From NCBI RefSeq assembly GCF_020023995.1, contig NZ_NRRD01000001.1:310001-374000 (forward strand): DNA of 64,000 nt, in the 5' to 3' direction. This stretch comes from Rhodobacter sp. TJ_12. GTDB lineage: Bacteria > Pseudomonadota > Alphaproteobacteria > Rhodobacterales > Rhodobacteraceae. Below the pieces are notes generated by a model that was not told the origin of the DNA, did no database searches, and saw only the letters and a program-made list of their open reading frames with translations. Position 1 is the stretch's first letter. Each line of letters begins with the position of its first letter. Below are positions 1 through 64,000 of this stretch, piece after piece. The translations under genes were made by a program, and so were the position numbers.

Positions 1-257
1 TCGGATTTGATGCCAAGCTTGCCCAGCATCTCGTTGATCATCGGCCCGCCGCCATGCACCACGACCGGGTTCATGCCGACTTGGCGCATCAGCACGATGT
101 CGCGGGCAAATTCGGCCATGGCGTCATCGTCGCCCATCGCATTGCCGCCGAATTTCACCACCACAACGGCCCCGGTGTAGCGCTGAAGATAGGGAAGCGC
201 TTCAGAGAGCGTTTTCGCGGTGGCGATCCAGTCACGGTCCATCGTCTGTTTTCTCAT
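1..257 (-). CDS. argB: Acetylglutamate kinase, N-terminal part (runs off the left edge)
   Basis: ArgB phosphorylates N-acetyl-L-glutamate with ATP, the second step of arginine synthesis, in the cytoplasm. Only the first 85 codons are in the window. The protein shows the amino-acid-kinase start: a [13 protein letters not shown] phosphate-binding strand near residues 31-43 and [19 protein letters not shown] near 65-83, which bind ATP and N-acetylglutamate. I chose the ATG ending at 257 because a GAGG lies 7 bases upstream on the minus strand; an in-frame ATG five codons later (ending at 242) is the alternative. The gene runs in the same direction as engB, but an oppositely oriented SDR gene separates them, so it probably has its own promoter between 258 and 368. 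Confidence 0.95.
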
Positions 258-368
258 CACAAACCTCGGGAAAAGTCGCAACTTTGTTAGAACCATTCGC
301 GTCTTATGCCAAGGGCATTGCCATTGCCGTGCCGGGGTTTAAGGGTAGGCGAAACGCAGGAGGGCGCC

Positions 369-1100
369 ATGGACGGACGCAAGGTGATGCTGTTGACGGG
401 GGCAAGCCGGGGGATCGGCCATGCCACGGTGAAGCGGTTCGCCCGCGAAGGCTGGCGCATCATTACCTGTTCGCGCCATCCATTCCCCGAGCAATGCCCC
501 TGGGGCGGCGGGCGCGAAGATCATATCCAAGTCGATCTGGGCGATCCGAATGCGACGATGGAAGCAATCGAAGAGATCAAATCGCGCCTTGATGGGCGTT
601 TGCATGCGCTGGTCAACAATGCTGGCATTTCGCCCAAGGGGCCGGGGGGCGCGCGGCTCAACACGATTGACACCGATCTGCGCACCTGGGGACAGGTGTT
701 TCATGTCAATTTCTTCTCGTCGATCGTTTTGGCGCGGGGCCTGCAAGAAGAGCTGTCCGCCGCCAAGGGGGCGGTGGTCAATGTGACCTCGATTGCGGGG
801 TCGCGGGTGCACCCTTTCGCGGGGGCGGCCTATGCGACCTCCAAGGCCGCGCTGAAAGCGTTGACGCGCGAGATGGCGCATGATTTCGGGCCGATGGGGG
901 TGCGGGTGAATGCGATTGCACCGGGCGAGATTGAAACCTCGATCCTGTCGCCCGGCACGGAAAAGATCGTCGAGGGCTTGCCGCTGCGCCGCTTGGGCCA
1001 GCCGCGTGAAGTGGCCGATGTGATTTGGTTTTTGTGCTCGGATGCGTCGAGCTATGTCACCGGCACAGAGATCGAGGTCAACGCGGGCCAGCACGTCTAA
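369..1100 (+). CDS. SDR-family NAD(P)-dependent oxidoreductase
   Basis: Short-chain dehydrogenase/reductase of 243 residues, substrate unknown. The classical SDR signatures are present: TGASRGIG at residues 10-17 (nucleotide binding), NNAG in the middle, and YATSK with Tyr155 and Lys159 as the catalytic pair. The C-terminus has the usual PG-motif region and an EVNAGQHV ending in place of the common VDGG. An earlier in-frame ATG at 306 exists, but AGGAGG 6 bases before 369 and the family length fix the start there. It lies divergently from argB and converges on engB, so it is a single-gene unit. Similar FabG-like proteins act on 3-oxoacyl or sugar substrates; I cannot choose among them. Confidence 0.9.
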   Translation: MDGRKVMLLTGASRGIGHATVKRFAREGWRIITCSRHPFPEQCPWGGGREDHIQVDLGDPNATMEAIEEIKSRLDGRLHALVNNAGISPKGPGGARLNTIDTDLRTWGQVFHVNFFSSIVLARGLQEELSAAKGAVVNVTSIAGSRVHPFAGAAYATSKAALKALTREMAHDFGPMGVRVNAIAPGEIETSILSPGTEKIVEGLPLRRLGQPREVADVIWFLCSDASSYVTGTEIEVNAGQHV

Positions 1101-1106
1101 GCGCCC

Positions 1107-1130
1107 GAGGGGGCGGTGCCCCCTCTTGGC
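1107..1130 (+). terminator. Possible intrinsic terminator of the SDR gene
   Basis: A perfect 8-bp stem (GAGGGGGC, 1107-1114, with GCCCCCTC, 1118-1125) closes a 3-base loop just after the SDR stop codon at 1100, in the convergent gap with engB. Only a weak T stretch follows, so termination may be inefficient. Confidence 0.5.
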
Positions 1131-1170
1131 CTTATCCGCAATGATTTGTTCGAAAAGCCAAATGCGTCTG

Positions 1171-1821
1171 TCAGGCGAGCGTGGCGATGATCGCGCGCAG
1201 CGTTTCGATGCCTTCGCCTTTCTCGGATGAGGTGACGACGATGTCGGGATAGGCCGCAGGGTGCTTTTGCAGCGCGCCTTTGACCTGTTCGATCACCTTG
1301 TCACGCTCGGTCTTGGAGATTTTATCGACCTTGGTCAGCACCACTTGGAACGTGACCGCCGCACGATCCAGCAGCCCCAGAATCTCGGCATCGACTGGTT
1401 TTACCCCATGGCGCGCATCAATCAGCACGAAGGCGCGGCGCAGCGTGGCCCGGCCCGAGAGATAGCTTTTCAAAAGCGCTTGCCACTTTTTCACCACGGC
1501 CACCGGCGCTTCGGCAAAGCCGTAGCCGGGCAGGTCGACCAAATAGGGGCCGTCTTGCGTGGTGAAGAAGTTGATCTCTTGCGTGCGGCCCGGCGTGTTC
1601 GACGCGCGCGCCAAATTCTTGCGGTTCGTTAGCGCGTTAATCAGCGAGGATTTCCCCACGTTTGAGCGCCCGGCAAAACAAACCTCGATCCTGTCGGCGG
1701 GCGGCAGGCCCGACATCGCCACGACGCCTTTCAGAAACTCCACCGGTGCCGCAAACAACAAACGCCCGCGTTCGCGGCTGGCGTCATCGGGCGCGGGGGC
1801 GAGGGTGAATTGCATCTGCAT
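1171..1821 (-). CDS. engB: Ribosome biogenesis GTP-binding protein EngB (YihA)
   Basis: EngB is a TrmE-Era-family GTPase needed for 50S subunit assembly. The 216-residue protein has all G motifs: G1 GRSNVGKSS at 51-59, G2 in TPGRTQE (Thr80), G3 DLPGYG at 96-101, G4 TKVD at 163-166 and a G5-like SSEKG near the C-terminus. An upstream in-frame codon would extend the protein into the MOSC gene, but the ATG ending at 1821 shares one base with the MOSC stop (TGATG) and has GGAGG 8 bases upstream, so it is chosen. The overlap implies translational coupling. It is the last gene of the yidC-MOSC-engB unit. Confidence 0.96.
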   Translation of the reverse strand: MQMQFTLAPAPDDASRERGRLLFAAPVEFLKGVVAMSGLPPADRIEVCFAGRSNVGKSSLINALTNRKNLARASNTPGRTQEINFFTTQDGPYLVDLPGYGFAEAPVAVVKKWQALLKSYLSGRATLRRAFVLIDARHGVKPVDAEILGLLDRAAVTFQVVLTKVDKISKTERDKVIEQVKGALQKHPAAYPDIVVTSSEKGEGIETLRAIIATLA

Positions 1822-2576
1822 CAAAGAACCTCCACAGGATCGCCAAGGGCGATGTCGCCACCTTCGATCACCACGGCGTAAAGGCCGAACTGCCAATCGC
1901 CGTTGAGTTTTTCAAGCCATTGCAGCGTGTCGAAATCCTCCGCCCCATTGGCTGGATTGGCGCAAGTCGCGCGGCAGCGGGTGATGGGCATTTCGACCTC
2001 AAGCACGGTTTCGCCCACGCGCAGCCGCTTGCCGATCAGGGCACGCTCTGCCCAAGGCGCCCAGCCGTCGACCCAAAGATTGCCCCGAAACCGATGGCGC
2101 GACAGCGTGGCCCCCGCCGCATCGCCCAAAGCAGCAAGCGAGGACATCGACAGAAGCGAGATATAGGGCGCGGCCATATCGGCCAAGGATTGGTTTTCCA
2201 CCCGTTCCACCGCGCGCGGGGCAGGGCGGGTCGCGGGCCAAAGCGGCTTGAGCCATTCGATCAGCTTCGCTTGATCGGCGGGCCGGTCCGGGTCGATTCG
2301 CAAGTGCCACAGATCTGGGTGGGTCAGTTCCACTGTGCCGTCATCGTGCATCTGCGCCTGCACCGCCATCAGCCCCGGCGCGGCGGCACCGCGCACGAAG
2401 TTCATTTTCTTGGCCCATTCTCCCAGCGGGCTGTCGAATTTTGCCCCCTGATGCGAGACCGCCCATGTCCGGTCGAAAGGCAGAACGCGCCCCTGTGTCA
2501 GGGGCGCGCTGCGAATGTCCTCATAGCCAATCGATTTGATCGGGTGGCGGACGATATGGGCCAGATGCCCGATCAT
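1821..2576 (-). CDS. MOSC domain-containing protein
   Basis: A 251-residue protein with an N-terminal MOSC beta-barrel region (HIVRHPIKS near residues 7-15) followed by a MOSC domain. MOSC domains occur in molybdenum cofactor sulfurases and in the mARC/YcbX/YiiM proteins that handle the cofactor or reduce N-hydroxylated bases. A Cys in the ITRCRATCANPANG segment near residues 198-211 could be the Mo or sulfur ligand; that is an inference from family position. It overlaps the yidC stop by ATGA and the engB start by TGATG, so it is in the middle of an operon. Its biological substrate is unknown. Confidence 0.85.
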   Translation of the reverse strand: MIGHLAHIVRHPIKSIGYEDIRSAPLTQGRVLPFDRTWAVSHQGAKFDSPLGEWAKKMNFVRGAAAPGLMAVQAQMHDDGTVELTHPDLWHLRIDPDRPADQAKLIEWLKPLWPATRPAPRAVERVENQSLADMAAPYISLLSMSSLAALGDAAGATLSRHRFRGNLWVDGWAPWAERALIGKRLRVGETVLEVEMPITRCRATCANPANGAEDFDTLQWLEKLNGDWQFGLYAVVIEGGDIALGDPVEVL

Positions 2577-4450
2577 TTCTTCGGCGCGCTATCTGCGTCC
2601 TTCTTGCGGAAGCTGGCGAGGATATTGCCGAACAGATCCGGCCGTTTCCCGTGCACCGTCATGATCGAATATTGCTGGATAAAGGTGATGACGTTGTTCG
2701 CAATCCAGTACAGCACGAGGCCCGAGGCGAAGCTTCCCAGCATGAACATGAAGATCCACGGCATCCAGGCAAAGATCATCGCTTGCGACGGGTCCGTGGG
2801 CGCCGGGTTCAGCTTTTGCTGGAACCACATCGAGATGCCGAGCAAGATCGGCAGGATGCCAAGGCTAAAGATGAAGAACAGCGAGCCCGGCTCCGGCGTG
2901 GCGATCGGCAGAAGGCCGAACAGGTTCAGGATCGACGAGGGATCGGGGGCCGAAAGATCCTTGATCCAGCCCACCCACGGCGCGTGGTAAAGCTCGATCG
3001 TGACGTAGATCACCTTATAGAGCGAGAAGAAGATCGGAATTTGCAGCAAGATCGGCAAACAGCCCGCAGCGGGGTTGATCTTTTCGCGCTTGTAAAGCGC
3101 CATCATCTCGCGCTGCATCGCCTGCTTGTCGTCTTTGACGCGGGCTTTGAGCTCTTCCATCATCGGCTGGACTTCTTTCATCCGCGCCATCGAGATGTAG
3201 GAGGTGCGCGCCAGCGGGAACACGACCATCTTGATGATGACGGTCAGTGCGATGATCGCCCAGCCCATATTGCCCAGCGTGGCATGCAGCCAGTGCAGCA
3301 GGCGGAACATCGGCTTGGTCAGGAAGTAATACCAGCCCCAGTCGATCGAATCGACAAAACGCGTAATCTGCGGGCGGCCTTGGTCGATTTCATCGCCCAA
3401 AAGGCTATCAAGCCAACCGGGGTTGTTTTGGTAATGCGCAATCGCTTCCCATTCCTTGGCCCCGGCAAACAGACGCGTGGTGACCGAGGTGCTGCCCCCA
3501 ACCGCGATTTCGGTCGCGGGCAGGCGGGTCTCGGTTTGATAAAGGTCGTTCGAGGCGACATATTTCACCACCGAGGTGAAGCGGCTCGCTTCGGGGATGA
3601 GGGTCGTCATCCAGTATTTGTCGGTAAAGCCGGTCCAGCCGTTTTCGGTAGCTTGCAGAATTTCGGCCTGACCTTCGCCCGGGACGTCATCCAGCTTCGG
3701 GATCTTTTTGTATTTGATTTCCTGAAGCTGGCCATCGGTCATCCGGACAAGACCTTCGTGCAGCACATAAACCCGCGAGGTTTCCGGAATACCATGGCGG
3801 GCGATGATGCCCCACGGCGCAAGGCTTACCGGCGCGGTGCCATTGTTGGCCACGGTATCGGTGACGGTGAACAGGAATTGCGGATCGACCGCGATGGTGC
3901 GGGTGAACACCTGCCCCGCGCCGTTATCCCATGTCAGGATCAGCGGGGTCTCCGGGGTCAGTTTCGCGCCTTCGGGCGCCGTCCAAAGCGTTTTCGGCCC
4001 CGGCACCTGCGAAGGGGTCAGCCCCGCTAAGGGCGACCAGCCATAAAGCACGTAATAAGGGTTCGAATTCAGCTCGGTGCCGCCGACCGGCGACAACAGA
4101 CGCACCATCGGCGAATCGTCCGACAGCTCGACATGGTAGCTTTTGAGCGAAAGATCATCGAACCGCGCCCCCATCAAAGAGATTGAGCCGGTCAGTTCCG
4201 GGGTGTCAATCTCGATGCGCGGGGCGGTTGCGGCCACCGGCGTGGGCGCGCTGGCTTCGGGCGCGCTGGGCACCACGGTCGGTGCGCTGGCGACCGGTGC
4301 GCTGGGCGTGCCCTCTGCGCTCGTGGCTGCGGTGGTTGCCTCGCCATCCGGTTCAACCGGGGCAGGCGGCGGGAAGAAGACCGTCCATACAACGATGACC
4401 AATGCTGACAGCACGGTCGCGAGCATGAGGTTCTTGTTCTGATTGTCCAT
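2573..4450 (-). CDS. yidC: Membrane protein insertase YidC
   Basis: YidC inserts and folds inner-membrane proteins, alone or with SecYEG. The 625-residue protein has the Gram-negative architecture: an N-terminal membrane anchor (residues about 8-25), an Ala/Pro/Thr-rich linker to about 75, a large periplasmic beta domain to about 350, and the conserved C-terminal five-helix core. The core includes GWAIIALTVIIK, the cytoplasmic hairpin rich in Met and Lys, and NPAAGCLPILLQIPIFF. It heads the yidC-MOSC-engB unit; its stop overlaps the MOSC start by ATGA. The rpmH-rnpA-yidD-yidC order is the standard bacterial arrangement, here interrupted by ttcA and an EAL-like gene. Confidence 0.98.
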   Translation of the reverse strand: MDNQNKNLMLATVLSALVIVVWTVFFPPPAPVEPDGEATTAATSAEGTPSAPVASAPTVVPSAPEASAPTPVAATAPRIEIDTPELTGSISLMGARFDDLSLKSYHVELSDDSPMVRLLSPVGGTELNSNPYYVLYGWSPLAGLTPSQVPGPKTLWTAPEGAKLTPETPLILTWDNGAGQVFTRTIAVDPQFLFTVTDTVANNGTAPVSLAPWGIIARHGIPETSRVYVLHEGLVRMTDGQLQEIKYKKIPKLDDVPGEGQAEILQATENGWTGFTDKYWMTTLIPEASRFTSVVKYVASNDLYQTETRLPATEIAVGGSTSVTTRLFAGAKEWEAIAHYQNNPGWLDSLLGDEIDQGRPQITRFVDSIDWGWYYFLTKPMFRLLHWLHATLGNMGWAIIALTVIIKMVVFPLARTSYISMARMKEVQPMMEELKARVKDDKQAMQREMMALYKREKINPAAGCLPILLQIPIFFSLYKVIYVTIELYHAPWVGWIKDLSAPDPSSILNLFGLLPIATPEPGSLFFIFSLGILPILLGISMWFQQKLNPAPTDPSQAMIFAWMPWIFMFMLGSFASGLVLYWIANNVITFIQQYSIMTVHGKRPDLFGNILASFRKKDADSAPKK

Positions 4451-4487
4451 GGGCGTGCATTTCCCCTGCCGATCCGGGTTCGGCCCG

Positions 4488-4516
4488 GTTCAACAGAAGG
4501 GGCCGCCAAAGGTCAA
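4488..4516 (-). promoter_or_regulatory. Weak sigma-70-like promoter candidate for yidC
   Basis: On the minus strand TTGACC (4516-4511) is followed after 17 bases by TTGAAC (4493-4488), about 40 bases before the yidC start. The -35 is good and the -10 matches only half of TATAAT, so this is tentative. Confidence 0.3.
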
Positions 4517-4587
4517 GCGCTTTCGCGCCCGAAACAGCCCGCAAAGGCGGCACAAGGGGCGATGCGCGCCCTTGTGCAACAGTTCGT

Positions 4588-6180
4588 TCAGGCCCCGCGC
4601 CGCTTGCCGGGTTTGGGCGAAGAAGACAGCCGCGCATCATGGCGCGTCACCCATTGCGTGCTTTCCTCTAGCGGCAGCGGCTGCGAGATTGCCTTGCCTT
4701 GCACGTGGTTACAGCCAAGCTGCGCCAGCATCGCATGTTCGCCAATCGTCGAGACGCCCTCGGCCACGGTTTGCAGGCCCAGCCCCTCCGCGAACGAAAC
4801 GATCGCCGCGACAAGGCGCTGTTGTTCCGGGTCGCGGTCGACATTGGTCACAAAAGACCGATGGATGCGAATCCGCTCTGCCCCGGTGCGGCGCAGCGCA
4901 GCGACCGAAATCGGCCCAGTGCCAAAGCCCGCCAATTCGATCCGGCAGCCGATTTTGGCACATTGCGAGATGTTGCGCAGAATCACCTCGTCATCCAGTT
5001 GCGCGGTCACCTCTTGGTGCAACACCAGCCGCGCACGATTGGGGGTAATATCGAAGCGGTCGAATTCCCATTTCAGCCGGTCGAACATCTTGGGGTCGGT
5101 GACATGGGTCAAACCAAGCGGCAGGCTGACCGGGCCGGGCGGGGTGGGCAGCCGCTCCCAGTCCCGCAAAGCATTGAAACATTGAAACAACATTACTTCG
5201 GCCAGCCGATGTTGCAGCCCGGCAGAGGCAATGGCGGGCAAGATGTCATCTTCTGGCAGGATGCCATGATCGCGCGACAGCCAGCGCGGCATCGCCTGCA
5301 TGCCGGAAATCGTGCCGGTATCGGTGCAGATTTGCGGTTGGAAATAGGCGACGATCCGGCCCTCTTCCAAGGCCGGGCCAATTTCGCCCGCCAGCGCGCT
5401 TTTCGCGCGGGCCGCTTGCTTGATTTCGGGGGTGAAGGCGCGGATCGCACCGGGGCCATTGCGGCGAGCTTCATCCGCGGCCGCTTCGGCAGCTTGCAAG
5501 ATTGCGGCGCCGGTCAAGGCCGGTGCGCGGCTCATCAGGCAAAAGCCGACATGGCTTGTGGTGTTGATCGAACGCCCCGAAATCGAGAAAGGCGCATCAC
5601 AGGCGCTTTGCAGTCGCGCCGAAAGCTGGATCATGCTTTCCAGATCGGGGCGTTGCGTCGGGGTCAGCACCACCGCGTAACGGTCGCGTTCGATCATCAC
5701 GATTCGGTCGGAATTGCGCAGCACGTCGCGGGTGCGTTCACTGAAGGCCTGAAGGAATTCATCGAATTCGCTGCGGCTCATTTGCCGCATCAAGCTGGCC
5801 GTATCGTCAAGCCCGACCACAAGGCAGGCCGTGCCGCGCCCCGAATCGAGTGCTTCGGCCAAGGTGTCATCCAGCATCGTCTCGGCTTCGGCGCGCTGCG
5901 GCACCGGGCGGTCGTCTTGTGCGTCGTCTTCCTCCACCGGCTGTGCCATCGGGCGGCTCATCCAGGCCACGATAATCGCGGTGAAGCCCACCAGCGTCAT
6001 GCCTTCCAGCCCGAACCAAAGCCCTGCCAGCGCGGCGGCGGGCAAAAAGGCGACCATCTCGCGGCGCAGCAAGATTGGCCCGGAGAGTTTCACCCGTTTC
6101 TTGGTTTCGGATTTCGGCAGTTTCAGTTTCTTGACGGATTTCGACGGCTTGGCTGCGTTCTGCCCCGCGGATTTCTTCAT
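4588..6180 (-). CDS. Membrane-anchored degenerate GGDEF/EAL-domain protein
   Basis: A 530-residue protein: a Lys-rich N-terminus, two likely membrane helices (about residues 35-75), a GGDEF-like fold without the GGDEF motif, then an EAL-like domain in the C-terminal half. In the EAL domain the signature is QAMPR instead of EALxR, the DDFG loop is LAGFG, and the KIDxSF segment is IRIHRSF. The Mg-binding and catalytic acids of c-di-GMP phosphodiesterases are thus missing, and I expect no diguanylate cyclase or phosphodiesterase activity. It may bind c-di-GMP or a protein partner. The ATG ending at 6180 has GAGG upstream; a TTG codon at 6228 would add 16 residues and is less likely. It lies between ttcA and yidC. 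Confidence 0.85.
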   Translation of the reverse strand: MKKSAGQNAAKPSKSVKKLKLPKSETKKRVKLSGPILLRREMVAFLPAAALAGLWFGLEGMTLVGFTAIIVAWMSRPMAQPVEEDDAQDDRPVPQRAEAETMLDDTLAEALDSGRGTACLVVGLDDTASLMRQMSRSEFDEFLQAFSERTRDVLRNSDRIVMIERDRYAVVLTPTQRPDLESMIQLSARLQSACDAPFSISGRSINTTSHVGFCLMSRAPALTGAAILQAAEAAADEARRNGPGAIRAFTPEIKQAARAKSALAGEIGPALEEGRIVAYFQPQICTDTGTISGMQAMPRWLSRDHGILPEDDILPAIASAGLQHRLAEVMLFQCFNALRDWERLPTPPGPVSLPLGLTHVTDPKMFDRLKWEFDRFDITPNRARLVLHQEVTAQLDDEVILRNISQCAKIGCRIELAGFGTGPISVAALRRTGAERIRIHRSFVTNVDRDPEQQRLVAAIVSFAEGLGLQTVAEGVSTIGEHAMLAQLGCNHVQGKAISQPLPLEESTQWVTRHDARLSSSPKPGKRRGA

Positions 6181-6254
6181 CTCGGCCCTCGGTGATGCGG
6201 TGAAGGGAGCCCCTTCTTTCGCGCCCAAGCTAGGCCGGTTTGGTCAGCGACTGG

Positions 6255-7148
6255 TTAAAGACTATCACGCAAGTTGGGGATGTTTTCGCTCAAATCCGAG
6301 AAAGATTTTTCTGGCCCGTCTATTTCGCGCATAAGCCCGGCGAAATCGAACACGCGCGGGTCGCACAGATGCGATGGACGCACATTCATCAGTGCGCGCG
6401 CCATCACCTGCCGCCGCCCGGGGCTGCGCGCTTCCCAGCCATCCAGGATCTGTTTGACCTGCACCCGTTGCAGCCCGTCTTGGCTGCCGCACAGATTGCA
6501 CGGGATGACCGGATATTGCATCCCGCGCGCGTATTTTTCGCAATCGGCCTCGGCCACGAAGGCCAGCGGACGATATACGAACAGGTCTTTTTCCTCATTC
6601 ACAAGCTTCGGCGGCATAGTGGCCAGCCGTCCGCCGTGAAACAGGTTCATGAAAAAGGTTTCCAAGATATCGTCGCGGTGGTGGCCCAGCACCACGGCAG
6701 AGCAGCCCTCTTCGCGGGCGATTCGATACAGATTGCCCCGCCGCAGCCGCGAACACAGGCTGCAATAGGTCTGCCCTTCGGGGATTTTCTCTTTCACCAC
6801 GGAATAGGTGTCTTGATATTCGATCCGGTGTTCGATCCCCATCCGGGTCAGAAATTCGGGCAGCACCGTGGCCGGAAAGCCCGGCTGCCCCTGATCCAGA
6901 TTGCAGGCCAGCAAATCCACCGGCAAAAGACCGCGCCATTTCAATTCGGTCAAAACGGCCAGCAGGGTGAAGCTGTCTTTGCCGCCGGACAGGCACACCA
7001 GCCAGCGCGCGCCGGGTTCGACCATTTGATAGGTTTCAAGCGCTTCGCGGGTTTCGCGCAAGAGCCGTTTGCGCAGCTTCTTGAATTCGGTGCTGCCGGG
7101 GGCACCACTTAACAGCGGCGGCAGCGCAGCCTCGTCTTCGTCAAACAT
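6255..7148 (-). CDS. ttcA: tRNA 2-thiocytidine synthetase TtcA
   Basis: TtcA thiolates cytidine 32 in the anticodon loop of some tRNAs using ATP and an Fe-S cluster. The 297-residue protein has the PP-loop LSGGKDS at residues 53-59, a CSLC pair (Cys129, Cys132) and a further PCNLCG cysteine motif in the last third, the expected cluster ligands. A longer reading from 7217 exists, but the ATG ending at 7148 has AAGGA 9 bases upstream and overlaps the yidD stop by 8 bases, the usual operon spacing here. It is the last member of rpmH-rnpA-yidD-ttcA. A likely substrate, tRNA-Arg(ACG), is encoded at 9904. Confidence 0.93.
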
Positions 7149-7413
7149 GGGTGTGATCCTTGCCGCGGCAGCGTGCATCATGTTCGGGGTCCGCCCCCGG
7201 AACAGGGTCGTAGCCATGCCCGCCCCAAGGGTTGCAGCTTATCAAGCGTTTCGCAGCCAACCATCCGCCCTTCAACGCGCCATGGCGTTCCAGCGCCTCA
7301 AGCGCGTAGACCGAACAGGTGGGCTGATAGCGGCAGCTATTGCCCAGCCAAGGCGACAGAACCAACCGGTAAAACCGCACCGGCAGGGCAAGAAGATGGG
7401 CGAAAGGGCTCAT
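7141..7413 (-). CDS. yidD: Membrane protein insertion efficiency factor YidD
   Basis: YidD is a small amphipathic protein that assists membrane protein insertion with YidC. The 90-residue sequence has the family core: [15 protein letters not shown] and a [18 protein letters not shown] stretch. A longer frame starts upstream inside rnpA, but the ATG ending at 7413 overlaps the rnpA stop by ATGA and is preceded by GGAGGGGG, so it is the start. It is co-transcribed with rnpA and ttcA. Confidence 0.95.
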
Positions 7414-7910
7414 TTCCCCCTCCGACGGCCTTTCTGGCCTGGCTGGGGCGGGCGCGGTTTCATTGTGCGCCCGGCGTGAATGTCCTTGATCGCGCGGGCA
7501 AAATCTTCTTGCAGCGCAGCAAAGTCGCGGCTGGCCGTGGCCCCGGGGCGCCCCACCAAAACATAGTCCCATCCGGGCAGGCCCAAATCGGGCAAGCCCA
7601 GACGCGCCACTTCGCGCAGGCGGCGTTTGGCACGGTTGCGCGCCACGGCGTTCCCCAGCTTCTTTGAGCAGGTGAAGCCGATTCGGATCAGATCTGCGGG
7701 CACGGCTTCGGCGGCGCTACGCTGGCGCGCCTGAAGCAAGAAACCGGGCAGGGCCAACCGTTGGGCTGAGGCAGCACGCAAAAAATCCGCCCGTTGCTGC
7801 AACACGATGATTCGTGGTGCAGAGCTTCGGGACGGATAAACGGAAACCGCCGGGGCGCTTCCCGCGCTCCGACCAGTGAGGTCAGTCGCAGGAGCCTCCG
7901 GCGGTGTCAT
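7410..7910 (-). CDS. rnpA: Ribonuclease P protein component
   Basis: RnpA binds the RNase P RNA and helps it cut tRNA precursors. The basic RNP-binding motif is clear: [18 protein letters not shown] in the middle of the protein, with the ADFLRA segment before it. At 166 residues it is longer than the usual 110-130, mainly from an N-terminal extension of about 30 residues, rich in Ser/Pro/Ala, and a basic C-terminal tail. The ATG ending at 7910 lacks a strong ribosome-binding site, so a later start is possible. It follows rpmH by 20 bases, the near-universal pairing, and overlaps yidD by ATGA. Confidence 0.95.
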
Positions 7911-7930
7911 GCGTTCAGGCCGTGTCTGCC

Positions 7931-8065
7931 TTACGCCGACAGAACCTTACGGCCCTTGGCGCGGCGAGCGTTGAGGACCTTGCGGCCGCCTTTGGTCGCC
8001 ATGCGGGCGCGGAAGCCGTGGCGGCGGGCGCGCACGAGTTTCGACGGCTGGTAAGTGCGTTTCAT
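7931..8065 (-). CDS. rpmH: 50S ribosomal protein L34
   Basis: The 44-residue protein begins [20 protein letters not shown] and ends in the basic [14 protein letters not shown] region, which is diagnostic of L34. A longer frame extends to 8164, but the ATG ending at 8065 has GGAG 8 bases upstream and gives the standard length. It is the first gene of the rpmH-rnpA-yidD-ttcA unit and has a good promoter at 8143-8171. Confidence 0.98.
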
Positions 8066-8393
8066 CGCGGTTACTCCGGTTATCTGTCGGTGGGGCACCC
8101 TGAAACCGGCCGGATTCGGCTGCCCTTTTATTCGAAGCCCGTCCTTTAGGGGCAACGCTGGCACAAGTCAATTCTTCCCGGCGGGTTTTTTGCGCCCCGT
8201 GGCTGCGGCGGATATACGTGCCGGGACGCCTGCGGCCCACGCTGGTATAAAAGCCTGCATCGGCGCCCTTCCGCCGGCGCCATCGCGCCCCTATGTATTG
8301 CCCGAATGCTTTGGTATTCCATGAAAATGCCGAACACTATCGGTGGGGGATCGAAAGGGCCCCCGGGCGGGCGGCCCGCCAAGTCGGGACAGG
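8066..8393. other. Intergenic region between rpmH and the histidine kinase gene
   Basis: These 328 bases separate two divergent genes. They hold the rpmH promoter at 8143-8171 and the leader of the kinase gene. The short hairpin-like CCCGGCGGG followed by six T at 8177-8191 has no room for a loop and I do not call it a terminator. I see no open frame with coding character and no RNA gene. Confidence 0.6.
8143..8171 (-). promoter_or_regulatory. Sigma-70-type promoter of the rpmH operon
   Basis: On the minus strand TTGACT (8171-8166) is followed by a 17-base spacer and TAAAGG (8148-8143). Transcription would begin near 8136, giving a leader of about 70 bases before rpmH. Confidence 0.6.
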
Positions 8394-9815
8394 ATGAAGA
8401 TCAATACTCTTTCCGGGCGGTTTCTGGTGCTCACGACGGTTTTCGTCGTGCTGGCAGAAATGCTTATCCTGTTGCCGGGATTGGCGAATTTTCGTGAGGA
8501 TTATCTGCTGACGCGGCTTGAGCGGGCGCAGATCGCCTCTTTGGCGCTTTTGACCACCGATACAATGATCGAACCCGAGTTGGAGCAAGAGTTGCTCGAC
8601 AATGCGGGCGTCTACAACGTGGTTTTGCGCCGGGACGCGGCACGCCAGCTTGTTTTGTCGTCGCCGATCCCGCAGCCGATCGTCGCCACCTACGACCTGC
8701 GCGAAGAGCCGTTTTGGCGGCTTGTGCGCGATGCATTGGCGGTTCTGGCCGATCCGCAAGATCATATCGTGCGGGTGATCGGCGATCCGGTGCAAAAGGG
8801 CGGGCTGGTGATCGAGGTCACATTGGCCACCGCGCCCTTGCGGCTGGCGATGATCGAATACGGGCTGCGGCTTTTGGCGCTTTCGGCGGTGGTCTCTGTT
8901 GTCACGGCGCTGTTGCTGTTCTTGCTGGTGCGCCGGTTGATGGTGGTGCCGATCAAGCGCGTCGTGGCGCATATGGCCGCCTATGCCGACGCGCCCGAGG
9001 ATGCGCGCACGATCATTGCGCCGCAGGCCCGAATCGAGGAACTGCGCGTGGCGGAAGAGGCCTTGGCCTCAATGCAGCATCAACTCACGGCGTCATTGCG
9101 GCAAAAAGAACGTCTTGCGCAGCTTGGGCAGGCGGTCGCCAAGATCAGTCACGATCTGCGCAACATCTTGACCACGGCGCAATTGTTTGCCGACCGGATG
9201 GAGGGTTCCGATGACCCCGCTGTGCAGCGCGCGGCCCCGAAGCTGATGAATTCGATCGGGCGCGCGGTGAACCTGTGCGAAACGACATTGGCCTTTGGTC
9301 GGGCCGAAGAGCCGCCGCCGAAACTGGCGCCCGTCGATCTGGCCGCTTTGGTCGATGAGGTGATCGAGGGCGAACAAGGCCCCGCAACCGCCGCGCAGGT
9401 CGATTTCATCACCGATGTGCCCGAGGGGCTGATGATCCGCGCCGATCACGAACAGCTTTATCGCGTGTTGTCGAACCTTGCACGCAATGCCCGCCAAGCG
9501 ATCGAGGCAACGAACCAGCCCGGCACGATCGAATTTGGCGCCGGGCAGGGCGCGGAAAGCTGGTGGATCCGGGTCCAGGATACCGGGCCGGGGCTGCCTG
9601 CCAAAGCGCGTGAGCGGTTGTTCCAGCCGTTCTCGGGCGGGGTGAAGAAAGGCGGCACCGGGCTGGGGCTCGCGATTTCTGCGGAATTGGTGCGCGGGCA
9701 TGGCGGCCGTCTGGAGTTGGTGCGCAGTGATGAAACCGGGACCGAGTTTCGCTTGACCGTCCCGCGTGGCCCCGGCCTGGCCTCGCCCGGGCCGGTTTCT
9801 GGCGCCAGCGCCTGA
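8394..9815 (+). CDS. Sensor histidine kinase with HAMP domain
   Basis: A 473-residue inner-membrane kinase: helix at about residues 7-29, a periplasmic sensor of about 120 residues, a second helix near 160-185, a HAMP linker, the dimerisation domain with His253 in the H-box KISHDLRN, then the ATPase domain with N-box NLARNARQA, G1 DTGPGLP and G2 GGTGLGLAIS. It phosphorylates itself and then a response regulator. None is encoded nearby, so it is an orphan in this window and the signal is unknown. I start at 8394, 17 codons inside the longest frame, because the membrane helix then sits at a normal distance from the start; the ribosome-binding site is weak. Confidence 0.9.
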   Translation: MKINTLSGRFLVLTTVFVVLAEMLILLPGLANFREDYLLTRLERAQIASLALLTTDTMIEPELEQELLDNAGVYNVVLRRDAARQLVLSSPIPQPIVATYDLREEPFWRLVRDALAVLADPQDHIVRVIGDPVQKGGLVIEVTLATAPLRLAMIEYGLRLLALSAVVSVVTALLLFLLVRRLMVVPIKRVVAHMAAYADAPEDARTIIAPQARIEELRVAEEALASMQHQLTASLRQKERLAQLGQAVAKISHDLRNILTTAQLFADRMEGSDDPAVQRAAPKLMNSIGRAVNLCETTLAFGRAEEPPPKLAPVDLAALVDEVIEGEQGPATAAQVDFITDVPEGLMIRADHEQLYRVLSNLARNARQAIEATNQPGTIEFGAGQGAESWWIRVQDTGPGLPAKARERLFQPFSGGVKKGGTGLGLAISAELVRGHGGRLELVRSDETGTEFRLTVPRGPGLASPGPVSGASA

Positions 9816-9862
9816 AAATAAAGGCGCGCAGCAGAAAGTTCATTTTTTGATCGATTTCCCCC

Positions 9863-9891
9863 TTGCATTGGCTCCGCTGCGGGGCTAAATC
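9863..9891 (+). promoter_or_regulatory. Promoter of tRNA-Arg(ACG)
   Basis: TTGCAT (9863-9868), a 17-base spacer, and TAAATC (9886-9891), ending 12 bases before the mature 5' end of the tRNA. Spacing and distance fit a sigma-70 tRNA promoter. Confidence 0.6.
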
Positions 9892-9903
9892 GCCCCCCAC
9901 AGC

Positions 9904-9980
9904 GGACCCGTAGCTCAGCTGGATAGAGCATCAGACTACGAATCTGAGGGTCGGGCGTTCGAATCGCTCCGGGTCCGCCA
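9904..9980 (+). tRNA. tRNA-Arg (anticodon ACG)
   Basis: A 77-base cloverleaf. The acceptor arms GGACCCG and CGGGTCC pair, followed by discriminator G and an encoded CCA. The D arm has AGCTCAGCTGGATAGAGC. The anticodon stem TCAGA/TCTGA encloses the loop CTACGAA with anticodon ACG, and the T loop is TTCGAAT. A34 would be deaminated to inosine to read CGU, CGC and CGA. Position 32 is C, the base TtcA thiolates in the E. coli tRNA-Arg(ICG). Confidence 0.97.
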
Positions 9981-10215
9981 TTTCATCTGAATCAGCCGAA
10001 ATATGAAATTTTCTGCCAACTGTGACCTTGCGTCCGGTGGCCGTTACGGCTGAGCAGAGCATACTCTTGGCGCTGCGATTACCCTAATTGGTGAAAATCT
10101 GGCATACTATTTCCTCGCCGAATCGCGCTTGTCATGGCGTGTGGCGTAGTGAAAGCAACGCATACGATTACGCTTCGTTTCGACCAATTTTGCCGAAGCG
10201 CCGGGGGTTTGATAG

Positions 10216-12948
10216 ATGGCCGACAAGAAGAGTTCGAGTTTGACCGCGCTTGTTTTGGCTATCGCTTATGCCGTTGTTGGTGTTGTCTACATCACGACCA
10301 GCGACTGGCTTTTGGGCAAATTCGTGCCCGAGCTTCAACAATACCAGCTGTTCCAGACCCTCAAGGGGGGGGCCTCTATCGGCGTGACGGCTTTCGGGCT
10401 GTGGCTGATCCTGCGGTTCGCCCTTGGTCGGCTTGAAAAGGCGCTTGCAGAGACGCGCTTGGCGGAAAGTCGGTTGCGTGGCGCGCTGCTGGCCGCCGGC
10501 GGAAACTGCTGGCGCGCGGAGCTGCAAAAAGACCAGACCCTGATGGTACACACGCGCGGCAGCCCGATGAAAGGGATCGATATCGATACCCGGGTCAGCT
10601 ACGAAGAAAGTGTTCTGCGCGCCCAAATTCACCCCGATGACCGGCCTGCCTATGGGGCTATGATCGACGCGATCAAGGCTGGCGCGCCAGACATTCCCGG
10701 CGGGATCTTTCGGCTTTTGACCGCACAAAACGATTGGCGTTGGGTCAAGATCGTCCCCGATCCGGAAAGCCGCAAGAACGGGCCGCCCGGGGCGATTTAC
10801 GGGGTGACGCTTGACATCACCGCCTTGCAGGAAACCACGCGCGCGCTGGCTGATGTCATCGCCGGGGGCGAGTTGGGCACTTGGCGGCATGATCTGCGCA
10901 CCGACCGGCTTTATGTGAATGCGCGCTGGGCCGAGATGCTGGGCTATACGCTTGCGGAGCTTGATCCGCAGATGATCGATGATTGGCGCGCGCTGGTGCA
11001 CCCCGACGATATGCGCGAGCTTGAAGCCGATCATGAACACCAGTTCCAGACGCGCGATTATTTCTTCGCCTATGAATTTCGGATGCGCCACAAGGATGGG
11101 CATTGGGTCTGGGTTTTGTCGCGCGGTAAGGCGGTTGAAACCTCTGAAACCGGCGAGGCGCTGGTTTTGTCGGGCGTTCACATCGATATTTCCCGGCGCA
11201 AGGCGCTGGAAGCGGAACTGCTTGAGAAAAGCGACTTCCTGCAACGGCTGACCGAGACCTCGGTTTCGGGGATCTTGTCGTTGGATGAAGAGGGCACGGT
11301 GGTTTTTGCCAACCTTGAGGCGCAGCAGATTCTGGATACGACCGGCGCCGGGCTGGTGGGGCGGCGGCAGGATGAAATCGGCTGGGTGCAGCGGGGCAGC
11401 CTTGAACCGGAAACCGGCGTGCCGCTGGAACGGTTGCGCCGCAGCCGCGCCGTGATCCGCGACATGCGCATGAGCCTGTCTTTGCCCGAGGGCCCGGATC
11501 GGGAAATCTCGGTCAATGCCGCGCCGATGGAAACGCCCGGCGGGCCGGTGCAAATCGTCTGTTCGGTCACGGATATCACCCAGCGTCTGATCGATGAACG
11601 GCGCTTGGCATTGGCGGCGGAAGAGGCCCGCTTCGCCGCAAGCCACGATATGCTGACCGGGCTGCCGAACCGGGAATTGTTCGGGGCGCATGTGGCCGCG
11701 ATGGTGCGGCAGGCCAAATCCGAAGGCCGGCTTTTGGCGCAGGTTTTTTTGAGCATCGACCATTTTCAGCAGATCAAGGATCGGTTCGGTCCGATCCTTG
11801 GCGACCGACTGATCTGCATGATCGCCGAGCGGCTTGATGGGGTGCGCAGCGGCGCGCAGCTTCTGGCGCGCGTCGGCGGAGAAGAGTTCACCTTCCTCGA
11901 CAAGCTGCAAACCGCCGAAGAGGCCGCGACCTTTGCCGCCGTGCTGGCCCGCGCCTTTGAAAGCCCGTTCGAGGTGGATGGACAGACGGTTTACCTAAGC
12001 GCATCGATGGGGGTGTCGATCTACCCAATGGATGCGCTAAGCGCCGAGGAGATGTGGCTCAATGCCGATCTGGCGATGTATGAGGCCAAGGCGCTGGGCG
12101 GCAATTGCTCGGTGCCCTTCACCGCGCAATTGCGCGACCGCGTCGCGCGGGCCGCCAAGATCGGCCAATCACTGCAACGCGCGATTCGGGATCGTGCCTT
12201 TGAGCTTGTGTTGCAGCCGCAGGTCAGCCTGAAACAAGAGCGCGAATTGGTCGGGGCCGAGGTTTTGGTGCGTTGCACCGATCCCGACCTTGCCGGGATC
12301 GGCCCCGCCGACTTCATGCCCGTGGCGGAAAAGACCGGTCTGATCCGGCAGATCGATTTGTTGGTCGTCGATCTTGCAGGGCTGTTCATGGCCGAGTTGC
12401 GCGGGCGTGGTCTTGGGCTGCGCCTGTCGATCAACCTGTCGCCCGACAGCTTGCGGCAGGTTGGTTTTGGCGAAGAGCTGTTGGCGCATCTGGCGGCGGC
12501 AGGGCTTGGGTCCGAAGATGTTCAATTCGAACTGACCGAGGGTGCCGTGGTCGATCTTAAATCCGATGCGCGCGGGGCCATCGCGCTGCTGCTGGAAGCC
12601 GGGTTCGAATTGTCGGCCGATGATTTTGGCACCGGCTATTCTTCCCTGAGCTATCTGCAAAAGCTCAATCTGGGCGAGTTGAAGATCGATCAAAGCTTCG
12701 TATCGCGTCTGGGTCTGGGGGAGGATGCCTCGGATGCGATCGTGCTGGCCACACTGGCGATGGCACGGGCGCTTGATCTGCGCACGGTGGCCGAGGGGAT
12801 CGATACCGAAGAACAAGCGGCGTGGTTGTGCGCGCAGGGCTGTGACGTGGGGCAAGGCTACTTGTTCGGGCGCCCCGTCCCGCCCGAGAAATTCATCGAA
12901 AGCTACTTGCTGGTGCCGCTGGCGCGGGATCAGGTGGCGGCGCTTTAG
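10216..12948 (+). CDS. Membrane-anchored PAS-GGDEF-EAL c-di-GMP regulator
   Basis: A 910-residue protein: two membrane helices (about residues 8-28 and 50-70), a short coiled segment, about three PAS-type sensor domains (roughly 95-455), then GGDEF and EAL domains. The cyclase signature is GGEEF at 554-558. The EAL domain reads EVLVR with Glu682 and keeps INLS, ELTE, DDFGTGYSS, KIDQSF and AEG, so both the diguanylate cyclase and the phosphodiesterase may be active. No RxxD inhibitory site is visible before GGEEF. It should make or break c-di-GMP in response to a PAS-sensed signal. It stands alone after the tRNA gene; 235 bases of leader carry its promoter. The ribosome-binding site is weak. 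Confidence 0.92.
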   Translation: MADKKSSSLTALVLAIAYAVVGVVYITTSDWLLGKFVPELQQYQLFQTLKGGASIGVTAFGLWLILRFALGRLEKALAETRLAESRLRGALLAAGGNCWRAELQKDQTLMVHTRGSPMKGIDIDTRVSYEESVLRAQIHPDDRPAYGAMIDAIKAGAPDIPGGIFRLLTAQNDWRWVKIVPDPESRKNGPPGAIYGVTLDITALQETTRALADVIAGGELGTWRHDLRTDRLYVNARWAEMLGYTLAELDPQMIDDWRALVHPDDMRELEADHEHQFQTRDYFFAYEFRMRHKDGHWVWVLSRGKAVETSETGEALVLSGVHIDISRRKALEAELLEKSDFLQRLTETSVSGILSLDEEGTVVFANLEAQQILDTTGAGLVGRRQDEIGWVQRGSLEPETGVPLERLRRSRAVIRDMRMSLSLPEGPDREISVNAAPMETPGGPVQIVCSVTDITQRLIDERRLALAAEEARFAASHDMLTGLPNRELFGAHVAAMVRQAKSEGRLLAQVFLSIDHFQQIKDRFGPILGDRLICMIAERLDGVRSGAQLLARVGGEEFTFLDKLQTAEEAATFAAVLARAFESPFEVDGQTVYLSASMGVSIYPMDALSAEEMWLNADLAMYEAKALGGNCSVPFTAQLRDRVARAAKIGQSLQRAIRDRAFELVLQPQVSLKQERELVGAEVLVRCTDPDLAGIGPADFMPVAEKTGLIRQIDLLVVDLAGLFMAELRGRGLGLRLSINLSPDSLRQVGFGEELLAHLAAAGLGSEDVQFELTEGAVVDLKSDARGAIALLLEAGFELSADDFGTGYSSLSYLQKLNLGELKIDQSFVSRLGLGEDASDAIVLATLAMARALDLRTVAEGIDTEEQAAWLCAQGCDVGQGYLFGRPVPPEKFIESYLLVPLARDQVAAL

Positions 12949-13041
12949 CGCGCAAGATCGGGGCCAACCGCGCGGCGCGCCTGCGCACGTGTTGTCCCGG
13001 CCCGGGCGCTGTGATCCCATGCCGCGATCCAAGAGGCGGAC

Positions 13042-14283
13042 ATGCGCACCAGTGAAACCCATCCCTTGCAGATTGCCGAAGTGTCGGCCGGGCCCGGTCT
13101 GGGCCGGATCGGGCTAACCTTTTGCCCCGGAAAATATGATCGCGCCGCCTATTCCGGGGCCTGGGCGCGTGATCTGGACCTGGATCTGGATGTCATCGCG
13201 GCTTGGGGGGCACGGGTGGTGGTGACGCTGGTGGAACCCGCCGAGCTTGCCGCGCTTAAGGTGCCGGGGCTCGGCGCGGCGGTTCATGCGCGCGGCATGA
13301 TCTGGCAGCATTTGCCGATTGCCGATTATTCTGTGCCCGATGATTTGTTCGAGGTGCGCTGGGCCAGTGCGGGCCGGGGACTGCGCGACATCTTGCGTGC
13401 CGGGCAAGATATCTTGGTGCATTGCAAGGGGGGGCTGGGCCGTGCGGGCATGATTGCGGCGCGGCTTTTGGCCGAATTGGGGATGGAGCCGAAAGCGGCG
13501 ATCCGTGCGGTGCGCACCGCCCGCCCCGGGGCCATCGAAACGCCTTCGCAATTGGCGCTGGTGCGGGGCACGCGGGCGATTGACGAACCGGCCGTGCTGG
13601 ATACCGCCGCGCTGACGCGGATCGGCGGGCAATTGGGCACCAATCCGGGCGGCGTTTGGGCGGATGCGGCAGGGCGGCGCTATTACGTCAAGGAGCTTGA
13701 GAGCCCGCCGCATGCCCGCAATGAACGTTTGGCCGCGGCGCTTTACCGGTTGGCGGGGGCACCTGTCCTGACCTATCTGCCCACCGCTAAGCCCACGCAG
13801 GTCGCAACGCTTTTCGTCGATCTGGAAAAGACCTCTGTTGCGCAATTGACGCAAGACGAGCGCCGGGCCGCGCAGCGCTGGCTGGGCGTGCATGCATGGC
13901 TGGCCAATTGGGATGCCGCAGGCGCCTTGGGCGACAATCAGGGGGTGGTGCAGGGGGTGGTGACCACGCTTGATGTTGGCGGCGCGCTCGAATTTCGGGC
14001 CACGGGCGATCCGAAGGGCCGGGCCTTTGGTCCCGAGGTGGGCGAGATCGACCGGCTTCGCGCCGATGCCGATAACCCCCATGCGGTCAAGCTTTTCGGG
14101 GATATGGAGGCGCAGGCGGTGGCACAGGCAATCGACGTGGTCACCCGTTTGCCCGAGGCTGCAATCGCGCGCGTGGTGGCCGAATATGGCCGGAGCGAGA
14201 AGTTGGCCGCCAAGCTGATCGCGCGTCAACAGGACATGGCACGTCGCCTTACAGCGCCAGAAGCTTTGGCACTTGATCGGTGA
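13042..14283 (+). CDS. Dual-specificity phosphatase domain fused to a kinase-like domain
   Basis: A 413-residue protein with two parts. Residues about 20-190 look like a CDKN3-type dual-specificity/tyrosine phosphatase: the P-loop HCKGGLGR has Cys128 and Arg134, and an Asp in PIADYSVPDD could be the general acid. Residues about 195-413 resemble the HipA-like kinase domain I recall from phage MuF-type head proteins and ADP-ribosyltransferase toxins. They have a GTNPGG glycine loop, YYVK (candidate ATP-binding Lys), ANWDxxGxxxDN (catalytic Asp and Asn) and LDVGG (metal-binding Asp). The phosphatase call is firm; the kinase call is by motif memory. A GAGG lies just before the ATG. Its last 35 bases overlap the end of draG on the opposite strand. 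Confidence 0.75.
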   Translation: MRTSETHPLQIAEVSAGPGLGRIGLTFCPGKYDRAAYSGAWARDLDLDLDVIAAWGARVVVTLVEPAELAALKVPGLGAAVHARGMIWQHLPIADYSVPDDLFEVRWASAGRGLRDILRAGQDILVHCKGGLGRAGMIAARLLAELGMEPKAAIRAVRTARPGAIETPSQLALVRGTRAIDEPAVLDTAALTRIGGQLGTNPGGVWADAAGRRYYVKELESPPHARNERLAAALYRLAGAPVLTYLPTAKPTQVATLFVDLEKTSVAQLTQDERRAAQRWLGVHAWLANWDAAGALGDNQGVVQGVVTTLDVGGALEFRATGDPKGRAFGPEVGEIDRLRADADNPHAVKLFGDMEAQAVAQAIDVVTRLPEAAIARVVAEYGRSEKLAAKLIARQQDMARRLTAPEALALDR

Positions 14284-15115
14284 TTTCGTCCTGCACCTGC
14301 GTGTCCAGCACCTCCAGCCAGCGCATCGGCAGCGATTCCAACCCCCAAAGCGCGCCCGCCAGCATGCCCGCAAGCGCGCCCGTCGTATCGGCATCGCCGC
14401 CTTGATTGACGGTGGACACCACCGCCTCTTCAAAGCTGTCGGCGGCCAGAACAAAATGCAAAACTGTCTGCATTGTCTCGACCACGAAGGCCGAGCATTG
14501 GCCGCGATAGGGCGCAAACCGAAAAATCCGGTGCTGCTCCACCAAGGCGGCGCCCGCGCGCTCTATGGCGGGTTTGCCCCCGCCTTCGATCAGCCCGTGC
14601 ACCATTTGCACCAAGGCCAGACAGGCGGCATCGGATAGCGGGTTATGATGCGTGGTATGCGCCTGCACCCGCGCCCAATCCGCCGCCCGGTCCGGCACGC
14701 CCAGCGTCGCCAGCGCCACCGGCAAAATCCGCATCGCGGCGCCATTGCCCGCATCGTCTTCCATTTCCGGCCCGGCAACCGATCCATCGCGCAAGAACCG
14801 CTTGATCCCGCGCCGACAGGTATTGCCCACATCGGCGGGTTTGGTGGCCAGCCAAGCGGCGAATTCTTCACACAGATCGCGCGCATCCAGCCCGCCGCAC
14901 CGAATAAGCGAGCGCCCAAGCGCCAGCGACATTTGCGTGTCATCGGTGACCGCGCCGGGGGGCAACCGCAGCCAGCCGCCCCCGGTGATCTCGCGATGCA
15001 CGCCTAGTTGTGCGGCGATCTCGCGCGCGGTCATGAATTCGGTCGTCGCGCCCAAAGCATCGCCAAGCGCAAAGCCCAAATAGGCGGCCAAGGCCCTGTC
15101 TTGACAGTCAGACAT
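14249..15115 (-). CDS. draG: ADP-ribosyl-[dinitrogen reductase] hydrolase DraG
   Basis: DraG removes ADP-ribose from Arg of nitrogenase Fe protein and so reactivates it when ammonium runs out or light returns. The 288-residue sequence is close along its whole length to what I remember of Rhodospirillum rubrum DraG. It has the binuclear Mn-site motifs TDDT at residues 57-60 and GGDADTTGA at 239-247, plus DVGNTCRRGI and DAGNGAAMR. Its start lies inside the end of draT (8-base overlap), so the two are co-translated. The 3' end converges on, and overlaps, the phosphatase-kinase gene. No nif structural genes are in the window. Confidence 0.96.
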   Translation of the reverse strand: MSDCQDRALAAYLGFALGDALGATTEFMTAREIAAQLGVHREITGGGWLRLPPGAVTDDTQMSLALGRSLIRCGGLDARDLCEEFAAWLATKPADVGNTCRRGIKRFLRDGSVAGPEMEDDAGNGAAMRILPVALATLGVPDRAADWARVQAHTTHHNPLSDAACLALVQMVHGLIEGGGKPAIERAGAALVEQHRIFRFAPYRGQCSAFVVETMQTVLHFVLAADSFEEAVVSTVNQGGDADTTGALAGMLAGALWGLESLPMRWLEVLDTQVQDEITDQVPKLLAL

Positions 15116-15929
15116 CGTCGATCCTCACCCGATAGGCCCCGCCGATGGCCAGAAATTCGCGTTCCCCCTGCAACAGCCGCGTCGGCAGCAGTCCGGGGTA
15201 AGACAGCACCTTTGCCACCGGCACGGCCACTGTCAGAATCTTGTCGCCAAAGCAATCCGCCACCTCCCGCTCGGACGAGAACGAGACAAGATTGTTCAGC
15301 CGGATCACCGCCTCGCGCTTGCCGATCCGTTCCAAAACGGCATGATCTTCCAGCGCATTGCTGCCCCGGTAAAGCGTCAAATGCGTTTGCCCGGCAAAAG
15401 CGAAGCGCGCCGCGATCCATTGTGCCGCCTCATACAGCAAATCAAGCTGTGCCCAGATCGCATTGGCATGAAACCCGCTTTGCATCTTTTCACTGGTATA
15501 AACCTGCCATGCCGAACAGCTCATGCAGGCAAGCACTTCCTTGTGAAAGCATGGCGCGATGCCAAAGCGGCTTTCCACCCAGCCTTTAAGCACTGCACCT
15601 TCGGGCCCGTTGCTGTCAAAGCTCCAGCCTTGCAGCAACCGCAGGAAAGATGACCGAAACGGCCGCGTGCCGCCCGGTGCCGTTTGCTGCTCCGGGTCGA
15701 TGCCGAACATCGCCTGCATATAGCTGAGAAAGGCCGCCCCGGCTTCGGCGCCGGTTTCGGCCTGCGCGAGCATGGTAAAAAGCGCTGGGTTCATTTCGCG
15801 CACGCCATGGATATGCAGTGCCTCGGGGGCGGCGTTGAAGCCGCAACTGGCCACCCATTGCGACGACCGCCCGACGCGGTTGGTCGAATGGCCCAAGCCC
15901 GGTTTGCGTTGTGTGCCCTGTTCGCTCAT
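15108..15929 (-). CDS. draT: NAD+-dinitrogen-reductase ADP-D-ribosyltransferase DraT
   Basis: DraT transfers ADP-ribose from NAD+ to an Arg of nitrogenase Fe protein, switching nitrogen fixation off in response to ammonium or darkness. The 273-residue protein matches the family pattern: HIHGVREMN, RSSFLRLLQGW, SNGPEGAVLKGWVESRFG, and an R-S-ExE layout (LTLYRGSN, SFSSER, GEREFL). Length is close to the 276 of R. rubrum DraT. A second in-frame ATG ends at 15941; neither has a clear ribosome-binding site. PII proteins GlnB/GlnK and AmtB usually control it, and they are not in this window. Confidence 0.95.
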   Translation of the reverse strand: MSEQGTQRKPGLGHSTNRVGRSSQWVASCGFNAAPEALHIHGVREMNPALFTMLAQAETGAEAGAAFLSYMQAMFGIDPEQQTAPGGTRPFRSSFLRLLQGWSFDSNGPEGAVLKGWVESRFGIAPCFHKEVLACMSCSAWQVYTSEKMQSGFHANAIWAQLDLLYEAAQWIAARFAFAGQTHLTLYRGSNALEDHAVLERIGKREAVIRLNNLVSFSSEREVADCFGDKILTVAVPVAKVLSYPGLLPTRLLQGEREFLAIGGAYRVRIDDV

Positions 15930-15971
15930 GGCCCGGATCATGCGCCGGGCGCGCGCCGCTGTGAAGGCGGC

Positions 15972-16003
15972 ACAAATGCAAACGGGGGGCCAAGCCCCCC
16001 GCC
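15972..16003 (-). terminator. Intrinsic terminator of dapA
   Basis: An 8-bp stem CGGGGGGC/GCCCCCCG (15983-15990 with 15994-16001) with a 3-base loop, followed on the minus strand by GTTTGCATTTG. It lies between dapA and draT, so it should isolate draTG from dapA transcription. Confidence 0.6.
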
Positions 16004-16029
16004 ACGTATTCCAATGAAAGCCGGTTGGC

Positions 16030-16902
16030 TTAGATCAGCCCGGCATGGGCCATCGCCGCATCAATCGTGGCTTTGGTCGCATCGCTCAGCTCGGTGAGCG
16101 GCAGCCGCACCTCGGCCCGGCACAGGCCCAGTTTCGACATCGCATATTTTGCCCCCGCAACGCCCGGCTCCAAAAAGAGTGCGATATGCAGCGGCAAAAG
16201 CTGATCTTGATAGGCCAGCGCCTTGGCATAATCGCCTGCAAGCGTTGCGGCCTGCATTTCGGCGCAAAGTTTGGGCGCGACATTGGCGGTCACGGAAATG
16301 CAGCCGACACCGCCCATCGCGTTAAAGCCCACAGCCGTCGCATCCTCGCCCGAAAGCTGGATGAAGTCGGCGCCGCAGGTCATGCGTTGTTTGGCCACCC
16401 GGCTCAGATCGCCGGTGGCATCCTTCACGCCAATGATGCGCGGTAGCTTCGCCAACTCGCCCATCGTTTCGGGCACCATATCCACGACCGAGCGGCCCGG
16501 AATATTGTAGATGATGATCGGCAAATCGCTGGCATCATGCATCGCTTTGAAATGCGCCACCATGCCGCGTTGGGTCGGCTTGTTGTAATAGGGCGTCACC
16601 ACCAGCGCGCCATCGGCGCCCGCCTCCGCCGCGTGACGGATCAGTTCCACGCCCTCGGTGGTGGCGTTCGAACCGGCGCCCGCCAGCACCGGCACCCGGC
16701 CCGCAGCGGTTTCCACGACGACGCGCACGACTTCCTTATGTTCGTCATGGCTCAGCGTCGGGCTTTCGCCGGTGGTGCCCACGGGCACGATGCCGTTGCT
16801 GCCCTGTGCAATATGCCATTCGACCAGCTTCTTGAGCGTGTCCCAATCGACTTCGCCGTTCATGAACGGCGTGACGAGTGCGGGAATAGACCCTTTGAAC
16901 AT
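16030..16902 (-). CDS. dapA: 4-hydroxy-tetrahydrodipicolinate synthase
   Basis: DapA condenses pyruvate with aspartate semialdehyde, the first committed step to lysine and meso-diaminopimelate. The 290-residue (beta/alpha)8 protein has GTTGESPTL near residue 43, YYNKP with the catalytic Tyr and GVKDATGD with the Schiff-base Lys at about 160. The longest frame reaches 16980, but the ATG ending at 16902 has AGGAG 8 bases upstream and gives the standard length. It has its own promoter at 16952-16980 and a terminator, so it is monocistronic, divergent from the transglycosylase gene. Confidence 0.97.
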
Positions 16903-16951
16903 GACACGCTCCTGAGGTGGGGGCGGATTCGCCCGGTGGAAAATTGCGCGG

Positions 16952-16980
16952 AACATAGGCGAGGCTTGCGAGCTTGCCAA
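16952..16980 (-). promoter_or_regulatory. Sigma-70-type promoter of dapA
   Basis: On the minus strand TTGGCA (16980-16975), 17-base spacer, TATGTT (16957-16952). The expected start near 16945 gives a leader of about 43 bases. Confidence 0.55.
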
Positions 16981-17040
16981 CTTGTGAATTGCACTCGTTA
17001 CAACCTACAGGCAGGAAGGAAAAAACACGCGAGCAGAGCC

Positions 17041-18984
17041 ATGATCTTTCAACGTTCCGTTGCGGCCCTCGTCGCCGTTTTCCTTGCTATTTTTCCGCTT
17101 GTCGCGCGCGCCGATGACCCGTCTGCGCTGGCCCGCGCCTTGGCGGCGGCGCAGGCGCGCGATTGGACGCAGGCTTTGGGGGAGGCGCGCGCCTCGGGGC
17201 CGCTGGCCTTTGACATTATCGAATGGCAGCGGCTGCGTGCCGGCGAAGGCCGCTTTGCCGATTATGCCGATTTCAGCACCCGCCGCGCCGCATGGCCGGG
17301 GATGCCGCTTTTGCAGGAAAAGGGCGAGGCCGCGCTTGAGGGCGTGCCGCCCGAACAGGTGATCGGGTACTTCTCGACCTTTGCCCCGCAAACCGGCACC
17401 GGGGCCTTGGCGCTTATTGCCGCGCATCTGGCGCAAGGAGAGCGTGCACAGGCCGCCAAGGTGGCCGCAGAGGCTTGGCGCAGATTGGACCTGACCCCGG
17501 CAGAGCAGGCGGCTTTTCTGGAACGTCACCGCGATCTTGTGGCCCCGCATCACGGTGGACGGATGCAGGCCTTGCTGGATACGGGTCGTTTGACGCAGGC
17601 GCGCGCAATGCTGGATCTGGTCTCCCCCGGCACCTTGGCGGTGGCGCGCGCGCGCATTGCCTTGCAGGCGCGCGAAAGCGGGGTCGATGATTTGATCGCA
17701 GCGGTGCCGCCCCGGATGATGGGGTCTTACGGGCTGGCGCTGGATCGGGCGACATGGCGCTGGCGCAATGATCTGGAAGAGGGCGCGGCAGAGCTCGTTT
17801 TGGCCTTTTCCGCCGATGCCGCGACCTTGGGGGACCCGGCGCTTTGGGCGGATGTGCGCGGGCGTCTGGCACGGTTTTTCCTGCGCGCCGGGGACGCGCG
17901 GCTTGCCTATAAATTGGCGGCGCGGCACCGCATGGACCCGGGCTCTGCCGATTGGGCCGCGCTGGAATGGCTTGCGGGTTATGCCGCGCTGAAATTGGGC
18001 GATGCCCCCACCGCCTTGCAGCATTTCAACGATTTCTCGGCCCATGTCTCAAGCCCGATTTCGACCACGCGCGGGGCCTATTGGCGCGGGCGTGCGCTTG
18101 ACGCTTTGGGCCGCACGAACGAGGCACAAGCGGCCTATGCCGAAGGCGCGCGCGACCAAACGGCCTATTACGGTCTGCTCAGTGCCGAGCGCGCGGGCGT
18201 GCCGCTTGAGGCCAGCTTTGCCGCCGCGCCGCCGCTGCCCGATTGGCAGGATGCACCTTTCACCGCCGAGCCCGTGTTTCAGGCTGCGCTTTTGTTGCAG
18301 GCGGCGGGAGATCGCGCCTTGGCGGAGCGGTTCATCCTGCATCTGGAAGAAAGCCTGCCGGTGGCGCAAATCGCGCCTTTGGCCAAACTGGCGCAAGATT
18401 GGGGCAACCCGCATCTGATGCTGAGCTTGGCCAAACGCGCCGCTTCCGAAGGGGTAGTCTTGGTCAGCGCCTATCATCCGGTGCCCGACCTGCACCCCGA
18501 CGGGCTAGAGGTGGCCGAGGAACTGGCGCTGTCGATTGCGCGACGCGAAAGCGAGTTTGATCCGGTGGTGGTCAGCTATGTCGGCGCGCGCGGGCTGATG
18601 CAATTGATGCCGGGCACGGCGAAGATGATGGCAGACCGCGAGGGCGTTCCCTACGAGCTTTCGCGCCTGACCTCGGACCCAAGCTATAATGTGCAGTTGG
18701 GCGCGGCCTATCTGGCCGTGCTGCAAGAGGAATTCGGCACCTCTCCGGTCTTGGTGGCGGCGGGCTATAACGCCGGGCCGGGCCGCCCGCGCAGCTGGAT
18801 CGAAGAGCGCGGCGATCCGCGAAACCCTGCGGTCGATGTGGTCGATTGGGTCGAAATGATCCCCTTCGACGAGACGCGCAATTACGTGATGCGGGTGGCT
18901 GAAAGCTTGCCCATCTATCGCGCGCGGTTAGGCCGACCGGATACCGGGGTGCTGCGTTTTAGTGCGGAATTGCGCGGCCACTAA
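17041..18984 (+). CDS. Soluble lytic murein transglycosylase (Slt family)
   Basis: A 647-residue periplasmic enzyme that cleaves the MurNAc-GlcNAc bond of peptidoglycan with 1,6-anhydro formation. It has a signal peptide (hydrophobic residues 6-22, likely cut after ARA), a long alpha-helical superhelix typical of Slt70, and a C-terminal SLT domain. There the catalytic Glu503 sits in IARRESEF, followed by GARGLMQLMPGTA and AGYNAGPG. The longest open frame starts at 16537 inside dapA antisense; the ATG at 17041 places the signal peptide correctly. It stands alone, divergent from dapA and convergent with the transporter gene. Confidence 0.95.
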   Translation: MIFQRSVAALVAVFLAIFPLVARADDPSALARALAAAQARDWTQALGEARASGPLAFDIIEWQRLRAGEGRFADYADFSTRRAAWPGMPLLQEKGEAALEGVPPEQVIGYFSTFAPQTGTGALALIAAHLAQGERAQAAKVAAEAWRRLDLTPAEQAAFLERHRDLVAPHHGGRMQALLDTGRLTQARAMLDLVSPGTLAVARARIALQARESGVDDLIAAVPPRMMGSYGLALDRATWRWRNDLEEGAAELVLAFSADAATLGDPALWADVRGRLARFFLRAGDARLAYKLAARHRMDPGSADWAALEWLAGYAALKLGDAPTALQHFNDFSAHVSSPISTTRGAYWRGRALDALGRTNEAQAAYAEGARDQTAYYGLLSAERAGVPLEASFAAAPPLPDWQDAPFTAEPVFQAALLLQAAGDRALAERFILHLEESLPVAQIAPLAKLAQDWGNPHLMLSLAKRAASEGVVLVSAYHPVPDLHPDGLEVAEELALSIARRESEFDPVVVSYVGARGLMQLMPGTAKMMADREGVPYELSRLTSDPSYNVQLGAAYLAVLQEEFGTSPVLVAAGYNAGPGRPRSWIEERGDPRNPAVDVVDWVEMIPFDETRNYVMRVAESLPIYRARLGRPDTGVLRFSAELRGH

Positions 18985-19877
18985 GCGTTGCGCGCCGCCA
19001 GCTTCGCCTTGGCGCGCGCGCGGGTGCGCCACAATGTGAACAATCCCGCGCAGACCACCACCCCCGCCCCAATCGCCACATTCGGGCGCAAGGTGTCGTC
19101 GAACACCAAAATACCAAGCGCCGAGGCAAAGACCAGTTGCAGATAGGCAAAGGGCTGGATCGCCGAGGCCTCGGCCACCTCATAGGCGCGGATCAGCAAG
19201 AAATGCCCGCTGACGGCGGTCAGGCACAGCGCGCCCATCCAAAGCCAATCGGTGCCGATCATCGGTTCCCAAAACCAAAGCCCCAAGGGCGTCATTACCA
19301 CCGCACCGACCAGCCCGGTCCAATAAAACGACACGGCTGCGGTATCCTTGCGCGCCGCAAAACGGGTCAGCAGCGAATAAAGCGCAAACAACAGCGCACA
19401 GATCAGCGGGATCACCGCCTCTGGCTTAAAGACGCCAAAGCCCGGCTCCAGAATGATCAAGATGCCCACGAAACCGATGCCAATCGCCGCCCACCGCCGC
19501 CAGCCCACCTTTTCGCCCAGAACCGGGCCCGACAGTGCGGCGACCAGAAGCGGATAAGAGGCAAAGACCGCATGGCTTTCTACCAGACCCAAGATCACGA
19601 AGGCTTGGATCATGATGACGATCTCGATCACCAGCACCAGCGAACGAAATACCTGAAACAGGGGCTGGCGGCTGTAAAGCGCGCCGCGCAGCCCGCCCTC
19701 GGCGCGTGCGGCAAGCCCCAGCGTGAAAAGTGCAAAGAACCAATAGCGGATCGTGATCACCATATAGACATTGTAAGTGCCCGCGAGGTGGCGCGAGATG
19801 CCGTCTTGCATGGCAAAGATGAAGGTGGTGACCACCATCAGCCAAATGCCCTTGCCGATGTTTTGTTCCACGCTCAT
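18981..19877 (-). CDS. DMT-superfamily (EamA) transporter
   Basis: A 298-residue inner-membrane protein with about ten hydrophobic helices arranged as two EamA repeats, as in drug/metabolite exporters such as RhtA or YdcZ relatives. The first repeat begins at GKGIWLMVVTTFIFAMQDG and the second near residue 150. The transported compound cannot be told. The ATG ending at 19877 overlaps the mnmD stop by ATGA, so it is co-translated with mnmD; the longer frame upstream runs through mnmD and is a shadow. The stop overlaps the transglycosylase end by 4 bases, convergently. Confidence 0.88.
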   Translation of the reverse strand: MSVEQNIGKGIWLMVVTTFIFAMQDGISRHLAGTYNVYMVITIRYWFFALFTLGLAARAEGGLRGALYSRQPLFQVFRSLVLVIEIVIMIQAFVILGLVESHAVFASYPLLVAALSGPVLGEKVGWRRWAAIGIGFVGILIILEPGFGVFKPEAVIPLICALLFALYSLLTRFAARKDTAAVSFYWTGLVGAVVMTPLGLWFWEPMIGTDWLWMGALCLTAVSGHFLLIRAYEVAEASAIQPFAYLQLVFASALGILVFDDTLRPNVAIGAGVVVCAGLFTLWRTRARAKAKLAARNA

Positions 19878-20539
19878 GGCTTTTGGCCCCGGCTCATATG
19901 GCGCTTGCCCGCATGGCCCGGCACGCGCGCAACCGTAAAGCCCGCCGCCGCCAATCCCCGGCGCACAAAGCCCGCGGCCGTATAGGTGGCAAAGCTGCCG
20001 CCCGGCGCAGTATGGCGGCCCACCTCGGCCATCAAATCGGCGCCCCACATCTCGGGGTTTTTGGCGGGGGAAAAACCATCCAAGAACCACGCATCGGCCT
20101 GTTCACCCCAGTGCGGCAGAGTTTCGCGCACATCGCCCAAGATCAGTTCGACCGAAACACTGCCCAAATTGAAGCGGGGTGCGCCGCGCGTTATCGCATC
20201 GACCAAGGGCGCGGCAAGCGATGCCGCTTCGGGGAAGGCTTGCAGCGCGCGTGCCATTTCAGCCCCCGACATCGGAAACGCCTCAAAGCTGGTGAAGCGG
20301 ATGGGTAGATCGGTTGCCAGTGCGGTGGCGATCAGGTTCAGCCCGGTGCCAAAGCCCAGTTCGGCAATGTGAAAACCGGGGCGAAACCGCGCGGGCAGGT
20401 CATTGCCCGCCAAAAACACATGGCGGGTTTCGGCGAGCCCCCCGGCCAAGCTGAAATAGGGGTCGTCAAAGCGCGTGGAAACGGGCGTCGATCCGTCGCG
20501 CCAAGTCAGCGCGGCTGGGCTCTGGTCTGAAGATGTCAT
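19874..20539 (-). CDS. mnmD: tRNA (mnm5s2U34)-methyltransferase MnmD
   Basis: A 221-residue, SAM-dependent enzyme corresponding to the N-terminal domain of E. coli MnmC. It methylates nm5s2U34 to mnm5s2U34 in tRNAs for Lys, Glu and Gln. The SAM loop ELGFGTGLNLI lies near residues 62-72 and the DUF752 signature WFLDGFSPAKNPEMW in the second half. It is divergent, with only 51 bases between starts, from an FAD oxidase that resembles the other MnmC domain. No good Shine-Dalgarno precedes the ATG. It overlaps the DMT transporter gene by ATGA. Confidence 0.9.
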   Translation of the reverse strand: MTSSDQSPAALTWRDGSTPVSTRFDDPYFSLAGGLAETRHVFLAGNDLPARFRPGFHIAELGFGTGLNLIATALATDLPIRFTSFEAFPMSGAEMARALQAFPEAASLAAPLVDAITRGAPRFNLGSVSVELILGDVRETLPHWGEQADAWFLDGFSPAKNPEMWGADLMAEVGRHTAPGGSFATYTAAGFVRRGLAAAGFTVARVPGHAGKRHMSRGQKP

Positions 20540-20590
20540 AGGAGGTAGTGCCAAGTAAGTTCGCGGTAACACTGACGAAAGGGGCGCGCG

Positions 20591-21637
20591 ATGGCAAGCA
20601 CAGACTGGGTAACGGTGCGCGGTGGCGGGGTCTTCGGGCTGGCCTGTGCCTATGAAGTCGCCAAGCGCGGGGTGAAGGTGCGGCTGATCGAACGCGACCG
20701 GATCGGCGCGGGGTCTTCGGGCGGCACGGTGGGCATGCTGTCGCCGCATGTGCCCGAGCAGTGGAACGCGAAAAAACAGTTTCAATTCGACAGCCTCGTG
20801 ATGGCGCAAGCGTTTTGGGACGATGTCAAAGCCGTGGGCGGGCAGGATGCCGGCTTTGGCCGTGTGGGGCGGCTGCAACCCATCGCGAATGACGCGGGCG
20901 TTGAACTGGCCCAAGCCCGCGCCGCCGGTGCGGCCGAACATTGGGGGGCGGATTTCACCTGGCGCGTGGCCCCGGTGGAGGAGTTTGGGGAGTTTGTGCC
21001 GGTAACGCCGACCGGACTGGTGATCCATGACACGCTGTCTGGCCGCGCCTCGCCGCGCCGCGCGGGCGCTGCGCTTGCAGCCGCGATTGAGGCTTTGGGC
21101 GGGGAGGTGATCCTTGGCGAGGCCGAAGACCGTGGCCCGGTGCTGCATGCGACGGGCCTTGCCGGGCTGGAGGAATTGACCGCCGCTTTCGGTAAAAGCG
21201 TGGGCAATGGGGTGAAGGGGCAATCCGCGATCCTTGCCCATGACGCGGGGCCGGTGCCGCAAATTTTTGCCGATGGGGTGCTGGTGGTGCCCCATGCTGA
21301 TGGCACGGTGGGTGTGGGCTCGACGGCAGAGCGCTATTATGACGATCCGACCAGCACCGATGAACAGTTGGAAGATGTGCTGACGCGCGCCCGCGCTTTG
21401 GTGCCTGCGCTGGAAGGCGCAGAAGTCGTCGAACGCTGGGCCAATGTGCGCCCGCGCTCGGTCACGCGGGCGCCGATGCTGGGCGCTTGGCCGGGGCGTG
21501 ACGGGCATTTCATCGTCAACGGCGGCTTCAAGATCGGTTTTGGCATGGCGCCGAAAATTGCCGTGGTGATGGCCGATCTGGTGCTGGATGGCGTTGATAC
21601 GATCCCCGAAGGGTTCCGCGTCGAAGACAACCTTTAA
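20591..21637 (+). CDS. FAD-dependent oxidoreductase of the DAO/MnmC-C type
   Basis: A 348-residue flavoprotein with a Rossmann GGGVFGLACAYEVAKRG at residues 11-27, an acidic strand end (IERDRIG), and a C-terminal FAD-closing GGFKIGFGMAP motif. This is the glycine/D-amino-acid oxidase fold, which is also the C-terminal half of MnmC that removes the carboxymethyl group from cmnm5s2U34. Sitting divergently next to mnmD, it may supply that missing half; this is inference from context. It could instead be a ThiO-like glycine oxidase or an amino-acid dehydrogenase. The ATG follows AAAGGGG at a loose spacing. Confidence 0.75.
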   Translation: MASTDWVTVRGGGVFGLACAYEVAKRGVKVRLIERDRIGAGSSGGTVGMLSPHVPEQWNAKKQFQFDSLVMAQAFWDDVKAVGGQDAGFGRVGRLQPIANDAGVELAQARAAGAAEHWGADFTWRVAPVEEFGEFVPVTPTGLVIHDTLSGRASPRRAGAALAAAIEALGGEVILGEAEDRGPVLHATGLAGLEELTAAFGKSVGNGVKGQSAILAHDAGPVPQIFADGVLVVPHADGTVGVGSTAERYYDDPTSTDEQLEDVLTRARALVPALEGAEVVERWANVRPRSVTRAPMLGAWPGRDGHFIVNGGFKIGFGMAPKIAVVMADLVLDGVDTIPEGFRVEDNL

Positions 21638-21655
21638 AGGGCAAGGGGCGCGCGC

Positions 21656-22096
21656 CTACCAGCGGGAAAGCGCGGCCTCGTCACTCTCTTTCGCCTCCAC
21701 CCATGCTGCGCCGGTGGCGGTGATTTCTTTTTTCCAAAACGGCGCGCGGGATTTCAGATAATCCATCAGGAACTCCGCCGCCTCAAAAGCCGCTTGCCTG
21801 TGCCGCGCGGCGGTGGCGACCATCATGATTGGTGCGCCGATTTCGAGCCGCCCGTAACGGTGGATCACCACAGCATCGGCCAAAGCCCAGCGGGTTATGG
21901 CCTGTTCGACCAACGCGGCAATCGCGCGTTCGGTCATGCCGGGATAATGCTCGATCTCTAGCGCTTGCATCTGCCCGGTGTCATCGCGCACCAAGCCGGT
22001 GAAGCTGACCACCGCCCCCACATCCGCGCGCCCTTGGCCAAAGCCCGCCAGTTCGGCGCTGGGATCAAAGGCGGCTTCTTGAACGGCAATCCGCAT
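21656..22096 (-). CDS. moaE: Molybdopterin synthase catalytic subunit MoaE
   Basis: MoaE binds cPMP and, using thiocarboxylated MoaD, inserts two sulfurs to make molybdopterin. The 146-residue protein has VSFTGLVRD, LEIEHYPGM, VIHRYGRLEIG and the C-terminal KSRAPFWKKE with the catalytic Lys residues. Its start shares one base with the moaD stop (TGATG), giving coupled 1:1 synthesis. Last gene of pgsA-moaD-moaE. The cofactor it makes is needed by the formate dehydrogenase encoded 7 kb away. Confidence 0.96.
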   Translation of the reverse strand: MRIAVQEAAFDPSAELAGFGQGRADVGAVVSFTGLVRDDTGQMQALEIEHYPGMTERAIAALVEQAITRWALADAVVIHRYGRLEIGAPIMMVATAARHRQAAFEAAEFLMDYLKSRAPFWKKEITATGAAWVEAKESDEAALSRW

Positions 22097-22344
22097 CAGC
22101 CGCCCGTCATCGGCGGGAAAAACGCCACTTCGCGCACGCCCGCAAGCGGGGCGGAAAAGTCGGATAGATCCTGATCCAATGCAACGCGCACGGCCGACAG
22201 GTCGGCAAAGGCGGCCGCGTAACGCGGGTCGCGGGTTTTCAGTTCTTCGACAAGATCAGCCACGGTTGCTGCGGTGCTTTCCACCTGTTCGCGCGGCACG
22301 CCGATGCGTTCGCGCAACCAAGCGAAATACAGCAACTCAACCAT
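22096..22344 (-). CDS. moaD: Molybdopterin synthase sulfur carrier subunit MoaD
   Basis: An 82-residue ubiquitin-fold protein ending in Gly-Gly (81-82), which MoeB adenylates and an IscS-type system converts to a thiocarboxylate. It begins MVELLYFAWLRERIG and has the VAFFPPMTGG ending typical of MoaD. It overlaps pgsA by 8 bases at its start and moaE by 1 base at its end. Confidence 0.95.
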   Translation of the reverse strand: MVELLYFAWLRERIGVPREQVESTAATVADLVEELKTRDPRYAAAFADLSAVRVALDQDLSDFSAPLAGVREVAFFPPMTGG

Positions 22345-22966
22345 CCTTATCCTCGCGCAGGAACGGCAACGATTTGCGGAAATAATCCCAGCCAGTAATC
22401 GCGGTCAGGATCGCCGCGACCCAGATCAGCGCGATACCAAGGTGATTGGCCAGATCGGCTAAGCCCAGCCCAGAGGGCAAATCGCCTTCGCCCGCGCGGG
22501 GCGCACGGCCCTTGGCAAGGTAATCCAGCCCGGTGCCCAAAAACAGTGTGGCAATCGCGACCATCTGCGCCGTGGTCTTCCATTTCGCAAGCTTCGTCAC
22601 TTTCAGCTTGCCCGCATCGGCGCCCATGAATTCGCGCAGCCCCGATACGAACACCTCGCGGAACAAGATCACCGTCGCGGGCAGAATGAGCCATGGGTTC
22701 ATGCCCGAATAGCCCGTCAGCACCACAAGCGCGATCACCACCATCGCTTTGTCGGCGATCGGGTCCAGCATCGCGCCGAATTTGCTTTCTTGCCCCCAAG
22801 CGCGCGCTAGGTAGCCATCGAACCAATCGGTGATGGCGGCGCCAATGAACAGCGTCAATGCGAACCAATCCGCCCAAGGACGATGAAAATAAAGAAACAT
22901 CACTGCCACACCGGGGGCGGCGAGCAGACGAAGCACCGTCAGGATATTGGGCAGGTTCCATTGCAT
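22337..22966 (-). CDS. pgsA: CDP-diacylglycerol-glycerol-3-phosphate 3-phosphatidyltransferase
   Basis: PgsA makes phosphatidylglycerophosphate, the committed step to phosphatidylglycerol, at the inner membrane. The 209-residue protein has several membrane helices and the CDP-alcohol phosphotransferase motif: Asp50, Gly51, Ala54, Arg55, Gly64, Asp68 and Asp72. The uvrC-pgsA-moaD-moaE order is common in Rhodobacterales as I remember it; here a radical-SAM gene sits between uvrC and pgsA. Confidence 0.96.
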   Translation of the reverse strand: MQWNLPNILTVLRLLAAPGVAVMFLYFHRPWADWFALTLFIGAAITDWFDGYLARAWGQESKFGAMLDPIADKAMVVIALVVLTGYSGMNPWLILPATVILFREVFVSGLREFMGADAGKLKVTKLAKWKTTAQMVAIATLFLGTGLDYLAKGRAPRAGEGDLPSGLGLADLANHLGIALIWVAAILTAITGWDYFRKSLPFLREDKDG

Positions 22967-23015
22967 GAGCGCACACTATCCCTCGCCGCGACGAAGGAAA
23001 AGAGGACTCTTTCAC

Positions 23016-24071
23016 TCAGCTTGGCGGGTCTGCGTAATCATGCACCCGGCCTTGCCAATCGGTTACGCGCCAAAGCCCGGGCGCATCGCCGGGGGCGACA
23101 TAATCGGCTGTGATCGGCACCTTGCCGAACCCGCCGGGGATATCGAGCACATAAGCGGGCAGCGCCGCGCCGCTGAGGGGGCCGCGCAGGCTGGCCATCA
23201 GCGCGCGGCCATGGGCGAGCGTGGTGCGGAAATGGCTGGTTCCGGGGGCAAGGTCGCAATGGTGCAGGTAATAGGGCTTCACCCGCAAATCTTGCAGTGC
23301 GCGGAACAGATCCAGAAGCGCGTCGCGCGTGTCATTCACCCCGCGCAGCAGCACCGATTGCGACAAAAGCGGTATGCCCGCATCCACCAGCCGCGCCAGC
23401 GCCGCACGGGCGGGCGGGGTCAGTTCTTGCGCATGGTTGGTATGCACTACGATCCAAACCGCGGGGCGTTGCGCGCGCAGCATCTGCGCAAGCGGTTCGG
23501 TGATGCGTTCGGGCGCGACGACAGGCACGCGGGTATGAAGGCGCACAGTGGTGATATGCGCAATCTCAGAAAGCCGGGCCAGCACCACTTCCAGCCGCCG
23601 GGGGGCAAGCGTCAACGGGTCGCCGCCGGTCAAGATGATTTCGCGCAGTTTCGGCGTTGCGGCGATATAGGCCAGCGCTTGGGCCAGATCGCCCTCGGGC
23701 AGGGGGCCGGTTTCACCCACCGTTTCGCGCCGAAAGCAAAAGCGGCAATAGACATCGCAGGTCTTGGTGATGTGCAAGATCGCGCGGTCGGGGTAGCGAT
23801 GTGTAAGACCGGGCACCGGGGCATGCGCGTTGTCGCCAATCGGATCCAGCAATTCCTCGGGCCGGGTGGTCAGTTCAGCCGCAGTCGGCACGAATTGCGC
23901 GGCAACTGCATCGCCGGGCGCGGCAATCGCCGCGCGCATCGCTGGGGTGATGCGGATCCGAAAGCTTTCCGCCACGCGGGTCAGGGCGGGAAGATCGGCC
24001 TTTTGCACAAGACCCGCGCGCAAAAGCGCGTCGGGCTGGGTCAGCGCGGGTTTGGGCGGTAGGGCGGTCAT
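23016..24071 (-). CDS. Lysine 2,3-aminomutase-family radical SAM protein
   Basis: A 351-residue radical SAM protein with the cluster motif CxxxCxxC (Cys105, Cys109, Cys112 in TCDVYCRFCFRR), the GGDPL motif after it, and an HTNH segment. The family covers lysine 2,3-aminomutase (about 415 residues, clostridial), and EpmB (about 340 residues), which makes R-beta-lysine for elongation factor P. The length fits EpmB better, but neither efp nor epmA is in the window, so the substrate is open. It sits between uvrC (31 bases away) and pgsA (49 bases) in the same direction and is probably co-transcribed. Confidence 0.85.
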   Translation of the reverse strand: MTALPPKPALTQPDALLRAGLVQKADLPALTRVAESFRIRITPAMRAAIAAPGDAVAAQFVPTAAELTTRPEELLDPIGDNAHAPVPGLTHRYPDRAILHITKTCDVYCRFCFRRETVGETGPLPEGDLAQALAYIAATPKLREIILTGGDPLTLAPRRLEVVLARLSEIAHITTVRLHTRVPVVAPERITEPLAQMLRAQRPAVWIVVHTNHAQELTPPARAALARLVDAGIPLLSQSVLLRGVNDTRDALLDLFRALQDLRVKPYYLHHCDLAPGTSHFRTTLAHGRALMASLRGPLSGAALPAYVLDIPGGFGKVPITADYVAPGDAPGLWRVTDWQGRVHDYADPPS

Positions 24072-24102
24072 GGCGCGGCGCTACCTTTGGCGGGGCAAGC
24101 GG

Positions 24103-25998
24103 TCAACCCCGATCATTGAAGAAGTTCCAGATCGTCTCGGCCATTGCCGCTGAAATGCCGGGCACCTCCATCAAATCGTTTTGCCCGGCGCGACTGACCG
24201 CTTTGGCCGAGCCGAAATGGGCGAGCAATGCGCGTTTGCGTGTCGCGCCGATACCGGGGATTTCATCAAGCGGGTTGGCCATCGTCGCCTTGGCCCGCTT
24301 GGCCCGATGCGCCCCAATCGCCCAGCGGTGGGCCTCGTCGCGCAGGCGTTGGATGTAATAGAGCACCGGGTCTTGGCGTGGCAGCGCCATCGGGCGCTTG
24401 CCGATGCGGTGGAATTCCTCTTTGCCTAGGTCGCGGTCGATGCCCTTGGCGACGCCCACCATCGGCACGTCTGCGACGCCCAGTTCTACCATGATCTCAT
24501 GCACGGCAGAGACTTGCCCCGCGCCGCCGTCAATGAGCAAAAGATCGGGCCAGGCATCGCTTTTTCGTTCCGGATCTTCGCGCAACAGCCGCTCAAACCG
24601 GCGCGTCAGTACCTCTTTCATCATGCCGAAATCGTCGCCCGGGGTCAGATCCGTATTCTTGATGTTGAACTTGCGATAGGCCGATTTCATCAGCCCTTCG
24701 GGCCCGGCCACCACCATGCCGCCCACCGCATGCGCCCCTTGGATATGTGAGTTGTCGTAAATCTCGATCCGCTTGGGGGGGCTGGGCAGATCAAAGGCTT
24801 GCGCCACGCCCGCCAGCAGCTTCGCCTGCGCGGCGGATTCCGACATTTTCCGCCCAAGGCTTTCGCGCGCATTGCGCAAGGCGTTTTCGACCAGTTCTGC
24901 CTTCTCGCCGCGTTTGGGCACGCTCATCTCCACCTTGCGGCCCGCACGGGACGAAAGCAGATCGATCATCAGATCTTCGTCTTCAATCGCATGGCTTAGC
25001 AAGATCGTTTTCGGCGGTTCCTTGGCATCATAAAACTGCGCCAAGAACGCCTCCAACACCTCGGCCTCTTCGGCGCCCGCGCCGGTGCGCGGGTAGAAAT
25101 CGTGGTTGCCCCAGCTTTGATGCGCACGAATGAAAAACACCTGCACACAGGCTTGGCCACCTTCCATGTGCACGGCGATCACATCCGCCTCGGCCACGCT
25201 GCGCGGGTTGATGCCTTGGCTTTGCTGTACTGTGGTCAGCGCGCCGATCCGGTCGCGCAATGCGGCCGCGCGCTCAAATTCCAGCGCCTCGGAGGCTTGC
25301 ATCATTTCAGCCGCCAGTTCTTTTTGAATGCTCGACGATTTCCCCTCTAGAAAGCGCTGCGCATCGGCGACGGTGCGCCCATAGTCCTCTTCAGAGATGC
25401 GCCCCACACAGGGGCCAGAACAGCGTTTGATCTGATATTGCAGGCAAGGCCGCGTGCGCGAGGCAAACATCGCATCGGAGCAGTTGCGCAGTAAAAACGC
25501 CCGCTCCAGATGGTTGAGCGTGCGATTGACCGCCGCCGCGCTGGCAAAGGGGCCGAAATAGGCGCCCTTCACACTGCGCGCGCCGCGATGCTTGCGGATC
25601 ATTGGGAATGGGTGGTCTTGCGCGATCAGGATATAGGGAAAGCTTTTGTCATCGCGCAAAAGCACATTGTAGCGCGGCTTGAGCTGCTTGATCAGGTTTT
25701 GTTCCAACAGCAGCGCTTCGGTTTCGGTGCGCGTCGTCAGAAACATCATATAGGCGGTTTCGTGGATCATCCGCGCGATCCGCGCCGAATGGCCCGTGGG
25801 GCGCGCATAGTTCGACACGCGTGCTTTCAGGTTCCGGGCCTTGCCGACATAAAGCACTTCTTGCGCGGTATTCAGCATCCGGTAAACGCCCGGCGAGCCA
25901 TCCAGCCGGGTGACATAATCGGCAATCAGCGCATGGCCTTTGAGCCGCGGCTCTTGCGGCGGGCTCGGCTCGGTTTGGGGCGTTTCGGGCTCGGTCAT
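24103..25998 (-). CDS. uvrC: Excinuclease ABC subunit C
   Basis: UvrC makes both incisions around bulky DNA lesions bound by UvrAB. The 631-residue protein has the GIY-YIG nuclease near residues 33-110 ([34 protein letters not shown]), a UVR UvrB-binding segment near 215-250, the RNase-H-like nuclease ([10 protein letters not shown], then LLIDGGAGQ), and a C-terminal double helix-hairpin-helix ([18 protein letters not shown] and following). Leader of about 160 bases with a perfect DnaA box at 26061-26069. Probable first gene of a uvrC-radical SAM-pgsA-moaDE unit. Confidence 0.98.
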
Positions 25999-26060
25999 GA
26001 TTCTACCTGCGGCTGCAATCTTACCGCGATGAGTTCAAGAGAAAAGCTGTCCACGGAAAC

Positions 26061-26069
26061 TGTGGATAA
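26061..26069 (-). promoter_or_regulatory. DnaA box (TTATCCACA)
   Basis: On the minus strand the sequence is TTATCCACA, identical to the high-affinity R1-type DnaA box, about 63 bases before the uvrC start. A TGTCCAC lies just beside it, forming an imperfect inverted repeat (TCCAC, 7-base gap, GTGGA). Single boxes can occur by chance in AT-rich DNA. Confidence 0.5.
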
Positions 26070-26168
26070 GCTTGTTGGCAAACTTTTGCATTCCGCGATT
26101 TTCCCTTGAATCTGCCCCATTTCCTTGGCTTGCTCAAATTTTAGGCGCATTTCTATGGTATTGAAAAC

Positions 26169-26196
26169 ATTAAATAAAAATTTCAGCCTTGGGCAA
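26169..26196 (-). promoter_or_regulatory. Promoter candidate for uvrC
   Basis: On the minus strand TTGCCC (26196-26191), 16-base spacer, TTTAAT (26174-26169). The -10 matches five of six consensus bases. The transcript would start near 26162, upstream of the DnaA box. Confidence 0.4.
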
Positions 26197-26298
26197 GTCC
26201 CTGAAAAAATTAAGAGAATTGTAACCCTTTGCTTACACCCGGCCCAAAGGTGGACAACTTGCGGCCGATCCTGCGAAACCTTGCATTTTTCGCGCACC

Positions 26299-26778
26299 TT
26301 AAAGGGGGCTAAGATGCAGAAGTTGGCCGGTCACGCTCCTGGTCTCAAACAGATAGGAAAGCGCTTGGGCCAGCGCCTTTGCGCGCGGGGGCGCGGACGG
26401 ATGGGGCTGGGCTGGCCCCCATGCGGCTTGCCAGGGTTCGGGGGCAGGCCAACGCCCCCCAAAATGCACCGCATTCACCCGCAGATGCGGTGCATGGGTG
26501 CGCGCGGCATTGTGCAAGGCGCCGGTCAAAAGAGCGGCGTGTCCTTCGGGCATCAGCCAGACCGCCAGAGCCCGCGCGTGCAGATCGGCCCCGACCTTTG
26601 CAGCAGGGGAAACCGTTGCAGCAAAGGCTGCGATCCGGTTTTGCGCCGTCTCAGCCTGCGTGGCTTCAAATAGCATCAGCTCTGCGCCCGCAGTCACCAG
26701 ATTGGCCCCCAGATGGGTCAGCGCCTCGGTCACCATGGGGGTATGATCCGGGGACAGGTCCTGAAGCTGCACCCTCAT
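26299..26778 (-). CDS. Degenerate SDR-like hypothetical protein
   Basis: A 159-residue protein of no clear function. Its C-terminal half looks like the end of an SDR: APHLRVNAV resembles the usual RVNA(I/V)xPG region, and ALSYLFETRSVTGQLLHL resembles the yLl..xxVTGQxxxVDGG ending, but the DGG is gone. The N-terminal half has no TGxxxGxG and no YxxxK, and the length is about 90 residues short, so it should not bind NAD(P) or catalyse. In related bacteria, as I remember, a full SDR gene precedes uvrC, and this may be its remnant. The ATG ending at 26778 overlaps the antiporter stop by ATGA, so it is still translated with that gene. Confidence 0.6.
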   Translation of the reverse strand: MRVQLQDLSPDHTPMVTEALTHLGANLVTAGAELMLFEATQAETAQNRIAAFAATVSPAAKVGADLHARALAVWLMPEGHAALLTGALHNAARTHAPHLRVNAVHFGGRWPAPEPWQAAWGPAQPHPSAPPRAKALAQALSYLFETRSVTGQLLHLSPL

Positions 26779-27740
26779 GCAAACACCCCTGTGCTGCCCA
26801 CCCAAAGCAGAACCACCGTGTAAAGCAGATAGCCAAGGATCAGCGCGATGCCCGCCCCCCGGCCAATGTCGCGCCGCCAAAAGACGAAGGGGGTCAGCGC
26901 CAGCGCTGCGGCCAGCATCACCCAAAGGTCAAAGTGCAGCAGTTCCACGGGCACCGGCATCGGCGCAATCACCGCCGTGGTGCCCAAAATCGCCGTCAGG
27001 TTGAAAATGTTGGAGCCGATCACATTGCCCAAGGCGACATCGGCCTGTTTGCGCAGCGCCGCCATGACCGAGGTCACCAGTTCGGGCAGCGAGGTGCCGA
27101 TCGCCACAAGCGTCAGCCCAATGACGGTTTCACTGATCCCGGCGATGCGGGCCACCGCAACCGCGCCATCGACCAAAAGATCGGCGCCAACTGCCAGCCC
27201 GACAAAGCCCACCGCGATCAGACCTGCGATTTTCCACACCGCCATATGCGGATCGCCCAGCTCTTCGGTCTCGGCGGGCCGCGCGTTGCGATGGGCGCGG
27301 GCTTCGCGGACATTGTCCCACAAGATCAGCGCCAGCGCGGCCAGCAGCACCAGCCCCTGCCAGCGCCCGATCGTGCCCATGAAGGCCAGCGCGATCACCA
27401 GAACCGACACCGCCAGCATCATGGTGAAACTGCGCCTTGTGTCGATCTGGCTGGAATGGATCACCGCAATCAACGCGGGCAGGCCAAGGATCATCAGCAT
27501 ATTGATGATATTGGAGCCGACGACATTGCCCAATGCGATGCCCGCTTGCCCGCCCAAGGCGGCATTGACCGAAACCAGCAGTTCCGGGGCAGAGGTGCCA
27601 AAGGCCACCACCGTCAACCCAACAATCAAGGACGGGATGCCCAGCCGCAACGCCATCGCGACAGAGCCTTTGACAAGGAAATCGCCAGCGCCCAGCAAAA
27701 GCAGCAGGCCCAGCGTAATCTTGAGCAAGTCGATCAGCAC
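26775..27740 (-). CDS. Calcium/sodium antiporter (CaCA family, YrbG type)
   Basis: A 321-residue inner-membrane exchanger with two inverted five-helix repeats. Each carries the ion-binding alpha motif: GTSAPELLVS with GNVVGSNI in the first, and GTSLPELVTS with GNVIGSNIFN in the second. It probably exports Ca2+ in exchange for Na+ or H+. The start is a GTG (27740-27738) directly after the TGA of the small upstream gene, with GGAG upstream, so translation is coupled. It is followed by the SDR remnant with an ATGA overlap. Confidence 0.93.
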   Translation of the reverse strand: MLIDLLKITLGLLLLLGAGDFLVKGSVAMALRLGIPSLIVGLTVVAFGTSAPELLVSVNAALGGQAGIALGNVVGSNIINMLMILGLPALIAVIHSSQIDTRRSFTMMLAVSVLVIALAFMGTIGRWQGLVLLAALALILWDNVREARAHRNARPAETEELGDPHMAVWKIAGLIAVGFVGLAVGADLLVDGAVAVARIAGISETVIGLTLVAIGTSLPELVTSVMAALRKQADVALGNVIGSNIFNLTAILGTTAVIAPMPVPVELLHFDLWVMLAAALALTPFVFWRRDIGRGAGIALILGYLLYTVVLLWVGSTGVFA

Positions 27741-27914
27741 TCAGGCCTCTCCGTTTTGGGTGCAGGGGCAGGGGCCCGGTCCGATTTTCGGGCGTCCGCA
27801 CCGCGGACAATGGCGGTTCAGGCGCGCGCGTTTGCGCCCCGGAAGGCGCAACCGTCCAAACAGCGCCAAGCCGACCATGGCGACCAAAAACAGGGACATG
27901 ATCTTGATCAGCAT
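27741..27914 (-). CDS. Small membrane protein with Cys-rich tail
   Basis: A 57-residue protein: one hydrophobic helix (residues about 5-20), a basic stretch (RLRLPGRKRARLNR), then a CPRCG...CPC tail with four cysteines that could bind a metal as a zinc ribbon. It lies between sppA (gap of 4 bases) and the antiporter gene (no gap), so it is expressed with them. Similar short zinc-ribbon proteins are common beside such genes but have no known function. I judge it real because of its tight fit and the ordered cysteines. Confidence 0.65.
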   Translation of the reverse strand: MLIKIMSLFLVAMVGLALFGRLRLPGRKRARLNRHCPRCGRPKIGPGPCPCTQNGEA

Positions 27915-27918
27915 GCGC

Positions 27919-28746
27919 TTACAATCCAAACCGCGCCCAAAGCGCGCGTTCTTCGGCCGCGCTGACCAGCGCCTGTGCGGTCTCGGCTGAAAGGGTCAGG
28001 CCGAACCGGCGCAAAAGCGAACGCCGCTGGCCATAGGTCACGAGCTTCACCTTGTCGCCGTAAAGGTCGCGCAGTTTCGGCAAAGGATGGGCGATCCCGT
28101 CAATCAGCCCGCTGCGCAGTGCCAGCGACCCGGTCCAGAATTCCCCAGTGAACAGATCCTTGTCTTGGGAAAGCCGTGCGCCGCGTCGCTCTGTCACCCA
28201 AGATTTGAAACCGCGGTGAATATCTTCGAGCAGGGTCTCAAGCCGGGCCACATCCTCGGCCTTTTCGGGGCGGAACGGGTCAAGCGTGCTTTTCGAGGCG
28301 CCTGCCGTATGCACGCGCCGCTCGATCCCATAGCGCTCGATCAGATCGGCAAAGCCAAAGCCCGCCGAAATCACCCCGATGGAGCCGACGATCGAGGCCT
28401 CATCGGCCCAAATGTCATCGGCAGCACAGGCCAGCCAATAGCCGCCCGAGGCAGCCACGTCCTCGACAAAAGCATGCACCGGCACGCCGGTCTCTTCGGC
28501 GAAATGGCGGATGCGTCGCCCGATAAGTGAGGATTGCACCGGCGAGCCGCCGGGCGAATTGATGATCAGCGCCACTGCCGCCGGTTTGCCCTTGGTAAAA
28601 GCGCGCTCGATCAGCGGCGCAAGTCCCGCATCCGACAGGCCAGAGGCACCGGGCCGCACCGCGCCAATCGCGCCATGCAGCCGAAGCACCGCCACTTTGG
28701 GCGGACGGGACAGAAAGGGCAGTTTGGGCAAGCGCGGCATCTCCAT
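27919..28746 (-). CDS. S49-family signal peptide peptidase-like protease (SppA)
   Basis: A 275-residue serine protease of the short SppA type, which degrades cleaved signal peptides or membrane protein fragments. The catalytic pair is Ser100 in DVAASGGYW and Lys152 in AGASKSTLDPF, with the INSPGGSP oxyanion loop near residues 62-69. No clear signal peptide is seen, so it may face the cytoplasm or associate weakly with the membrane. The start is uncertain: ATG ending at 28746 or the next one ending at 28740; the longest frame runs into fdsG antisense. It is divergent from the fds operon across 160 bases. Confidence 0.9.
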   Translation of the reverse strand: MEMPRLPKLPFLSRPPKVAVLRLHGAIGAVRPGASGLSDAGLAPLIERAFTKGKPAAVALIINSPGGSPVQSSLIGRRIRHFAEETGVPVHAFVEDVAASGGYWLACAADDIWADEASIVGSIGVISAGFGFADLIERYGIERRVHTAGASKSTLDPFRPEKAEDVARLETLLEDIHRGFKSWVTERRGARLSQDKDLFTGEFWTGSLALRSGLIDGIAHPLPKLRDLYGDKVKLVTYGQRRSLLRRFGLTLSAETAQALVSAAEERALWARFGL

Positions 28747-28906
28747 GGCCCCGATGTAGGCGCTGGCTGGCACAGGGGCAAGCGGGCAGGCCGTGAAAAC
28801 ACGCAAGGCCCGCGATTGGGGCGCATTTCGTTTCCGGGCGCTGGGGTGTCGGAAATCGCCTTGCCAGATGCGGCGCTTCGTCTCAGTCTGGAGCCGGGAG
28901 GACCAC

Positions 28907-29359
28907 ATGACAGATTTCGCGCGCCTGCGCGCCATCCTGACGGCCCATCAGGGGCGGGAAGGGGCGCTTTTGCCGATCTTGCATGATGTGCAGGAGGCTT
29001 ATGGACATATCCCCGACGACACGCTGGAACCGATCGGCGCCGCTTTGCGGCTAAGCCGGGCCGAGGTGGCTGGGGTCGTGGGGTTCTACCATGATTTCCG
29101 TCGTGCGCCTGCGGGCAAGCATGTCATCAAACTGTGCCGCGCCGAAGCCTGTCAGGCGATGGGCGGGGTCGGCCTTCAGGCGCGGCTAGAGGCCGCGCTG
29201 GGCCTGAAGCTGGGCGAAACCAAGCAAGATATTACGTTAGAGGCGACCTATTGCCTTGGCCTTTGTGCCTGCGCGCCGGCTGCAATGGTGAATGACCGTC
29301 TGATCGGGCGGCTGGATGCGGCGGCGGTGGATGCGATTGCGGCGGAGGTGCGCCAATGA
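28907..29359 (+). CDS. fdsG: NAD-dependent formate dehydrogenase gamma subunit FdsG
   Basis: A 150-residue NuoE-like electron-transfer subunit binding one [2Fe-2S] cluster through Cys77, Cys82, Cys116 and Cys120 (C-x4-C and C-x3-C). It works with FdsB in passing electrons from FdsA to NAD+. The ATG at 28907 has GGGAGG 5 bases upstream, and the longer frame from 28793 is inside the promoter region. First gene of fdsGBACD; the ATGA overlap with fdsB couples them. Confidence 0.96.
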   Translation: MTDFARLRAILTAHQGREGALLPILHDVQEAYGHIPDDTLEPIGAALRLSRAEVAGVVGFYHDFRRAPAGKHVIKLCRAEACQAMGGVGLQARLEAALGLKLGETKQDITLEATYCLGLCACAPAAMVNDRLIGRLDAAAVDAIAAEVRQ

Positions 29360-30864
29360 AGCTATGGGTGCCATCGGATGCGGCGGCCAAGGCCTGTGGG
29401 GCGGAGCCTTTGGTGGCGGCCATCGCGGCGCAGGCGGCTGTGCGCGGACAACAGATCGAGATTTGCCGCAACGGCTCGCGCGGGATGGTCTGGCTGGAAC
29501 CGCTGGTCGAGGTGGAAACCGAGGCCGGGCGGGTTGGTTTCGGCCCTATGACCGTGGCCGATGTGCCCGCACTCTTTGACGATCCGGAGCGCCATCCCAA
29601 AGCGCTGGGGCTGGTCGAGGAAATCCCCTTTTTCAAACGCCAGACCCGGCTGACCTTTGCGCGATGTGGCCAGATCGAGCCGCTCAGCCTTGATCAATAT
29701 CAGGCCGCCGGCGGTTGGGAGGGGCTACGCAAGGCGCTGGCCATGGCCCCTGCCAGCGTGGTCGAAGAAATCACCGCCTCGGGGCTGCGCGGGCGCGGCG
29801 GCGCGGGCTTTCCCACCGGGATCAAATGGCGCACCGTGCTGGAGGCAGAGGCGCCCCAGAAATACATTGTTTGCAACGTGGATGAAGGCGATAGCGGCTC
29901 TTTCGCCGACCGGATGCTGATCGAGGGCGACCCGTTTTGCCTGATCGAAGGCATGGCGATTGCCGGTCACGCGGTCGGCGCGACCCAAGGCTATATCTAT
30001 ATCCGGTCGGAATATCCCGATTGCGTCCGCGTGATGCGCAAGGCCATTGCGCTGGCGGAAACAGCGGGCCTCTTGGCCGAGGCGGGCTTCGCGCTGGAGG
30101 TCCGGGTGGGCGCGGGCGCCTACGTTTGCGGCGAAGAAACCGCGATGCTCAATTCGATCGAGGGCAAACGCGGCACGGTGCGCCCGAAACCGCCCTTGCC
30201 CGCGCTCGAGGGGCTGTTTGGCCATCCCACGGTGGTCAACAACCTGTTGTCGCTGGCCGCTGTGCCATGGATTATGGCGCATGGTGGGCAAGCTTATCAA
30301 CGCTTTGGCATCGACCGGTCGCGCGGCACGATCCCGCTGCAGGTGGGTGGCAATGTCAAATATGGCGGGCTTTTTGAAACCGGCTTCGGCATCACCTTGG
30401 GGGAATTGGTCGTGGGGGTGTGCGGCGGCACCGCCTCGGGCCGCCCGGTGAAAGCGGTGCAGGTGGGCGGCCCCTTGGGGGCCTATCACCCGCAAGCCGA
30501 TTTCGACCTGCCGTTTTGCTATGAACTTTTTGCGGGGCAGGGCGGGCTCGTGGGGCATGCAGGCTTGGTGGTGCATGACGACAGCGCCGATATGCTGCAA
30601 CTGGCGCGCTTCGCGATGGAATTTTGCGCTGTGGAAAGCTGTGGCACCTGCACGCCGTGCCGTATTGGCGCGGTGCGCGGGGTCGAAACGCTCGACCGGA
30701 TCGCGGCGGGGGATGCAACCGCGCTCCCGCTGCTAGACGATTTGTGTGACACGATGAAATACGGCTCGCTTTGTGCCTTGGGCGGTTTCACCCCTTATCC
30801 GGTGCAAAGCGCGATCCGTCATTTTCCGCAAGATTTCCCCGTGGCGCGGGAGGCTGCCGAATGA
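29356..30864 (+). CDS. fdsB: Formate dehydrogenase beta subunit FdsB (NADH/FMN subunit)
   Basis: A 502-residue NuoF-like subunit holding FMN, the NAD+ site and a [4Fe-4S] cluster. The N-terminal 110 residues resemble a thioredoxin-like ferredoxin. Then come the FMN/NAD glycine loop GLRGRGGAGFPTGIKW near residues 140-156, the NVDEGDSG segment, and the C-terminal cluster motif ESCGTCTPC with a distant Cys near LCALGG. It reduces NAD+ with electrons from formate, or the reverse. ATGA overlaps on both sides. Confidence 0.97.
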   Translation: MKLWVPSDAAAKACGAEPLVAAIAAQAAVRGQQIEICRNGSRGMVWLEPLVEVETEAGRVGFGPMTVADVPALFDDPERHPKALGLVEEIPFFKRQTRLTFARCGQIEPLSLDQYQAAGGWEGLRKALAMAPASVVEEITASGLRGRGGAGFPTGIKWRTVLEAEAPQKYIVCNVDEGDSGSFADRMLIEGDPFCLIEGMAIAGHAVGATQGYIYIRSEYPDCVRVMRKAIALAETAGLLAEAGFALEVRVGAGAYVCGEETAMLNSIEGKRGTVRPKPPLPALEGLFGHPTVVNNLLSLAAVPWIMAHGGQAYQRFGIDRSRGTIPLQVGGNVKYGGLFETGFGITLGELVVGVCGGTASGRPVKAVQVGGPLGAYHPQADFDLPFCYELFAGQGGLVGHAGLVVHDDSADMLQLARFAMEFCAVESCGTCTPCRIGAVRGVETLDRIAAGDATALPLLDDLCDTMKYGSLCALGGFTPYPVQSAIRHFPQDFPVAREAAE

Positions 30865-33737
30865 AAGATCTGATCATCCCCCCGCTCGATTGGACCCAGG
30901 ATATGGGCACGCCCGCGCGCCACGGCGCGCCGGTCACGCTAGATATCGACGGGATCACCGTCACGGTGCCTGCGGGCACCTCGGTGATGCGCGCGGCGGC
31001 AAAGGCTGGCATTTCGATCCCGAAGCTTTGCGCCACCGACAGTGTGGAGCCTGTGGGCTCGTGCCGGTTGTGCATGGTCGAGATCGAGGGGCGGCGCGGC
31101 ACGCCCTCGTCTTGCACCACGCCCGTGGCGCCGGGGATGCAGGTGCAAACGCAAACACCGCAGCTGCAAAAACTCCGTCGCGGTGTGATGGAGCTTTATA
31201 TCTCGGATCACCCGCTCGATTGTTTGACCTGTGCGGCCAATGGCGATTGCGAATTGCAGGATATGGCCGGGGCCGTGGGCCTGCGCGAGGTGCGCTATAC
31301 CAAGGGCGAGAACCATTTTGAGGTGCGTCAGGGGGGCGCGGCGAATCCGCGTTACATCCCCAAAGACACCTCGAACCCCTATTTCAGCTATGACCCGGCG
31401 AAGTGCATCGTCTGCATGCGCTGCGTGCGGGCTTGCGAAGAGGTGCAGGGGACCTTTGCGCTGACGGTGGATGGCCGGGGGTTTGAGGCCCGGATTTCGC
31501 CCGCGGCCGATAATTTCATGGCCTCGGATTGCGTGTCTTGCGGGGCTTGCGTGCAGGCCTGCCCCACCGCGACCTTGGTGGAAAAATCGGTCGAAGAGAT
31601 TGGCACGCCGGAGCGCAAAGTGGTCACCACCTGTGCCTATTGCGGGGTGGGGTGCAGCTTTGAAGCGCATATGCGCGGCGAGGAACTGGTGCGGATGGTG
31701 CCGTGGAAGGGCGGCGCGGCGAACCGCGGCCATAGCTGCGTGAAGGGCCGCTTCGCCTATGGCTATGCCACGCACCGTGACCGGATTTTGAAGCCGATGA
31801 TCCGCGAAAAGGTTTCCGATCCTTGGCGGGAAGTGAGTTGGGAAGAGGCGCTGCATTTCACCGCCGCGCGGCTGAATGCGGCGCGTGCGGCCCACGGGCC
31901 CGATGCGCTTGGCGTGATCACCTCGTCGCGCTGCACCAACGAAGAAACCTATCTGGTGCAAAAGCTCGCGCGCGCGGTTTTCGGCACCAACAACACCGAT
32001 ACCTGTGCGCGGGTGTGCCATTCGCCCACGGGCTATGGGCTGAAACAGACCTTTGGCACTTCGGCGGGCACGCAAGATTTTGACAGTGTCGAACAGACCG
32101 ATCTGGCACTGGTGATTGGCGCAAACCCGACCGATGGGCATCCGGTCTTTGCTGCGCGGCTGCGCAAGCGGTTGCGGGCGGGGGCCAAGCTGATCGTCAT
32201 TGACCCACGCCGGATCGACCTTCTGGAAACGGCGCATATGGGCGACAGCTGGCACTTGCCTTTGCGCCCCGGCACCAATGTGGCGGTTCTGGTCGCGCTT
32301 GCGCATGTGATCGTGACCGAGGGGCTTTATGATGCCGCGTTCATTGCAGAGCGTTGCGACGCAGAGGAATGGGCCGATTATGCCGAGTTCGTGTCAAACC
32401 CCGACTACGGGCCAGAGTCCGTCGAAAGCCTGACTGGCGTTCCGGCTGAAACGCTGCGCGAAGCCGCCCGCGCCTATGCAGCCGCGCCCAAGGCCGCGAT
32501 CTATTACGGCCTCGGCGTGACCGAGCATTCGCAAGGGTCGACCACGGTGATTGCGATTGCGAACCTTGCAATGATGACGGGCAACATTGGCCGCCCCGGC
32601 GTGGGGGTGAACCCGCTACGCGGCCAAAACAACGTCCAAGGCTCGTGCGATATGGGCTCTTTCCCGCATGAACTGCCGGGCTATCGCCATGTTGCGGATG
32701 ATGCGGCGCGGGGCTTGTTTGAAAAGGCTTGGGGGGTGGCATTATCGTCCGAACCGGGCCTGCGCATTCCCAACATGCTCGATGCCGCTGTGGCGGGGCA
32801 GTTCAAGGCGCTTTACGTGCAGGGCGAAGACATCCTGCAATCGGACCCCGATACCCGCCATGTCGCGGCGGGTTTGGCGGCGATGGATTGCGTGATCGTG
32901 CATGATCTGTTTTTGAACGAGACCGCCAATTACGCCCATGTCTTCCTGCCCGGCTCCACCTTCTTGGAAAAGGATGGCACCTTCACCAATGCGGAACGGC
33001 GCATCAACCGCGTGCGGCGGGTGATGCGGCCCAAGAATGGCTATGCCGATTGGGAGGTGACGCAGCTTTTGGCCAATGCTTTGGGCGCGGGCTGGACCTA
33101 TAGCCACCCGCGCGAGATCATGGATGAGATCGCCGCGACCACGCCGGGCTTTGCCAATGTGACCTATGACCTGCTGGAGGCGCGCGGCTCGGTGCAATGG
33201 CCCTGCAATGACGCGGCGCCCGAAGGCTCGCCGGTGATGCATGTCGAGGGGTTTGTGCGCGGTAAGGGGCGGTTCATTCGCACCGCCTATCTGGCGACGG
33301 ATGAAAAAACCGGACCGCGCTTTCCGCTTTTGCTGACCACTGGGCGGATCCTGAGCCAATATAACGTCGGCGCGCAGACCCGGCGCACCGAGAATGTGGC
33401 GTGGCATGGCGAAGACCGGCTAGAGATTCACCCAAGCGATGCCGAAACACGCGGCATCGTCGACGGGGATTGGGTGCGTCTTGCCTCGCGCGCGGGGGAA
33501 ACCAGCCTGCGCGCCACGGTGACCGATCGGGTAAGCCCCGGTGTCGTCTATACCACCTTCCACCATCCCGATACGCAGGCCAATGTGGTGACCACCGATA
33601 ATTCGGATTGGGCCACAAATTGCCCGGAATACAAGGTGACAGCGGTGCAGGTGGCCTTGTCGAACGGCCCCGCGGCGTGGCAGCAGGATTATGCCGCGCA
33701 GGCAAAGGCCGCGCGGCGGATCGAGGCGGCACAATGA
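30861..33737 (+). CDS. fdsA: Formate dehydrogenase alpha subunit FdsA (molybdenum catalytic subunit)
   Basis: A 958-residue catalytic subunit oxidising formate to CO2 on a bis-MGD molybdenum. Domains in order: [2Fe-2S] ferredoxin (Cys57, 68, 71, 85), a NuoG-type His-Cys3 cluster (His117, Cys121, 124, 130), two [4Fe-4S] sites (Cys182-192 and 224-234), then the molybdopterin oxidoreductase fold with a further [4Fe-4S] (Cys258, 261, 265). The Mo ligand is Cys386 with His387 next to it (RVCHSPTG) and Arg587 in NPLRGQNN. These numbers equal those I recall for R. capsulatus FdsA. ATGA overlaps with fdsB and fdhD. Confidence 0.98.
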   Translation: MKDLIIPPLDWTQDMGTPARHGAPVTLDIDGITVTVPAGTSVMRAAAKAGISIPKLCATDSVEPVGSCRLCMVEIEGRRGTPSSCTTPVAPGMQVQTQTPQLQKLRRGVMELYISDHPLDCLTCAANGDCELQDMAGAVGLREVRYTKGENHFEVRQGGAANPRYIPKDTSNPYFSYDPAKCIVCMRCVRACEEVQGTFALTVDGRGFEARISPAADNFMASDCVSCGACVQACPTATLVEKSVEEIGTPERKVVTTCAYCGVGCSFEAHMRGEELVRMVPWKGGAANRGHSCVKGRFAYGYATHRDRILKPMIREKVSDPWREVSWEEALHFTAARLNAARAAHGPDALGVITSSRCTNEETYLVQKLARAVFGTNNTDTCARVCHSPTGYGLKQTFGTSAGTQDFDSVEQTDLALVIGANPTDGHPVFAARLRKRLRAGAKLIVIDPRRIDLLETAHMGDSWHLPLRPGTNVAVLVALAHVIVTEGLYDAAFIAERCDAEEWADYAEFVSNPDYGPESVESLTGVPAETLREAARAYAAAPKAAIYYGLGVTEHSQGSTTVIAIANLAMMTGNIGRPGVGVNPLRGQNNVQGSCDMGSFPHELPGYRHVADDAARGLFEKAWGVALSSEPGLRIPNMLDAAVAGQFKALYVQGEDILQSDPDTRHVAAGLAAMDCVIVHDLFLNETANYAHVFLPGSTFLEKDGTFTNAERRINRVRRVMRPKNGYADWEVTQLLANALGAGWTYSHPREIMDEIAATTPGFANVTYDLLEARGSVQWPCNDAAPEGSPVMHVEGFVRGKGRFIRTAYLATDEKTGPRFPLLLTTGRILSQYNVGAQTRRTENVAWHGEDRLEIHPSDAETRGIVDGDWVRLASRAGETSLRATVTDRVSPGVVYTTFHHPDTQANVVTTDNSDWATNCPEYKVTAVQVALSNGPAAWQQDYAAQAKAARRIEAAQ

Positions 33738-34510
33738 GCCTGCCGCCCGGGGCGGTGCGGGTGCCGCTGCCCATGGGCGGGGCAGCGGTTTTGGCCGAAG
33801 AAGTGCCCCTTGCGCTTGTCTTTGACGGGGTGACGCAAGCGGTGATGATGGCGACGCCCTGCGATCTGGAAGATTTTCTGATTGGCTTTGCGCTGACCGA
33901 GGGGCTGATCGGCACGCCGGGCGAGATTTTGCGCCATGAGGTGGTGCGGCAGGACAACGGGATCGAGCTGCGCGGTTGGCTCGCAGGGCCGGCTGCGGCG
34001 CGGTTCAAGGCGCGCAGGCGGGTGATGGCGGGGCCGGTCGGCTGCGGTTTGTGCGGGATCGAAAGTCTGGCCGAGGCTTTGCGCCCGCTGCCGCAGGCGC
34101 CCCAAGGCGCGGGCGCCTCCGCCCCCCAGAGCCTGACCGCTGTGGCCGACACCGCATTGGCGGCGTTGCGCGCGGCGCAGCCCTTGCAAGATGCCGTGCG
34201 GGCGGCGCATGCGGTGGGGTTTTGGGCGAATGGCGCGCTGATCTGTGCGCGCGAAGATGTCGGGCGGCATAATGCGCTCGATAAATTGGCGGGGGGCTTG
34301 GCGCGCGCCGGCCATAATCCGGGTGCGGGAGCCTTGGTGCTGACCTCGCGGCTGTCGGTGGATCTGGTGCAAAAGGCGGCGATGATCGGTGCGCGGGCAC
34401 TCATTGCGCCCTCGGCCCCGACCGCCTTGGCGGTGGCGCAGGCGCAATCGGCGGGGCTCGCGCTCGTGGCGCGCGGGCCCGACGGGCCGACCCTATTCAC
34501 CCCTTCGTAA
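33734..34510 (+). CDS. fdsC: Formate dehydrogenase accessory protein FdhD/FdsC
   Basis: A 258-residue chaperone that binds the bis-MGD cofactor and passes sulfur from a cysteine desulfurase to it, giving the Mo=S ligand needed for activity. It contains the FdhD GPVGCGLCG motif with Cys104 and Cys107, and the late DVGRHNALDKLAG segment. In R. capsulatus the homologue is FdsC, which is essential for activity although not a subunit. The start at 33734 overlaps the fdsA stop by ATGA; longer frames enter fdsA. Confidence 0.95.
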   Translation: MSLPPGAVRVPLPMGGAAVLAEEVPLALVFDGVTQAVMMATPCDLEDFLIGFALTEGLIGTPGEILRHEVVRQDNGIELRGWLAGPAAARFKARRRVMAGPVGCGLCGIESLAEALRPLPQAPQGAGASAPQSLTAVADTALAALRAAQPLQDAVRAAHAVGFWANGALICAREDVGRHNALDKLAGGLARAGHNPGAGALVLTSRLSVDLVQKAAMIGARALIAPSAPTALAVAQAQSAGLALVARGPDGPTLFTPS

Positions 34511-34519
34511 GGAGCAGGC

Positions 34520-34732
34520 ATGAGCGATGAGAAACTGATCCGAATGGCCAATCAGATCGCCGCCTTTTTCGCGGTGCAGCCGGGCGACCGGGCGGCGGGG
34601 GTGGCCGCGCATATTTCAGACAATTGGGCCGCACCGATGCGGGCAGCGCTTTTGGCGCATGTCGCAGCAGGGGGCGCCGGGTTGGATGATCTGGTGATCG
34701 CGGCGGCCCCGCATATCCGCCCCGTGCCCTGA
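34520..34732 (+). CDS. fdsD: Formate dehydrogenase delta subunit FdsD
   Basis: A 70-residue helical protein, last gene of fdsGBACD. In R. capsulatus the small FdsD subunit helps stabilise the FdsGBA complex. It begins MSDEKLIRMANQIAAFF and has no cofactor motif. GGAGCAGGC precedes the ATG, 9 bases after the fdsC stop. Confidence 0.93.
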   Translation: MSDEKLIRMANQIAAFFAVQPGDRAAGVAAHISDNWAAPMRAALLAHVAAGGAGLDDLVIAAAPHIRPVP

Positions 34733-34800
34733 AAAGACCCCGCGCCGTTGCAAACTGCGGCATTCGCAGGCGCGCGCGTGTCTGATCTGCGCGCCGGGGG

Positions 34801-35127
34801 TTAGCTGCCCTGCATTTTCTCGATATAGGCGCGCAATTCCTCGGCCTCGTGGCGGGCATCGCGCAGCCCGTCCATAGCGGCGCGCAACTCTGCCTCGGTC
34901 TGGTTGAGCTGGTTCACCAGTTCCGTTTCCCGGCTTTCGACATAGGCAATCGCTTGATCGCGCACCTCTTCGGCTTCGTGCAGCGCTTGCGCCATTTGTT
35001 CCAGTTCGCCCATGTCTGCCGCCGTGACGCGGGTCAGGCGATGGATCAGCCAAGAGGCGAACCAGCCCAGACAGAAGGCCACGAAGAGGATGATCGCGGT
35101 GGCGATGACGAATTCGGTTCTGTTCAT
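34801..35127 (-). CDS. Single-pass coiled-coil membrane protein
   Basis: A 108-residue protein with one membrane helix (residues about 7-30) followed by an acidic, Glu/Ala-rich coiled coil from about 40 to the end. This resembles the YtcA/YhcB-like small anchors, but no family is certain. It lies 12 bases downstream of the OmpA-like gene in the same direction and is likely co-transcribed. Role unknown; envelope organisation is a guess from its partner. Confidence 0.75.
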   Translation of the reverse strand: MNRTEFVIATAIILFVAFCLGWFASWLIHRLTRVTAADMGELEQMAQALHEAEEVRDQAIAYVESRETELVNQLNQTEAELRAAMDGLRDARHEAEELRAYIEKMQGS

Positions 35128-35139
35128 GCGCGGCTCTCC

Positions 35140-37479
35140 TCAGTTTGCGGACGGGCCAAGGCCCTCTGGGCGCGGTTTCGGGCGCCCGGGCGATTGCGCC
35201 GCAGGGCTGACGGGAATCTCGATGGCCGGGGCGGCAGGCGCGGGCGGTGCGGTGTCTTCGGCGTCTGTTTCGGCGGGCGCCGTTTCTACCGCATCCGCTT
35301 CTGGGGGCTCGGTTTCGGGCGCAGTGGTTTCGGGCGCGGCAGTCCCCCCGGCTGTTGGCGCGTCGGGGGCCGCTTCGGCGGGGGCAGGCGTGTCCGCCTC
35401 AGCTCCAGTCTCGGGCGTGGAGGCGGGCTCCGCCTCGGGTGTGGCGGCCGTCGTGGTTTCGGGGGGGCTGGGCTGTGCCTCGGGCGCTTCCTCGGTCGGG
35501 GCCGCGTCTGTCGCGGCGTCCGACTCGGGCATCGGCTCGCCATGCGCGTCTTCCATCGGCGCGCCATCCTCTTGCGTGGCGTCTTCCAGATCGGGCAGGG
35601 CTGCGTCCAGTTCGGGGGCCGCCAGCGCGCCTTCGGACACCGGCAGATCCACCGGCTCGGGCACATTCACCGGCGCCGCATCCAGCAGTACGAATTCGAT
35701 GCGCCGGTTCGCTTCACGCCCCTCTTCGGTCTCATTATCGGCAATCGGCTGAGTTTCGCCATAGCCGCGTGCGACAAGGTTGCCGGTCAATACGCGCCGC
35801 TCGCGCAGCGCCCGCAAGACCGCCTGCGCGCGTTGTTGGCTGAGCCGTAAATTGCCCTCTTCGCTGCCTTGGCTGTCGGTATGGCCCGCCACTTCCATGC
35901 GGAAATCCTGACATTGCTGCATCACCCGCGCCAAGGCATCGATCTGCGGCCCATCGCCTTCGGGGATATTGGACGAGGCGGGCTCAAAGGTGATCTTGGC
36001 GGCGTCCAGAATGGCATTGAGCCGGGTCACGCATTCCGGCCCATCGGGCAGCGCCAGCGTCGGGTCAAGCCGCTTGTCGTATTTCACCGCCAATTCGATC
36101 CGCGCCTCTTCGCCCAGCCGCTGCGCAAAAAGCCGCGCGACCTTGTCAGAGGCTTGCCGGTCGCCGGTGATGCCGCCAAGCCGAACCAGGGTCGGGGTGA
36201 CGGTCACGCTGCCCTCATGCAGCACGCCCAAGGCTTCAAGCGCAGTGATCGTGCGCACCGGCCAGCCTTGCGGCAGCCCGTCATCGACACGGGTTGCGGC
36301 ATAAACGGCAGTGGCACCGAATTGCGCCCGCGCAAAGCTTTCCAGCGCTTCGCGGGTGCGTTCAGAGCTGACGCGCCCGCGCAGCTCCACTTTGCCATCG
36401 TCGCCCAATTGCGCCGAGAATTCCGGCACTTCGCTGCCAGCCTCTGCCTTGCGGGTCAATTCCGCCTTTAGGGAAAAGACGCCCGGCAGGTTCGATTCCA
36501 GCGCGCCCACCACGTTGTCAAAGGTGTCGGGGGTGACCTCTTCGGCTGCAACGAGAACGATATCGGCATCGGAAAAGGTGACCGTCCCCGCCCCCAGATC
36601 CTTCAGCGCGCCAAGGGTCATCACCACCGCATCGCCCCATTGCGGCGAGGGGGTGCCCATGCCGATCGTGCAATCCAGATCTCCCATCGCGCCCGCTTGG
36701 CGCGCGGCCGTCAGAATGCGCGCGCGTGTGCGCTCGGTATCGGCGGAGCAGGCATCGAAGCGCGCCCCTTCGTCATCGATCAAGAAGCGCAGCGTAAAGG
36801 GGGTGATCACCGGGCGCGGGGCGGAAATCTTGGCATCAAGGCGCACGTCCTCGGGGCGGGCACGGGTCAGGTCCGCCTCGATCCGGGCCTTTTCCTCTGG
36901 GCTGTCGGTGATCGCTTCCACCGCGATATGACCGGGATCAATCGACACTTTGGCGCGCGGCAAATCTTCCAGCGTAGCGATGCCGAAATCGAACGCGGCA
37001 TTCCAGCCTGCGGGCACCGGGTAATCCGCGCTTTCCAGCATGTCGGTGACATTTTCAGCGCCCGCAAGCGCGGTCAGGCGGTCGAGCAGCGCTGCGCGGT
37101 CTGTCGCTGTTGGCACAAGGCCGATCAGCGAAATTCCCTCGTCATTGCGCAAAAGCTGCAAGGAAAATTCCGGCGGGGTGATTGCCTTGACCACCTCGGC
37201 ATCGGTGTTGTCGACGATACGCGAACTGTCGACGATGCTCGACACCAGCGTGAGCGTGCGAAACCTTTCCGCCTCTGACGGGGCGGTGCCCACAAGGCTG
37301 ACCAAAAGCCCGTCGGTATGCACCTGCACCCAGGAATGGCCATCGGCCTCAAGCGCAAGCCGCACCGCTTTGCGGGTGCGCTGTTCGATGATCGTGGCGG
37401 CGCCGCCGGCCACGAAAGCAAACAGCACCAGCGCAAAGACAAAGGCGGTGGCGGTCAGGGCTGTTGTGCGGGCGCGCAT
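35140..37479 (-). CDS. OmpA-family envelope protein with long Ala/Pro/Glu tail
   Basis: A 779-residue protein. Residues 8-28 form an N-terminal signal anchor. About 30-490 carry repeated alpha/beta units of the BON type (for example LLVSLVGTAPSEAERF and SLIGLVPTATDRAALL). About 500-620 hold an OmpA-like peptidoglycan-binding domain with GHTDSQG and LSQQRAQAV. The last about 150 residues are an acidic, low-complexity Ala/Pro/Glu/Thr tail ending PKPRPEGLGPSAN. It should anchor between inner membrane and murein. The layout recalls BON-OmpA proteins such as mycobacterial ArfA. AGGAG lies 11 bases before the ATG. Confidence 0.85.
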   Translation of the reverse strand: MRARTTALTATAFVFALVLFAFVAGGAATIIEQRTRKAVRLALEADGHSWVQVHTDGLLVSLVGTAPSEAERFRTLTLVSSIVDSSRIVDNTDAEVVKAITPPEFSLQLLRNDEGISLIGLVPTATDRAALLDRLTALAGAENVTDMLESADYPVPAGWNAAFDFGIATLEDLPRAKVSIDPGHIAVEAITDSPEEKARIEADLTRARPEDVRLDAKISAPRPVITPFTLRFLIDDEGARFDACSADTERTRARILTAARQAGAMGDLDCTIGMGTPSPQWGDAVVMTLGALKDLGAGTVTFSDADIVLVAAEEVTPDTFDNVVGALESNLPGVFSLKAELTRKAEAGSEVPEFSAQLGDDGKVELRGRVSSERTREALESFARAQFGATAVYAATRVDDGLPQGWPVRTITALEALGVLHEGSVTVTPTLVRLGGITGDRQASDKVARLFAQRLGEEARIELAVKYDKRLDPTLALPDGPECVTRLNAILDAAKITFEPASSNIPEGDGPQIDALARVMQQCQDFRMEVAGHTDSQGSEEGNLRLSQQRAQAVLRALRERRVLTGNLVARGYGETQPIADNETEEGREANRRIEFVLLDAAPVNVPEPVDLPVSEGALAAPELDAALPDLEDATQEDGAPMEDAHGEPMPESDAATDAAPTEEAPEAQPSPPETTTAATPEAEPASTPETGAEADTPAPAEAAPDAPTAGGTAAPETTAPETEPPEADAVETAPAETDAEDTAPPAPAAPAIEIPVSPAAQSPGRPKPRPEGLGPSAN

Positions 37480-37541
37480 GTCGTTTTGATCTCCTGCCCT
37501 TGGGGTCGAGTTCTCTTAAGAGCGTGAGTTTTCAGGATCAA

Positions 37542-38513
37542 TCAAAGGATTGCCGAACCGGCAAGAAACAGCGCAGCCAAAAGGCCGGTGTTCCGGCTTT
37601 TGCGGAAAAGATCGAGGCAGATATCGCCATCGTCGATATCAAGCCGCCTCATCTGCCCGACCATGTGCCAGCCCATCGCCCAAGGCGCCGCAAGCCCAAC
37701 GACCAAAACCAGCGGATTGCCCAGCGGCAACAGTGCGATCAGCACGGCCGCCGTCATCAGCACCACGACCAAAACGGTGAACAGCGCCAGCCAGCGCGGG
37801 GTTTGCGTGCCAAACAGCCGCGCGGTGGATTTGACCCCGATCAGCGCGTCGTCTTCCTTGTCTTGATGGGCATAGATCGTGTCATAAAACAGCGTCCACA
37901 CAAGACCCGACAGGTAAAGCGCAACCGCCGCCCAAGACAGGCTGCCGGTATGCGCAACCCAACCCAGAAGCGCGCCCCAGTTAAAGGCAATGCCCAAGAA
38001 CACTTGCGGCCACCATGTGAAACGCTTGGCGAAAGGATAGATCGCCACCGGACCTAGCGCGAGGATGCCCATGCCGATGGCGGCCCAGTTGAAGGTAAAC
38101 AGGATCAGCGCGGCAATCCCGGTCTGGATCACCATCCAGCCAATCGCCTGTTTCACCGTCACCTGCCCCGAAGGGATCGGGCGCGACCGGGTGCGCGCGA
38201 CCTTGTCATCGATGTCGCGGTCGGTGATGTCGTTCCATGTGCAGCCTGCCCCGCGCATCAAAAAGGCGCCGATCGCGCAGCCCAAGGCCAACCACAGATC
38301 GAAAAGCCGCAGCCCATCGGTGGCCGCCGCCAGCGCGATGCCCCACCAGCACGGCAGCAGCAAAAGCCATGTGCCGATGGGCCGGTCGGCGCGCGACAGC
38401 CGCAGGTAAGGCCGGGAAAAGGCCGGGGCGGTATGGTCCACCCAATTGCCGCGATAGGCATCTGCCACTTGCCCGGTGATTTGTGCCTCTGGCGTTTCGC
38501 TTTTGCCGGTCAT
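37542..38513 (-). CDS. ubiA: 4-hydroxybenzoate polyprenyltransferase
   Basis: UbiA attaches the polyprenyl tail to 4-hydroxybenzoate in ubiquinone synthesis, in the inner membrane. The 323-residue protein has about nine helices and both Asp-rich motifs: NDITDRDID followed by RTRSRPIPSG, and YDTIYAHQDKEDD. About 30 residues precede the first helix. It is divergent from rsmE with only 11 bases between the start codons, so promoters must overlap the coding starts or the transcripts lack leaders. Confidence 0.96.
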   Translation of the reverse strand: MTGKSETPEAQITGQVADAYRGNWVDHTAPAFSRPYLRLSRADRPIGTWLLLLPCWWGIALAAATDGLRLFDLWLALGCAIGAFLMRGAGCTWNDITDRDIDDKVARTRSRPIPSGQVTVKQAIGWMVIQTGIAALILFTFNWAAIGMGILALGPVAIYPFAKRFTWWPQVFLGIAFNWGALLGWVAHTGSLSWAAVALYLSGLVWTLFYDTIYAHQDKEDDALIGVKSTARLFGTQTPRWLALFTVLVVVLMTAAVLIALLPLGNPLVLVVGLAAPWAMGWHMVGQMRRLDIDDGDICLDLFRKSRNTGLLAALFLAGSAIL

Positions 38514-38524
38514 AGTCTCGCCCC

Positions 38525-39250
38525 ATGGAACGTGCCAAAATACGACTCTGTGTAGAGCACCCTTTGGGGCCGGGGCAAGCCGTGCCCCTAAATGCCGATC
38601 AGGCGCATTACCTGTTTTCGGTGATGCGGCTTGACGTGGGCGCGCGGGTGGCGCTTTTTAATGGCCGCGATGGCGAGTGGACGGCCGAGGTCGTCGAAGC
38701 CGCGAAAAAGGCCGGACGCTTGTCTTGCCTTGGCCAAGCCGCGCCGCAGCTTAACCCGCCCGATCTGTGGCTGATTTTTGCGCCGATCAAAAAAGAGCGC
38801 ACCGATTTCATCGTCGAAAAGGCCGCCGAACTGGGCTGTGCCAAAATCTTGCCAGTGCAAACAGATTTCACCAATGCCAGCCGCATTCGCCAAGACCGGT
38901 TGCAAGCCCATGCCTTAGAAGCGGCGGAGCAATGTCTTGGTACGTATGTCCCTGAAGTCAGGGACTTGCAGCCATTGCAGGCGCTTTTGAAAGACTGGGA
39001 TCCGGCGCGGCGTATTCTTTGGGGTGATGAAAGTCTGGTCGGTCCGGCGCAGACGCTGGCGGGGCTGAACCCCGGCCCTTGGGCGATTCTGGTGGGGCCT
39101 GAGGGCGGCTTTTCGGAAAAAGAGCGTGCGCAATTGCGCGGCTTGCCGTTTGTGACCCCGGTTTCGCTTGGGCCGCGCATCTTGCGCGCCGATACCGCCG
39201 CCTGCGCGGCGATCACGCTTTGGCAATCCGCCCTTGGGGATTGGATGTGA
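38525..39250 (+). CDS. rsmE: 16S rRNA (uracil1498-N3)-methyltransferase
   Basis: RsmE methylates U1498 of 16S rRNA in the 30S subunit. The 241-residue SPOUT protein has the N-terminal PUA-like part (QAHYLFSVMRL) and the C-terminal knot LVGPEGGFSEKE with SLGPRILRADTAA. It starts 11 bases from ubiA on the other strand, and its stop is embedded in the GTGA start of the next gene. Confidence 0.96.
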   Translation: MERAKIRLCVEHPLGPGQAVPLNADQAHYLFSVMRLDVGARVALFNGRDGEWTAEVVEAAKKAGRLSCLGQAAPQLNPPDLWLIFAPIKKERTDFIVEKAAELGCAKILPVQTDFTNASRIRQDRLQAHALEAAEQCLGTYVPEVRDLQPLQALLKDWDPARRILWGDESLVGPAQTLAGLNPGPWAILVGPEGGFSEKERAQLRGLPFVTPVSLGPRILRADTAACAAITLWQSALGDWM

Positions 39251-39744
39251 TCCGCCCCGAGCTGCGCGACCATATCACCCACCACCGCGAGACCTATAGC
39301 GCGGCGGCCTGTTTGGCGCTGTCGGTTTGGATCGGCACGCGCGGGGGGTGGTTTCTGGCCGCCTTTGGGCTTTTGTTGGGGGCGATTTGCGCGATCTGGG
39401 TGTTGCTGGCGTGGCGGCGCAGCCGCTTTGCTCGCCCGGTTTCTGAGCCGGGGCTGGTCGACCTGGATGAGGGACGGATTGGTTATTACGGCACCGGCGG
39501 CGCGGTGCTGGGCGGCTATATCGCGCTTGAGGATTTGGTGGAGATCCGGCTTTTACAGTTGCACGGTCAGCCGGTCTGGCGGCTGAAATCCGCACAGGGG
39601 CAGGCGCTTTTGGTGCCGGTGGCTGCCGCTGGGGCGGAAAAGCTATATGATGCCTTTGCCGCGCTGCCGGGCATTGATATGGGCGCGCTCAGCGCGGCGC
39701 TGACATCGCGCACCACCGCACAAAGCCTGTGGCGCCGCCGGTAA
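39247..39744 (+). CDS. Two-helix membrane protein of unknown function
   Basis: A 165-residue protein with two adjacent membrane helices (about residues 18-55) and a soluble C-terminal domain of about 100 residues, rich in beta strand, that recalls small PH-like or DUF folds; I do not recognise a family. The GTG at 39247 overlaps the rsmE stop as GTGA, a typical coupled start, and the reading frame stays open and clean to 39744. It is likely co-translated with rsmE and lies 78 bases before gshA. Confidence 0.75.
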   Translation: MIRPELRDHITHHRETYSAAACLALSVWIGTRGGWFLAAFGLLLGAICAIWVLLAWRRSRFARPVSEPGLVDLDEGRIGYYGTGGAVLGGYIALEDLVEIRLLQLHGQPVWRLKSAQGQALLVPVAAAGAEKLYDAFAALPGIDMGALSAALTSRTTAQSLWRRR

Positions 39745-39822
39745 CTTGGCAAGACGATCCGCCTTGACTTGCGCTTGGCCAAGCGCCACCTGTGTGCGCG
39801 CAACCATAAGAAGGGTCTCCCC

Positions 39823-41193
39823 ATGTCCATTCCGCAGCAGGGCGGCGGCCCGATCGAGGATTTCGCGCAACTGGCCGAATATCTTGCGGCGGGTGAGAAA
39901 CCCAAGGACGAGTGGCGTATCGGCACCGAGCATGAGAAATTCGGCTATTGCAAGGACGGGCTGAAGCCATTGCCCTATGACGGCCCGCGTTCGATCCGGG
40001 CGATGCTGGAAGGGCTGGCAGAGGTCTTTGATTGGGAGCCGGTGCGCGAAGACGGCCATATCATCGGGCTGGTGCGCAATGGCGCCAATGTTAGCCTTGA
40101 ACCGGGGGGGCAGTTGGAACTGTCCGGCGCGCCGCTCGAAAACCTGCACCAGACCTGCCAAGAGGTGAATGAACACCTGACCGAGGTGCACCGGATCGCC
40201 GACCGGATTGGCGCGCGGTTCATTGGTCTGGGCGCCGCCCCCGAATGGGCGCAGGACGAGATGCCGATGATGCCCAAGGGCCGCTATCGGTTGATGACCA
40301 GTTACATGGATAAGGTCGGCACCATGGGCAAAACCATGATGTATCGGACCTGCACGGTTCAGGTGAACCTCGACTTCGCGTCCGAGGCCGATATGGTGCA
40401 AAAGATGCGCGTGGCTTTGGCGTTGCAGCCCGTTGCGACCGCGCTTTTTGCCAATTCGCCCTTCTTGGATGGCAAGCCCAACGGAATGAAATCGTGGCGC
40501 AGCCATATTTGGCAAAACCTCGATGCGTCGCGCACCGGCATGCTGCCGTTCTTCTTTGAAGATGGCATGAGCTATGAGCGTTACGTGGATTACGTGCTCG
40601 ATGTGCCGATGTATTTCGTCTATCGCGATGGCAAATATATCGATGCTTTGGGGCAATCTTTCCGCGATTTTCTGAAGGGCGAATTGCCTGCGCTGCCCGG
40701 TGAAAAGCCGACGCTGTCGGACTGGGCGGACCATCTGACCACGGTCTTCCCCGAGGCACGGGTGAAGAAATACATCGAGATGCGCGGCGCCGATGGCGGC
40801 CCGTGGCGGCGGCTTTGTGCGCTGCCCGCGCTTTGGGTCGGGCTGATGTATGATCAAAGCGCACTGGATGCAGCCTGGGATCTGGTCAAAGGCTGGGATG
40901 AAGACACCCGTGAGGGCTTGCGCCGGGTTGCGGCCAAAGAGGCGCTGCAAGGCGAGGTGAATGGCCTCAAGATGCATGACCTTGCCCGCGAAGTGGTGGC
41001 GATTTCCAAATCCGGGCTTGCCGCGCGCGGCATTGCCGGCGCCGGCGGGTTGATCCCGGACGAGACCTATTTCCTCAACGCGCTGGAAGAAAGCATCGAC
41101 ACCGGCATGGTGCCCGCAGACAAGCTGTTGGAGAAATACCACGGCCATTGGCAGGGCGATCTGAGCCGGATTTACGGCGAATACAGCTACTAA
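39823..41193 (+). CDS. gshA: Glutamate-cysteine ligase
   Basis: GshA joins glutamate and cysteine, the rate-limiting step of glutathione synthesis. The 456-residue protein belongs to the plant/alphaproteobacterial class: EWRIGTEHEKFGY near residue 28, GGQLELSGAPLENLHQT near 90, the TCTVQVNLDF strand in the middle, and AARGIAG late. GAAGGG 9-10 bases upstream supports the ATG at 39823. A strong terminator follows at 41198. Confidence 0.96.
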   Translation: MSIPQQGGGPIEDFAQLAEYLAAGEKPKDEWRIGTEHEKFGYCKDGLKPLPYDGPRSIRAMLEGLAEVFDWEPVREDGHIIGLVRNGANVSLEPGGQLELSGAPLENLHQTCQEVNEHLTEVHRIADRIGARFIGLGAAPEWAQDEMPMMPKGRYRLMTSYMDKVGTMGKTMMYRTCTVQVNLDFASEADMVQKMRVALALQPVATALFANSPFLDGKPNGMKSWRSHIWQNLDASRTGMLPFFFEDGMSYERYVDYVLDVPMYFVYRDGKYIDALGQSFRDFLKGELPALPGEKPTLSDWADHLTTVFPEARVKKYIEMRGADGGPWRRLCALPALWVGLMYDQSALDAAWDLVKGWDEDTREGLRRVAAKEALQGEVNGLKMHDLAREVVAISKSGLAARGIAGAGGLIPDETYFLNALEESIDTGMVPADKLLEKYHGHWQGDLSRIYGEYSY

Positions 41194-41197
41194 GACG

Positions 41198-41226
41198 AAG
41201 GGGGCCGCTTGGGCCCCCTTTCTTAT
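41198..41226 (+). terminator. Intrinsic terminator after gshA
   Basis: A 9-bp stem AAGGGGGCC/GGCCCCCTT (41198-41206 with 41212-41220), loop of five bases, followed by TCTTAT. It begins 5 bases after the gshA stop. Confidence 0.8.
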
Positions 41227-41245
41227 CCAGTTACGGCTGCGGCAG

Positions 41246-41665
41246 TTAGGGCAGCGGCGGGGGGCCACCCTCGGGCGATGCGCCAAAGCTGTTCGACCCC
41301 TGCTGCGACGGTTGCACGTAGAAATACAGCAGCACCAAAGAGCCGATCAGCGGGATCAGCCCAATCAAGATGAACCAGCCCGATTTGCCCACATCATGCA
41401 GGCGGCGCACGGTGACTGCCAGCATCGGCAAAAGCATCCCCAAGGCAAAAAGCCCCGACAGCGGCCCGCCGTTGGAGTGCCATTCATAGCCGCCCCGCAC
41501 ATGGCTGACGTCGCCAATGCCGAGAAGGGCGGTTTCAATCGTGGCCAGCACGATCGAACCCAGCATGAAGAACAGAACGAACCACCAGAATTCGGACCGG
41601 GGTGCGCGGCCCCGGAACGTGGCATATTTACGAAAACAGGTTTTGACAGAAGTGATCAAATTCAT
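41246..41665 (-). CDS. DUF805 inner-membrane protein
   Basis: A 139-residue protein with four hydrophobic helices. It has the DUF805 pattern: FRGRAPRSEFWWFVLF near residues 17-32, VRRLHDVGKSGW near 87-98, and a Pro/Gly-rich tail. The family (YhaH/YhaI type) has no established function. It stands alone, convergent with gshA and downstream of plsY in the same direction. Confidence 0.88.
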   Translation of the reverse strand: MNLITSVKTCFRKYATFRGRAPRSEFWWFVLFFMLGSIVLATIETALLGIGDVSHVRGGYEWHSNGGPLSGLFALGMLLPMLAVTVRRLHDVGKSGWFILIGLIPLIGSLVLLYFYVQPSQQGSNSFGASPEGGPPPLP

Positions 41666-41716
41666 TTCAGCCCCCTATTGGACACACGCGCATCAGGCGC
41701 GTGACAGTGCTGAAAA

Positions 41717-42328
41717 TCAACCCTTCTTGCCGATCTTTGGTTCCGTCCCGGCGGTGATCCGCGCGATATTGGCACGGTGACGCCAGAAGATCAGCACCGC
41801 CATCAGCGCGCAAATCGGCATCAGCTTTTGATCCGAAAGCAGCCACGCCAGCGGCACCGAAGCCGCCGCTGCCACCAAGGCCGACAGCGAGGAAATGCGC
41901 CAAACGGCGGCGGTGATCAGCCAGACGCCACAGGCCGCGAGCCCCAAAAGCCAATGCAAGGCGATCAACGTGCCAAGGAAGGTTGCGACGCCCTTGCCGC
42001 CGCGAAATTTCAGCCAGACCGGGTAAAGATGGCCAAAGAAGGCCGCGCCACCGGCGACGATGGCCGCCGTTTCGCTGCCCAAAACCAGCCGCGCCAAAAC
42101 CACCGCAATGGCGCCCTTGGCCCCATCCAGCACCAGCGTCGTCGCCGCCGCCGCCTTGTTGCCGGTGCGCAGCACATTGGTCGCACCAATATTGCCCGAG
42201 CCGATCTGGCGCAGATCGCCCAGCCCCATCAGCTTGGTGATGACCACCCCAAACGGCACCGAGCCGATCAGGTAGCCCAATCCCGCCACCGCCAGCAAAA
42301 GCGCCGCCCCCGCGTGCAGATCCGCCAT
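41717..42328 (-). CDS. plsY: Acyl-phosphate:glycerol-3-phosphate acyltransferase
   Basis: PlsY uses acyl-phosphate from PlsX to acylate glycerol-3-phosphate, starting phospholipid synthesis at the inner membrane. The 203-residue protein has the three family motifs: GSVPFGVV near residue 22, GSGNIGATNVLRTG near 43-56, and FRGGKGVATFLG near 108-119. It follows the pseudo-dihydroorotase gene by 36 bases, the gene order found in several alphaproteobacteria. Confidence 0.96.
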   Translation of the reverse strand: MADLHAGAALLLAVAGLGYLIGSVPFGVVITKLMGLGDLRQIGSGNIGATNVLRTGNKAAAATTLVLDGAKGAIAVVLARLVLGSETAAIVAGGAAFFGHLYPVWLKFRGGKGVATFLGTLIALHWLLGLAACGVWLITAAVWRISSLSALVAAAASVPLAWLLSDQKLMPICALMAVLIFWRHRANIARITAGTEPKIGKKG

Positions 42329-42364
42329 CTGTGTCCCTTTTCTCTCGTGCCTCGGTGCCGAGTC

Positions 42365-43642
42365 TTATTGCCCAGCCTGCCCGAAAACCTGCACCCCGCC
42401 GACGAAAGTGGCAAGCACCTTCCCGCTGAGCCGGGCGCCGTCAAAGGGTGTGTTCTTCGATTTCGACGCGAGGCCGAAGCGGTCCAGCACAAAGGGCGCA
42501 TCGGCATCAAAAAGCACCAAATCGGCGGGCGCACCCTCGCAAATACGGCCTTGCGGCAGCCCCAGCAGCTTGGCGGGGTTGAGCGCGAGCGCGCGGAAAA
42601 GTTGCGGCAGGCTCAGGTTGCCCGCGTGATAAAGCCGCAGCGCGGCGGGCAGCAGCGTTTCAAGCCCGACGGCCCCCGCAGCGGCTTCTTCGAACGGCAG
42701 CCGCTTGCTTTCTTCATCCGCCGGTGTGTGCATGGAACAGATGATGTCAATCACCCCTTCCGCGACCGCCTGCACCACGGCAAGCCGGTCATCTTCAGAT
42801 CGCAAGGGGGGGGTCAGCTTGAAGAAGGTGCGATAGTCGCCCACGTCGAATTCATTCAGCGTCAGGTGATGGACCGAGACCCCCGCCGTTACCCTTAGCC
42901 CATTCGCTTTGGCGCGTTGGAGTGCGGGCAACGCCCGCGCGGTGGTGATCTGATCGGCGTGGTAGCGCACGCCCGTCATTTCGACCAAGGCCATATCACG
43001 GTCAAAACCCATCCGCTCGGCCATGGCCGACACGCCGGGCAAGCCGCGCAGGCTGGCAAATTTGCCCGAGGTCGCGGCCGCCCCTTTCGACAGCCCCGGT
43101 TCTTGCGGGTGACAGATCACCAGCGCGCCCAAGCTTTTGGCATAGGTGAAGGCACGCGAGAGCACCTTGGTGTCGGTGGTGACGCGGTCATAATCGGTAA
43201 AGGCTGCCGCGCCTGCATCCATCAAGAAGCCGATCTCGGTCATCTCACGGCCTTCGCGGCCTTTGGTCAGCGCGGCCATATGGCGGATGCGCACCGGCGC
43301 CTCTGCCGCGCGACGGGTGACGAATTCCAGCACTTCGGGGGTATCAATCGCGGGGGCGGTGTCGGGCCGGGCAATCACCGTTGTGATGCCGCCGCGCGCC
43401 GCCGCTTGGCCTGCGGTGCGGAAGCTTTCGCGGTGCCGCTCGCCCGGCTCTCCAATTTTGACGCCAATATCGACGATGCCGGGGGCCAAGCATTTGCCGC
43501 CGCAGTCAATCACTTCGGCCCCGGCGGGCGCCTGCATCTGCCCGATGGCCGCGATGATGCCGCCATCGATCACAAGGTTTGCCTCGGTTTCGGTTTGCGC
43601 CTCGGGGTCGATCACACGGGCGTTTTGCAAAAACAGGGTCAT
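42365..43642 (-). CDS. Dihydroorotase-like protein lacking the metal site (PyrC' type)
   Basis: A 425-residue amidohydrolase-fold protein aligned over its full length with type I dihydroorotases. The metal motif DxHxHxR reads DIGVKIG: Gly60, Lys62 and Gly64 replace His, His and Arg. The TDHAPH region that holds the catalytic Asp reads SMHTPAD. Zinc binding and catalysis should be lost. Pseudomonas has such a protein, PyrC', of about the same length, which is a structural partner of aspartate transcarbamoylase. Here pyrB lies upstream in the same unit, so a like role is probable. An active dihydroorotase must be elsewhere. ATGA overlap with the PH-domain gene upstream. Confidence 0.88.
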   Translation of the reverse strand: MTLFLQNARVIDPEAQTETEANLVIDGGIIAAIGQMQAPAGAEVIDCGGKCLAPGIVDIGVKIGEPGERHRESFRTAGQAAARGGITTVIARPDTAPAIDTPEVLEFVTRRAAEAPVRIRHMAALTKGREGREMTEIGFLMDAGAAAFTDYDRVTTDTKVLSRAFTYAKSLGALVICHPQEPGLSKGAAATSGKFASLRGLPGVSAMAERMGFDRDMALVEMTGVRYHADQITTARALPALQRAKANGLRVTAGVSVHHLTLNEFDVGDYRTFFKLTPPLRSEDDRLAVVQAVAEGVIDIICSMHTPADEESKRLPFEEAAAGAVGLETLLPAALRLYHAGNLSLPQLFRALALNPAKLLGLPQGRICEGAPADLVLFDADAPFVLDRFGLASKSKNTPFDGARLSGKVLATFVGGVQVFGQAGQ

Positions 43643-44268
43643 TGAAGCGCCTCCCGGGCGTATTTCAGCAGCGCAAACACTTCGGGGGCCTGCGCGATAT
43701 CAAGAAAGCCGATATTCTGGGTGGAATAGCCGTTCTTGGTTTTTACCCGCTTGGTGGCAAAAATTACATCGCCCGCCTTGTCACCGCCGCCAAGCCGGAT
43801 CGGCATGTTCGCCGTGATCGGATAGGTGTCAAGGATCTTGCCCTTCCACCAATGCCGCCGCGCGATATAGGCGGCGCGATCGGACAGCGTGAACCAGGTC
43901 TCGCGCAGCCGCATCCGTTCATCCAAAACCGCAACCGCGACGACCCCGACGCCCACCGAGAAATGGATCAGCCCGAACATCCAAGCAAAGCCGCCATCTT
44001 GGGCCGCCATAATCATCCAAAACAGCGCAAAGCCGGCAAAGAAAAAGCCGAAAACAGAGGCAAGGAGCAGCTTAAGCCATTTGATCCGGCGCACTGGTCT
44101 GCCGCGCCACAAAATCTGCTCACCGGGTTGCATGATCCCTTCCCAACCCGCGGGCACGGTATCCGGGGCGGGCGCCGGCTCCGTTTGCGGAATCGGCGGT
44201 GGCGGTTCATGCAAAACCACCGGTTCTTTGTCCCGCTCGGCGCGGGGCAGGGGGCGCGGTGGTCTCAT
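43639..44268 (-). CDS. PH-domain membrane protein (second of a pair)
   Basis: A 209-residue protein: a Pro-rich N-terminal stretch (residues 20-40), LQPGEQILWRGRP typical of bacterial PH-domain proteins, two membrane helices (about 65-110), then a beta-rich domain with LSDRAAYIARR. The YdbS/YdbT-like PH family has no firm function. It overlaps the preceding PH gene and the pseudo-dihydroorotase by ATGA on both sides, so all are made together from the pyrB unit. Confidence 0.78.
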   Translation of the reverse strand: MRPPRPLPRAERDKEPVVLHEPPPPIPQTEPAPAPDTVPAGWEGIMQPGEQILWRGRPVRRIKWLKLLLASVFGFFFAGFALFWMIMAAQDGGFAWMFGLIHFSVGVGVVAVAVLDERMRLRETWFTLSDRAAYIARRHWWKGKILDTYPITANMPIRLGGGDKAGDVIFATKRVKTKNGYSTQNIGFLDIAQAPEVFALLKYAREALQ

Positions 44269-44750
44269 GTTACCACCTTGGCGCGGCGGGCCTTGGCCGC
44301 TTCAATCGCGGCCACCACGGGCGCGGCCTCGGCCAGATGCCGGATCAGGTGTTTTCCGCCCGATTTGGTGACGATCTGCACATCGCCCATCAGCGAGCGC
44401 ACGGTCTCAATTTCAAGCAGCATCACCTGCCGCCCTTGCGGGCCGATCAGCCGCCGGTCGGTCAATTGCCAGCGCCGGGCAAAAGCTTCGGAGCGGAAAT
44501 AAAGCGCGCGCAAAACCATGCCCACGATGATCGCGATCACCGCAACCAGAACCTGATCGGTCTTGCCCAGCCAGACCAGCACCGCCGACACCAAAACCGC
44601 GCCGATGCCGCCCAGAACAAGATGGTCATAGTAATAGCGCCGCGCATCGGCCAAAAAGACTTGCGCGACCTGCTCGCCCGGCTCCAGCGGCAATTCGCTT
44701 TCGGTGCCAGGGCGATAGTTCAGAACCTCGTCGCGGGGCATCTTAGACAT
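44265..44750 (-). CDS. PH-domain membrane protein (first of a pair)
   Basis: A 161-residue protein with [12 protein letters not shown] near residue 21, two hydrophobic helices (about 44-80), then [13 protein letters not shown] and a small beta domain, the bacterial PH arrangement. It starts 8 bases inside the end of pyrB and overlaps the next PH gene by ATGA. Role unknown; it may tether the pyrimidine enzymes to the membrane, which is speculation from position. Confidence 0.75.
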
Positions 44751-45708
44751 GCACGCCCTCCGTCGCGGCGCGGCCCCGCTCGGCGCGCAGGTTTTGCGCC
44801 AGAAGGTCCATCACCGCCATGCGCACGGCAACGCCCATTTCCACCTGTTCCTGAATCACCGAGCGGTTGATGTCATCGGCAATCGTGCCATCAATTTCAA
44901 CGCCCCGGTTCATCGGGCCGGGGTGCATGACGATGGCATCATCTTTCGCATAGGCGAGTTTTTCGGCATCCAGCCCGTAGCGGTGGAAATATTCGCGTTC
45001 TGACGGGATGAACCCGCCATCCATCCGTTCGCGTTGCAGCCGCAGCATCATCACCACATCGGCGTCGCGCAGGCCCTCGCGCATGTCTTGGCACACTTCG
45101 GCGCCGATATTGTCAAAGCCCGAGGGCATCAGCGTCGGCGGGCCGACCAGCCGGACGCGGTTTTCCATCTTGCCCAGAAGCAAAAGGTTCGACCGTGCCA
45201 CCCGGCTGTGCGCGACATCGCCGCAAATCGCCACCGTAAGGCGCTGAATTCGTCCCTTGGCGCGCCGGATTGTCAGCGCATCCAAAAGCGCTTGGGTGGG
45301 GTGTTCATGCTTGCCGTCGCCCGCATTGACCACCGCGCAATTGACCTTTTGCGCCAGCAGATCGACCGCGCCCGATGACCCATGCCGCACCACCAGCAGA
45401 TCGGGGTGCATCGCATTGAGTGTCATCGCCGTATCGATCAGCGTTTCGCCCTTTTTCACACTCGATGTCTGCATCGACATGTTCATCACATCGGCGCCAA
45501 GGCGCTTGCCCGCAAGCTCGAAACTCGACTGTGTGCGGGTCGAGTTTTCGAAAAACATGTTGATTTGCGTCAGCCCCGCCAGTGCATCCGTGCGTTTGAC
45601 GGTGCGGCGGTTCAGATCGACATAGCGGTCGGCAAGGTCGAGGACGGTGCGGATATCCTCGGGGGAGAGATGCTCGATCCCCAGAAGATGGCGGGCGCGG
45701 AAAGCCAT
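44743..45708 (-). CDS. pyrB: Aspartate carbamoyltransferase catalytic subunit
   Basis: PyrB makes carbamoyl-aspartate, the first committed step of pyrimidine synthesis. The 321-residue protein has the carbamoyl-phosphate site [13 protein letters not shown] near residue 51 and [12 protein letters not shown] near 135, with HPGPMNRG late. No PyrI regulatory gene follows, so this is a class A or B enzyme; the pseudo-dihydroorotase in the same unit suggests class A. GGAGGAAGTC precedes the ATG ending at 45708. First gene of pyrB-PH-PH-pyrC'-plsY. Confidence 0.97.
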
Positions 45709-45765
45709 GACTTCCTCCGATGTTGTCGGGGCTGCTTATGGCAAAAGGGGGGGCGTGCGTCCAGC

Positions 45766-45785
45766 GGCTTTGACCGGGTCAAGCC
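45766..45785. repeat. Palindrome between pyrB and the uracil-DNA glycosylase gene
   Basis: TTGACC-G-GGTCAA (45770-45782) extended by GGC/GCC with one bulged T. It lies in the 96-base divergent gap and could be an operator, or its TTGACC could be a -35 element for the glycosylase gene. Confidence 0.4.
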
Positions 45786-45804
45786 GCCATGTCATAGAGA
45801 AATC

Positions 45805-46626
45805 ATGCAGACTCACCCGCCCACCGATCTAAGCTATGATGCCGCGCTGGCCGCGCTGGAATGGATGGTCGAATTGGGGGTCAGTGCGCCGGTGGGCGAT
45901 GATCCGGTCAATGCCTATGATCTGCCCGACCGGCTGGCGATGCCAGAGCGCCCCGCAACGCCTGCGCCCGCGCCAAGCCCGGCGCGCCCGGTGCCAGTGG
46001 CGCGGATGGAAGACAGCGTCGATGTTGTGGCCGTGGCGCGTGCCGCAGCGGCCAAGGCGGCCACGCTGGACGATTTGCGCGAGGCGATCATCGGTTACGA
46101 ACATTGCCCGCTTAAACAAGGGGCGCGTAACACCGTTTTTGCCGATGGCAATCCGAAGGCCCGCGTGATGCTGATCGGCGAGGCCCCGGGCCGCGACGAG
46201 GATTTGCAGGGCAAGCCTTTCGTTGGCCGTGCCGGGCAACTGCTGGACAAGATGCTGGCGGCAGTGGGGCTGGACCGCAGCGCGCCTGATCCGAATGGTT
46301 CGGTCTATATTGCGAATGTTCTGCCGTGGCGCCCCCCGGGCAACCGCGACCCGGAACCGGCGGAAATTGCGCAGATGCTGCCCTTTCTGGCGCGGCATGT
46401 GGAGCTGATCGACCCCGATATGATCGTTCTGATGGGCAATACCGCTTGCGCTGCAGCTTTGGGCAAGCGCGGCATCACCCGGCTGCGCGGCACTTGGACC
46501 GAAGCTTTTGGTCGCCCCACGCTTCCGACCTTGCACCCGGCGAACCTGTTTCGTGCCCCGGCCAACAAACGGTTGGTGTGGGAAGACCTGTTGGCGTTGC
46601 GGGCGCGACTGAATGCCCCGGCGTAG
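45805..46626 (+). CDS. Family 4-like uracil-DNA glycosylase without Fe-S cysteines
   Basis: A 273-residue protein with an Ala/Pro-rich N-terminal extension of about 85 residues, then a uracil-DNA glycosylase fold: motif A GEAPGRDED at 125-133 and a late HPANLF. It should excise uracil from DNA. Family 4 enzymes bind a [4Fe-4S] cluster through four Cys. Here only Cys101 (EHCPL) remains; the first is Tyr98, and the later two are Trp175 (in PWRPPGNR) and Met191. It is therefore probably cluster-free. The ATG at 45805 has no clear Shine-Dalgarno. Divergent from pyrB. Confidence 0.85.
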   Translation: MQTHPPTDLSYDAALAALEWMVELGVSAPVGDDPVNAYDLPDRLAMPERPATPAPAPSPARPVPVARMEDSVDVVAVARAAAAKAATLDDLREAIIGYEHCPLKQGARNTVFADGNPKARVMLIGEAPGRDEDLQGKPFVGRAGQLLDKMLAAVGLDRSAPDPNGSVYIANVLPWRPPGNRDPEPAEIAQMLPFLARHVELIDPDMIVLMGNTACAAALGKRGITRLRGTWTEAFGRPTLPTLHPANLFRAPANKRLVWEDLLALRARLNAPA

Positions 46627-46782
46627 GGGCAAGGACGATAACAGTTCCATGAATTCTTCGTGATATGCGACAGGATCACGTGGCAAGCACGTATCTGTGT
46701 TGCACATGCTTCCAAACCCGCCCGTTTTCTAACTTTCGGATGATCCACGCCCGGCCTCGGCCATCGACTGCAGGACCCTGAT

Positions 46783-48252
46783 ATGCGTTTTCTCTTTCGT
46801 TCCCTGACGGGGCTTTTCCTCGCGGCCCTGACCATCGCGCTTTTGGCGGCGGGCGGTTTCACGATGAAATCGGCGCTCGATGCACGCAAGCAAGGGCCAG
46901 CCCGGATGCGGGCGGCGCAAGAACGGGTGTTTGCGGCCAATGTGATTGCGCTTGAGTTTGCCGCGCGCCAGCCAGAACTGACGGCGTATGGCGCGGTGCG
47001 CACTTTGCGCGAATTGGAATTGCGCGCCCCTGCGGCAGGCACGCTGATGGATCTGTCGCCGAATTTCGTGGAAGGCGGGCAGGTCGCGGCGGGGGAAGTG
47101 CTGGCCCGGCTTGATCCGGTAGAGGCTTTGGCTAACCGCGATTCCGCGGCCGCCTCTAAGGCCGAGGCCGAGGCGCAACTGGCACTGGCCGAACGCGGCC
47201 TGACATTGGCGCGCGATGATCTGACCGCGGCCGAGCGGCAGGCGGAGCTGCGCCGCGCCGCGCTGGAGCGTCAGCGCGCCATCGATGAAAAAGGTTTTGG
47301 CACCACCGCCAATATCGAAACGGCAGAATTGGCCGTCTCTGCCGCCGAACAGGCGGTGGTCAGCCGCCGCTCGGCGCTGTCTTCGGCCGAAGCGGCGCTG
47401 GATCAGGCGCGCAATGCCCTGCGGCGCGCGGAGATCGCGCTGTCGGAAGCGCAGCGCAAGCTGGACGAAACCGAAATTCGCGCCGAATTCACTGGCCAGC
47501 TTTCCGGGGTTGAAACGGTCGCGGGCCGGCTTGTGTCGAACAACGAAATTCTGGGCACGCTGATTGATCCCAGCGCGCTTGAGGTGTCGTTCCGGGTGCC
47601 GACCGCGCAATTTGCCCGGCTGACCGATGAAACCGGCGCGTTGCGCAAGTTGACGGCGCGGGTGACGCTGGATCTGGGGCAAGATCATATCACCGTGCCC
47701 GCGACGCTGGAACGTGCGGGTGCGGCAGTCGAAGAGGGGCAGGCCGGGCGGCTTCTGTTTGCGCGGTTGATGGAAACGCGCGGGCTTAAGGCGGGCGATT
47801 TCGTGACCGTTACGCTTGCGATGCCGATGATCGAGAATGTCGCGCTTTTGCCCGCGGCCGCCGTAGGCCCCGATGGCAAGGTGTTGGTGTTGGGGCCCGA
47901 AGAGCGCCTGCAGGCCGAGCCGGTCGACGTGGTGCATCGCCAAGGCGATGATGTGCTGATCCGCGCCGCCGGTCTGCAATCCGGCCAAGAGGTGGTGGCC
48001 GAACGCACACCGCTGTTGGGCGAGGGGCTGAAGCTGCGCCCGCTGCGCGCGGCCACCGATGGTGCGGCGCTTGTGCCGCAAAAGCCCGAACAGGTGACGC
48101 TGGATGCCGACCGTCGCGCCCGGCTGATCGCGGCGGTCGAGGGCAATCCTCGCATGCCGGCAGAAGCCAAGGCGCGGATGCTGGCCACGTTGCAACAAGA
48201 CCAAGTGCCCGCCGATTTGGTCGCGCGGATCGAATCGCGGATGGGGGGCTGA
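46783..48252 (+). CDS. RND efflux periplasmic adaptor (MFP) subunit
   Basis: A 489-residue membrane fusion protein: N-terminal helix (residues about 8-28), a lipoyl/HlyD part (LRAPAAGTLMDLS), a long Ala/Glu/Arg-rich alpha hairpin (about 120-220), the second lipoyl half (EIRAEFTGQLSGV) and a beta barrel. It links the inner-membrane pump to an outer-membrane channel. The last about 60 residues, a helical acidic/basic extension after the usual end, are unusual. AGGA lies 9 bases before the ATG. The permease follows after 3 bases. Confidence 0.92.
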   Translation: MRFLFRSLTGLFLAALTIALLAAGGFTMKSALDARKQGPARMRAAQERVFAANVIALEFAARQPELTAYGAVRTLRELELRAPAAGTLMDLSPNFVEGGQVAAGEVLARLDPVEALANRDSAAASKAEAEAQLALAERGLTLARDDLTAAERQAELRRAALERQRAIDEKGFGTTANIETAELAVSAAEQAVVSRRSALSSAEAALDQARNALRRAEIALSEAQRKLDETEIRAEFTGQLSGVETVAGRLVSNNEILGTLIDPSALEVSFRVPTAQFARLTDETGALRKLTARVTLDLGQDHITVPATLERAGAAVEEGQAGRLLFARLMETRGLKAGDFVTVTLAMPMIENVALLPAAAVGPDGKVLVLGPEERLQAEPVDVVHRQGDDVLIRAAGLQSGQEVVAERTPLLGEGLKLRPLRAATDGAALVPQKPEQVTLDADRRARLIAAVEGNPRMPAEAKARMLATLQQDQVPADLVARIESRMGG

Positions 48253-48255
48253 TCT

Positions 48256-51200
48256 ATGGCCAACCCCGCCGAACGCGACCAGTTGAATGCCGCCGCCGCT
48301 GCTGTTGTGATGGCCGAAGGCGAATTTGCCCGCCCGGGCGAGGCGCTGCCCAAGGCGCATGGGATCATTGCGCTATTCACTCGCCACAAAACGCTGGCGA
48401 ACCTGCTTTTGGTGGTTTTGCTGCTGGCGGGGGCGGTGACGCTGCCCAAAATGCGCGCGCAGTTCTTTCCCGATTCCATCGAGGAATCGGTCACTGTTTC
48501 GGTGGTCTGGGAGGGCGCGGGGGCCGAGGAAATCGACCGGGCCATCGTGCAGGTGTTGGAACCTTCGCTGATCGCGGTCGAGGGGGTCAGCGAATCCGAA
48601 AGCCGCTCGACCGAGGGATCGGCGCGCATCTCGCTGACGTTCGAAGACAGTTGGGATATGAGCCGGGCGGTGTCCGATGTGGAACAGGCGGTTTCCACGG
48701 CGGGGGCCTTGCCCGATGCCGCCGAAGACCCGGAAATTACCCGCGGCGCGTGGCGCGACACGGTCACCGATGTGGTGATCAACGGTCCGCTCTCGCCCGA
48801 ACAGATTGGGCGGCTGGCGGATGAACTGGTCACCCGGCTATATGCAGAGGGCGTGACGCGCACCACGATCCAAGGTTTCTTGGCGCCGCAAACGGTGGTC
48901 GAACTGCCCACGGTGCAGATGATGCGCCATGATGTGACCCTGAGCGAGATCGCCACGGTGATTGGTGCCGAGGCGGCGACCGCCCCTGCGGGCGATGTGT
49001 CGGGCGGGGCGCAGCGCGTGCGCACCGGCGAGGAACGGCGCGATGCGCTGTCAATCTCCGAATTGGTGCTGCGCGAAGAAAGCGACGGATCACTTTTGCG
49101 CATCGGCGATGTGGCGCAGATCCGGGTCGAGGGCGGCAACCGCGAACGCGCTTATTTCGTGGGGGAAAACCCGGCCATCTCGATCAATGTCGCGCGCTCG
49201 GCCGAGGGGGATGCGATTGCGCTGCAACGCACTGTCGAGGCGGTGGTGGCGCAGATGCAGCCCACGGTGCCCGCGGGCACCTCGATCGATCTGATCCGCT
49301 CGCGCTCCGAGGCGATTCAGGCCCGGCTCGATCTGCTGATCCATAACGGCACGCAGGGGCTTGCCTTGGTGTTGGTGCTTTTGTTTTTGTTCCTGAACGC
49401 GCGCACAGCCTTTTGGGTGGCGATGGGCATTCCCACCGCCATCGCTGCGGCGCTCTTTGCGATGTATATGGGCGGCATGACGTTGAACATGATCTCGCTT
49501 TTCGCGCTGATCTTGACGCTGGGCATTGTGGTCGACGATGCCATCGTCGTGGGCGAACATGCCGATTTCCGGTCCCGCGAATTGGGCGAGCATCCGGTGC
49601 TGGCCGCTGAACAGGGTGCGCGGCGGATGCTGTCGCCGGTTTTGGCCTCGTCCATCACCTCGATTATCGCCTTTGGCGGGCTGACGATGATGAGCGGGCC
49701 GATGGGGCGGATGGTGGCCGATATCCCGTGGACGGTGATTGCGGTTCTGGCGGCCTCTTTGATCGAGTGCTTCCTGATTTTGCCCAATCACATGGCGCAT
49801 GCGCTGGTGCATACTGCGAAGGAACGCTGGTATGACTGGCCCTCGCGCCAGGTGAATGCGGGGCTCGACTGGTTCCGGCTGCGCGTGATGCGCCCCTTCG
49901 TGCGCATGGTGCTGACGGCACGCTATGCGGTGCTGGCGGGCACGCTGTCGCTGATGGTGGCCTCGGTCGCGCTGGTGGTGGGCGGCGCGGTGCAATGGCG
50001 CTTTTTCAGCCCGCCTGAACGCTCCATGGTGTCGGCGGCCTATTCGATGCTGGCGGGCGCAAGCCGCGAGGACACCTTGGCGCAGATGCGCGCGTTGCAA
50101 GAGGCCGCGCATGAGGTTGGCGCTCAATACGAAGACGAATATGGCACCAATCCGGTGACCTATGTGGTGGCCCAAGTGGGGGGCGCGGTCGGACGCTCGC
50201 TTGCCTCGGCCGACAGCAAAGATACCGATCTTCTGGGCGCGATCACCATCGAATTGATCGATCAGGATTATCGCAGCTATTCCTCGGCGGATTTCTTGCA
50301 GCGCTATCAAGCCGTCGCCGCGCGCCATCCGTTGATCGAGGAACTTAGCTTCCGCTCGTTCCATGCGGGGCCCTCGTCCGATGGGATTTCGGTCAAATTC
50401 GCAGGCGCGGAAAGCCGGGTGCTGAAAGAGGCGGCGGAAGATTTGAAAGCGGCGCTGGCCACCTTCCCCGAAGTGTCGGCGCTGGAAGACAATCTGGCCT
50501 ATGACAAGCAGGAATTGATCCTTGATCTGACGCCGCAAGGCGCGGCGCTGGGCTTTGATATCGACATGCTGAGCCGCGAATTGCGCGCCCGGCTCAACGG
50601 GATCGAGGCGGCGACCTTCCCCGATGGCACGCGTGAAGCCTCGATCCGGGTGGAAATGCCGGAGACGGAACTGACCGCCGATTTTCTGGACCGCATGCAG
50701 ATGCGCACCCCGGCGGGCAATTGGGTGCCCTTGTCCGATATTGTCAGCGCGCGCACGCAGATCGGTTTCTCGACGATCCGGCGCGAGGATGGCGTGCGCT
50801 CGATCGAGGTCACGGGCAATATTTCCGAAGACAATGCCGAGCGCGCCAATGAGATTGAACGGCAAATGACCGAGGACATCCTGCCACGCATTTCCGAAGA
50901 ACGCGGTGTGACTTGGAGCCTTGGCGGTGCGGCGGAACGCGAACGCGAGTTCATGGGCGATGCGCTGCTGGGGCTCGTGCTGGTGCTGACCGGGATCTAT
51001 CTGTGCCTGTCATGGATTTTCTCATCCTGGTCGCGCCCGGCGGTGGTGATGTCGGTCATTCCCTTTGGGATCATCGGTGCCTTCTGGGGCCATTGGCATT
51101 GGGGGGTGCCCTTGTCGATGTTCTCGGTTGTGGGGCTGATCGGGATGACGGGGATCATCATCAACGATGCCATCGTGCTGATTTCAACGGTCGATGAATA

Positions 51201-51696
51201 TGCCGCCAAACGCGGTTTGCGCCCGGCGATCATCGACGCGGTCGCTGACCGGTTGCGCCCGGTGCTGCTGACGACGTTGACCACGGTTTTGGGGCTGGGA
51301 CCGCTGCTTTACGAGCGGTCCTCTTCGGCGCTGTTTCTCAAACCGACCGTTATCACGCTGGTTTATGGGCTCGCCTTTGGCATGGTGATCGTGCTGGTCG
51401 TGGTGCCGGCAGCGCTGGCCGTGGGGCAAGATTTTGGCCGGGCAATCCGGGCGCTCAAGCGCGGTTTGCGCGGCGGCCATGGCGCCGGGCGCGGATTGCA
51501 GATCGCGCTGGGCGGTGCCATCGCGGCGCTGGTTCTGGGCTTTGCGGCGACGCTGGGCCGGGCGATCTGGTCGGGCGCGGGCGTCGGCATGGCGCTTGGC
51601 CAGTTCATCGGTCTTGCGCTTGTGGTCACGGTTTTGGCTGGCCTTTGCGCCGCATGGCTTGCCCGACGGCACGCGCCGGCGCAGCCCGCGCAATAG
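48256..51696 (+). CDS. RND-superfamily efflux permease
   Basis: An 1146-residue inner-membrane pump of the AcrB/MexB fold, driven by protons, that exports drugs, detergents or metabolites. A 40-residue cytoplasmic N-terminus precedes the first helix; there are two large periplasmic loops and 12 helices. The proton relay is GIVVDDAIVVGEH near residue 420, and the second half has GMTGIIINDAIVLIST. It is longer than typical AcrB (about 1050), partly from an extra two-helix C-terminus. No outer-membrane channel gene is adjacent. Substrate unknown. Confidence 0.93.
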   Translation: MANPAERDQLNAAAAAVVMAEGEFARPGEALPKAHGIIALFTRHKTLANLLLVVLLLAGAVTLPKMRAQFFPDSIEESVTVSVVWEGAGAEEIDRAIVQVLEPSLIAVEGVSESESRSTEGSARISLTFEDSWDMSRAVSDVEQAVSTAGALPDAAEDPEITRGAWRDTVTDVVINGPLSPEQIGRLADELVTRLYAEGVTRTTIQGFLAPQTVVELPTVQMMRHDVTLSEIATVIGAEAATAPAGDVSGGAQRVRTGEERRDALSISELVLREESDGSLLRIGDVAQIRVEGGNRERAYFVGENPAISINVARSAEGDAIALQRTVEAVVAQMQPTVPAGTSIDLIRSRSEAIQARLDLLIHNGTQGLALVLVLLFLFLNARTAFWVAMGIPTAIAAALFAMYMGGMTLNMISLFALILTLGIVVDDAIVVGEHADFRSRELGEHPVLAAEQGARRMLSPVLASSITSIIAFGGLTMMSGPMGRMVADIPWTVIAVLAASLIECFLILPNHMAHALVHTAKERWYDWPSRQVNAGLDWFRLRVMRPFVRMVLTARYAVLAGTLSLMVASVALVVGGAVQWRFFSPPERSMVSAAYSMLAGASREDTLAQMRALQEAAHEVGAQYEDEYGTNPVTYVVAQVGGAVGRSLASADSKDTDLLGAITIELIDQDYRSYSSADFLQRYQAVAARHPLIEELSFRSFHAGPSSDGISVKFAGAESRVLKEAAEDLKAALATFPEVSALEDNLAYDKQELILDLTPQGAALGFDIDMLSRELRARLNGIEAATFPDGTREASIRVEMPETELTADFLDRMQMRTPAGNWVPLSDIVSARTQIGFSTIRREDGVRSIEVTGNISEDNAERANEIERQMTEDILPRISEERGVTWSLGGAAEREREFMGDALLGLVLVLTGIYLCLSWIFSSWSRPAVVMSVIPFGIIGAFWGHWHWGVPLSMFSVVGLIGMTGIIINDAIVLISTVDEYAAKRGLRPAIIDAVADRLRPVLLTTLTTVLGLGPLLYERSSSALFLKPTVITLVYGLAFGMVIVLVVVPAALAVGQDFGRAIRALKRGLRGGHGAGRGLQIALGGAIAALVLGFAATLGRAIWSGAGVGMALGQFIGLALVVTVLAGLCAAWLARRHAPAQPAQ

Positions 51697-51699
51697 GCT

Positions 51700-52509
51700 T
51701 TACGGGCTGGGGCAGCCGTCGATTTCGATCGCCCCCGCCGCGCTCACCACTGTGATGCGCAAATCCTGCGGGTCAAGCGCAAAAGGCGCGCCGGTTTCGG
51801 GCACAAACTCGGCACTGGCCAGAAGCGTGCCGCCGTCGCGAGAAATCATCGGATCGGACACCCAGATCGGGCGCGAGCGCAATTCCAAAAGCGCCACTTC
51901 GCCGGGGGCGGGGGGCAGGTCGATCTGTGCCTCGACCCGCATCCCGTCACGGATCGGCGCCACGGTGCAACGCGCAAGCCCGGACCGCGGCTTGGGTTCC
52001 GCCGCCAGCGCTGCCGAGATGTCCCCATCTGGGGCCCCGGGCCCGGCCAGCCAAGCCGACAGATCCAACTGAACCGGCACGCAAATCTCGTGGCAAATGC
52101 CGAAATCGAGTTGCGCCTCAAGGTCCACCGGCACGCCCGGCTCAACCGGGGTGATCTCAAGCGGCAACAGCAGCGCATCGTGATAGCCCACCGTGCGCAT
52201 GCCGTTTTGGTCAAACACTTCGGGCGCAGGCCAGATCACGCGCACGTCCTTGAGGTTATGCGACCCGGCAAAGTTCAACACCGGTGGCACGCCGGCCTCG
52301 CCGGGCATGCGCCAATAGGTTTTCCAGCCGGGCGCCAGCCGCAGATCAAGCGCCGCCATATGAGTGCCGGTCTCGGTCGCCCAGCCACGGCGAATGTCTG
52401 CGCCCACCAGCCCCTCAGGCAGGGGGGCGTGTTGCGCCAACGCAGCGGGCACGGTGGCGCACAGGCTGGCGGCAAGGCAAAGCGGGGACAGGGGCAAGAT
52501 CGAACGCAT
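51700..52509 (-). CDS. DsbD N-terminal-domain-like periplasmic protein
   Basis: A 269-residue secreted protein: signal peptide (residues 5-25, cut after ALAQ), then two beta-sandwich parts. The family is COG4233, the DsbD-alpha type predicted to help thiol handling for cytochrome c maturation. It has a GICHEICVP Cys pair (C-x3-C) like the redox pair of DsbD-alpha. The transmembrane DsbD part is missing, so it needs a partner such as CcdA. It converges on the RND permease gene (3-base gap). Confidence 0.82.
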   Translation of the reverse strand: MRSILPLSPLCLAASLCATVPAALAQHAPLPEGLVGADIRRGWATETGTHMAALDLRLAPGWKTYWRMPGEAGVPPVLNFAGSHNLKDVRVIWPAPEVFDQNGMRTVGYHDALLLPLEITPVEPGVPVDLEAQLDFGICHEICVPVQLDLSAWLAGPGAPDGDISAALAAEPKPRSGLARCTVAPIRDGMRVEAQIDLPPAPGEVALLELRSRPIWVSDPMISRDGGTLLASAEFVPETGAPFALDPQDLRITVVSAAGAIEIDGCPSP

Positions 52510-52667
52510 ATCTTCCGATAGCCGCAGGTAGGGCCCGGTTCCAAGTCACAAAAACGCCAAGCGCGCAAACGGGGCGGCTTAACCTTGTGCGTCGCGCCCC
52601 GGGGGTTGAATGCCGGACGCAGCCGCGCCACTTTTGAGGGGCGCATGTCGCGCGCAAAGGGGGTGTG

Positions 52668-53219
52668 ATGGATCTCACCGGGAAACTACTGATTGCCATG
52701 CCGGGGATGGAGGATCCGCGATTCGAACATTCGGTGGTGGTGATGTGCGCCCATTCCGAGGACGGCGCGATGGGGTTGATTGTCAACAAACCGGTGCCCG
52801 AGCCCGACCTTGGCGGGTTGTTTGACCAGATCGGGATTCCACTGGCGGAAGGCGTGCGCCGGGGCGATCCGATCTTGTTTGGCGGGCCGGTCGAAACCGG
52901 GCGGGGCTTTGTGCTGCATACCGCCGATTGGTTCGCCGCCACGATGACGGTTGGCGAGGGGCTGGCGATGACCGCGACGCGCGATATTTTGGAAGAAATG
53001 GGCGCAGGCCGTGGTCCGGCGCACGCGACGCTGATGCTGGGCTACGCGGGCTGGGGGCCGGGGCAGCTAGAGCAGGAAATTCTGGCCAATGGCTGGCTGA
53101 CGACCGATGCCAACCCGGAGCTGGCGCTGGACTCCGATCATGCCACGAAATGGACCCGGGCCTTGGGCCTGATGGGGATTGATCCGCGCACGCTATCGGC
53201 GGCGGCAGGGCATGCCTGA
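52668..53219 (+). CDS. YqgE/AlgH family protein
   Basis: A 183-residue protein of the UPF0301 family: GKLLIAMPGMEDPRFEHSVV at the start, GLIVNKP near residue 37, FGGPVETGRGFVLH near 68-81, and LGYAGWGPGQLEQE near 125-138. The fold is known but not the function; in Pseudomonas AlgH affects alginate synthesis. I start at ATG 52668 after AAAGGGGG; a GTG one codon earlier is also in frame. Convergent with the Sua5 gene. Confidence 0.92.
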   Translation: MDLTGKLLIAMPGMEDPRFEHSVVVMCAHSEDGAMGLIVNKPVPEPDLGGLFDQIGIPLAEGVRRGDPILFGGPVETGRGFVLHTADWFAATMTVGEGLAMTATRDILEEMGAGRGPAHATLMLGYAGWGPGQLEQEILANGWLTTDANPELALDSDHATKWTRALGLMGIDPRTLSAAAGHA

Positions 53220-53231
53220 TCGGCCCCTTGC

Positions 53232-54182
53232 CTAGCCGCGCGGCGCGGCGGCGCGGCGCAGCCGGTCGTTGATTGCTCGGCCCAGCCCCGTTTCGGGCAC
53301 CGGGGCCACGGCAATGGTTTCGGCGCCACGCTGGCTTGCCAGCACATCGGCCTTGCGCAAGGTCGCAAACAACAGCGCCGCCGCCTCGACCAGATCGCCG
53401 CTTTCAGACAGCGACAGATCGGCTTCCGGGCCGGGGCCAAAGCCGATGAAGACCTCATTTTCATGCGTTTCGGTTGCCATCAGCCGCACCGCCGCGCCGG
53501 GCGCATAATGCGAGCTAAGCTGACCCGGCGCATTGGGTTTGGCCGCATCGCCCCCCATGGCAAGCGGGGCGCCCAGCGCCGTCTCTAGGGCTTCGACCGG
53601 CAGCCCGCCGGGGCGCAAAAGGCGCGGCGGCTCAAGGCTAAGGATGGTCGATTCCACCCCCACCGCGCAGGCCCCGCCGTCCAAAACGGCGGCGATCTTG
53701 CCCGAAAGCCCCTCTAGCACATGATCGGCGGTGGTGGGGCTGACCTTGCCCGAGGGGTTGGCCGAGGGCGCGGCGAGCGGCCCGCCGAATGCCTGCAACA
53801 GCGCACGGGACAAAGGATGCGCGGGCATCCGTAAGGCCACCGTGTCCAGCCCGGCGGTGACCAGATCAGAAAGGCCCGCTTCCTTGCGCAAGGGCAAAAC
53901 GAGGGTCAGCGGGCCGGGCCAGAATGCTTGCACCAGATCGTAGGCTTGCGGCGAAACCGCGGCAATCTGCGCGGCCATCTCCAGATCGGCCACATGCACG
54001 ATCAGCGGGTTGAAACGTGGGCGGCCCTTCGCGGCGAAAATACCCGCCACCGCTGCGCCGTTGCGCGCATCGCCGCCCAGCCCATAGACGGTTTCGGTCG
54101 GAAAGGCGACCAAGTCGCCCGCCCGCAAAAGTGCTGCGGCACGGGCCAGCCCGGCGGCATCGGCGCCCAGACGTTCAGTCAT
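53232..54182 (-). CDS. L-threonylcarbamoyladenylate synthase (Sua5 type)
   Basis: Makes threonylcarbamoyl-AMP, precursor of t6A37 in ANN-decoding tRNAs. The 316-residue protein has the YrdC core (residues about 5-190: FPTETVYGLGGDA, KGRPRFNPLIVHV, APSANPSGKVSPTTADHV, VESTILSL) and the extra C-terminal Sua5 domain (SSHYAPGAAVRL onward), so it is the long form. The ATG ending at 54182 is chosen over a frame to 54320 by family start and an AAGGAAAGG upstream. Convergent with yqgE, divergent from the acyl-CoA dehydrogenase. Confidence 0.94.
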   Translation of the reverse strand: MTERLGADAAGLARAAALLRAGDLVAFPTETVYGLGGDARNGAAVAGIFAAKGRPRFNPLIVHVADLEMAAQIAAVSPQAYDLVQAFWPGPLTLVLPLRKEAGLSDLVTAGLDTVALRMPAHPLSRALLQAFGGPLAAPSANPSGKVSPTTADHVLEGLSGKIAAVLDGGACAVGVESTILSLEPPRLLRPGGLPVEALETALGAPLAMGGDAAKPNAPGQLSSHYAPGAAVRLMATETHENEVFIGFGPGPEADLSLSESGDLVEAAALLFATLRKADVLASQRGAETIAVAPVPETGLGRAINDRLRRAAAPRG

Positions 54183-54318
54183 TCGCGGCCCTTTCCTTTC
54201 GTGACGCTGCGTTGCGGTAGACGGGGCTTTCCCTTGCGGTAACCTGCCCTGAATTTCAGGACATACGCGCCTGCGCCAAAATTGCCAAGCGCGCCCGCCG
54301 AAGCCCAAGGAGACCGCC

Positions 54319-56001
54319 ATGGCCTATCGCTCCCCCGTTGCCGATATTCGCTTCATTCTCGACAAGGTGGTGCCGCTGGCTCCGGTTGCACAAACCGCGC
54401 GTTTCGCCGAGGCGACGGGTGAAACCGTCGAAGCGGTGCTGACCGAGGCCGGGCGGCTGTGCGATGAGGTCATGGCCCCCTTGCTGCGTGCGGGCGATTT
54501 GCATCCGGCGCGGCTGGAAAATGGGGTGGTGCGCACCAGTCCGGGTTTCAAAGAAGCCTATGCCCAGATTGCCGAGGGCCAGTGGGTCGCGATTGCCGCG
54601 CCCGCCGATTATGGCGGGATGGGGTTGCCGCAAACCCTGTGCGTTGCGCTGAATGACATGATGTCGGGGGCGAACCTTGCGCTGCAACTTAAGCCGCTTT
54701 TGACCCAAGGCCAGATCGAGGCGCTGGAACATCACGCCAGCGAAGAGATCAAAGCCCTATATATTCCCAAGCTGATTTCGGGCGCATGGTCGGGGACGAT
54801 GAACCTGACCGAGGCGCAGGCCGGGTCCGATGTGGGGGCGTTGCGCAGCAAGGCCGAGCCGAAGGGCGATGGCACCTATGCGATCTCGGGCCAGAAGATT
54901 TTCATCTCTTGGGGCGATTCCGACATGGTGGACAATGTCTGCCACCTTGTGCTGGCGCGGCTACCCGATGCGGCACCGGGCACCAAGGGGATCAGCCTTT
55001 TCATGGTGCCGAAATTCCTTCCAGATGCGGCGGGCAATCCGGGCGCGGCAAACAGCCTGAAAGTTGTATCTTTGGAACATAAAATGGGCCTGCACGGCTC
55101 GCCCACCTGCGTGATGGCCTTTGAAGGCGCGACGGGCTGGTTGGTCGGTGACCCCGGCAAGGGGATGGCGGCGATGTTCACGATGATGAACAACGCGCGG
55201 CTGGCCGTTGGCGTGCAGGGGATCGGCGTGGCGGAAGGCGCGTATCAAAAGGCGCTCGCCTATGCGCAGGAACGGGTGCAATTCGCGCCCATTATCGAAC
55301 ATGCCGATGTGCGCCGGATGCTGGCCGAAATGCGTGCCGAGATTTTTGCCGCGCGCGCCATCGCGCTGGCCTGTGCGGTGGCGCTGGATATGGGCCGCGC
55401 GACGGGCGAGGCGGATTGGACGGCGCGGGCCGCGCTGCTCACCCCGATTGCCAAGGCCTACGGCACTGATGTGGGGATCTGGGTTGCGGATCAGGGCATT
55501 CAGGTGCATGGCGGCATGGGCTTTGTCGAGGAAACGGGCGCCGCGCAATATTTGCGCGACGTGCGTGTGACCGCGATTTACGAGGGCACAAACGGCATTC
55601 AGGCGATGGACCTTGTGGGCCGCAAAATGATGGATGAGGGCCGCGCGGCGTTTCGGCTTTTGCAAGAGGTCGAAGATGCTGCCAAGGCCGCGCGCGAAAC
55701 CTTACCCGATCTGGCCGAGGCGGTCTGGCAGGCCGCCGAGACGATGCGCGAGCACACCGAGGGGCTGATCGCGCGCGACGCGCAAGACCGCTTTGCCGGG
55801 GCGGTGCCCTATCTGCGGGCCTTTGCGCGGGTGTTGGGCGCACATTACCATTTGCAGGCGGCCTTGGCCGATGCAGGGCGCGCGAAACTGGCGGCGGTCT
55901 ATATTCGCCGCATTCTGCCGCAAGCAGAGGCCGATCTGGCGGCGGCGCGCGCGGGGGCAGTTGACCTTTTCGCGCTTTCGCCCGATGACCTCGGGGTATG
56001 A
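54319..56001 (+). CDS. Acyl-CoA dehydrogenase family protein
   Basis: A 560-residue FAD enzyme with the acyl-CoA dehydrogenase core (MNLTEAQAGSDVGALRSKA near residues 160-178, IEHADVRRMLAEMRAE, GGMGFVEETGAAQYLRDVRVTAIYEGTNGIQAMDL with the catalytic Glu region). It has a C-terminal extension of about 150 residues, as in DmdC and related long-chain dehydrogenases. It oxidises an acyl-CoA to the enoyl-CoA; DmdC would act on methylmercaptopropionyl-CoA, but the substrate is not proven. AAGGAG lies 8 bases before the ATG. Followed by the metallo-hydrolase with an ATGA overlap. Confidence 0.92.
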   Translation: MAYRSPVADIRFILDKVVPLAPVAQTARFAEATGETVEAVLTEAGRLCDEVMAPLLRAGDLHPARLENGVVRTSPGFKEAYAQIAEGQWVAIAAPADYGGMGLPQTLCVALNDMMSGANLALQLKPLLTQGQIEALEHHASEEIKALYIPKLISGAWSGTMNLTEAQAGSDVGALRSKAEPKGDGTYAISGQKIFISWGDSDMVDNVCHLVLARLPDAAPGTKGISLFMVPKFLPDAAGNPGAANSLKVVSLEHKMGLHGSPTCVMAFEGATGWLVGDPGKGMAAMFTMMNNARLAVGVQGIGVAEGAYQKALAYAQERVQFAPIIEHADVRRMLAEMRAEIFAARAIALACAVALDMGRATGEADWTARAALLTPIAKAYGTDVGIWVADQGIQVHGGMGFVEETGAAQYLRDVRVTAIYEGTNGIQAMDLVGRKMMDEGRAAFRLLQEVEDAAKAARETLPDLAEAVWQAAETMREHTEGLIARDAQDRFAGAVPYLRAFARVLGAHYHLQAALADAGRAKLAAVYIRRILPQAEADLAAARAGAVDLFALSPDDLGV

Positions 56002-57032
56002 AAACACGCCACGGCCTGCGCTACCCGTTCGAAACCCCGCCCGCTTTCGGCACCACCCAAGAAATTGCCCCCGGCCTGCTTTGGCTGCGCCTGCCGCTGC
56101 CGATGGCGCTTGATCACGTCAATGCCTATGCCTTGGATGATGGCGATGGCTGGACGCTGGTCGATCCCGGTATCGACAGCAAAGCCTGCCGCGCGGCGTT
56201 GCAACAGGCGCTGGATGGCCCCTTGTCCGGCAAGCCGGTCACCCGTGTGATCGTGACCCATTATCACCCCGATCATATCGGGTTGGCGGGGTGGTTGCAG
56301 ACGCGCGGGGCCGAGCTTTGGACCACCCGCACAAGCTGGCTGTTCGCGCGGATGTTGTGCCTTGATGAGCAAGCCCTGCCGGTCCCCGAGACGGTCGATT
56401 TCTGGCGCGCCGCGGGCATGGATCCGGTGTTGCTTGAGTTTCGCGCGACGGAACGCCCCTTCAATTTTGCCGATTGCGTGCACCCTTTGCCGCTTGGGTT
56501 TCGCAATATGGCCGAAGGGGATGTGATCCGCGCGGGCGGGCGCAACTGGCGGGTGCGGATCGGCCATGGCCATGCGCCCGATCATGCCACGCTATGGAGC
56601 GAGGATGACGGGCTGATTTTGGGCGGCGATCAGCTTTTGCCCTCCATCTCGGCCAATCTGGGGGTCTATGCCACCGAACCGATGGCTGATCCGGTGGCCG
56701 AGTGGCTGGAAAGTTGCCGCGCCTTCCAGCCCTATGCGACCGAGGATCAGCTTGTTCTGCCTGGCCATAAGTCGCCGTTTTACGGCCTGCCCTTGCGGTT
56801 GCGCCAGATGATCGAAAACCATGAAGGCGCACTGGAGCGGCTGCGCGCGCGTCTGGCCGAACGGCCCCATACGGCGACCGAATGCTTTCCGGTGCTGTTC
56901 AAGCGTGAAATCGGCATGGCCGAATACGGTCTGGCGCTGGTCGAGGCGGTGGCCCATCTGAACCACCTTTATCTGCGCGGCGAGATCGGGCGCGAAAACC
57001 GTGAGGGGGTCTGGTACTGGGCGCCGGTTTAG
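55998..57032 (+). CDS. Metallo-beta-lactamase-fold hydrolase
   Basis: A 344-residue hydrolase with the zinc motif HYHPDH (His88, His90, Asp92, His93), a later GHGHAPDH segment and GGDQLL, and a C-terminal helical domain (residues about 250-344). Such proteins include thioesterases and glyoxalase II-like enzymes; sitting directly after an acyl-CoA dehydrogenase, it may hydrolyse an acyl-CoA or thioester. ATGA overlap shows co-translation. Confidence 0.88.
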   Translation: MKTRHGLRYPFETPPAFGTTQEIAPGLLWLRLPLPMALDHVNAYALDDGDGWTLVDPGIDSKACRAALQQALDGPLSGKPVTRVIVTHYHPDHIGLAGWLQTRGAELWTTRTSWLFARMLCLDEQALPVPETVDFWRAAGMDPVLLEFRATERPFNFADCVHPLPLGFRNMAEGDVIRAGGRNWRVRIGHGHAPDHATLWSEDDGLILGGDQLLPSISANLGVYATEPMADPVAEWLESCRAFQPYATEDQLVLPGHKSPFYGLPLRLRQMIENHEGALERLRARLAERPHTATECFPVLFKREIGMAEYGLALVEAVAHLNHLYLRGEIGRENREGVWYWAPV

Positions 57033-57198
57033 GGCTGGCCTCTTAGGGCCCCGCGTCAGGCGTGGCGCAGACGGAACACCTTGGCAAAATCTGGCACTGT
57101 TGGGCGGCGCTTGGGTTGTTCTTTGCGGCGGCTCATAGTTTGACCGAGCCTGCGGCAGGGTGTCCCATCTTGCCTGTCTAACCAAGGAGGTCCGGCAG

Positions 57199-57825
57199 AT
57201 GCGCCGACTTATCATCTGTACGGTTTTCCCCCTTGCCCTTGCCGCCTGCGGTGCCGAACCCGTCTGGGCCCCGGACGAGGCAGTGAATGCCGCACGCTAT
57301 TCCACGGGCAATGCTCCTTCGATCACGCTCTTTACGGTGATTGGCACCACGACCGGCGCAGGCGGCCATTCGGCGCTGATGATCGATGGGTCAGAGCGGG
57401 TGATCTTTGACCCGGCGGGCACATGGAAACACCCCACCGTGCCCGAGCGTAACGATGTCGATTACGGCATCACCGACCGGATGTATAAGTTCTACATTGA
57501 TTACCACGCGCGCGAGACATGGTATGTGCGTGAGCAAATCCTGCCGGTTTCGCCCGCCTTGGCGGAGGCGTTTATCGACCGGGTCGAGGCCAATGGCGCT
57601 GTGCCCAAAATGATGTGCGCCAATGAAACCTCGCAAGTGTTGCGCAGCATGCCGGGGTTCGAAGATCTGCCACGCACGACCTCGCCGCTGCGGCTGTCCA
57701 AGGCGTTTGGGCAATTGCCGGGCGTGGTGACCAAGGATCATTATGACAATGACCCCGATGACAATTCGGGCGTGTTGATGATTCAGGCCGAACCCGCGCG
57801 CCACGGCACCAATTTGCCTTACTAA
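57199..57825 (+). CDS. Lipoprotein with possible permuted papain-like fold
   Basis: A 208-residue lipoprotein: hydrophobic residues 4-16 and lipobox LAAC with Cys17 as the lipidation site. The mature part has GGHSALMI with His57, a DYG...YIDYHARETWYVR block, and MMCANETSQVL with Cys140. A His early and a Cys late, in these settings, recall permuted NlpC/P60 (LRAT-like or YiiX-type) cysteine hydrolases. That is a fold guess. AAGGAGG lies 8 bases before the ATG at 57199, a perfect site; the earlier codon at 57160 is not used. Monocistronic, convergent with azlD. Confidence 0.7.
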   Translation: MRRLIICTVFPLALAACGAEPVWAPDEAVNAARYSTGNAPSITLFTVIGTTTGAGGHSALMIDGSERVIFDPAGTWKHPTVPERNDVDYGITDRMYKFYIDYHARETWYVREQILPVSPALAEAFIDRVEANGAVPKMMCANETSQVLRSMPGFEDLPRTTSPLRLSKAFGQLPGVVTKDHYDNDPDDNSGVLMIQAEPARHGTNLPY

Positions 57826-57831
57826 GGTGGC

Positions 57832-58173
57832 TTAGCCCAAAAGCCACAGCACCCCATAAAGCGTCGCCAACCCGCCAATGATCGCGGCCAGCGTGTTGCG
57901 GGTGGCCAGCCCCACGCCAACCGTGGCCGCCGCAGCGGCAAGGCGCGCCGGATCGGGCTGCCCGCCGGTGGCATCGGGCCAAAGCACCAAGGGCGCGACC
58001 AGCCCCGGCAGCACCGCGACGGCAGTGTAGCGCAGATAGCGCAGCGCCCATTCGGGCAGCGGACGATCCCCGATCAGCCCCAAGAAGGAATAGCGCAGGA
58101 AAAAAGTGCCCACCCCCAGCGCAAGGATGATCAGCCAGATGGCGGGGGCGCCGTACGTTTCTGCCGTGGTCAT
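57832..58173 (-). CDS. azlD: AzlD family branched-chain amino acid exporter subunit
   Basis: A 113-residue membrane protein with four hydrophobic helices, the small partner of AzlC. AzlCD pairs export branched-chain amino acids or analogues. It contains LRYSFLGLIGDRPLPEWALRYLRY, typical of the family. Its ATG ending at 58173 overlaps the azlC stop by ATGA, and the longer frame to 58200 is inside azlC. Confidence 0.9.
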   Translation of the reverse strand: MTTAETYGAPAIWLIILALGVGTFFLRYSFLGLIGDRPLPEWALRYLRYTAVAVLPGLVAPLVLWPDATGGQPDPARLAAAAATVGVGLATRNTLAAIIGGLATLYGVLWLLG

Positions 58174-58916
58174 TGCTGTGCCCTCCGCCGGGCAAGCCAA
58201 AGCTCGGTCTGTGCACCCGCCGCCATTGCGAGCACTGCCGCCACAATCAACCCTGTGCCCGCAGGCAAGAAGGCCAGCACCAGCGCCATGATGACCGAAA
58301 CCGCCGCCGCCACCAGATGCGGGATCGAGCGCAACAGCGGCGCAATCATCGCCAAAAAGGTGACTGGCACCGCGAAATCAAGCGCAAAGGCGGGCGGTAT
58401 CGCCTTGCCCAAAAGCGCGCCCGCAAGGGTGGAGCCATACCACAAGGGCACGATCGGCACACAGGCGCCGGTGTAATAGGCCAGTTTCGCACGCAGGCTT
58501 TGTTTGGGGGCCAGCCGGTAATCGCTATCGGCCAGCGCAAAGACCTGATCGACCATGGAATAGGCGACCAGCGCGCGTTGCCAGGCGGGCGCCGGGCCGA
58601 CATGCGGCGCAAGCGAGGCGGAATACATCGCCATGCGCAGATTCACCGCGAGCGAGGCCAAGATCACCATCACCGTGCTGGCATGGTCGTTCATCAGCTG
58701 CACTGCGGTGAATTGCGATGCGCCCGCAATCACCAGAACCGAAAAGCCCATCACCTCCAGCAGGTCAAAGCCCGCCTCATTGCCCGCGACGCCGAACAAC
58801 AACCCGAAGGGGGCGATCACCAAAACGAAGGGCAGCCCCTGCCGCACCCCGCGCCAAAAGGCGGTGGTGGTTTCGGGGCCGGTGGGGCCGGTGTGCTGCG
58901 GCGTTGCATGTGTCAT
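58170..58916 (-). CDS. azlC: AzlC family branched-chain amino acid permease
   Basis: A 248-residue inner-membrane protein, large partner of AzlD (as YgaZ/YgaH in E. coli). It has GLPFVLVIAPFGLLFGVAG near the N-terminus, GASQFTAVQLMN near residue 69, and about six helices. A Thr/Pro-rich stretch of about 17 residues precedes the first helix. The longest frame goes on to 59429 across mobA and is a shadow; the ATG ending at 58916 fits the family. Confidence 0.92.
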   Translation of the reverse strand: MTHATPQHTGPTGPETTTAFWRGVRQGLPFVLVIAPFGLLFGVAGNEAGFDLLEVMGFSVLVIAGASQFTAVQLMNDHASTVMVILASLAVNLRMAMYSASLAPHVGPAPAWQRALVAYSMVDQVFALADSDYRLAPKQSLRAKLAYYTGACVPIVPLWYGSTLAGALLGKAIPPAFALDFAVPVTFLAMIAPLLRSIPHLVAAAVSVIMALVLAFLPAGTGLIVAAVLAMAAGAQTELWLARRRAQQ

Positions 58917-59003
58917 TGCGGGGGCTTGCTCGTCTCGGGGCGATAGGCGAGTTCTAGGGGGCATGGGCGCGCGCGCCAAGGGTGCGATTGTATCGGGGGC
59001 AAT

Positions 59004-59585
59004 ATGCGGATTGCAGGTCTGATCCTTGCGGGCGGGCAGGGGCGCCGGATGGGCGCAGACAAGGCGTTTGTGGTGCTGGCAGGGCAGCCTTTGGTGGCGC
59101 AGGTGGCGGCGCGGTTCGCCCCGCAGGTCGAAATGCTGGCGCTGTCGGCCAATGGCGAGCGCAGCCGGTTTGGCGATCTGGGCCTGCCGGTTCTGGCCGA
59201 TGCCGACAGCGAGCTTGGCGCGGGGCCGATGGCGGGGGTGCGCATGGGCCTGCGCTGGGCCGAGGCCGAAGGGGCCGATCTTCTGGCCACGGTCGCGGTG
59301 GATACACCCCTTGTGCCGCGCAACCTTGTGGTGCGGCTTGCCGCTGCCGGGGCACCGGCCTATGCCAGCAGCGCCGGGCGCGGCCATTATACGGCGGCGC
59401 TGTGGCGCGTGGCCGATCTGGCGCGTCATGATGCGCTGTTCGCCGCCGGGGAACGCCGAATGCTGCCCTATCTGGAAGGCGCCGCACAGGTGGCTTTCAC
59501 GGGCACGCCTGACCCTTTTGCCAATCTTAACAGCCCTGCCGATCTGCCCGCGCTAGAGGCGGCGCTGCGGGGGCAGGCCGAATGA
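59004..59585 (+). CDS. mobA: Molybdenum cofactor guanylyltransferase
   Basis: MobA adds GMP from GTP to Mo-molybdopterin, giving MGD used by the DMSO reductase family, including FdsA in this window. The 193-residue protein has the nucleotide-binding LAGGQGRRMGADK at residues 8-20 and AVDTPLVP near 97-104, and the C-terminal NLNSPADL. Divergent from azlC across about 90 bases. ATGA overlap with the following acetyltransferase gene. Confidence 0.95.
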   Translation: MRIAGLILAGGQGRRMGADKAFVVLAGQPLVAQVAARFAPQVEMLALSANGERSRFGDLGLPVLADADSELGAGPMAGVRMGLRWAEAEGADLLATVAVDTPLVPRNLVVRLAAAGAPAYASSAGRGHYTAALWRVADLARHDALFAAGERRMLPYLEGAAQVAFTGTPDPFANLNSPADLPALEAALRGQAE

Positions 59586-60166
59586 AAGTGACCTTGCGCC
59601 ATGGGCTGGAGCGGGATCAGCGCGCGCAGGCGGCGCAACTTTATTGGGACGCCTTCGGTGGCAAGCTGGGCCGGGTGATCGGCCCGACCCCAAAGGCGCT
59701 GTGCTATATTGAACGGGTGATCGACCCGCATCACGTTATTGCCGCCACCGATGAAACCGGGCGGGTTCTGGGCGTGATCGGCTTTCGCACCCGGCAAGGG
59801 GCCTTTGTCGCGGGCACGAAATCCGATCTTGTGGCTGTTTATGGCCTGTTCGGGGCGTTCTGGCGCATGCTGGCGCTGGCCGTCTTGGGGCAGGATCTGC
59901 CCCTTGGCGGGGTGTCGATCGACGGGCTGGCGGTTGCGGCAGGGGCACGTGGGCTTGGGCTTGGCGGGATGCTGGTCACCACCCTGTGCCAAGAGGTGCA
60001 GGCGCAGGGATTTTCGCGGGTGCGACTGGAGGTGGTGGGCGAAAACCTGCGTGCCCGCGCGCTTTACGACCGGCTGGGGTTCAAGGTGATCGGGCGCGCC
60101 GACCGTTGGCTTACGGCGGCGATCTTTGGCTATCGCACCGTGGTCGCAATGGAGCGGCAGCTTTAG
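59582..60166 (+). CDS. GNAT-family N-acetyltransferase
   Basis: A 194-residue acetyltransferase with the GNAT core: SIDGLAVAAGARGLGLGGMLV near residues 115-135 (acetyl-CoA P-loop) and VVGENLRARALYDRLGF near 158-174. Substrate unknown. It overlaps mobA by ATGA; other bacteria also pair small acetyltransferases with mobA, so no Mo role follows from this. A hairpin at 60194 follows. Confidence 0.9.
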   Translation: MKVTLRHGLERDQRAQAAQLYWDAFGGKLGRVIGPTPKALCYIERVIDPHHVIAATDETGRVLGVIGFRTRQGAFVAGTKSDLVAVYGLFGAFWRMLALAVLGQDLPLGGVSIDGLAVAAGARGLGLGGMLVTTLCQEVQAQGFSRVRLEVVGENLRARALYDRLGFKVIGRADRWLTAAIFGYRTVVAMERQL

Positions 60167-60187
60167 CCCAGACTTGCCGTTCCCCGC

Positions 60188-60222
60188 AAACAAAAGGCCC
60201 TCCCAAGCGGGAGGGCCTTGTA
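60188..60222 (-). terminator. Bidirectional-looking terminator, best for trcR
   Basis: A perfect 11-bp stem AAGGCCCTCCC/GGGAGGGCCTT (60194-60204 with 60209-60219), four-base loop. On the minus strand it is followed by TTTTGTTTG, ideal after trcR; on the plus strand it lies 28 bases after the acetyltransferase stop. Confidence 0.85.
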
Positions 60223-60244
60223 GATCAAACGGCGCAAGACACGC

Positions 60245-61030
60245 TTAGCGTATCGGGCCGCTGTCCTCGTCATCCTCGTCTTCTTCATCGCCATGCGGCA
60301 GGTTAAAGAAGCTGTCAGCATCCGAGAAGTCTTTCGGATCGGCGTCTTTGTCCTCGGCCTTTTCGGGCTCGGGCGTGGTGCCCAAGGTGAAGCCTTCAAG
60401 CTCGGCAATCGCGCCGGGCAGGCGCGGCTCGGTGTCCATGCCAAGGCTTTGCTCGGTCGACACGAGTTTGCGCCGCTCGTCATCGCTCATCACGCCTTCG
60501 GCGGCGCGTTTCTTGGCGGCTTTTTGCACTTCGCTGTCAAGTTCCGACTGGCGGCACAGGCCCAAGGCCACCGGGTCGATCGCGGTCATATTGGCGATGT
60601 TCCAGTGCGTGCGTTCCCGGATCGAGGCGATGGTCGGCTTGGTCGTGCCCACCAGACGCGCGATTTGCGCATCGGCCAGTTCGGGGTGGAATTTCACCAG
60701 CCACAGAATTGCATTCGGGCGGTCTTGGCGTTTCGACAGCGGCGTGTAGCGCGGGCCACGGCGCTTGTCTTCGCCCACCGCAGCGGCGTTGAATTTCAGC
60801 CGCAGTTTATAAAGCGGATCTTTTTCGCCCTTTTCGATCTCTTTCGGGTCGAGCTGGTTGCCGGCCACCGGGTCTTGGCCCTTCACGCCCGCCGCCACAT
60901 CACCATCGGCGATCCCTTGCACCTCAAGCTCATGCATACCGCAAAAATCAGCGATTTGCTTGAAGCTGAGCGTGGTATTGTCCACCAGCCAAACGGCCGT
61001 GGCCTTTGCCATCAGGGGCTTGTTCGTCAT
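60245..61030 (-). CDS. trcR: Cell-cycle transcriptional regulator TrcR (DUF1013)
   Basis: A 261-residue protein of the alphaproteobacterial DUF1013 family, named TrcR in Caulobacter. The N-terminus, MAKATAVWLVDNTTLSFKQI and IADFCGMHELEVQGIADG, looks like a helix-turn-helix; a second one is LVGTTKPTIASIRERTHWN. The last 60 residues are very acidic (DEEDEDDEDSG). The RNA polymerase-associated role is from the family. An ATG ending at 61039 lies within the AAAGGA site that serves the ATG at 61030, so the latter is the start. Confidence 0.9.
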   Translation of the reverse strand: MTNKPLMAKATAVWLVDNTTLSFKQIADFCGMHELEVQGIADGDVAAGVKGQDPVAGNQLDPKEIEKGEKDPLYKLRLKFNAAAVGEDKRRGPRYTPLSKRQDRPNAILWLVKFHPELADAQIARLVGTTKPTIASIRERTHWNIANMTAIDPVALGLCRQSELDSEVQKAAKKRAAEGVMSDDERRKLVSTEQSLGMDTEPRLPGAIAELEGFTLGTTPEPEKAEDKDADPKDFSDADSFFNLPHGDEEDEDDEDSGPIR

Positions 61031-61163
61031 CGGGGCCATCCTTTACAAATCTTACCCGGGCCGTGAAACCGGCTGCGGCCTGGGCTTCCCCCCGGCCGCG
61101 GTCCATTTCTGGTGGGGAATTGTCGGCCTATATAGGCTCGAAACTGCGCGGAGGAAAGAGAAA

Positions 61164-61799
61164 ATGCGCGTTTTTGCGATTGCATGCGCCGCGCTTTTGG
61201 CCCTGCCTGCATGGGCCGAGGGCGAGCAGGCGGGCGCTTTCGACTATTACGTTCTTTCGCTCAGCTGGGCACCGGGGTGGTGCGCGACCGATGGCGCGGG
61301 CCGTGAGGCGGCGCAATGCGACCCAGCCAATGACGCGCATTTCGTGCTGCACGGGCTTTGGCCGCAAAATGAAACCGGCTGGCCCAGCTATTGCCGAACG
61401 ACCGCCCGCAACCCAAGCCGCGCGCAAACCGCTGCGATGGCCGATATCATGGGGTCGGATGGCGCGGCGTGGTATCAATGGAAAAAGCACGGGCGCTGCG
61501 CGGGGCTTTCGGCGGTGGATTATTTCGCAACGGCGCGGCGCGCCTATGACAGCATCACCATCCCGCAGGTATTTACCGCGCTGCGCAAAGACATCCGCCT
61601 GCCTGCCGCAGAGGTGGAAGCGGCTTTCCTCGAAGAAAATCCGGACCTCTTGCCCGAGATGATCACCATCACATGTCGCCAAGGCCGGATACAGGAGGCA
61701 CGCATCTGCCTGACGCGGGATCTGACACCCCGGCGTTGTGGCCCGGATGTGATCCGCGATTGCCAGATGAGCGATGCGCTGATGGAAAAGGTGCGCTAG
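61164..61799 (+). CDS. Ribonuclease T2 family (RNase I) periplasmic ribonuclease
   Basis: A 211-residue secreted RNase: signal peptide (residues 3-18, cut after AWA), CAS-I motif HGLWPQNE with His63 and CAS-II WKKHG with His109, and several Cys for disulfides (Cys40, 52, 77, 112 and later). It cuts RNA without strict base choice and scavenges nucleotides. GGAGG lies 10 bases before the ATG; the frame upstream is a trcR shadow. Confidence 0.94.
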   Translation: MRVFAIACAALLALPAWAEGEQAGAFDYYVLSLSWAPGWCATDGAGREAAQCDPANDAHFVLHGLWPQNETGWPSYCRTTARNPSRAQTAAMADIMGSDGAAWYQWKKHGRCAGLSAVDYFATARRAYDSITIPQVFTALRKDIRLPAAEVEAAFLEENPDLLPEMITITCRQGRIQEARICLTRDLTPRRCGPDVIRDCQMSDALMEKVR

Positions 61800-61822
61800 G
61801 CCCTGTGTGGCTGGTGCCCGAA

Positions 61823-61840
61823 TTAAGCCGATGGGCTTAA
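61823..61840 (+). terminator. Weak hairpin between convergent RNase T2 and SpoIIAA-like genes
   Basis: TTAAGCC/GGCTTAA (61823-61829 with 61834-61840), four-base loop; it overlaps the stop codon of the SpoIIAA-like gene. No T run follows. Confidence 0.3.
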
Positions 61841-62292
61841 CTGGCCGGGGGCTCGCGGTCTTCCAGCATCGCCAGCTTGTGATCGGCGGCGATTTCGGGG
61901 CCGCCCTCGGGGGCTTCGTTTTCGCAAATCCACGCTTTGGCGGCCGCTAGCTCTGCGCGTGGGAAGGTGCGCACCGGGCAGCGGATCAGCGGTGCAAAAA
62001 GCCGCACACCGCCATTGATCCACGACACGTCGCTGACCACGGCGATGCGTGCGAAATCGGCCAGATGCAGCAGGCCGACCTTGCCATCTTCGAACATCGC
62101 CCCGGCGGTGAAACCCTCGAAATCCTCGCCCAGCGCGTAAAGCAGTTTCAGCTTGCCGCTGGCGGCAAGCCCCGCCTCGACGGCGGGGATCAGATCCTTG
62201 ACATAGGCATCATGATCGATCCGCCCATGCGCCTCGACCGCCAGAACATCGGCGGGAAAGCCCTCGAGCTGGGTGAAATGTCCGTCCGGCAT
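61837..62292 (-). CDS. SpoIIAA-like (STAS-fold) protein
   Basis: A 151-residue protein with the SpoIIAA-like fold found in bacterial DUF3478 proteins: VLAVEAHGRIDHDAYVKDLIP near residues 16-36 and RIAVVSDVSWINGGVRLFAPL near 82-102. No phosphorylatable Ser is obvious. Function unknown; possibly a membrane-associated lipid carrier fold. It ends 12 bases after the quinone oxidoreductase stop in the same direction. Confidence 0.8.
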   Translation of the reverse strand: MPDGHFTQLEGFPADVLAVEAHGRIDHDAYVKDLIPAVEAGLAASGKLKLLYALGEDFEGFTAGAMFEDGKVGLLHLADFARIAVVSDVSWINGGVRLFAPLIRCPVRTFPRAELAAAKAWICENEAPEGGPEIAADHKLAMLEDREPPAS

Positions 62293-62304
62293 CGCCTCCT
62301 CCTC

Positions 62305-63297
62305 TTAGCTGTCGCGAACTTTCAAAACGATCTTTCCGATATGGGCATTGGTTTCCATGCGCGCATGGGCCTCGGCGGCCGCTTCTAGCGCAAAGCTGCT
62401 GTCGTGCACGACCTTGAGCTTTCCGGCCGCGACCATAGGCCAAACCTCGGCGCGCAATTGCCGCGCGATCTCGGCTTTGGCGGCATCGGATTGTGGGCGC
62501 AGCGTGGCCCCGGTGATCGTGAGGCGGCGCAGCATCACTTGGGCAAAGTTGATCTCGGCTTTGGGGCTTTCAAGGAAGGCAATGAAAACCATCCGCGCGT
62601 CATCCGCCATCGCCTTGATGTTGCGCGTGATATAACTGCCGCCGACCATATCGAGCACAAGGTTCGCGCCCCCCTCGGCGCGCAGGACTTCAACGAAATC
62701 GGTCTCGCGATAGTTGATCGCGGTGGCACCCAGCGCATCGCAGGCGGCGCATTTGCTATCGCTGCCCGCCGTGGCCCAAACCCGCGCACCCAGCGCCGTG
62801 GCGATTTGAATGGCGGTGGTGCCAATGCCAGACGAGCCGCCATGCACCAAGAACCGCTCGCCCGCCTTAAGCCCGCCGCGCATCACCACAGTGGACCAGA
62901 CGGTGAAACAGGTTTCGGGCAGGCAGGCCGCGTCGCGCAGGCTGACGCCTTGCGGGATCGGCAGCACATGGACGGCAGGGCAGGTGACATATTCGGCATA
63001 GCCGCCGCCCGGCAAAAGCGCACAGACCGCATCGCCCACTTGCCAGCCCGAAACCTCTGGGCCGACGGCGGCGATGATGCCCGAACATTCCAGCCCCGGC
63101 AGGTCCGAGGCCCCGGGCGGGGCCTTATAGGCGCCTGCGCGTTGCAGCGCATCGGGGCGGTTCACACCCGCCCAGGCCACCTCGATCAGCACTTCGCCCG
63201 GGCCGGGCACCGGCACCGCGCGGCTGGCGGGTTTGAGCATTTCCGGCCCGCCGGGGGCCGAAATCTCGACGCAGCGCATCTGTTGCGGCAGGCTCAT
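62305..63297 (-). CDS. NAD(P)H-quinone oxidoreductase, PIG3/zeta-crystallin type
   Basis: A 330-residue medium-chain dehydrogenase: N-terminal GroES-like part (GVNRPDALQRAG, PGLECSG) and the Rossmann region GGSSGIGTTAIQIA near residues 151-164. No zinc-ligand Cys set is seen. It should reduce quinones with NADPH. Its start overlaps the COQ9 stop by ATGA, linking it to ubiquinone metabolism by position. The frame upstream to 63342 lies in the COQ9 gene. Confidence 0.92.
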   Translation of the reverse strand: MSLPQQMRCVEISAPGGPEMLKPASRAVPVPGPGEVLIEVAWAGVNRPDALQRAGAYKAPPGASDLPGLECSGIIAAVGPEVSGWQVGDAVCALLPGGGYAEYVTCPAVHVLPIPQGVSLRDAACLPETCFTVWSTVVMRGGLKAGERFLVHGGSSGIGTTAIQIATALGARVWATAGSDSKCAACDALGATAINYRETDFVEVLRAEGGANLVLDMVGGSYITRNIKAMADDARMVFIAFLESPKAEINFAQVMLRRLTITGATLRPQSDAAKAEIARQLRAEVWPMVAAGKLKVVHDSSFALEAAAEAHARMETNAHIGKIVLKVRDS

Positions 63298-63971
63298 ACG
63301 GCCTCCTTCTGGGGCATGTGGCCCGGCGCCGCCATCCGGCATGGCGGGCGCAGGTTTTCCAGCACGCCCTTAAGGCCGGGCACCTTCATCAGCCCCGACT
63401 TCACCTTGTCGAAGGCCAGCACATTCTCGATCCGGTGATCCAGAAAGGCCCAGCTTTCCGCATGGTCTTCGCTGTCATCGCCGATCCAAAAAAGCGTGGT
63501 GGATGAAATCACCCCCGACAGCGTCAGCCGCTTGGTATACCAGTTGTAATCTTCGCTCGTGTCGCCCAGCGCGCGCCAGATCAGATCGGCGGTATCCCAG
63601 ACCAGCTTGGCGCCGGTGGCAGCGTTTTGCGGCAGCGCAAAGATCGAGGCGCCGCGGCTGACCAGATCGCGGTCGACCAGATCGAACCGCATGCGCACGG
63701 CGGCGGCGACCTTGTCGCGAAACCGCATCCCCTCGAAATCGGCTGCGGCCAAAGCTTCGGCCAATTGCCGGTCCGCGGCGCGGTGATACTCTACCGCCAG
63801 ATCGACCGCACCGCGCGGGCAGGCGAGCCGCGCCAGCGCCGGGTCAATTTCCAGATCCGCAATCGCGGCCTTGAAAGCCGGTTCCGACCAGCCGTCGAAG
63901 GGCACATGCGGTTCAATCGCGTCAAGCAGGTCGGCGCGCAGGCGCGACACTTCCAGATGGTCGTTTTTCAT
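63294..63971 (-). CDS. COQ9 family ubiquinone biosynthesis protein
   Basis: A 225-residue protein of the TetR-like COQ9 fold, which binds lipids and presents ubiquinone intermediates to hydroxylases in mitochondria and probably in alphaproteobacteria. It has WSEPAFKAAIADLEID near residues 33-48, FRDKVAAAVRMRFD near 89-102, and DLIWRALGDTSEDYNWYTKRLTL near 131-153. The C-terminal amphipathic helix is also present. AAGGGAAAAGCG precedes the ATG ending at 63971; a weaker start lies 7 codons upstream. ATGA overlap with the quinone oxidoreductase gene. Confidence 0.92.
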   Translation of the reverse strand: MKNDHLEVSRLRADLLDAIEPHVPFDGWSEPAFKAAIADLEIDPALARLACPRGAVDLAVEYHRAADRQLAEALAAADFEGMRFRDKVAAAVRMRFDLVDRDLVSRGASIFALPQNAATGAKLVWDTADLIWRALGDTSEDYNWYTKRLTLSGVISSTTLFWIGDDSEDHAESWAFLDHRIENVLAFDKVKSGLMKVPGLKGVLENLRPPCRMAAPGHMPQKEAV

Positions 63972-64000
63972 CGCTTTTCCCTTGTGAGGCACAGTAGACA

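Follow-up and report, generated by a model that had tools for sequence, protein, structure and literature searches.

A module that joins a cysteine phosphatase to a kinase-like domain was found almost always to accompany draT in the genomes tested, across distant proteobacterial families, and its occurrence beside or together with draT points to an undescribed extra layer of the ADP-ribosylation switch of nitrogenase. The products of draT and draG form the reversible ADP-ribosylation pair for the nitrogenase Fe protein, a textbook case of bacterial protein regulation by this modification, and the system is not known to have a phosphatase or kinase component. Among the papers listed in literature searches, as judged by title, opening of the abstract or selected passages, none describes a phosphatase or kinase partner of DraT/DraG; one report, which by its title deals with the Rhodobacter capsulatus draTG region, may already describe or mutate the ORF studied here (Masepohl et al., 1993). 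The gene studied here lies in a window of 64,000 nucleotides from Rhodobacter sp. TJ_12 (positions 310,001 to 374,000 of contig NZ_NRRD01000001.1, assembly GCF_020023995.1), where phosphatase and kinase-like domain are fused. We tentatively propose, from sequence and association, that this fusion would assist the DraT/DraG cycle as an accessory kinase and phosphatase, whose substrate is most likely derived from ADP-ribose.

The layout of the locus is given in Table 1. A preliminary description of this DNA, made from the sequence alone, had noted a phosphatase joined to a second motif-bearing region and converging on draG with a short coding overlap, and each of these features was confirmed: the ORF starts with ATG and encodes 413 amino acids, the second region carries GTNPGG (residues 199-204), YYVK (214-217), ANWD (288-291), DN (298-299) and LDVGG (310-314), and the overlap spans 35 bp. 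The interval given in that description (13042-15929) misses the last 12 bp up to 15941, where the most upstream of the possible draT starts lies. The ORF represents more than chance, because orthologues with 70-82% identity occur in six other genomes of the genus, each beside draG.

Table 1. Features of the draTG-linked fusion locus, in window coordinates
Feature	Position	Strand	Basis
413-aa fusion of a DSP/PTP-SAK/CDKN3-like phosphatase and a kinase-like domain	13042..14283	+	ORF, family matches, orthologues
Phosphatase half, residues 1-180; H127-C128-(X)5-R134, candidate general acid D95	13042..13581	+	profile matches, conservation
CKGGLGR signature, codons C128 to R134	13423..13443	+	ORF, alignment
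Putative kinase-like domain, residues 185-402; K217, E228, N289-X-D291, N299, D311-X-G-G	13594..14247	+	alignments
N289-W-D291 ... N299 ... D311, candidate catalytic and metal-binding motif	13906..13974	+	alignments
Tail-to-tail overlap of fusion ORF and draG, 35 bp	14249..14283		coordinates
draG, ADP-ribosyl-[dinitrogen reductase] hydrolase	14249..15115	-	TIGR02662 414 bits (cut-off 337.05), PF03747 224.5 bits
draT, dinitrogenase reductase ADP-ribosyltransferase	15108..15941	-	PF07357 332 bits (cut-off 25)

The N-terminal half belongs to the DSP/PTP cysteine phosphatases of the rhodanese-phosphatase (R-P) superfamily, since it exceeds the curated cut-offs of three Pfam profiles, PTP-SAK (PF22784, 37.3 bits, cut-off 27, E 3.5e-9), Tc-R-P (PF22785, 34.7 bits, cut-off 27, E 2.7e-8) and CDKN3 (PF05706, 32.5 bits, cut-off 20.7, E 8.6e-8), and carries both the HC-X5-R loop and an upstream Asp. 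Its nearest solved relatives by sequence are small protein tyrosine phosphatases ('ShufPTP', 4.5e-13; a Sulfolobus PTP, 1.3e-8; CDKN3, 2.5e-7). Among 79 phosphatase-bearing loci, H127, C128 and R134 are conserved in 78 and D95 in 77, the remaining one and two, respectively, falling outside the alignment coverage, and mean column identity across distant proteobacterial families is 79% (22 chosen rows). Judging from these invariant catalytic residues, the phosphatase half is highly likely to be active. Four plasmid-borne relatives with 47-54% identity have an ADP-ribosylglycohydrolase (ARG) in the same protein or in an overlapping gene; of the other matches among those listed (40 of 60), the fusion linked to draTG has 71% identity, a solitary Thauera gene 58% and all the rest at most 39%. 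Two of the ARG-coupled plasmid loci (L305 and L306) have a WYL protein and a PD-(D/E)XK nuclease as neighbours, with a helicase gene in L305 as well. In a phosphatase tree the pair- and ARG-associated sequences split from 11 generic ones at 97/99, with two long-branch generic rows standing apart, in an analysis whose bootstrap had not settled and in which the placement of long-branch rows, chiefly L026, L027 and L308, cannot be relied on.

For the C-terminal ~218 amino acids taken separately, searches of Pfam, NCBIfam and PHROG gave no match, and PDB sequences gave none that is significant. Across a 70-row alignment, domain positions G15, K33, E44, N105, D107, N115, D127, G129 and G130 are invariant, and mean column identity across distant proteobacterial families is 72% (22 chosen rows). 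In three alignments the invariant K217, E228, D291, N299 and D311 follow the order expected of a kinase (β3 Lys, αC Glu, catalytic Asp...Asn, metal-binding Asp). Invariance of N289 and D291 is not independent evidence, because the scan pattern requires A-[WF]-[LT]-[AGS]-N-[WF]-D and so partly imposes them; the search patterns left the Lys, the Glu, N299 and D311 free to vary.

Weak profile matches of the second domain concentrate on the HipA kinases. HipA_C is matched by 15 of the 70 members at E<=0.1 (best 8.1e-4) and HipA_2 by three, while every other family is matched by at most two; the best HipA match shown scores 18.9 bits and none seen reaches the Pfam cut-off (PF07804, 30.5 bits), and a Pfam search with the window's own second domain gave no HipA match. 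A profile built from 159 second-domain sequences, short or stop-containing ones having been dropped, aligns with HipA_C over 49 columns at P 7.9e-5; the lowest P among 60 column shuffles was 0.12. This similarity is confined to the N-lobe: neither the global alignment (P 0.19) nor an hhalign comparison of the C-lobe alone, the N-X-D...N...D region (P 0.43), is significant. Searches of PDB sequences with 14- and 70-row profiles of the domain gave nothing significant (best E 0.13 and 0.24, a match to ribosomal protein L23 that was judged to be chance). A separate match, of Legionella Effector protein B to positions 9-51 of the second-domain profile (E 0.7), is a lead only. The profile comparison with HipA that had been suggested at the outset gives similarity in the N-lobe and leaves the C-lobe unmatched, and the residue order together with the HipA matches suggests that the second half, as first proposed, probably adopts a kinase fold.

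Relatives were collected in a genome scan; of the 134 that were confirmed, the analysis kept the 80 most similar to the window and left out the 54 weaker ones. Phosphatase and second domain occur together in 79 of these 80 loci, 21 times fused and 58 times as adjacent genes. Beside draT/draG the pair is found in three arrangements: convergent with draG, a layout shared by 10 of the 80 loci, the members of the genus and a single plasmid; in a Thalassolituus MAG (L111), as a co-directional draT-phosphatase-second domain series with a 12-nt gap and a divergent draG; and, in Rhodoblastus acidophilus (L130), divergent from draT. In most scan loci neither draT nor draG lies within the flanks, phosphatase and second domain are separate genes, and a DraG-like match is absent from the flanks in 69 of 80 (tblastn with the window DraG, E<=1e-4). 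The initial picture of a partner of draG is therefore too narrow. Clustering of conserved neighbours over the 80 loci found nothing conserved beyond the pair outside draTG.

The arrangements also bear on the suggestion that the convergent transcripts, by overlapping, regulate each other independently of the protein. The fusion overlaps draG by 35-46 bp in all seven members of the genus; at other draG-adjacent loci the overlap is 4 bp or is replaced by a gap of at least 5 bp, such regulation is impossible where the genes are unlinked, and conservation lies in the protein sequence. Antisense regulation as a general mechanism was rejected on these grounds and is extremely improbable; the overlap is a detail of the genus. 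A scan for sigma-54/NifA promoters upstream gave no clear signal (5 of 78 loci at <=2 mismatches against a 6.3% background); the 3 of 78 at <=1 mismatch (background 0.64%) and the 4 of 78 with a TGT-N10-ACA site (background 1.9%) are too few to build on, and the window's own gene has no site better than 3 mismatches.

The association with draT extends to the level of whole genomes. Among 101 genomes around that of the window, the full-length fusion occurs in seven, which are exactly the seven with DRAT and DraG over cut-off. DRAT was found in 75 of 77 pair-bearing genomes tested, against 29 of 398 in a sample of the phylum. The 75 comprise 48 of 48 and 17 of 19 from genome searches and 10 more with draT inside the locus; the first search set covered 50 of the 80 loci, made up of 41 isolates whose locus lacks draT plus nine chosen MAGs, and the second a further 19, namely L111 and 18 whose locus lacks draT; outside the 77 stand L126, L130 (same strain as L081) and L134, the last of which has the second domain but neither phosphatase nor DRAT. 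The surveys overlap, because L055 and L063, two of the 10 loci with draT inside, are species that recur in the genus survey as G002 and G012, while L102 and G103 are one genome. The two pair genomes that lack DRAT, L087 and L113, are both MAGs, and the contigs that carry the pair measure 5.4 and 4.2 kb, so that misbinning is a possible cause. Co-occurrence and synteny together make a functional link of the pair with DraT/DraG very probable, as first supposed.

This association runs in one direction. In the phylum sample, where the phosphatase was searched for in the 29 DRAT-positive genomes and the second domain in all 398, the second domain exceeds 350 bits in three genomes, all of them with DRAT and phosphatase; weaker matches of a long-protein form occur in two DRAT-negative genomes (G797 and G239), and the DRAT-positive genomes hold three strong phosphatase matches and one weak one (G501, 43 bits). 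The pair is absent from 26 of the 29 sampled draT genomes, so the draT switch does not need it, and the second domain alone, found in phages, in L134 and, in weaker form, in DRAT-negative sample genomes, is not tied to draT. Since draT is frequent among nifH-positive genomes (25 of 38 in the phylum sample, where nifH was scored), co-occurrence of the pair with draT partly reflects nitrogen fixation. None of the 13 nifH-positive, DRAT-negative genomes holds the second domain, against 3 of 29 DRAT-positive ones, a difference that does not separate the two groups.

That frequency lends something to the view that the pair is a passenger of mobile nitrogen-fixation gene sets, correlated with draT through ecology or transfer and serving an unrelated function such as phage defence. 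The lack of conserved neighbours outside draTG would fit, as would the company of the phosphatase family, which is placed with predicted anti-viral ARG systems by Iyer et al. (2022; PMC9503650) and has the WYL and nuclease neighbours in L305 and L306. However, sequence conservation of both proteins is high even across distant proteobacterial families, linkage to draT/draG takes three different forms, draT co-occurs in the genome although it is usually not near the pair, and the window protein has no PADLOC match. On balance a passenger role is unlikely.

The second domain has a further set of relatives in phages, as the preliminary description had noted in mentioning MuF head proteins and ADP-ribosyltransferases (ARTs). 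Phage relatives show 28-37% identity by tblastn (E down to 2e-16), 17 of 19 records covering at least 80% of the query, and viral loci show 36-51% among the 80 retained of 401 confirmed; homology thus extends over the full domain and places it in a phage-borne family. These relatives sit in large phage or prophage proteins with ART, NUDIX or portal domains, near minor head (MuF-like) or capsid genes. A C-terminal ART accompanies the domain in four of six phage, prophage or plasmid proteins scanned, within a set of eight proteins, the largest one (L050) having been left out for length. NUDIX accompanies it in 7 of 10 viral proteins examined, which is no rate because the ten were hand-picked from 80 and five had a NUDIX motif already seen; by motif count, 11 of the 80 carry one.

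Taken together, fusion and adjacency make it likely that both halves act on the same substrate, and the proposed accessory role may be spelled out as follows. The cysteine phosphatase and the kinase-like enzyme would add and remove phosphate at some step of the ADP-ribosylation cycle. Candidate substrates are the ADP-ribosyl group carried by the Fe protein, ADP-ribose after its release by DraG, or a sugar adduct that ADP-ribose leaves. We favour an ADP-ribose-derived substrate over one particular protein because ADP-ribose chemistry is common to the other contexts of both halves; argued from association, this assignment is plausible but falls short of an even chance.

The main rival of an ADP-ribose-derived substrate is a protein phospho-switch, in which the kinase-like half and the phosphatase act on DraG, DraT, NifH or PII and set the speed at which nitrogenase is turned on or off. 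A phosphorylation-based layer of this kind was what the preliminary description had put forward, with a response of the protein to ADP-ribose as a conceivable alternative. The phospho-switch draws on the same draT linkage, on the CDKN3 and PTP matches of the phosphatase half and on the weak matches to HipA, whose founding member is a protein kinase, yet it leaves unexplained both the ARG coupling of the phosphatase's near relatives and the ART and NUDIX company of the second domain in phages; about one chance in three is a fair reckoning.

Fructosamine and ribulosamine 3-kinases, with their partner phosphatases, act by phosphorylating a sugar, which then falls off. By analogy, the pair could clean up or deglycate the sugar-phosphate adducts that ADP-ribose, once released or cleaved by NUDIX, leaves on protein, the phosphatase stripping the terminal phosphate and the kinase phosphorylating the remaining sugar; this overlaps with the accessory role, except that nothing would be regulated. 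The NUDIX and ART partners of the second domain and the ARG partners of the phosphatase agree with clean-up, as does the proposal, in section 3.8 of PMC9503650, that R-P phosphatases process ADP-ribose freed by ARG domains, whereas no fructosamine-kinase family is among the Pfam matches and the module is missing from 26 of the 29 draT genomes sampled; clean-up seems improbable.

Within the favoured reading, that of an ADP-ribose-derived substrate, a specific, speculative and improbable version is that the kinase phosphorylates the ADP-ribosyl mark, giving a phospho-ADP-ribosyl-arginine that DraG or a host ARG cannot remove, and that the phosphatase unlocks it. If so, phages with ART and kinase would lock the modifications they place on the host, fusions of ARG and phosphatase would be the reply by which the host unlocks them, and nitrogen fixers would combine lock and unlock in a second layer of the nitrogenase switch, slower than the first. 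The shared domains tie this switch to two phage-conflict gene sets, the ARG-phosphatase systems and the virion ART proteins. The module, which occurs in tractable organisms including Rhodobacter capsulatus (L063), also offers a direct clue to what a widespread domain, unnamed in the profile libraries searched here, does chemically.

Compared with the DraT/DraG system as it is generally known, the window has both genes, adjacent and typical in profile scores and gene order, and the phosphatase and kinase-like domain are an addition. The second domain has in common with HipA-like kinases (PF07804, PF20613) the K...E...N-X-D...N...D order and N-lobe profile similarity; it differs in the motif, which is N-X-D-X-H-X-X-N in 16 of 18 HipA_C sequences and N-W-D-X7-N, without the His, in the window, in a D-to-N spacing of 8 rather than 5, and in C-lobes that do not align significantly. 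With CDKN3/DSP-type bacterial PTPs the phosphatase half has in common the Cys-X5-Arg loop, the Asp and the Pfam CDKN3 and PTP-SAK matches, but it has a fused or adjacent partner and an association with draT. The kinases described for phage virion 'polyvalent' proteins are of Ser/Thr/Tyr type, lack the C-terminal subdomain and have a conserved His and Asp, unlike the second domain (PMC5512222); the word HipA is absent from the main text of PMC5512222 and PMC9503650, and the portions of both consulted hold no description of this domain. Outside the pair, the nearest relatives of the phosphatase, whose genes are fused to that of an ARG or overlap it, resemble the ARG-centred R-P systems of Iyer et al. 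(2022); section 3.8 of that work does not name the kinase-like domain as a partner. Those systems were searched for by the absence of a genomically coupled ART, whereas here DraT is present, with draT following draG in the window and found in 75 of 77 pair genomes, and the ARG is a separate protein, the convergent DraG encoded next to the fusion on the opposite strand.

The draT and draG genes and the convergent 413-residue open reading frame of the preliminary description were all confirmed in the window, as was the 35-bp overlap. The overlap measures 35-46 bp in seven genus members, but at the other draG-adjacent loci it shrinks to 4 bp or the genes are 5-60 bp apart (Rhodovulum visakhapatnamense, where the frame is broken early, is set apart). 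Because its length varies outside the genus, the antisense overlap, which had been thought possibly to let the two transcripts affect each other, is not the conserved feature of this locus. A promoter scan upstream of the pair found no clear sigma-54/NifA signature. In this genome nifH lies on another contig (C17) than draT; of the 25 sampled genomes that have both DRAT (Pfam PF07357) and a full nifH, 22, for example G494 (contig C108) and G103 (contig C106), have draT within ~0.2-2.2 kb of nifH on the same contig.

Positions of the window genes and of compared loci
Feature	Source	Position	Strand	Remark
draT	window	15108-15941	-	
draG	window	14249-15115	-	overlapped tail-to-tail by fusion ORF, 35 bp
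Fusion ORF, 413 aa	window	13042-14283	+	convergent with draG
PAS-GGDEF-EAL protein gene	window	10216-12948	+	93 bp upstream of fusion
Second-domain frame	Rhodovulum visakhapatnamense (L133)	5001-5656		stops early at 5375, homology runs on
Second domain + NUDIX protein	L045	1-2268	-	
Second domain + NUDIX protein	L046	1-2166	-	
NUDIX + kinase-like domain + C-terminal ART, ~1516 aa	Pseudomonas juntendi plasmid p2463-1 (L048)	3423-7973		
Lone phosphatase	Thauera sp. K11 plasmid pTX1 (L303)	6001-6558		
Phosphatase beside ~240-aa protein	viral contig (L302)	4001-5567		
Phosphatase beside ~240-aa protein	L008	409-2010		
Phosphatase/ARG cluster	Leisingera plasmid (L305)	925-8519		
Phosphatase/ARG cluster	Fuscovulum plasmid (L306)	885-8501		

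The full-length fusion was found in 7 of 101 genomes (the source genome and 100 relatives), and the same seven, and no others, contain DRAT and a DraG that scores over the equivalog cut-off; the fusion adjoins draG in every one. At that level, all three are absent from eleven further genomes labelled as the same genus. In four more genomes, from the genus, family or class (L009-L011 and L013), one open frame encodes both the phosphatase half (35-57% identity) and an ADP-ribosylglycohydrolase (ARG) domain, the latter confirmed in L009 by PF03747 (9.7e-76).

Beyond the genus, named genome contigs were scanned once with a second-domain profile of 14 rows; 134 relatives were confirmed, and the best 80 were kept. 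A phosphatase 62-84% identical to that of the window precedes the second domain in 79 of these 80 loci, as one frame in 21 and as adjacent separate genes in 58, the sole exception (L134) being a second domain without phosphatase; what is conserved is therefore the gene pair, of which the fusion is one variant. Among the genera with such loci are Rhodoblastus, Rhodopila, Methylocapsa, Allochromatium, Methylomonas, Zoogloea, Rubrivivax, Derxia, Marinobacterium and Shewanella. The early stop in R. visakhapatnamense reflects a frameshift, an error in the sequence or degradation of this copy.

The proposed link to the draTG switch finds support well outside this locus. Whole-genome searches found DRAT in 48 of 49 genomes from the scan (L134, without the phosphatase, is the exception) and in 17 of 19 others (two MAGs are the exceptions), and draT is inside the locus itself in 10 further cases, so that 75 of 77 pair-bearing genomes contain draT. 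By comparison, a phylum sample had DRAT in 29 of 398 genomes, and in 25 of the 38 with nifH over the cut-off; against this probability of about two thirds for draT given nifH, a value from the phylum sample rather than the scan genomes, 75 of 77 still exceeds expectation by a wide margin. Genomes that are related do not count as independent cases, and nitrogen fixation forms a background common to them; how many lineages are effectively independent is uncertain, so we state no single probability for the co-occurrence. In the phylum sample, where the phosphatase was searched in DRAT-positive genomes, the second domain exceeded 350 bits in three genomes, all with DRAT and an adjoining phosphatase. 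Weaker forms in two DRAT-negative genomes (G797, 145 bits; G239, 25 bits), in frames of more than 1300 codons, look like the phage/NUDIX kind. Since the pair was present in only 3 of the 29 sampled draT genomes, the implication runs one way: as far as tested, the pair implies draT but draT does not imply the pair, and, with 26 of 29 lacking it, the module is optional for draT genomes.

In 63 of the 75 genomes the flanking sequence examined around the pair (up to 5 kb, less on short contigs) contained no draT match. The remainder fall into three arrangements. In the first (10 of the 75 genomes), the pair is convergent with draG; across all surveys, this layout occurs in the genus, Rhodovulum, Fuscovulum, Phaeovulum, Blastochloris and an Acetobacteraceae MAG, and on a plasmid of Rhodobacter sp. 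CZR27, whose record alone among 72,556 for plasmids gave a DraT match at 1e-20. The second, in a Thalassolituus MAG, has draT, phosphatase and second domain codirectional, with 12 nt from draT to the phosphatase start and draG divergent, and in the third, in Rhodoblastus acidophilus, the pair is divergent from draT.

The suggestion that the second half is a kinase held in part. For residues 185-402 by themselves, Pfam, NCBIfam and PHROGs gave no match and PDB sequences no significant one; the window's copy likewise had no match in Pfam scans of a 70-row alignment, which gave HipA_C in 15 rows and HipA_2 in 3 at E<=0.1, with any other family in at most two. Positions G15, K33, E44, N105, D107, N115, D127, G129 and G130 are invariant in this alignment, N105 and D107 being partly imposed by the search patterns and the others not. 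Against a HipA_C profile made from 18 sequences, profile-profile comparison gave P 7.9e-5 over 49 N-lobe columns, a value reached in 0 of 60 column shuffles, whereas the catalytic half did not align significantly and all HipA matches were below the Pfam cut-off. For these two reasons the domain is described as kinase-like but not assigned to HipA.

The suggested association of this domain with phages and ADP-ribosyltransferases (ARTs) proved sound. Relatives were found in 19 phage records and 401 viral contigs (80 kept), and four of six phage or plasmid proteins scanned, all large, carry a C-terminal ART; NUDIX, portal and DUF2213 domains are other partners in large viral proteins. Proteins that combine the kinase-like domain with NUDIX also occur in two small-genome alphaproteobacteria (L045 and L046); for the first there is, in addition, a weak match to actin-fragmin kinase (E 0.025). 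The gene for the P. juntendi plasmid protein adjoins a minor head protein gene in a plasmid-borne phage head gene set.

Profile and sequence matches identify the first half as a PTP-SAK/CDKN3-type cysteine phosphatase. Among plasmid records, the closest are the draTG-linked CZR27 fusion (71% identity) and the Thauera gene standing alone (58%; 57.5%), followed by four at 47-54%, all fused to or overlapping an ARG gene; other plasmid phosphatases reached at most 39% among 40 of 60 records listed. In a tree of 45 phosphatases, a split at 97/99 set pair- and ARG-associated members apart from 11 generic ones; two further generic sequences, on long branches, fall on the pair/ARG side and are unreliable. 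The Thauera gene has IS66 transposase genes on one side and a gene for a PEP-CTERM protein on the other; its plasmid is classed as conjugative. In L302 and L008, the same phosphatase family (62% identical) is beside a ~240-residue protein with no Pfam match; the two such proteins have a Cys- and Gln-containing stretch in common, and possibly belong to the 'ARPP' family named by Iyer et al. (2022; PMC9503650).

Co-occurrence, linkage, domain contexts and residue conservation are direct observations, and they suggest a model in which both halves would be enzymes, with the phosphatase and the kinase-like half acting oppositely on one substrate that would belong to the ADP-ribosylation cycle. An ADP-ribose-derived group is favoured as this substrate, because ADP-ribose is the common thread of the other contexts of both halves and because phages and nitrogen fixers must have different protein targets. 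Nearly as likely is that DraG, DraT, NifH or PII is phosphorylated directly.

ARG-centred systems have been interpreted as counter-measures to viral ADP-ribosylation; a phosphatase is present in a little over 55% of their neighbourhoods, and ARG-freed ADP-ribose is suggested to undergo further processing (Iyer et al., 2022). The Leisingera and Fuscovulum plasmid clusters (AAA ATPase, WYL protein, phosphatase/ARG protein and PD-(D/E)XK nuclease, then a helicase gene in the former and with a HEPN gene inside the latter) resemble a layout reported there. ARG-phosphatase coupling is already published, with DraG-DraT (DraG itself being an ARG) as a reference case, and the partner list in section 3.8 of that paper has no kinase-like domain (Iyer et al., 2022). 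The phosphatase half belongs to this published ADP-ribose-system family; here it is attached to the nitrogenase switch and combined with a kinase-like domain whose other occurrences are in proteins of phage virions.
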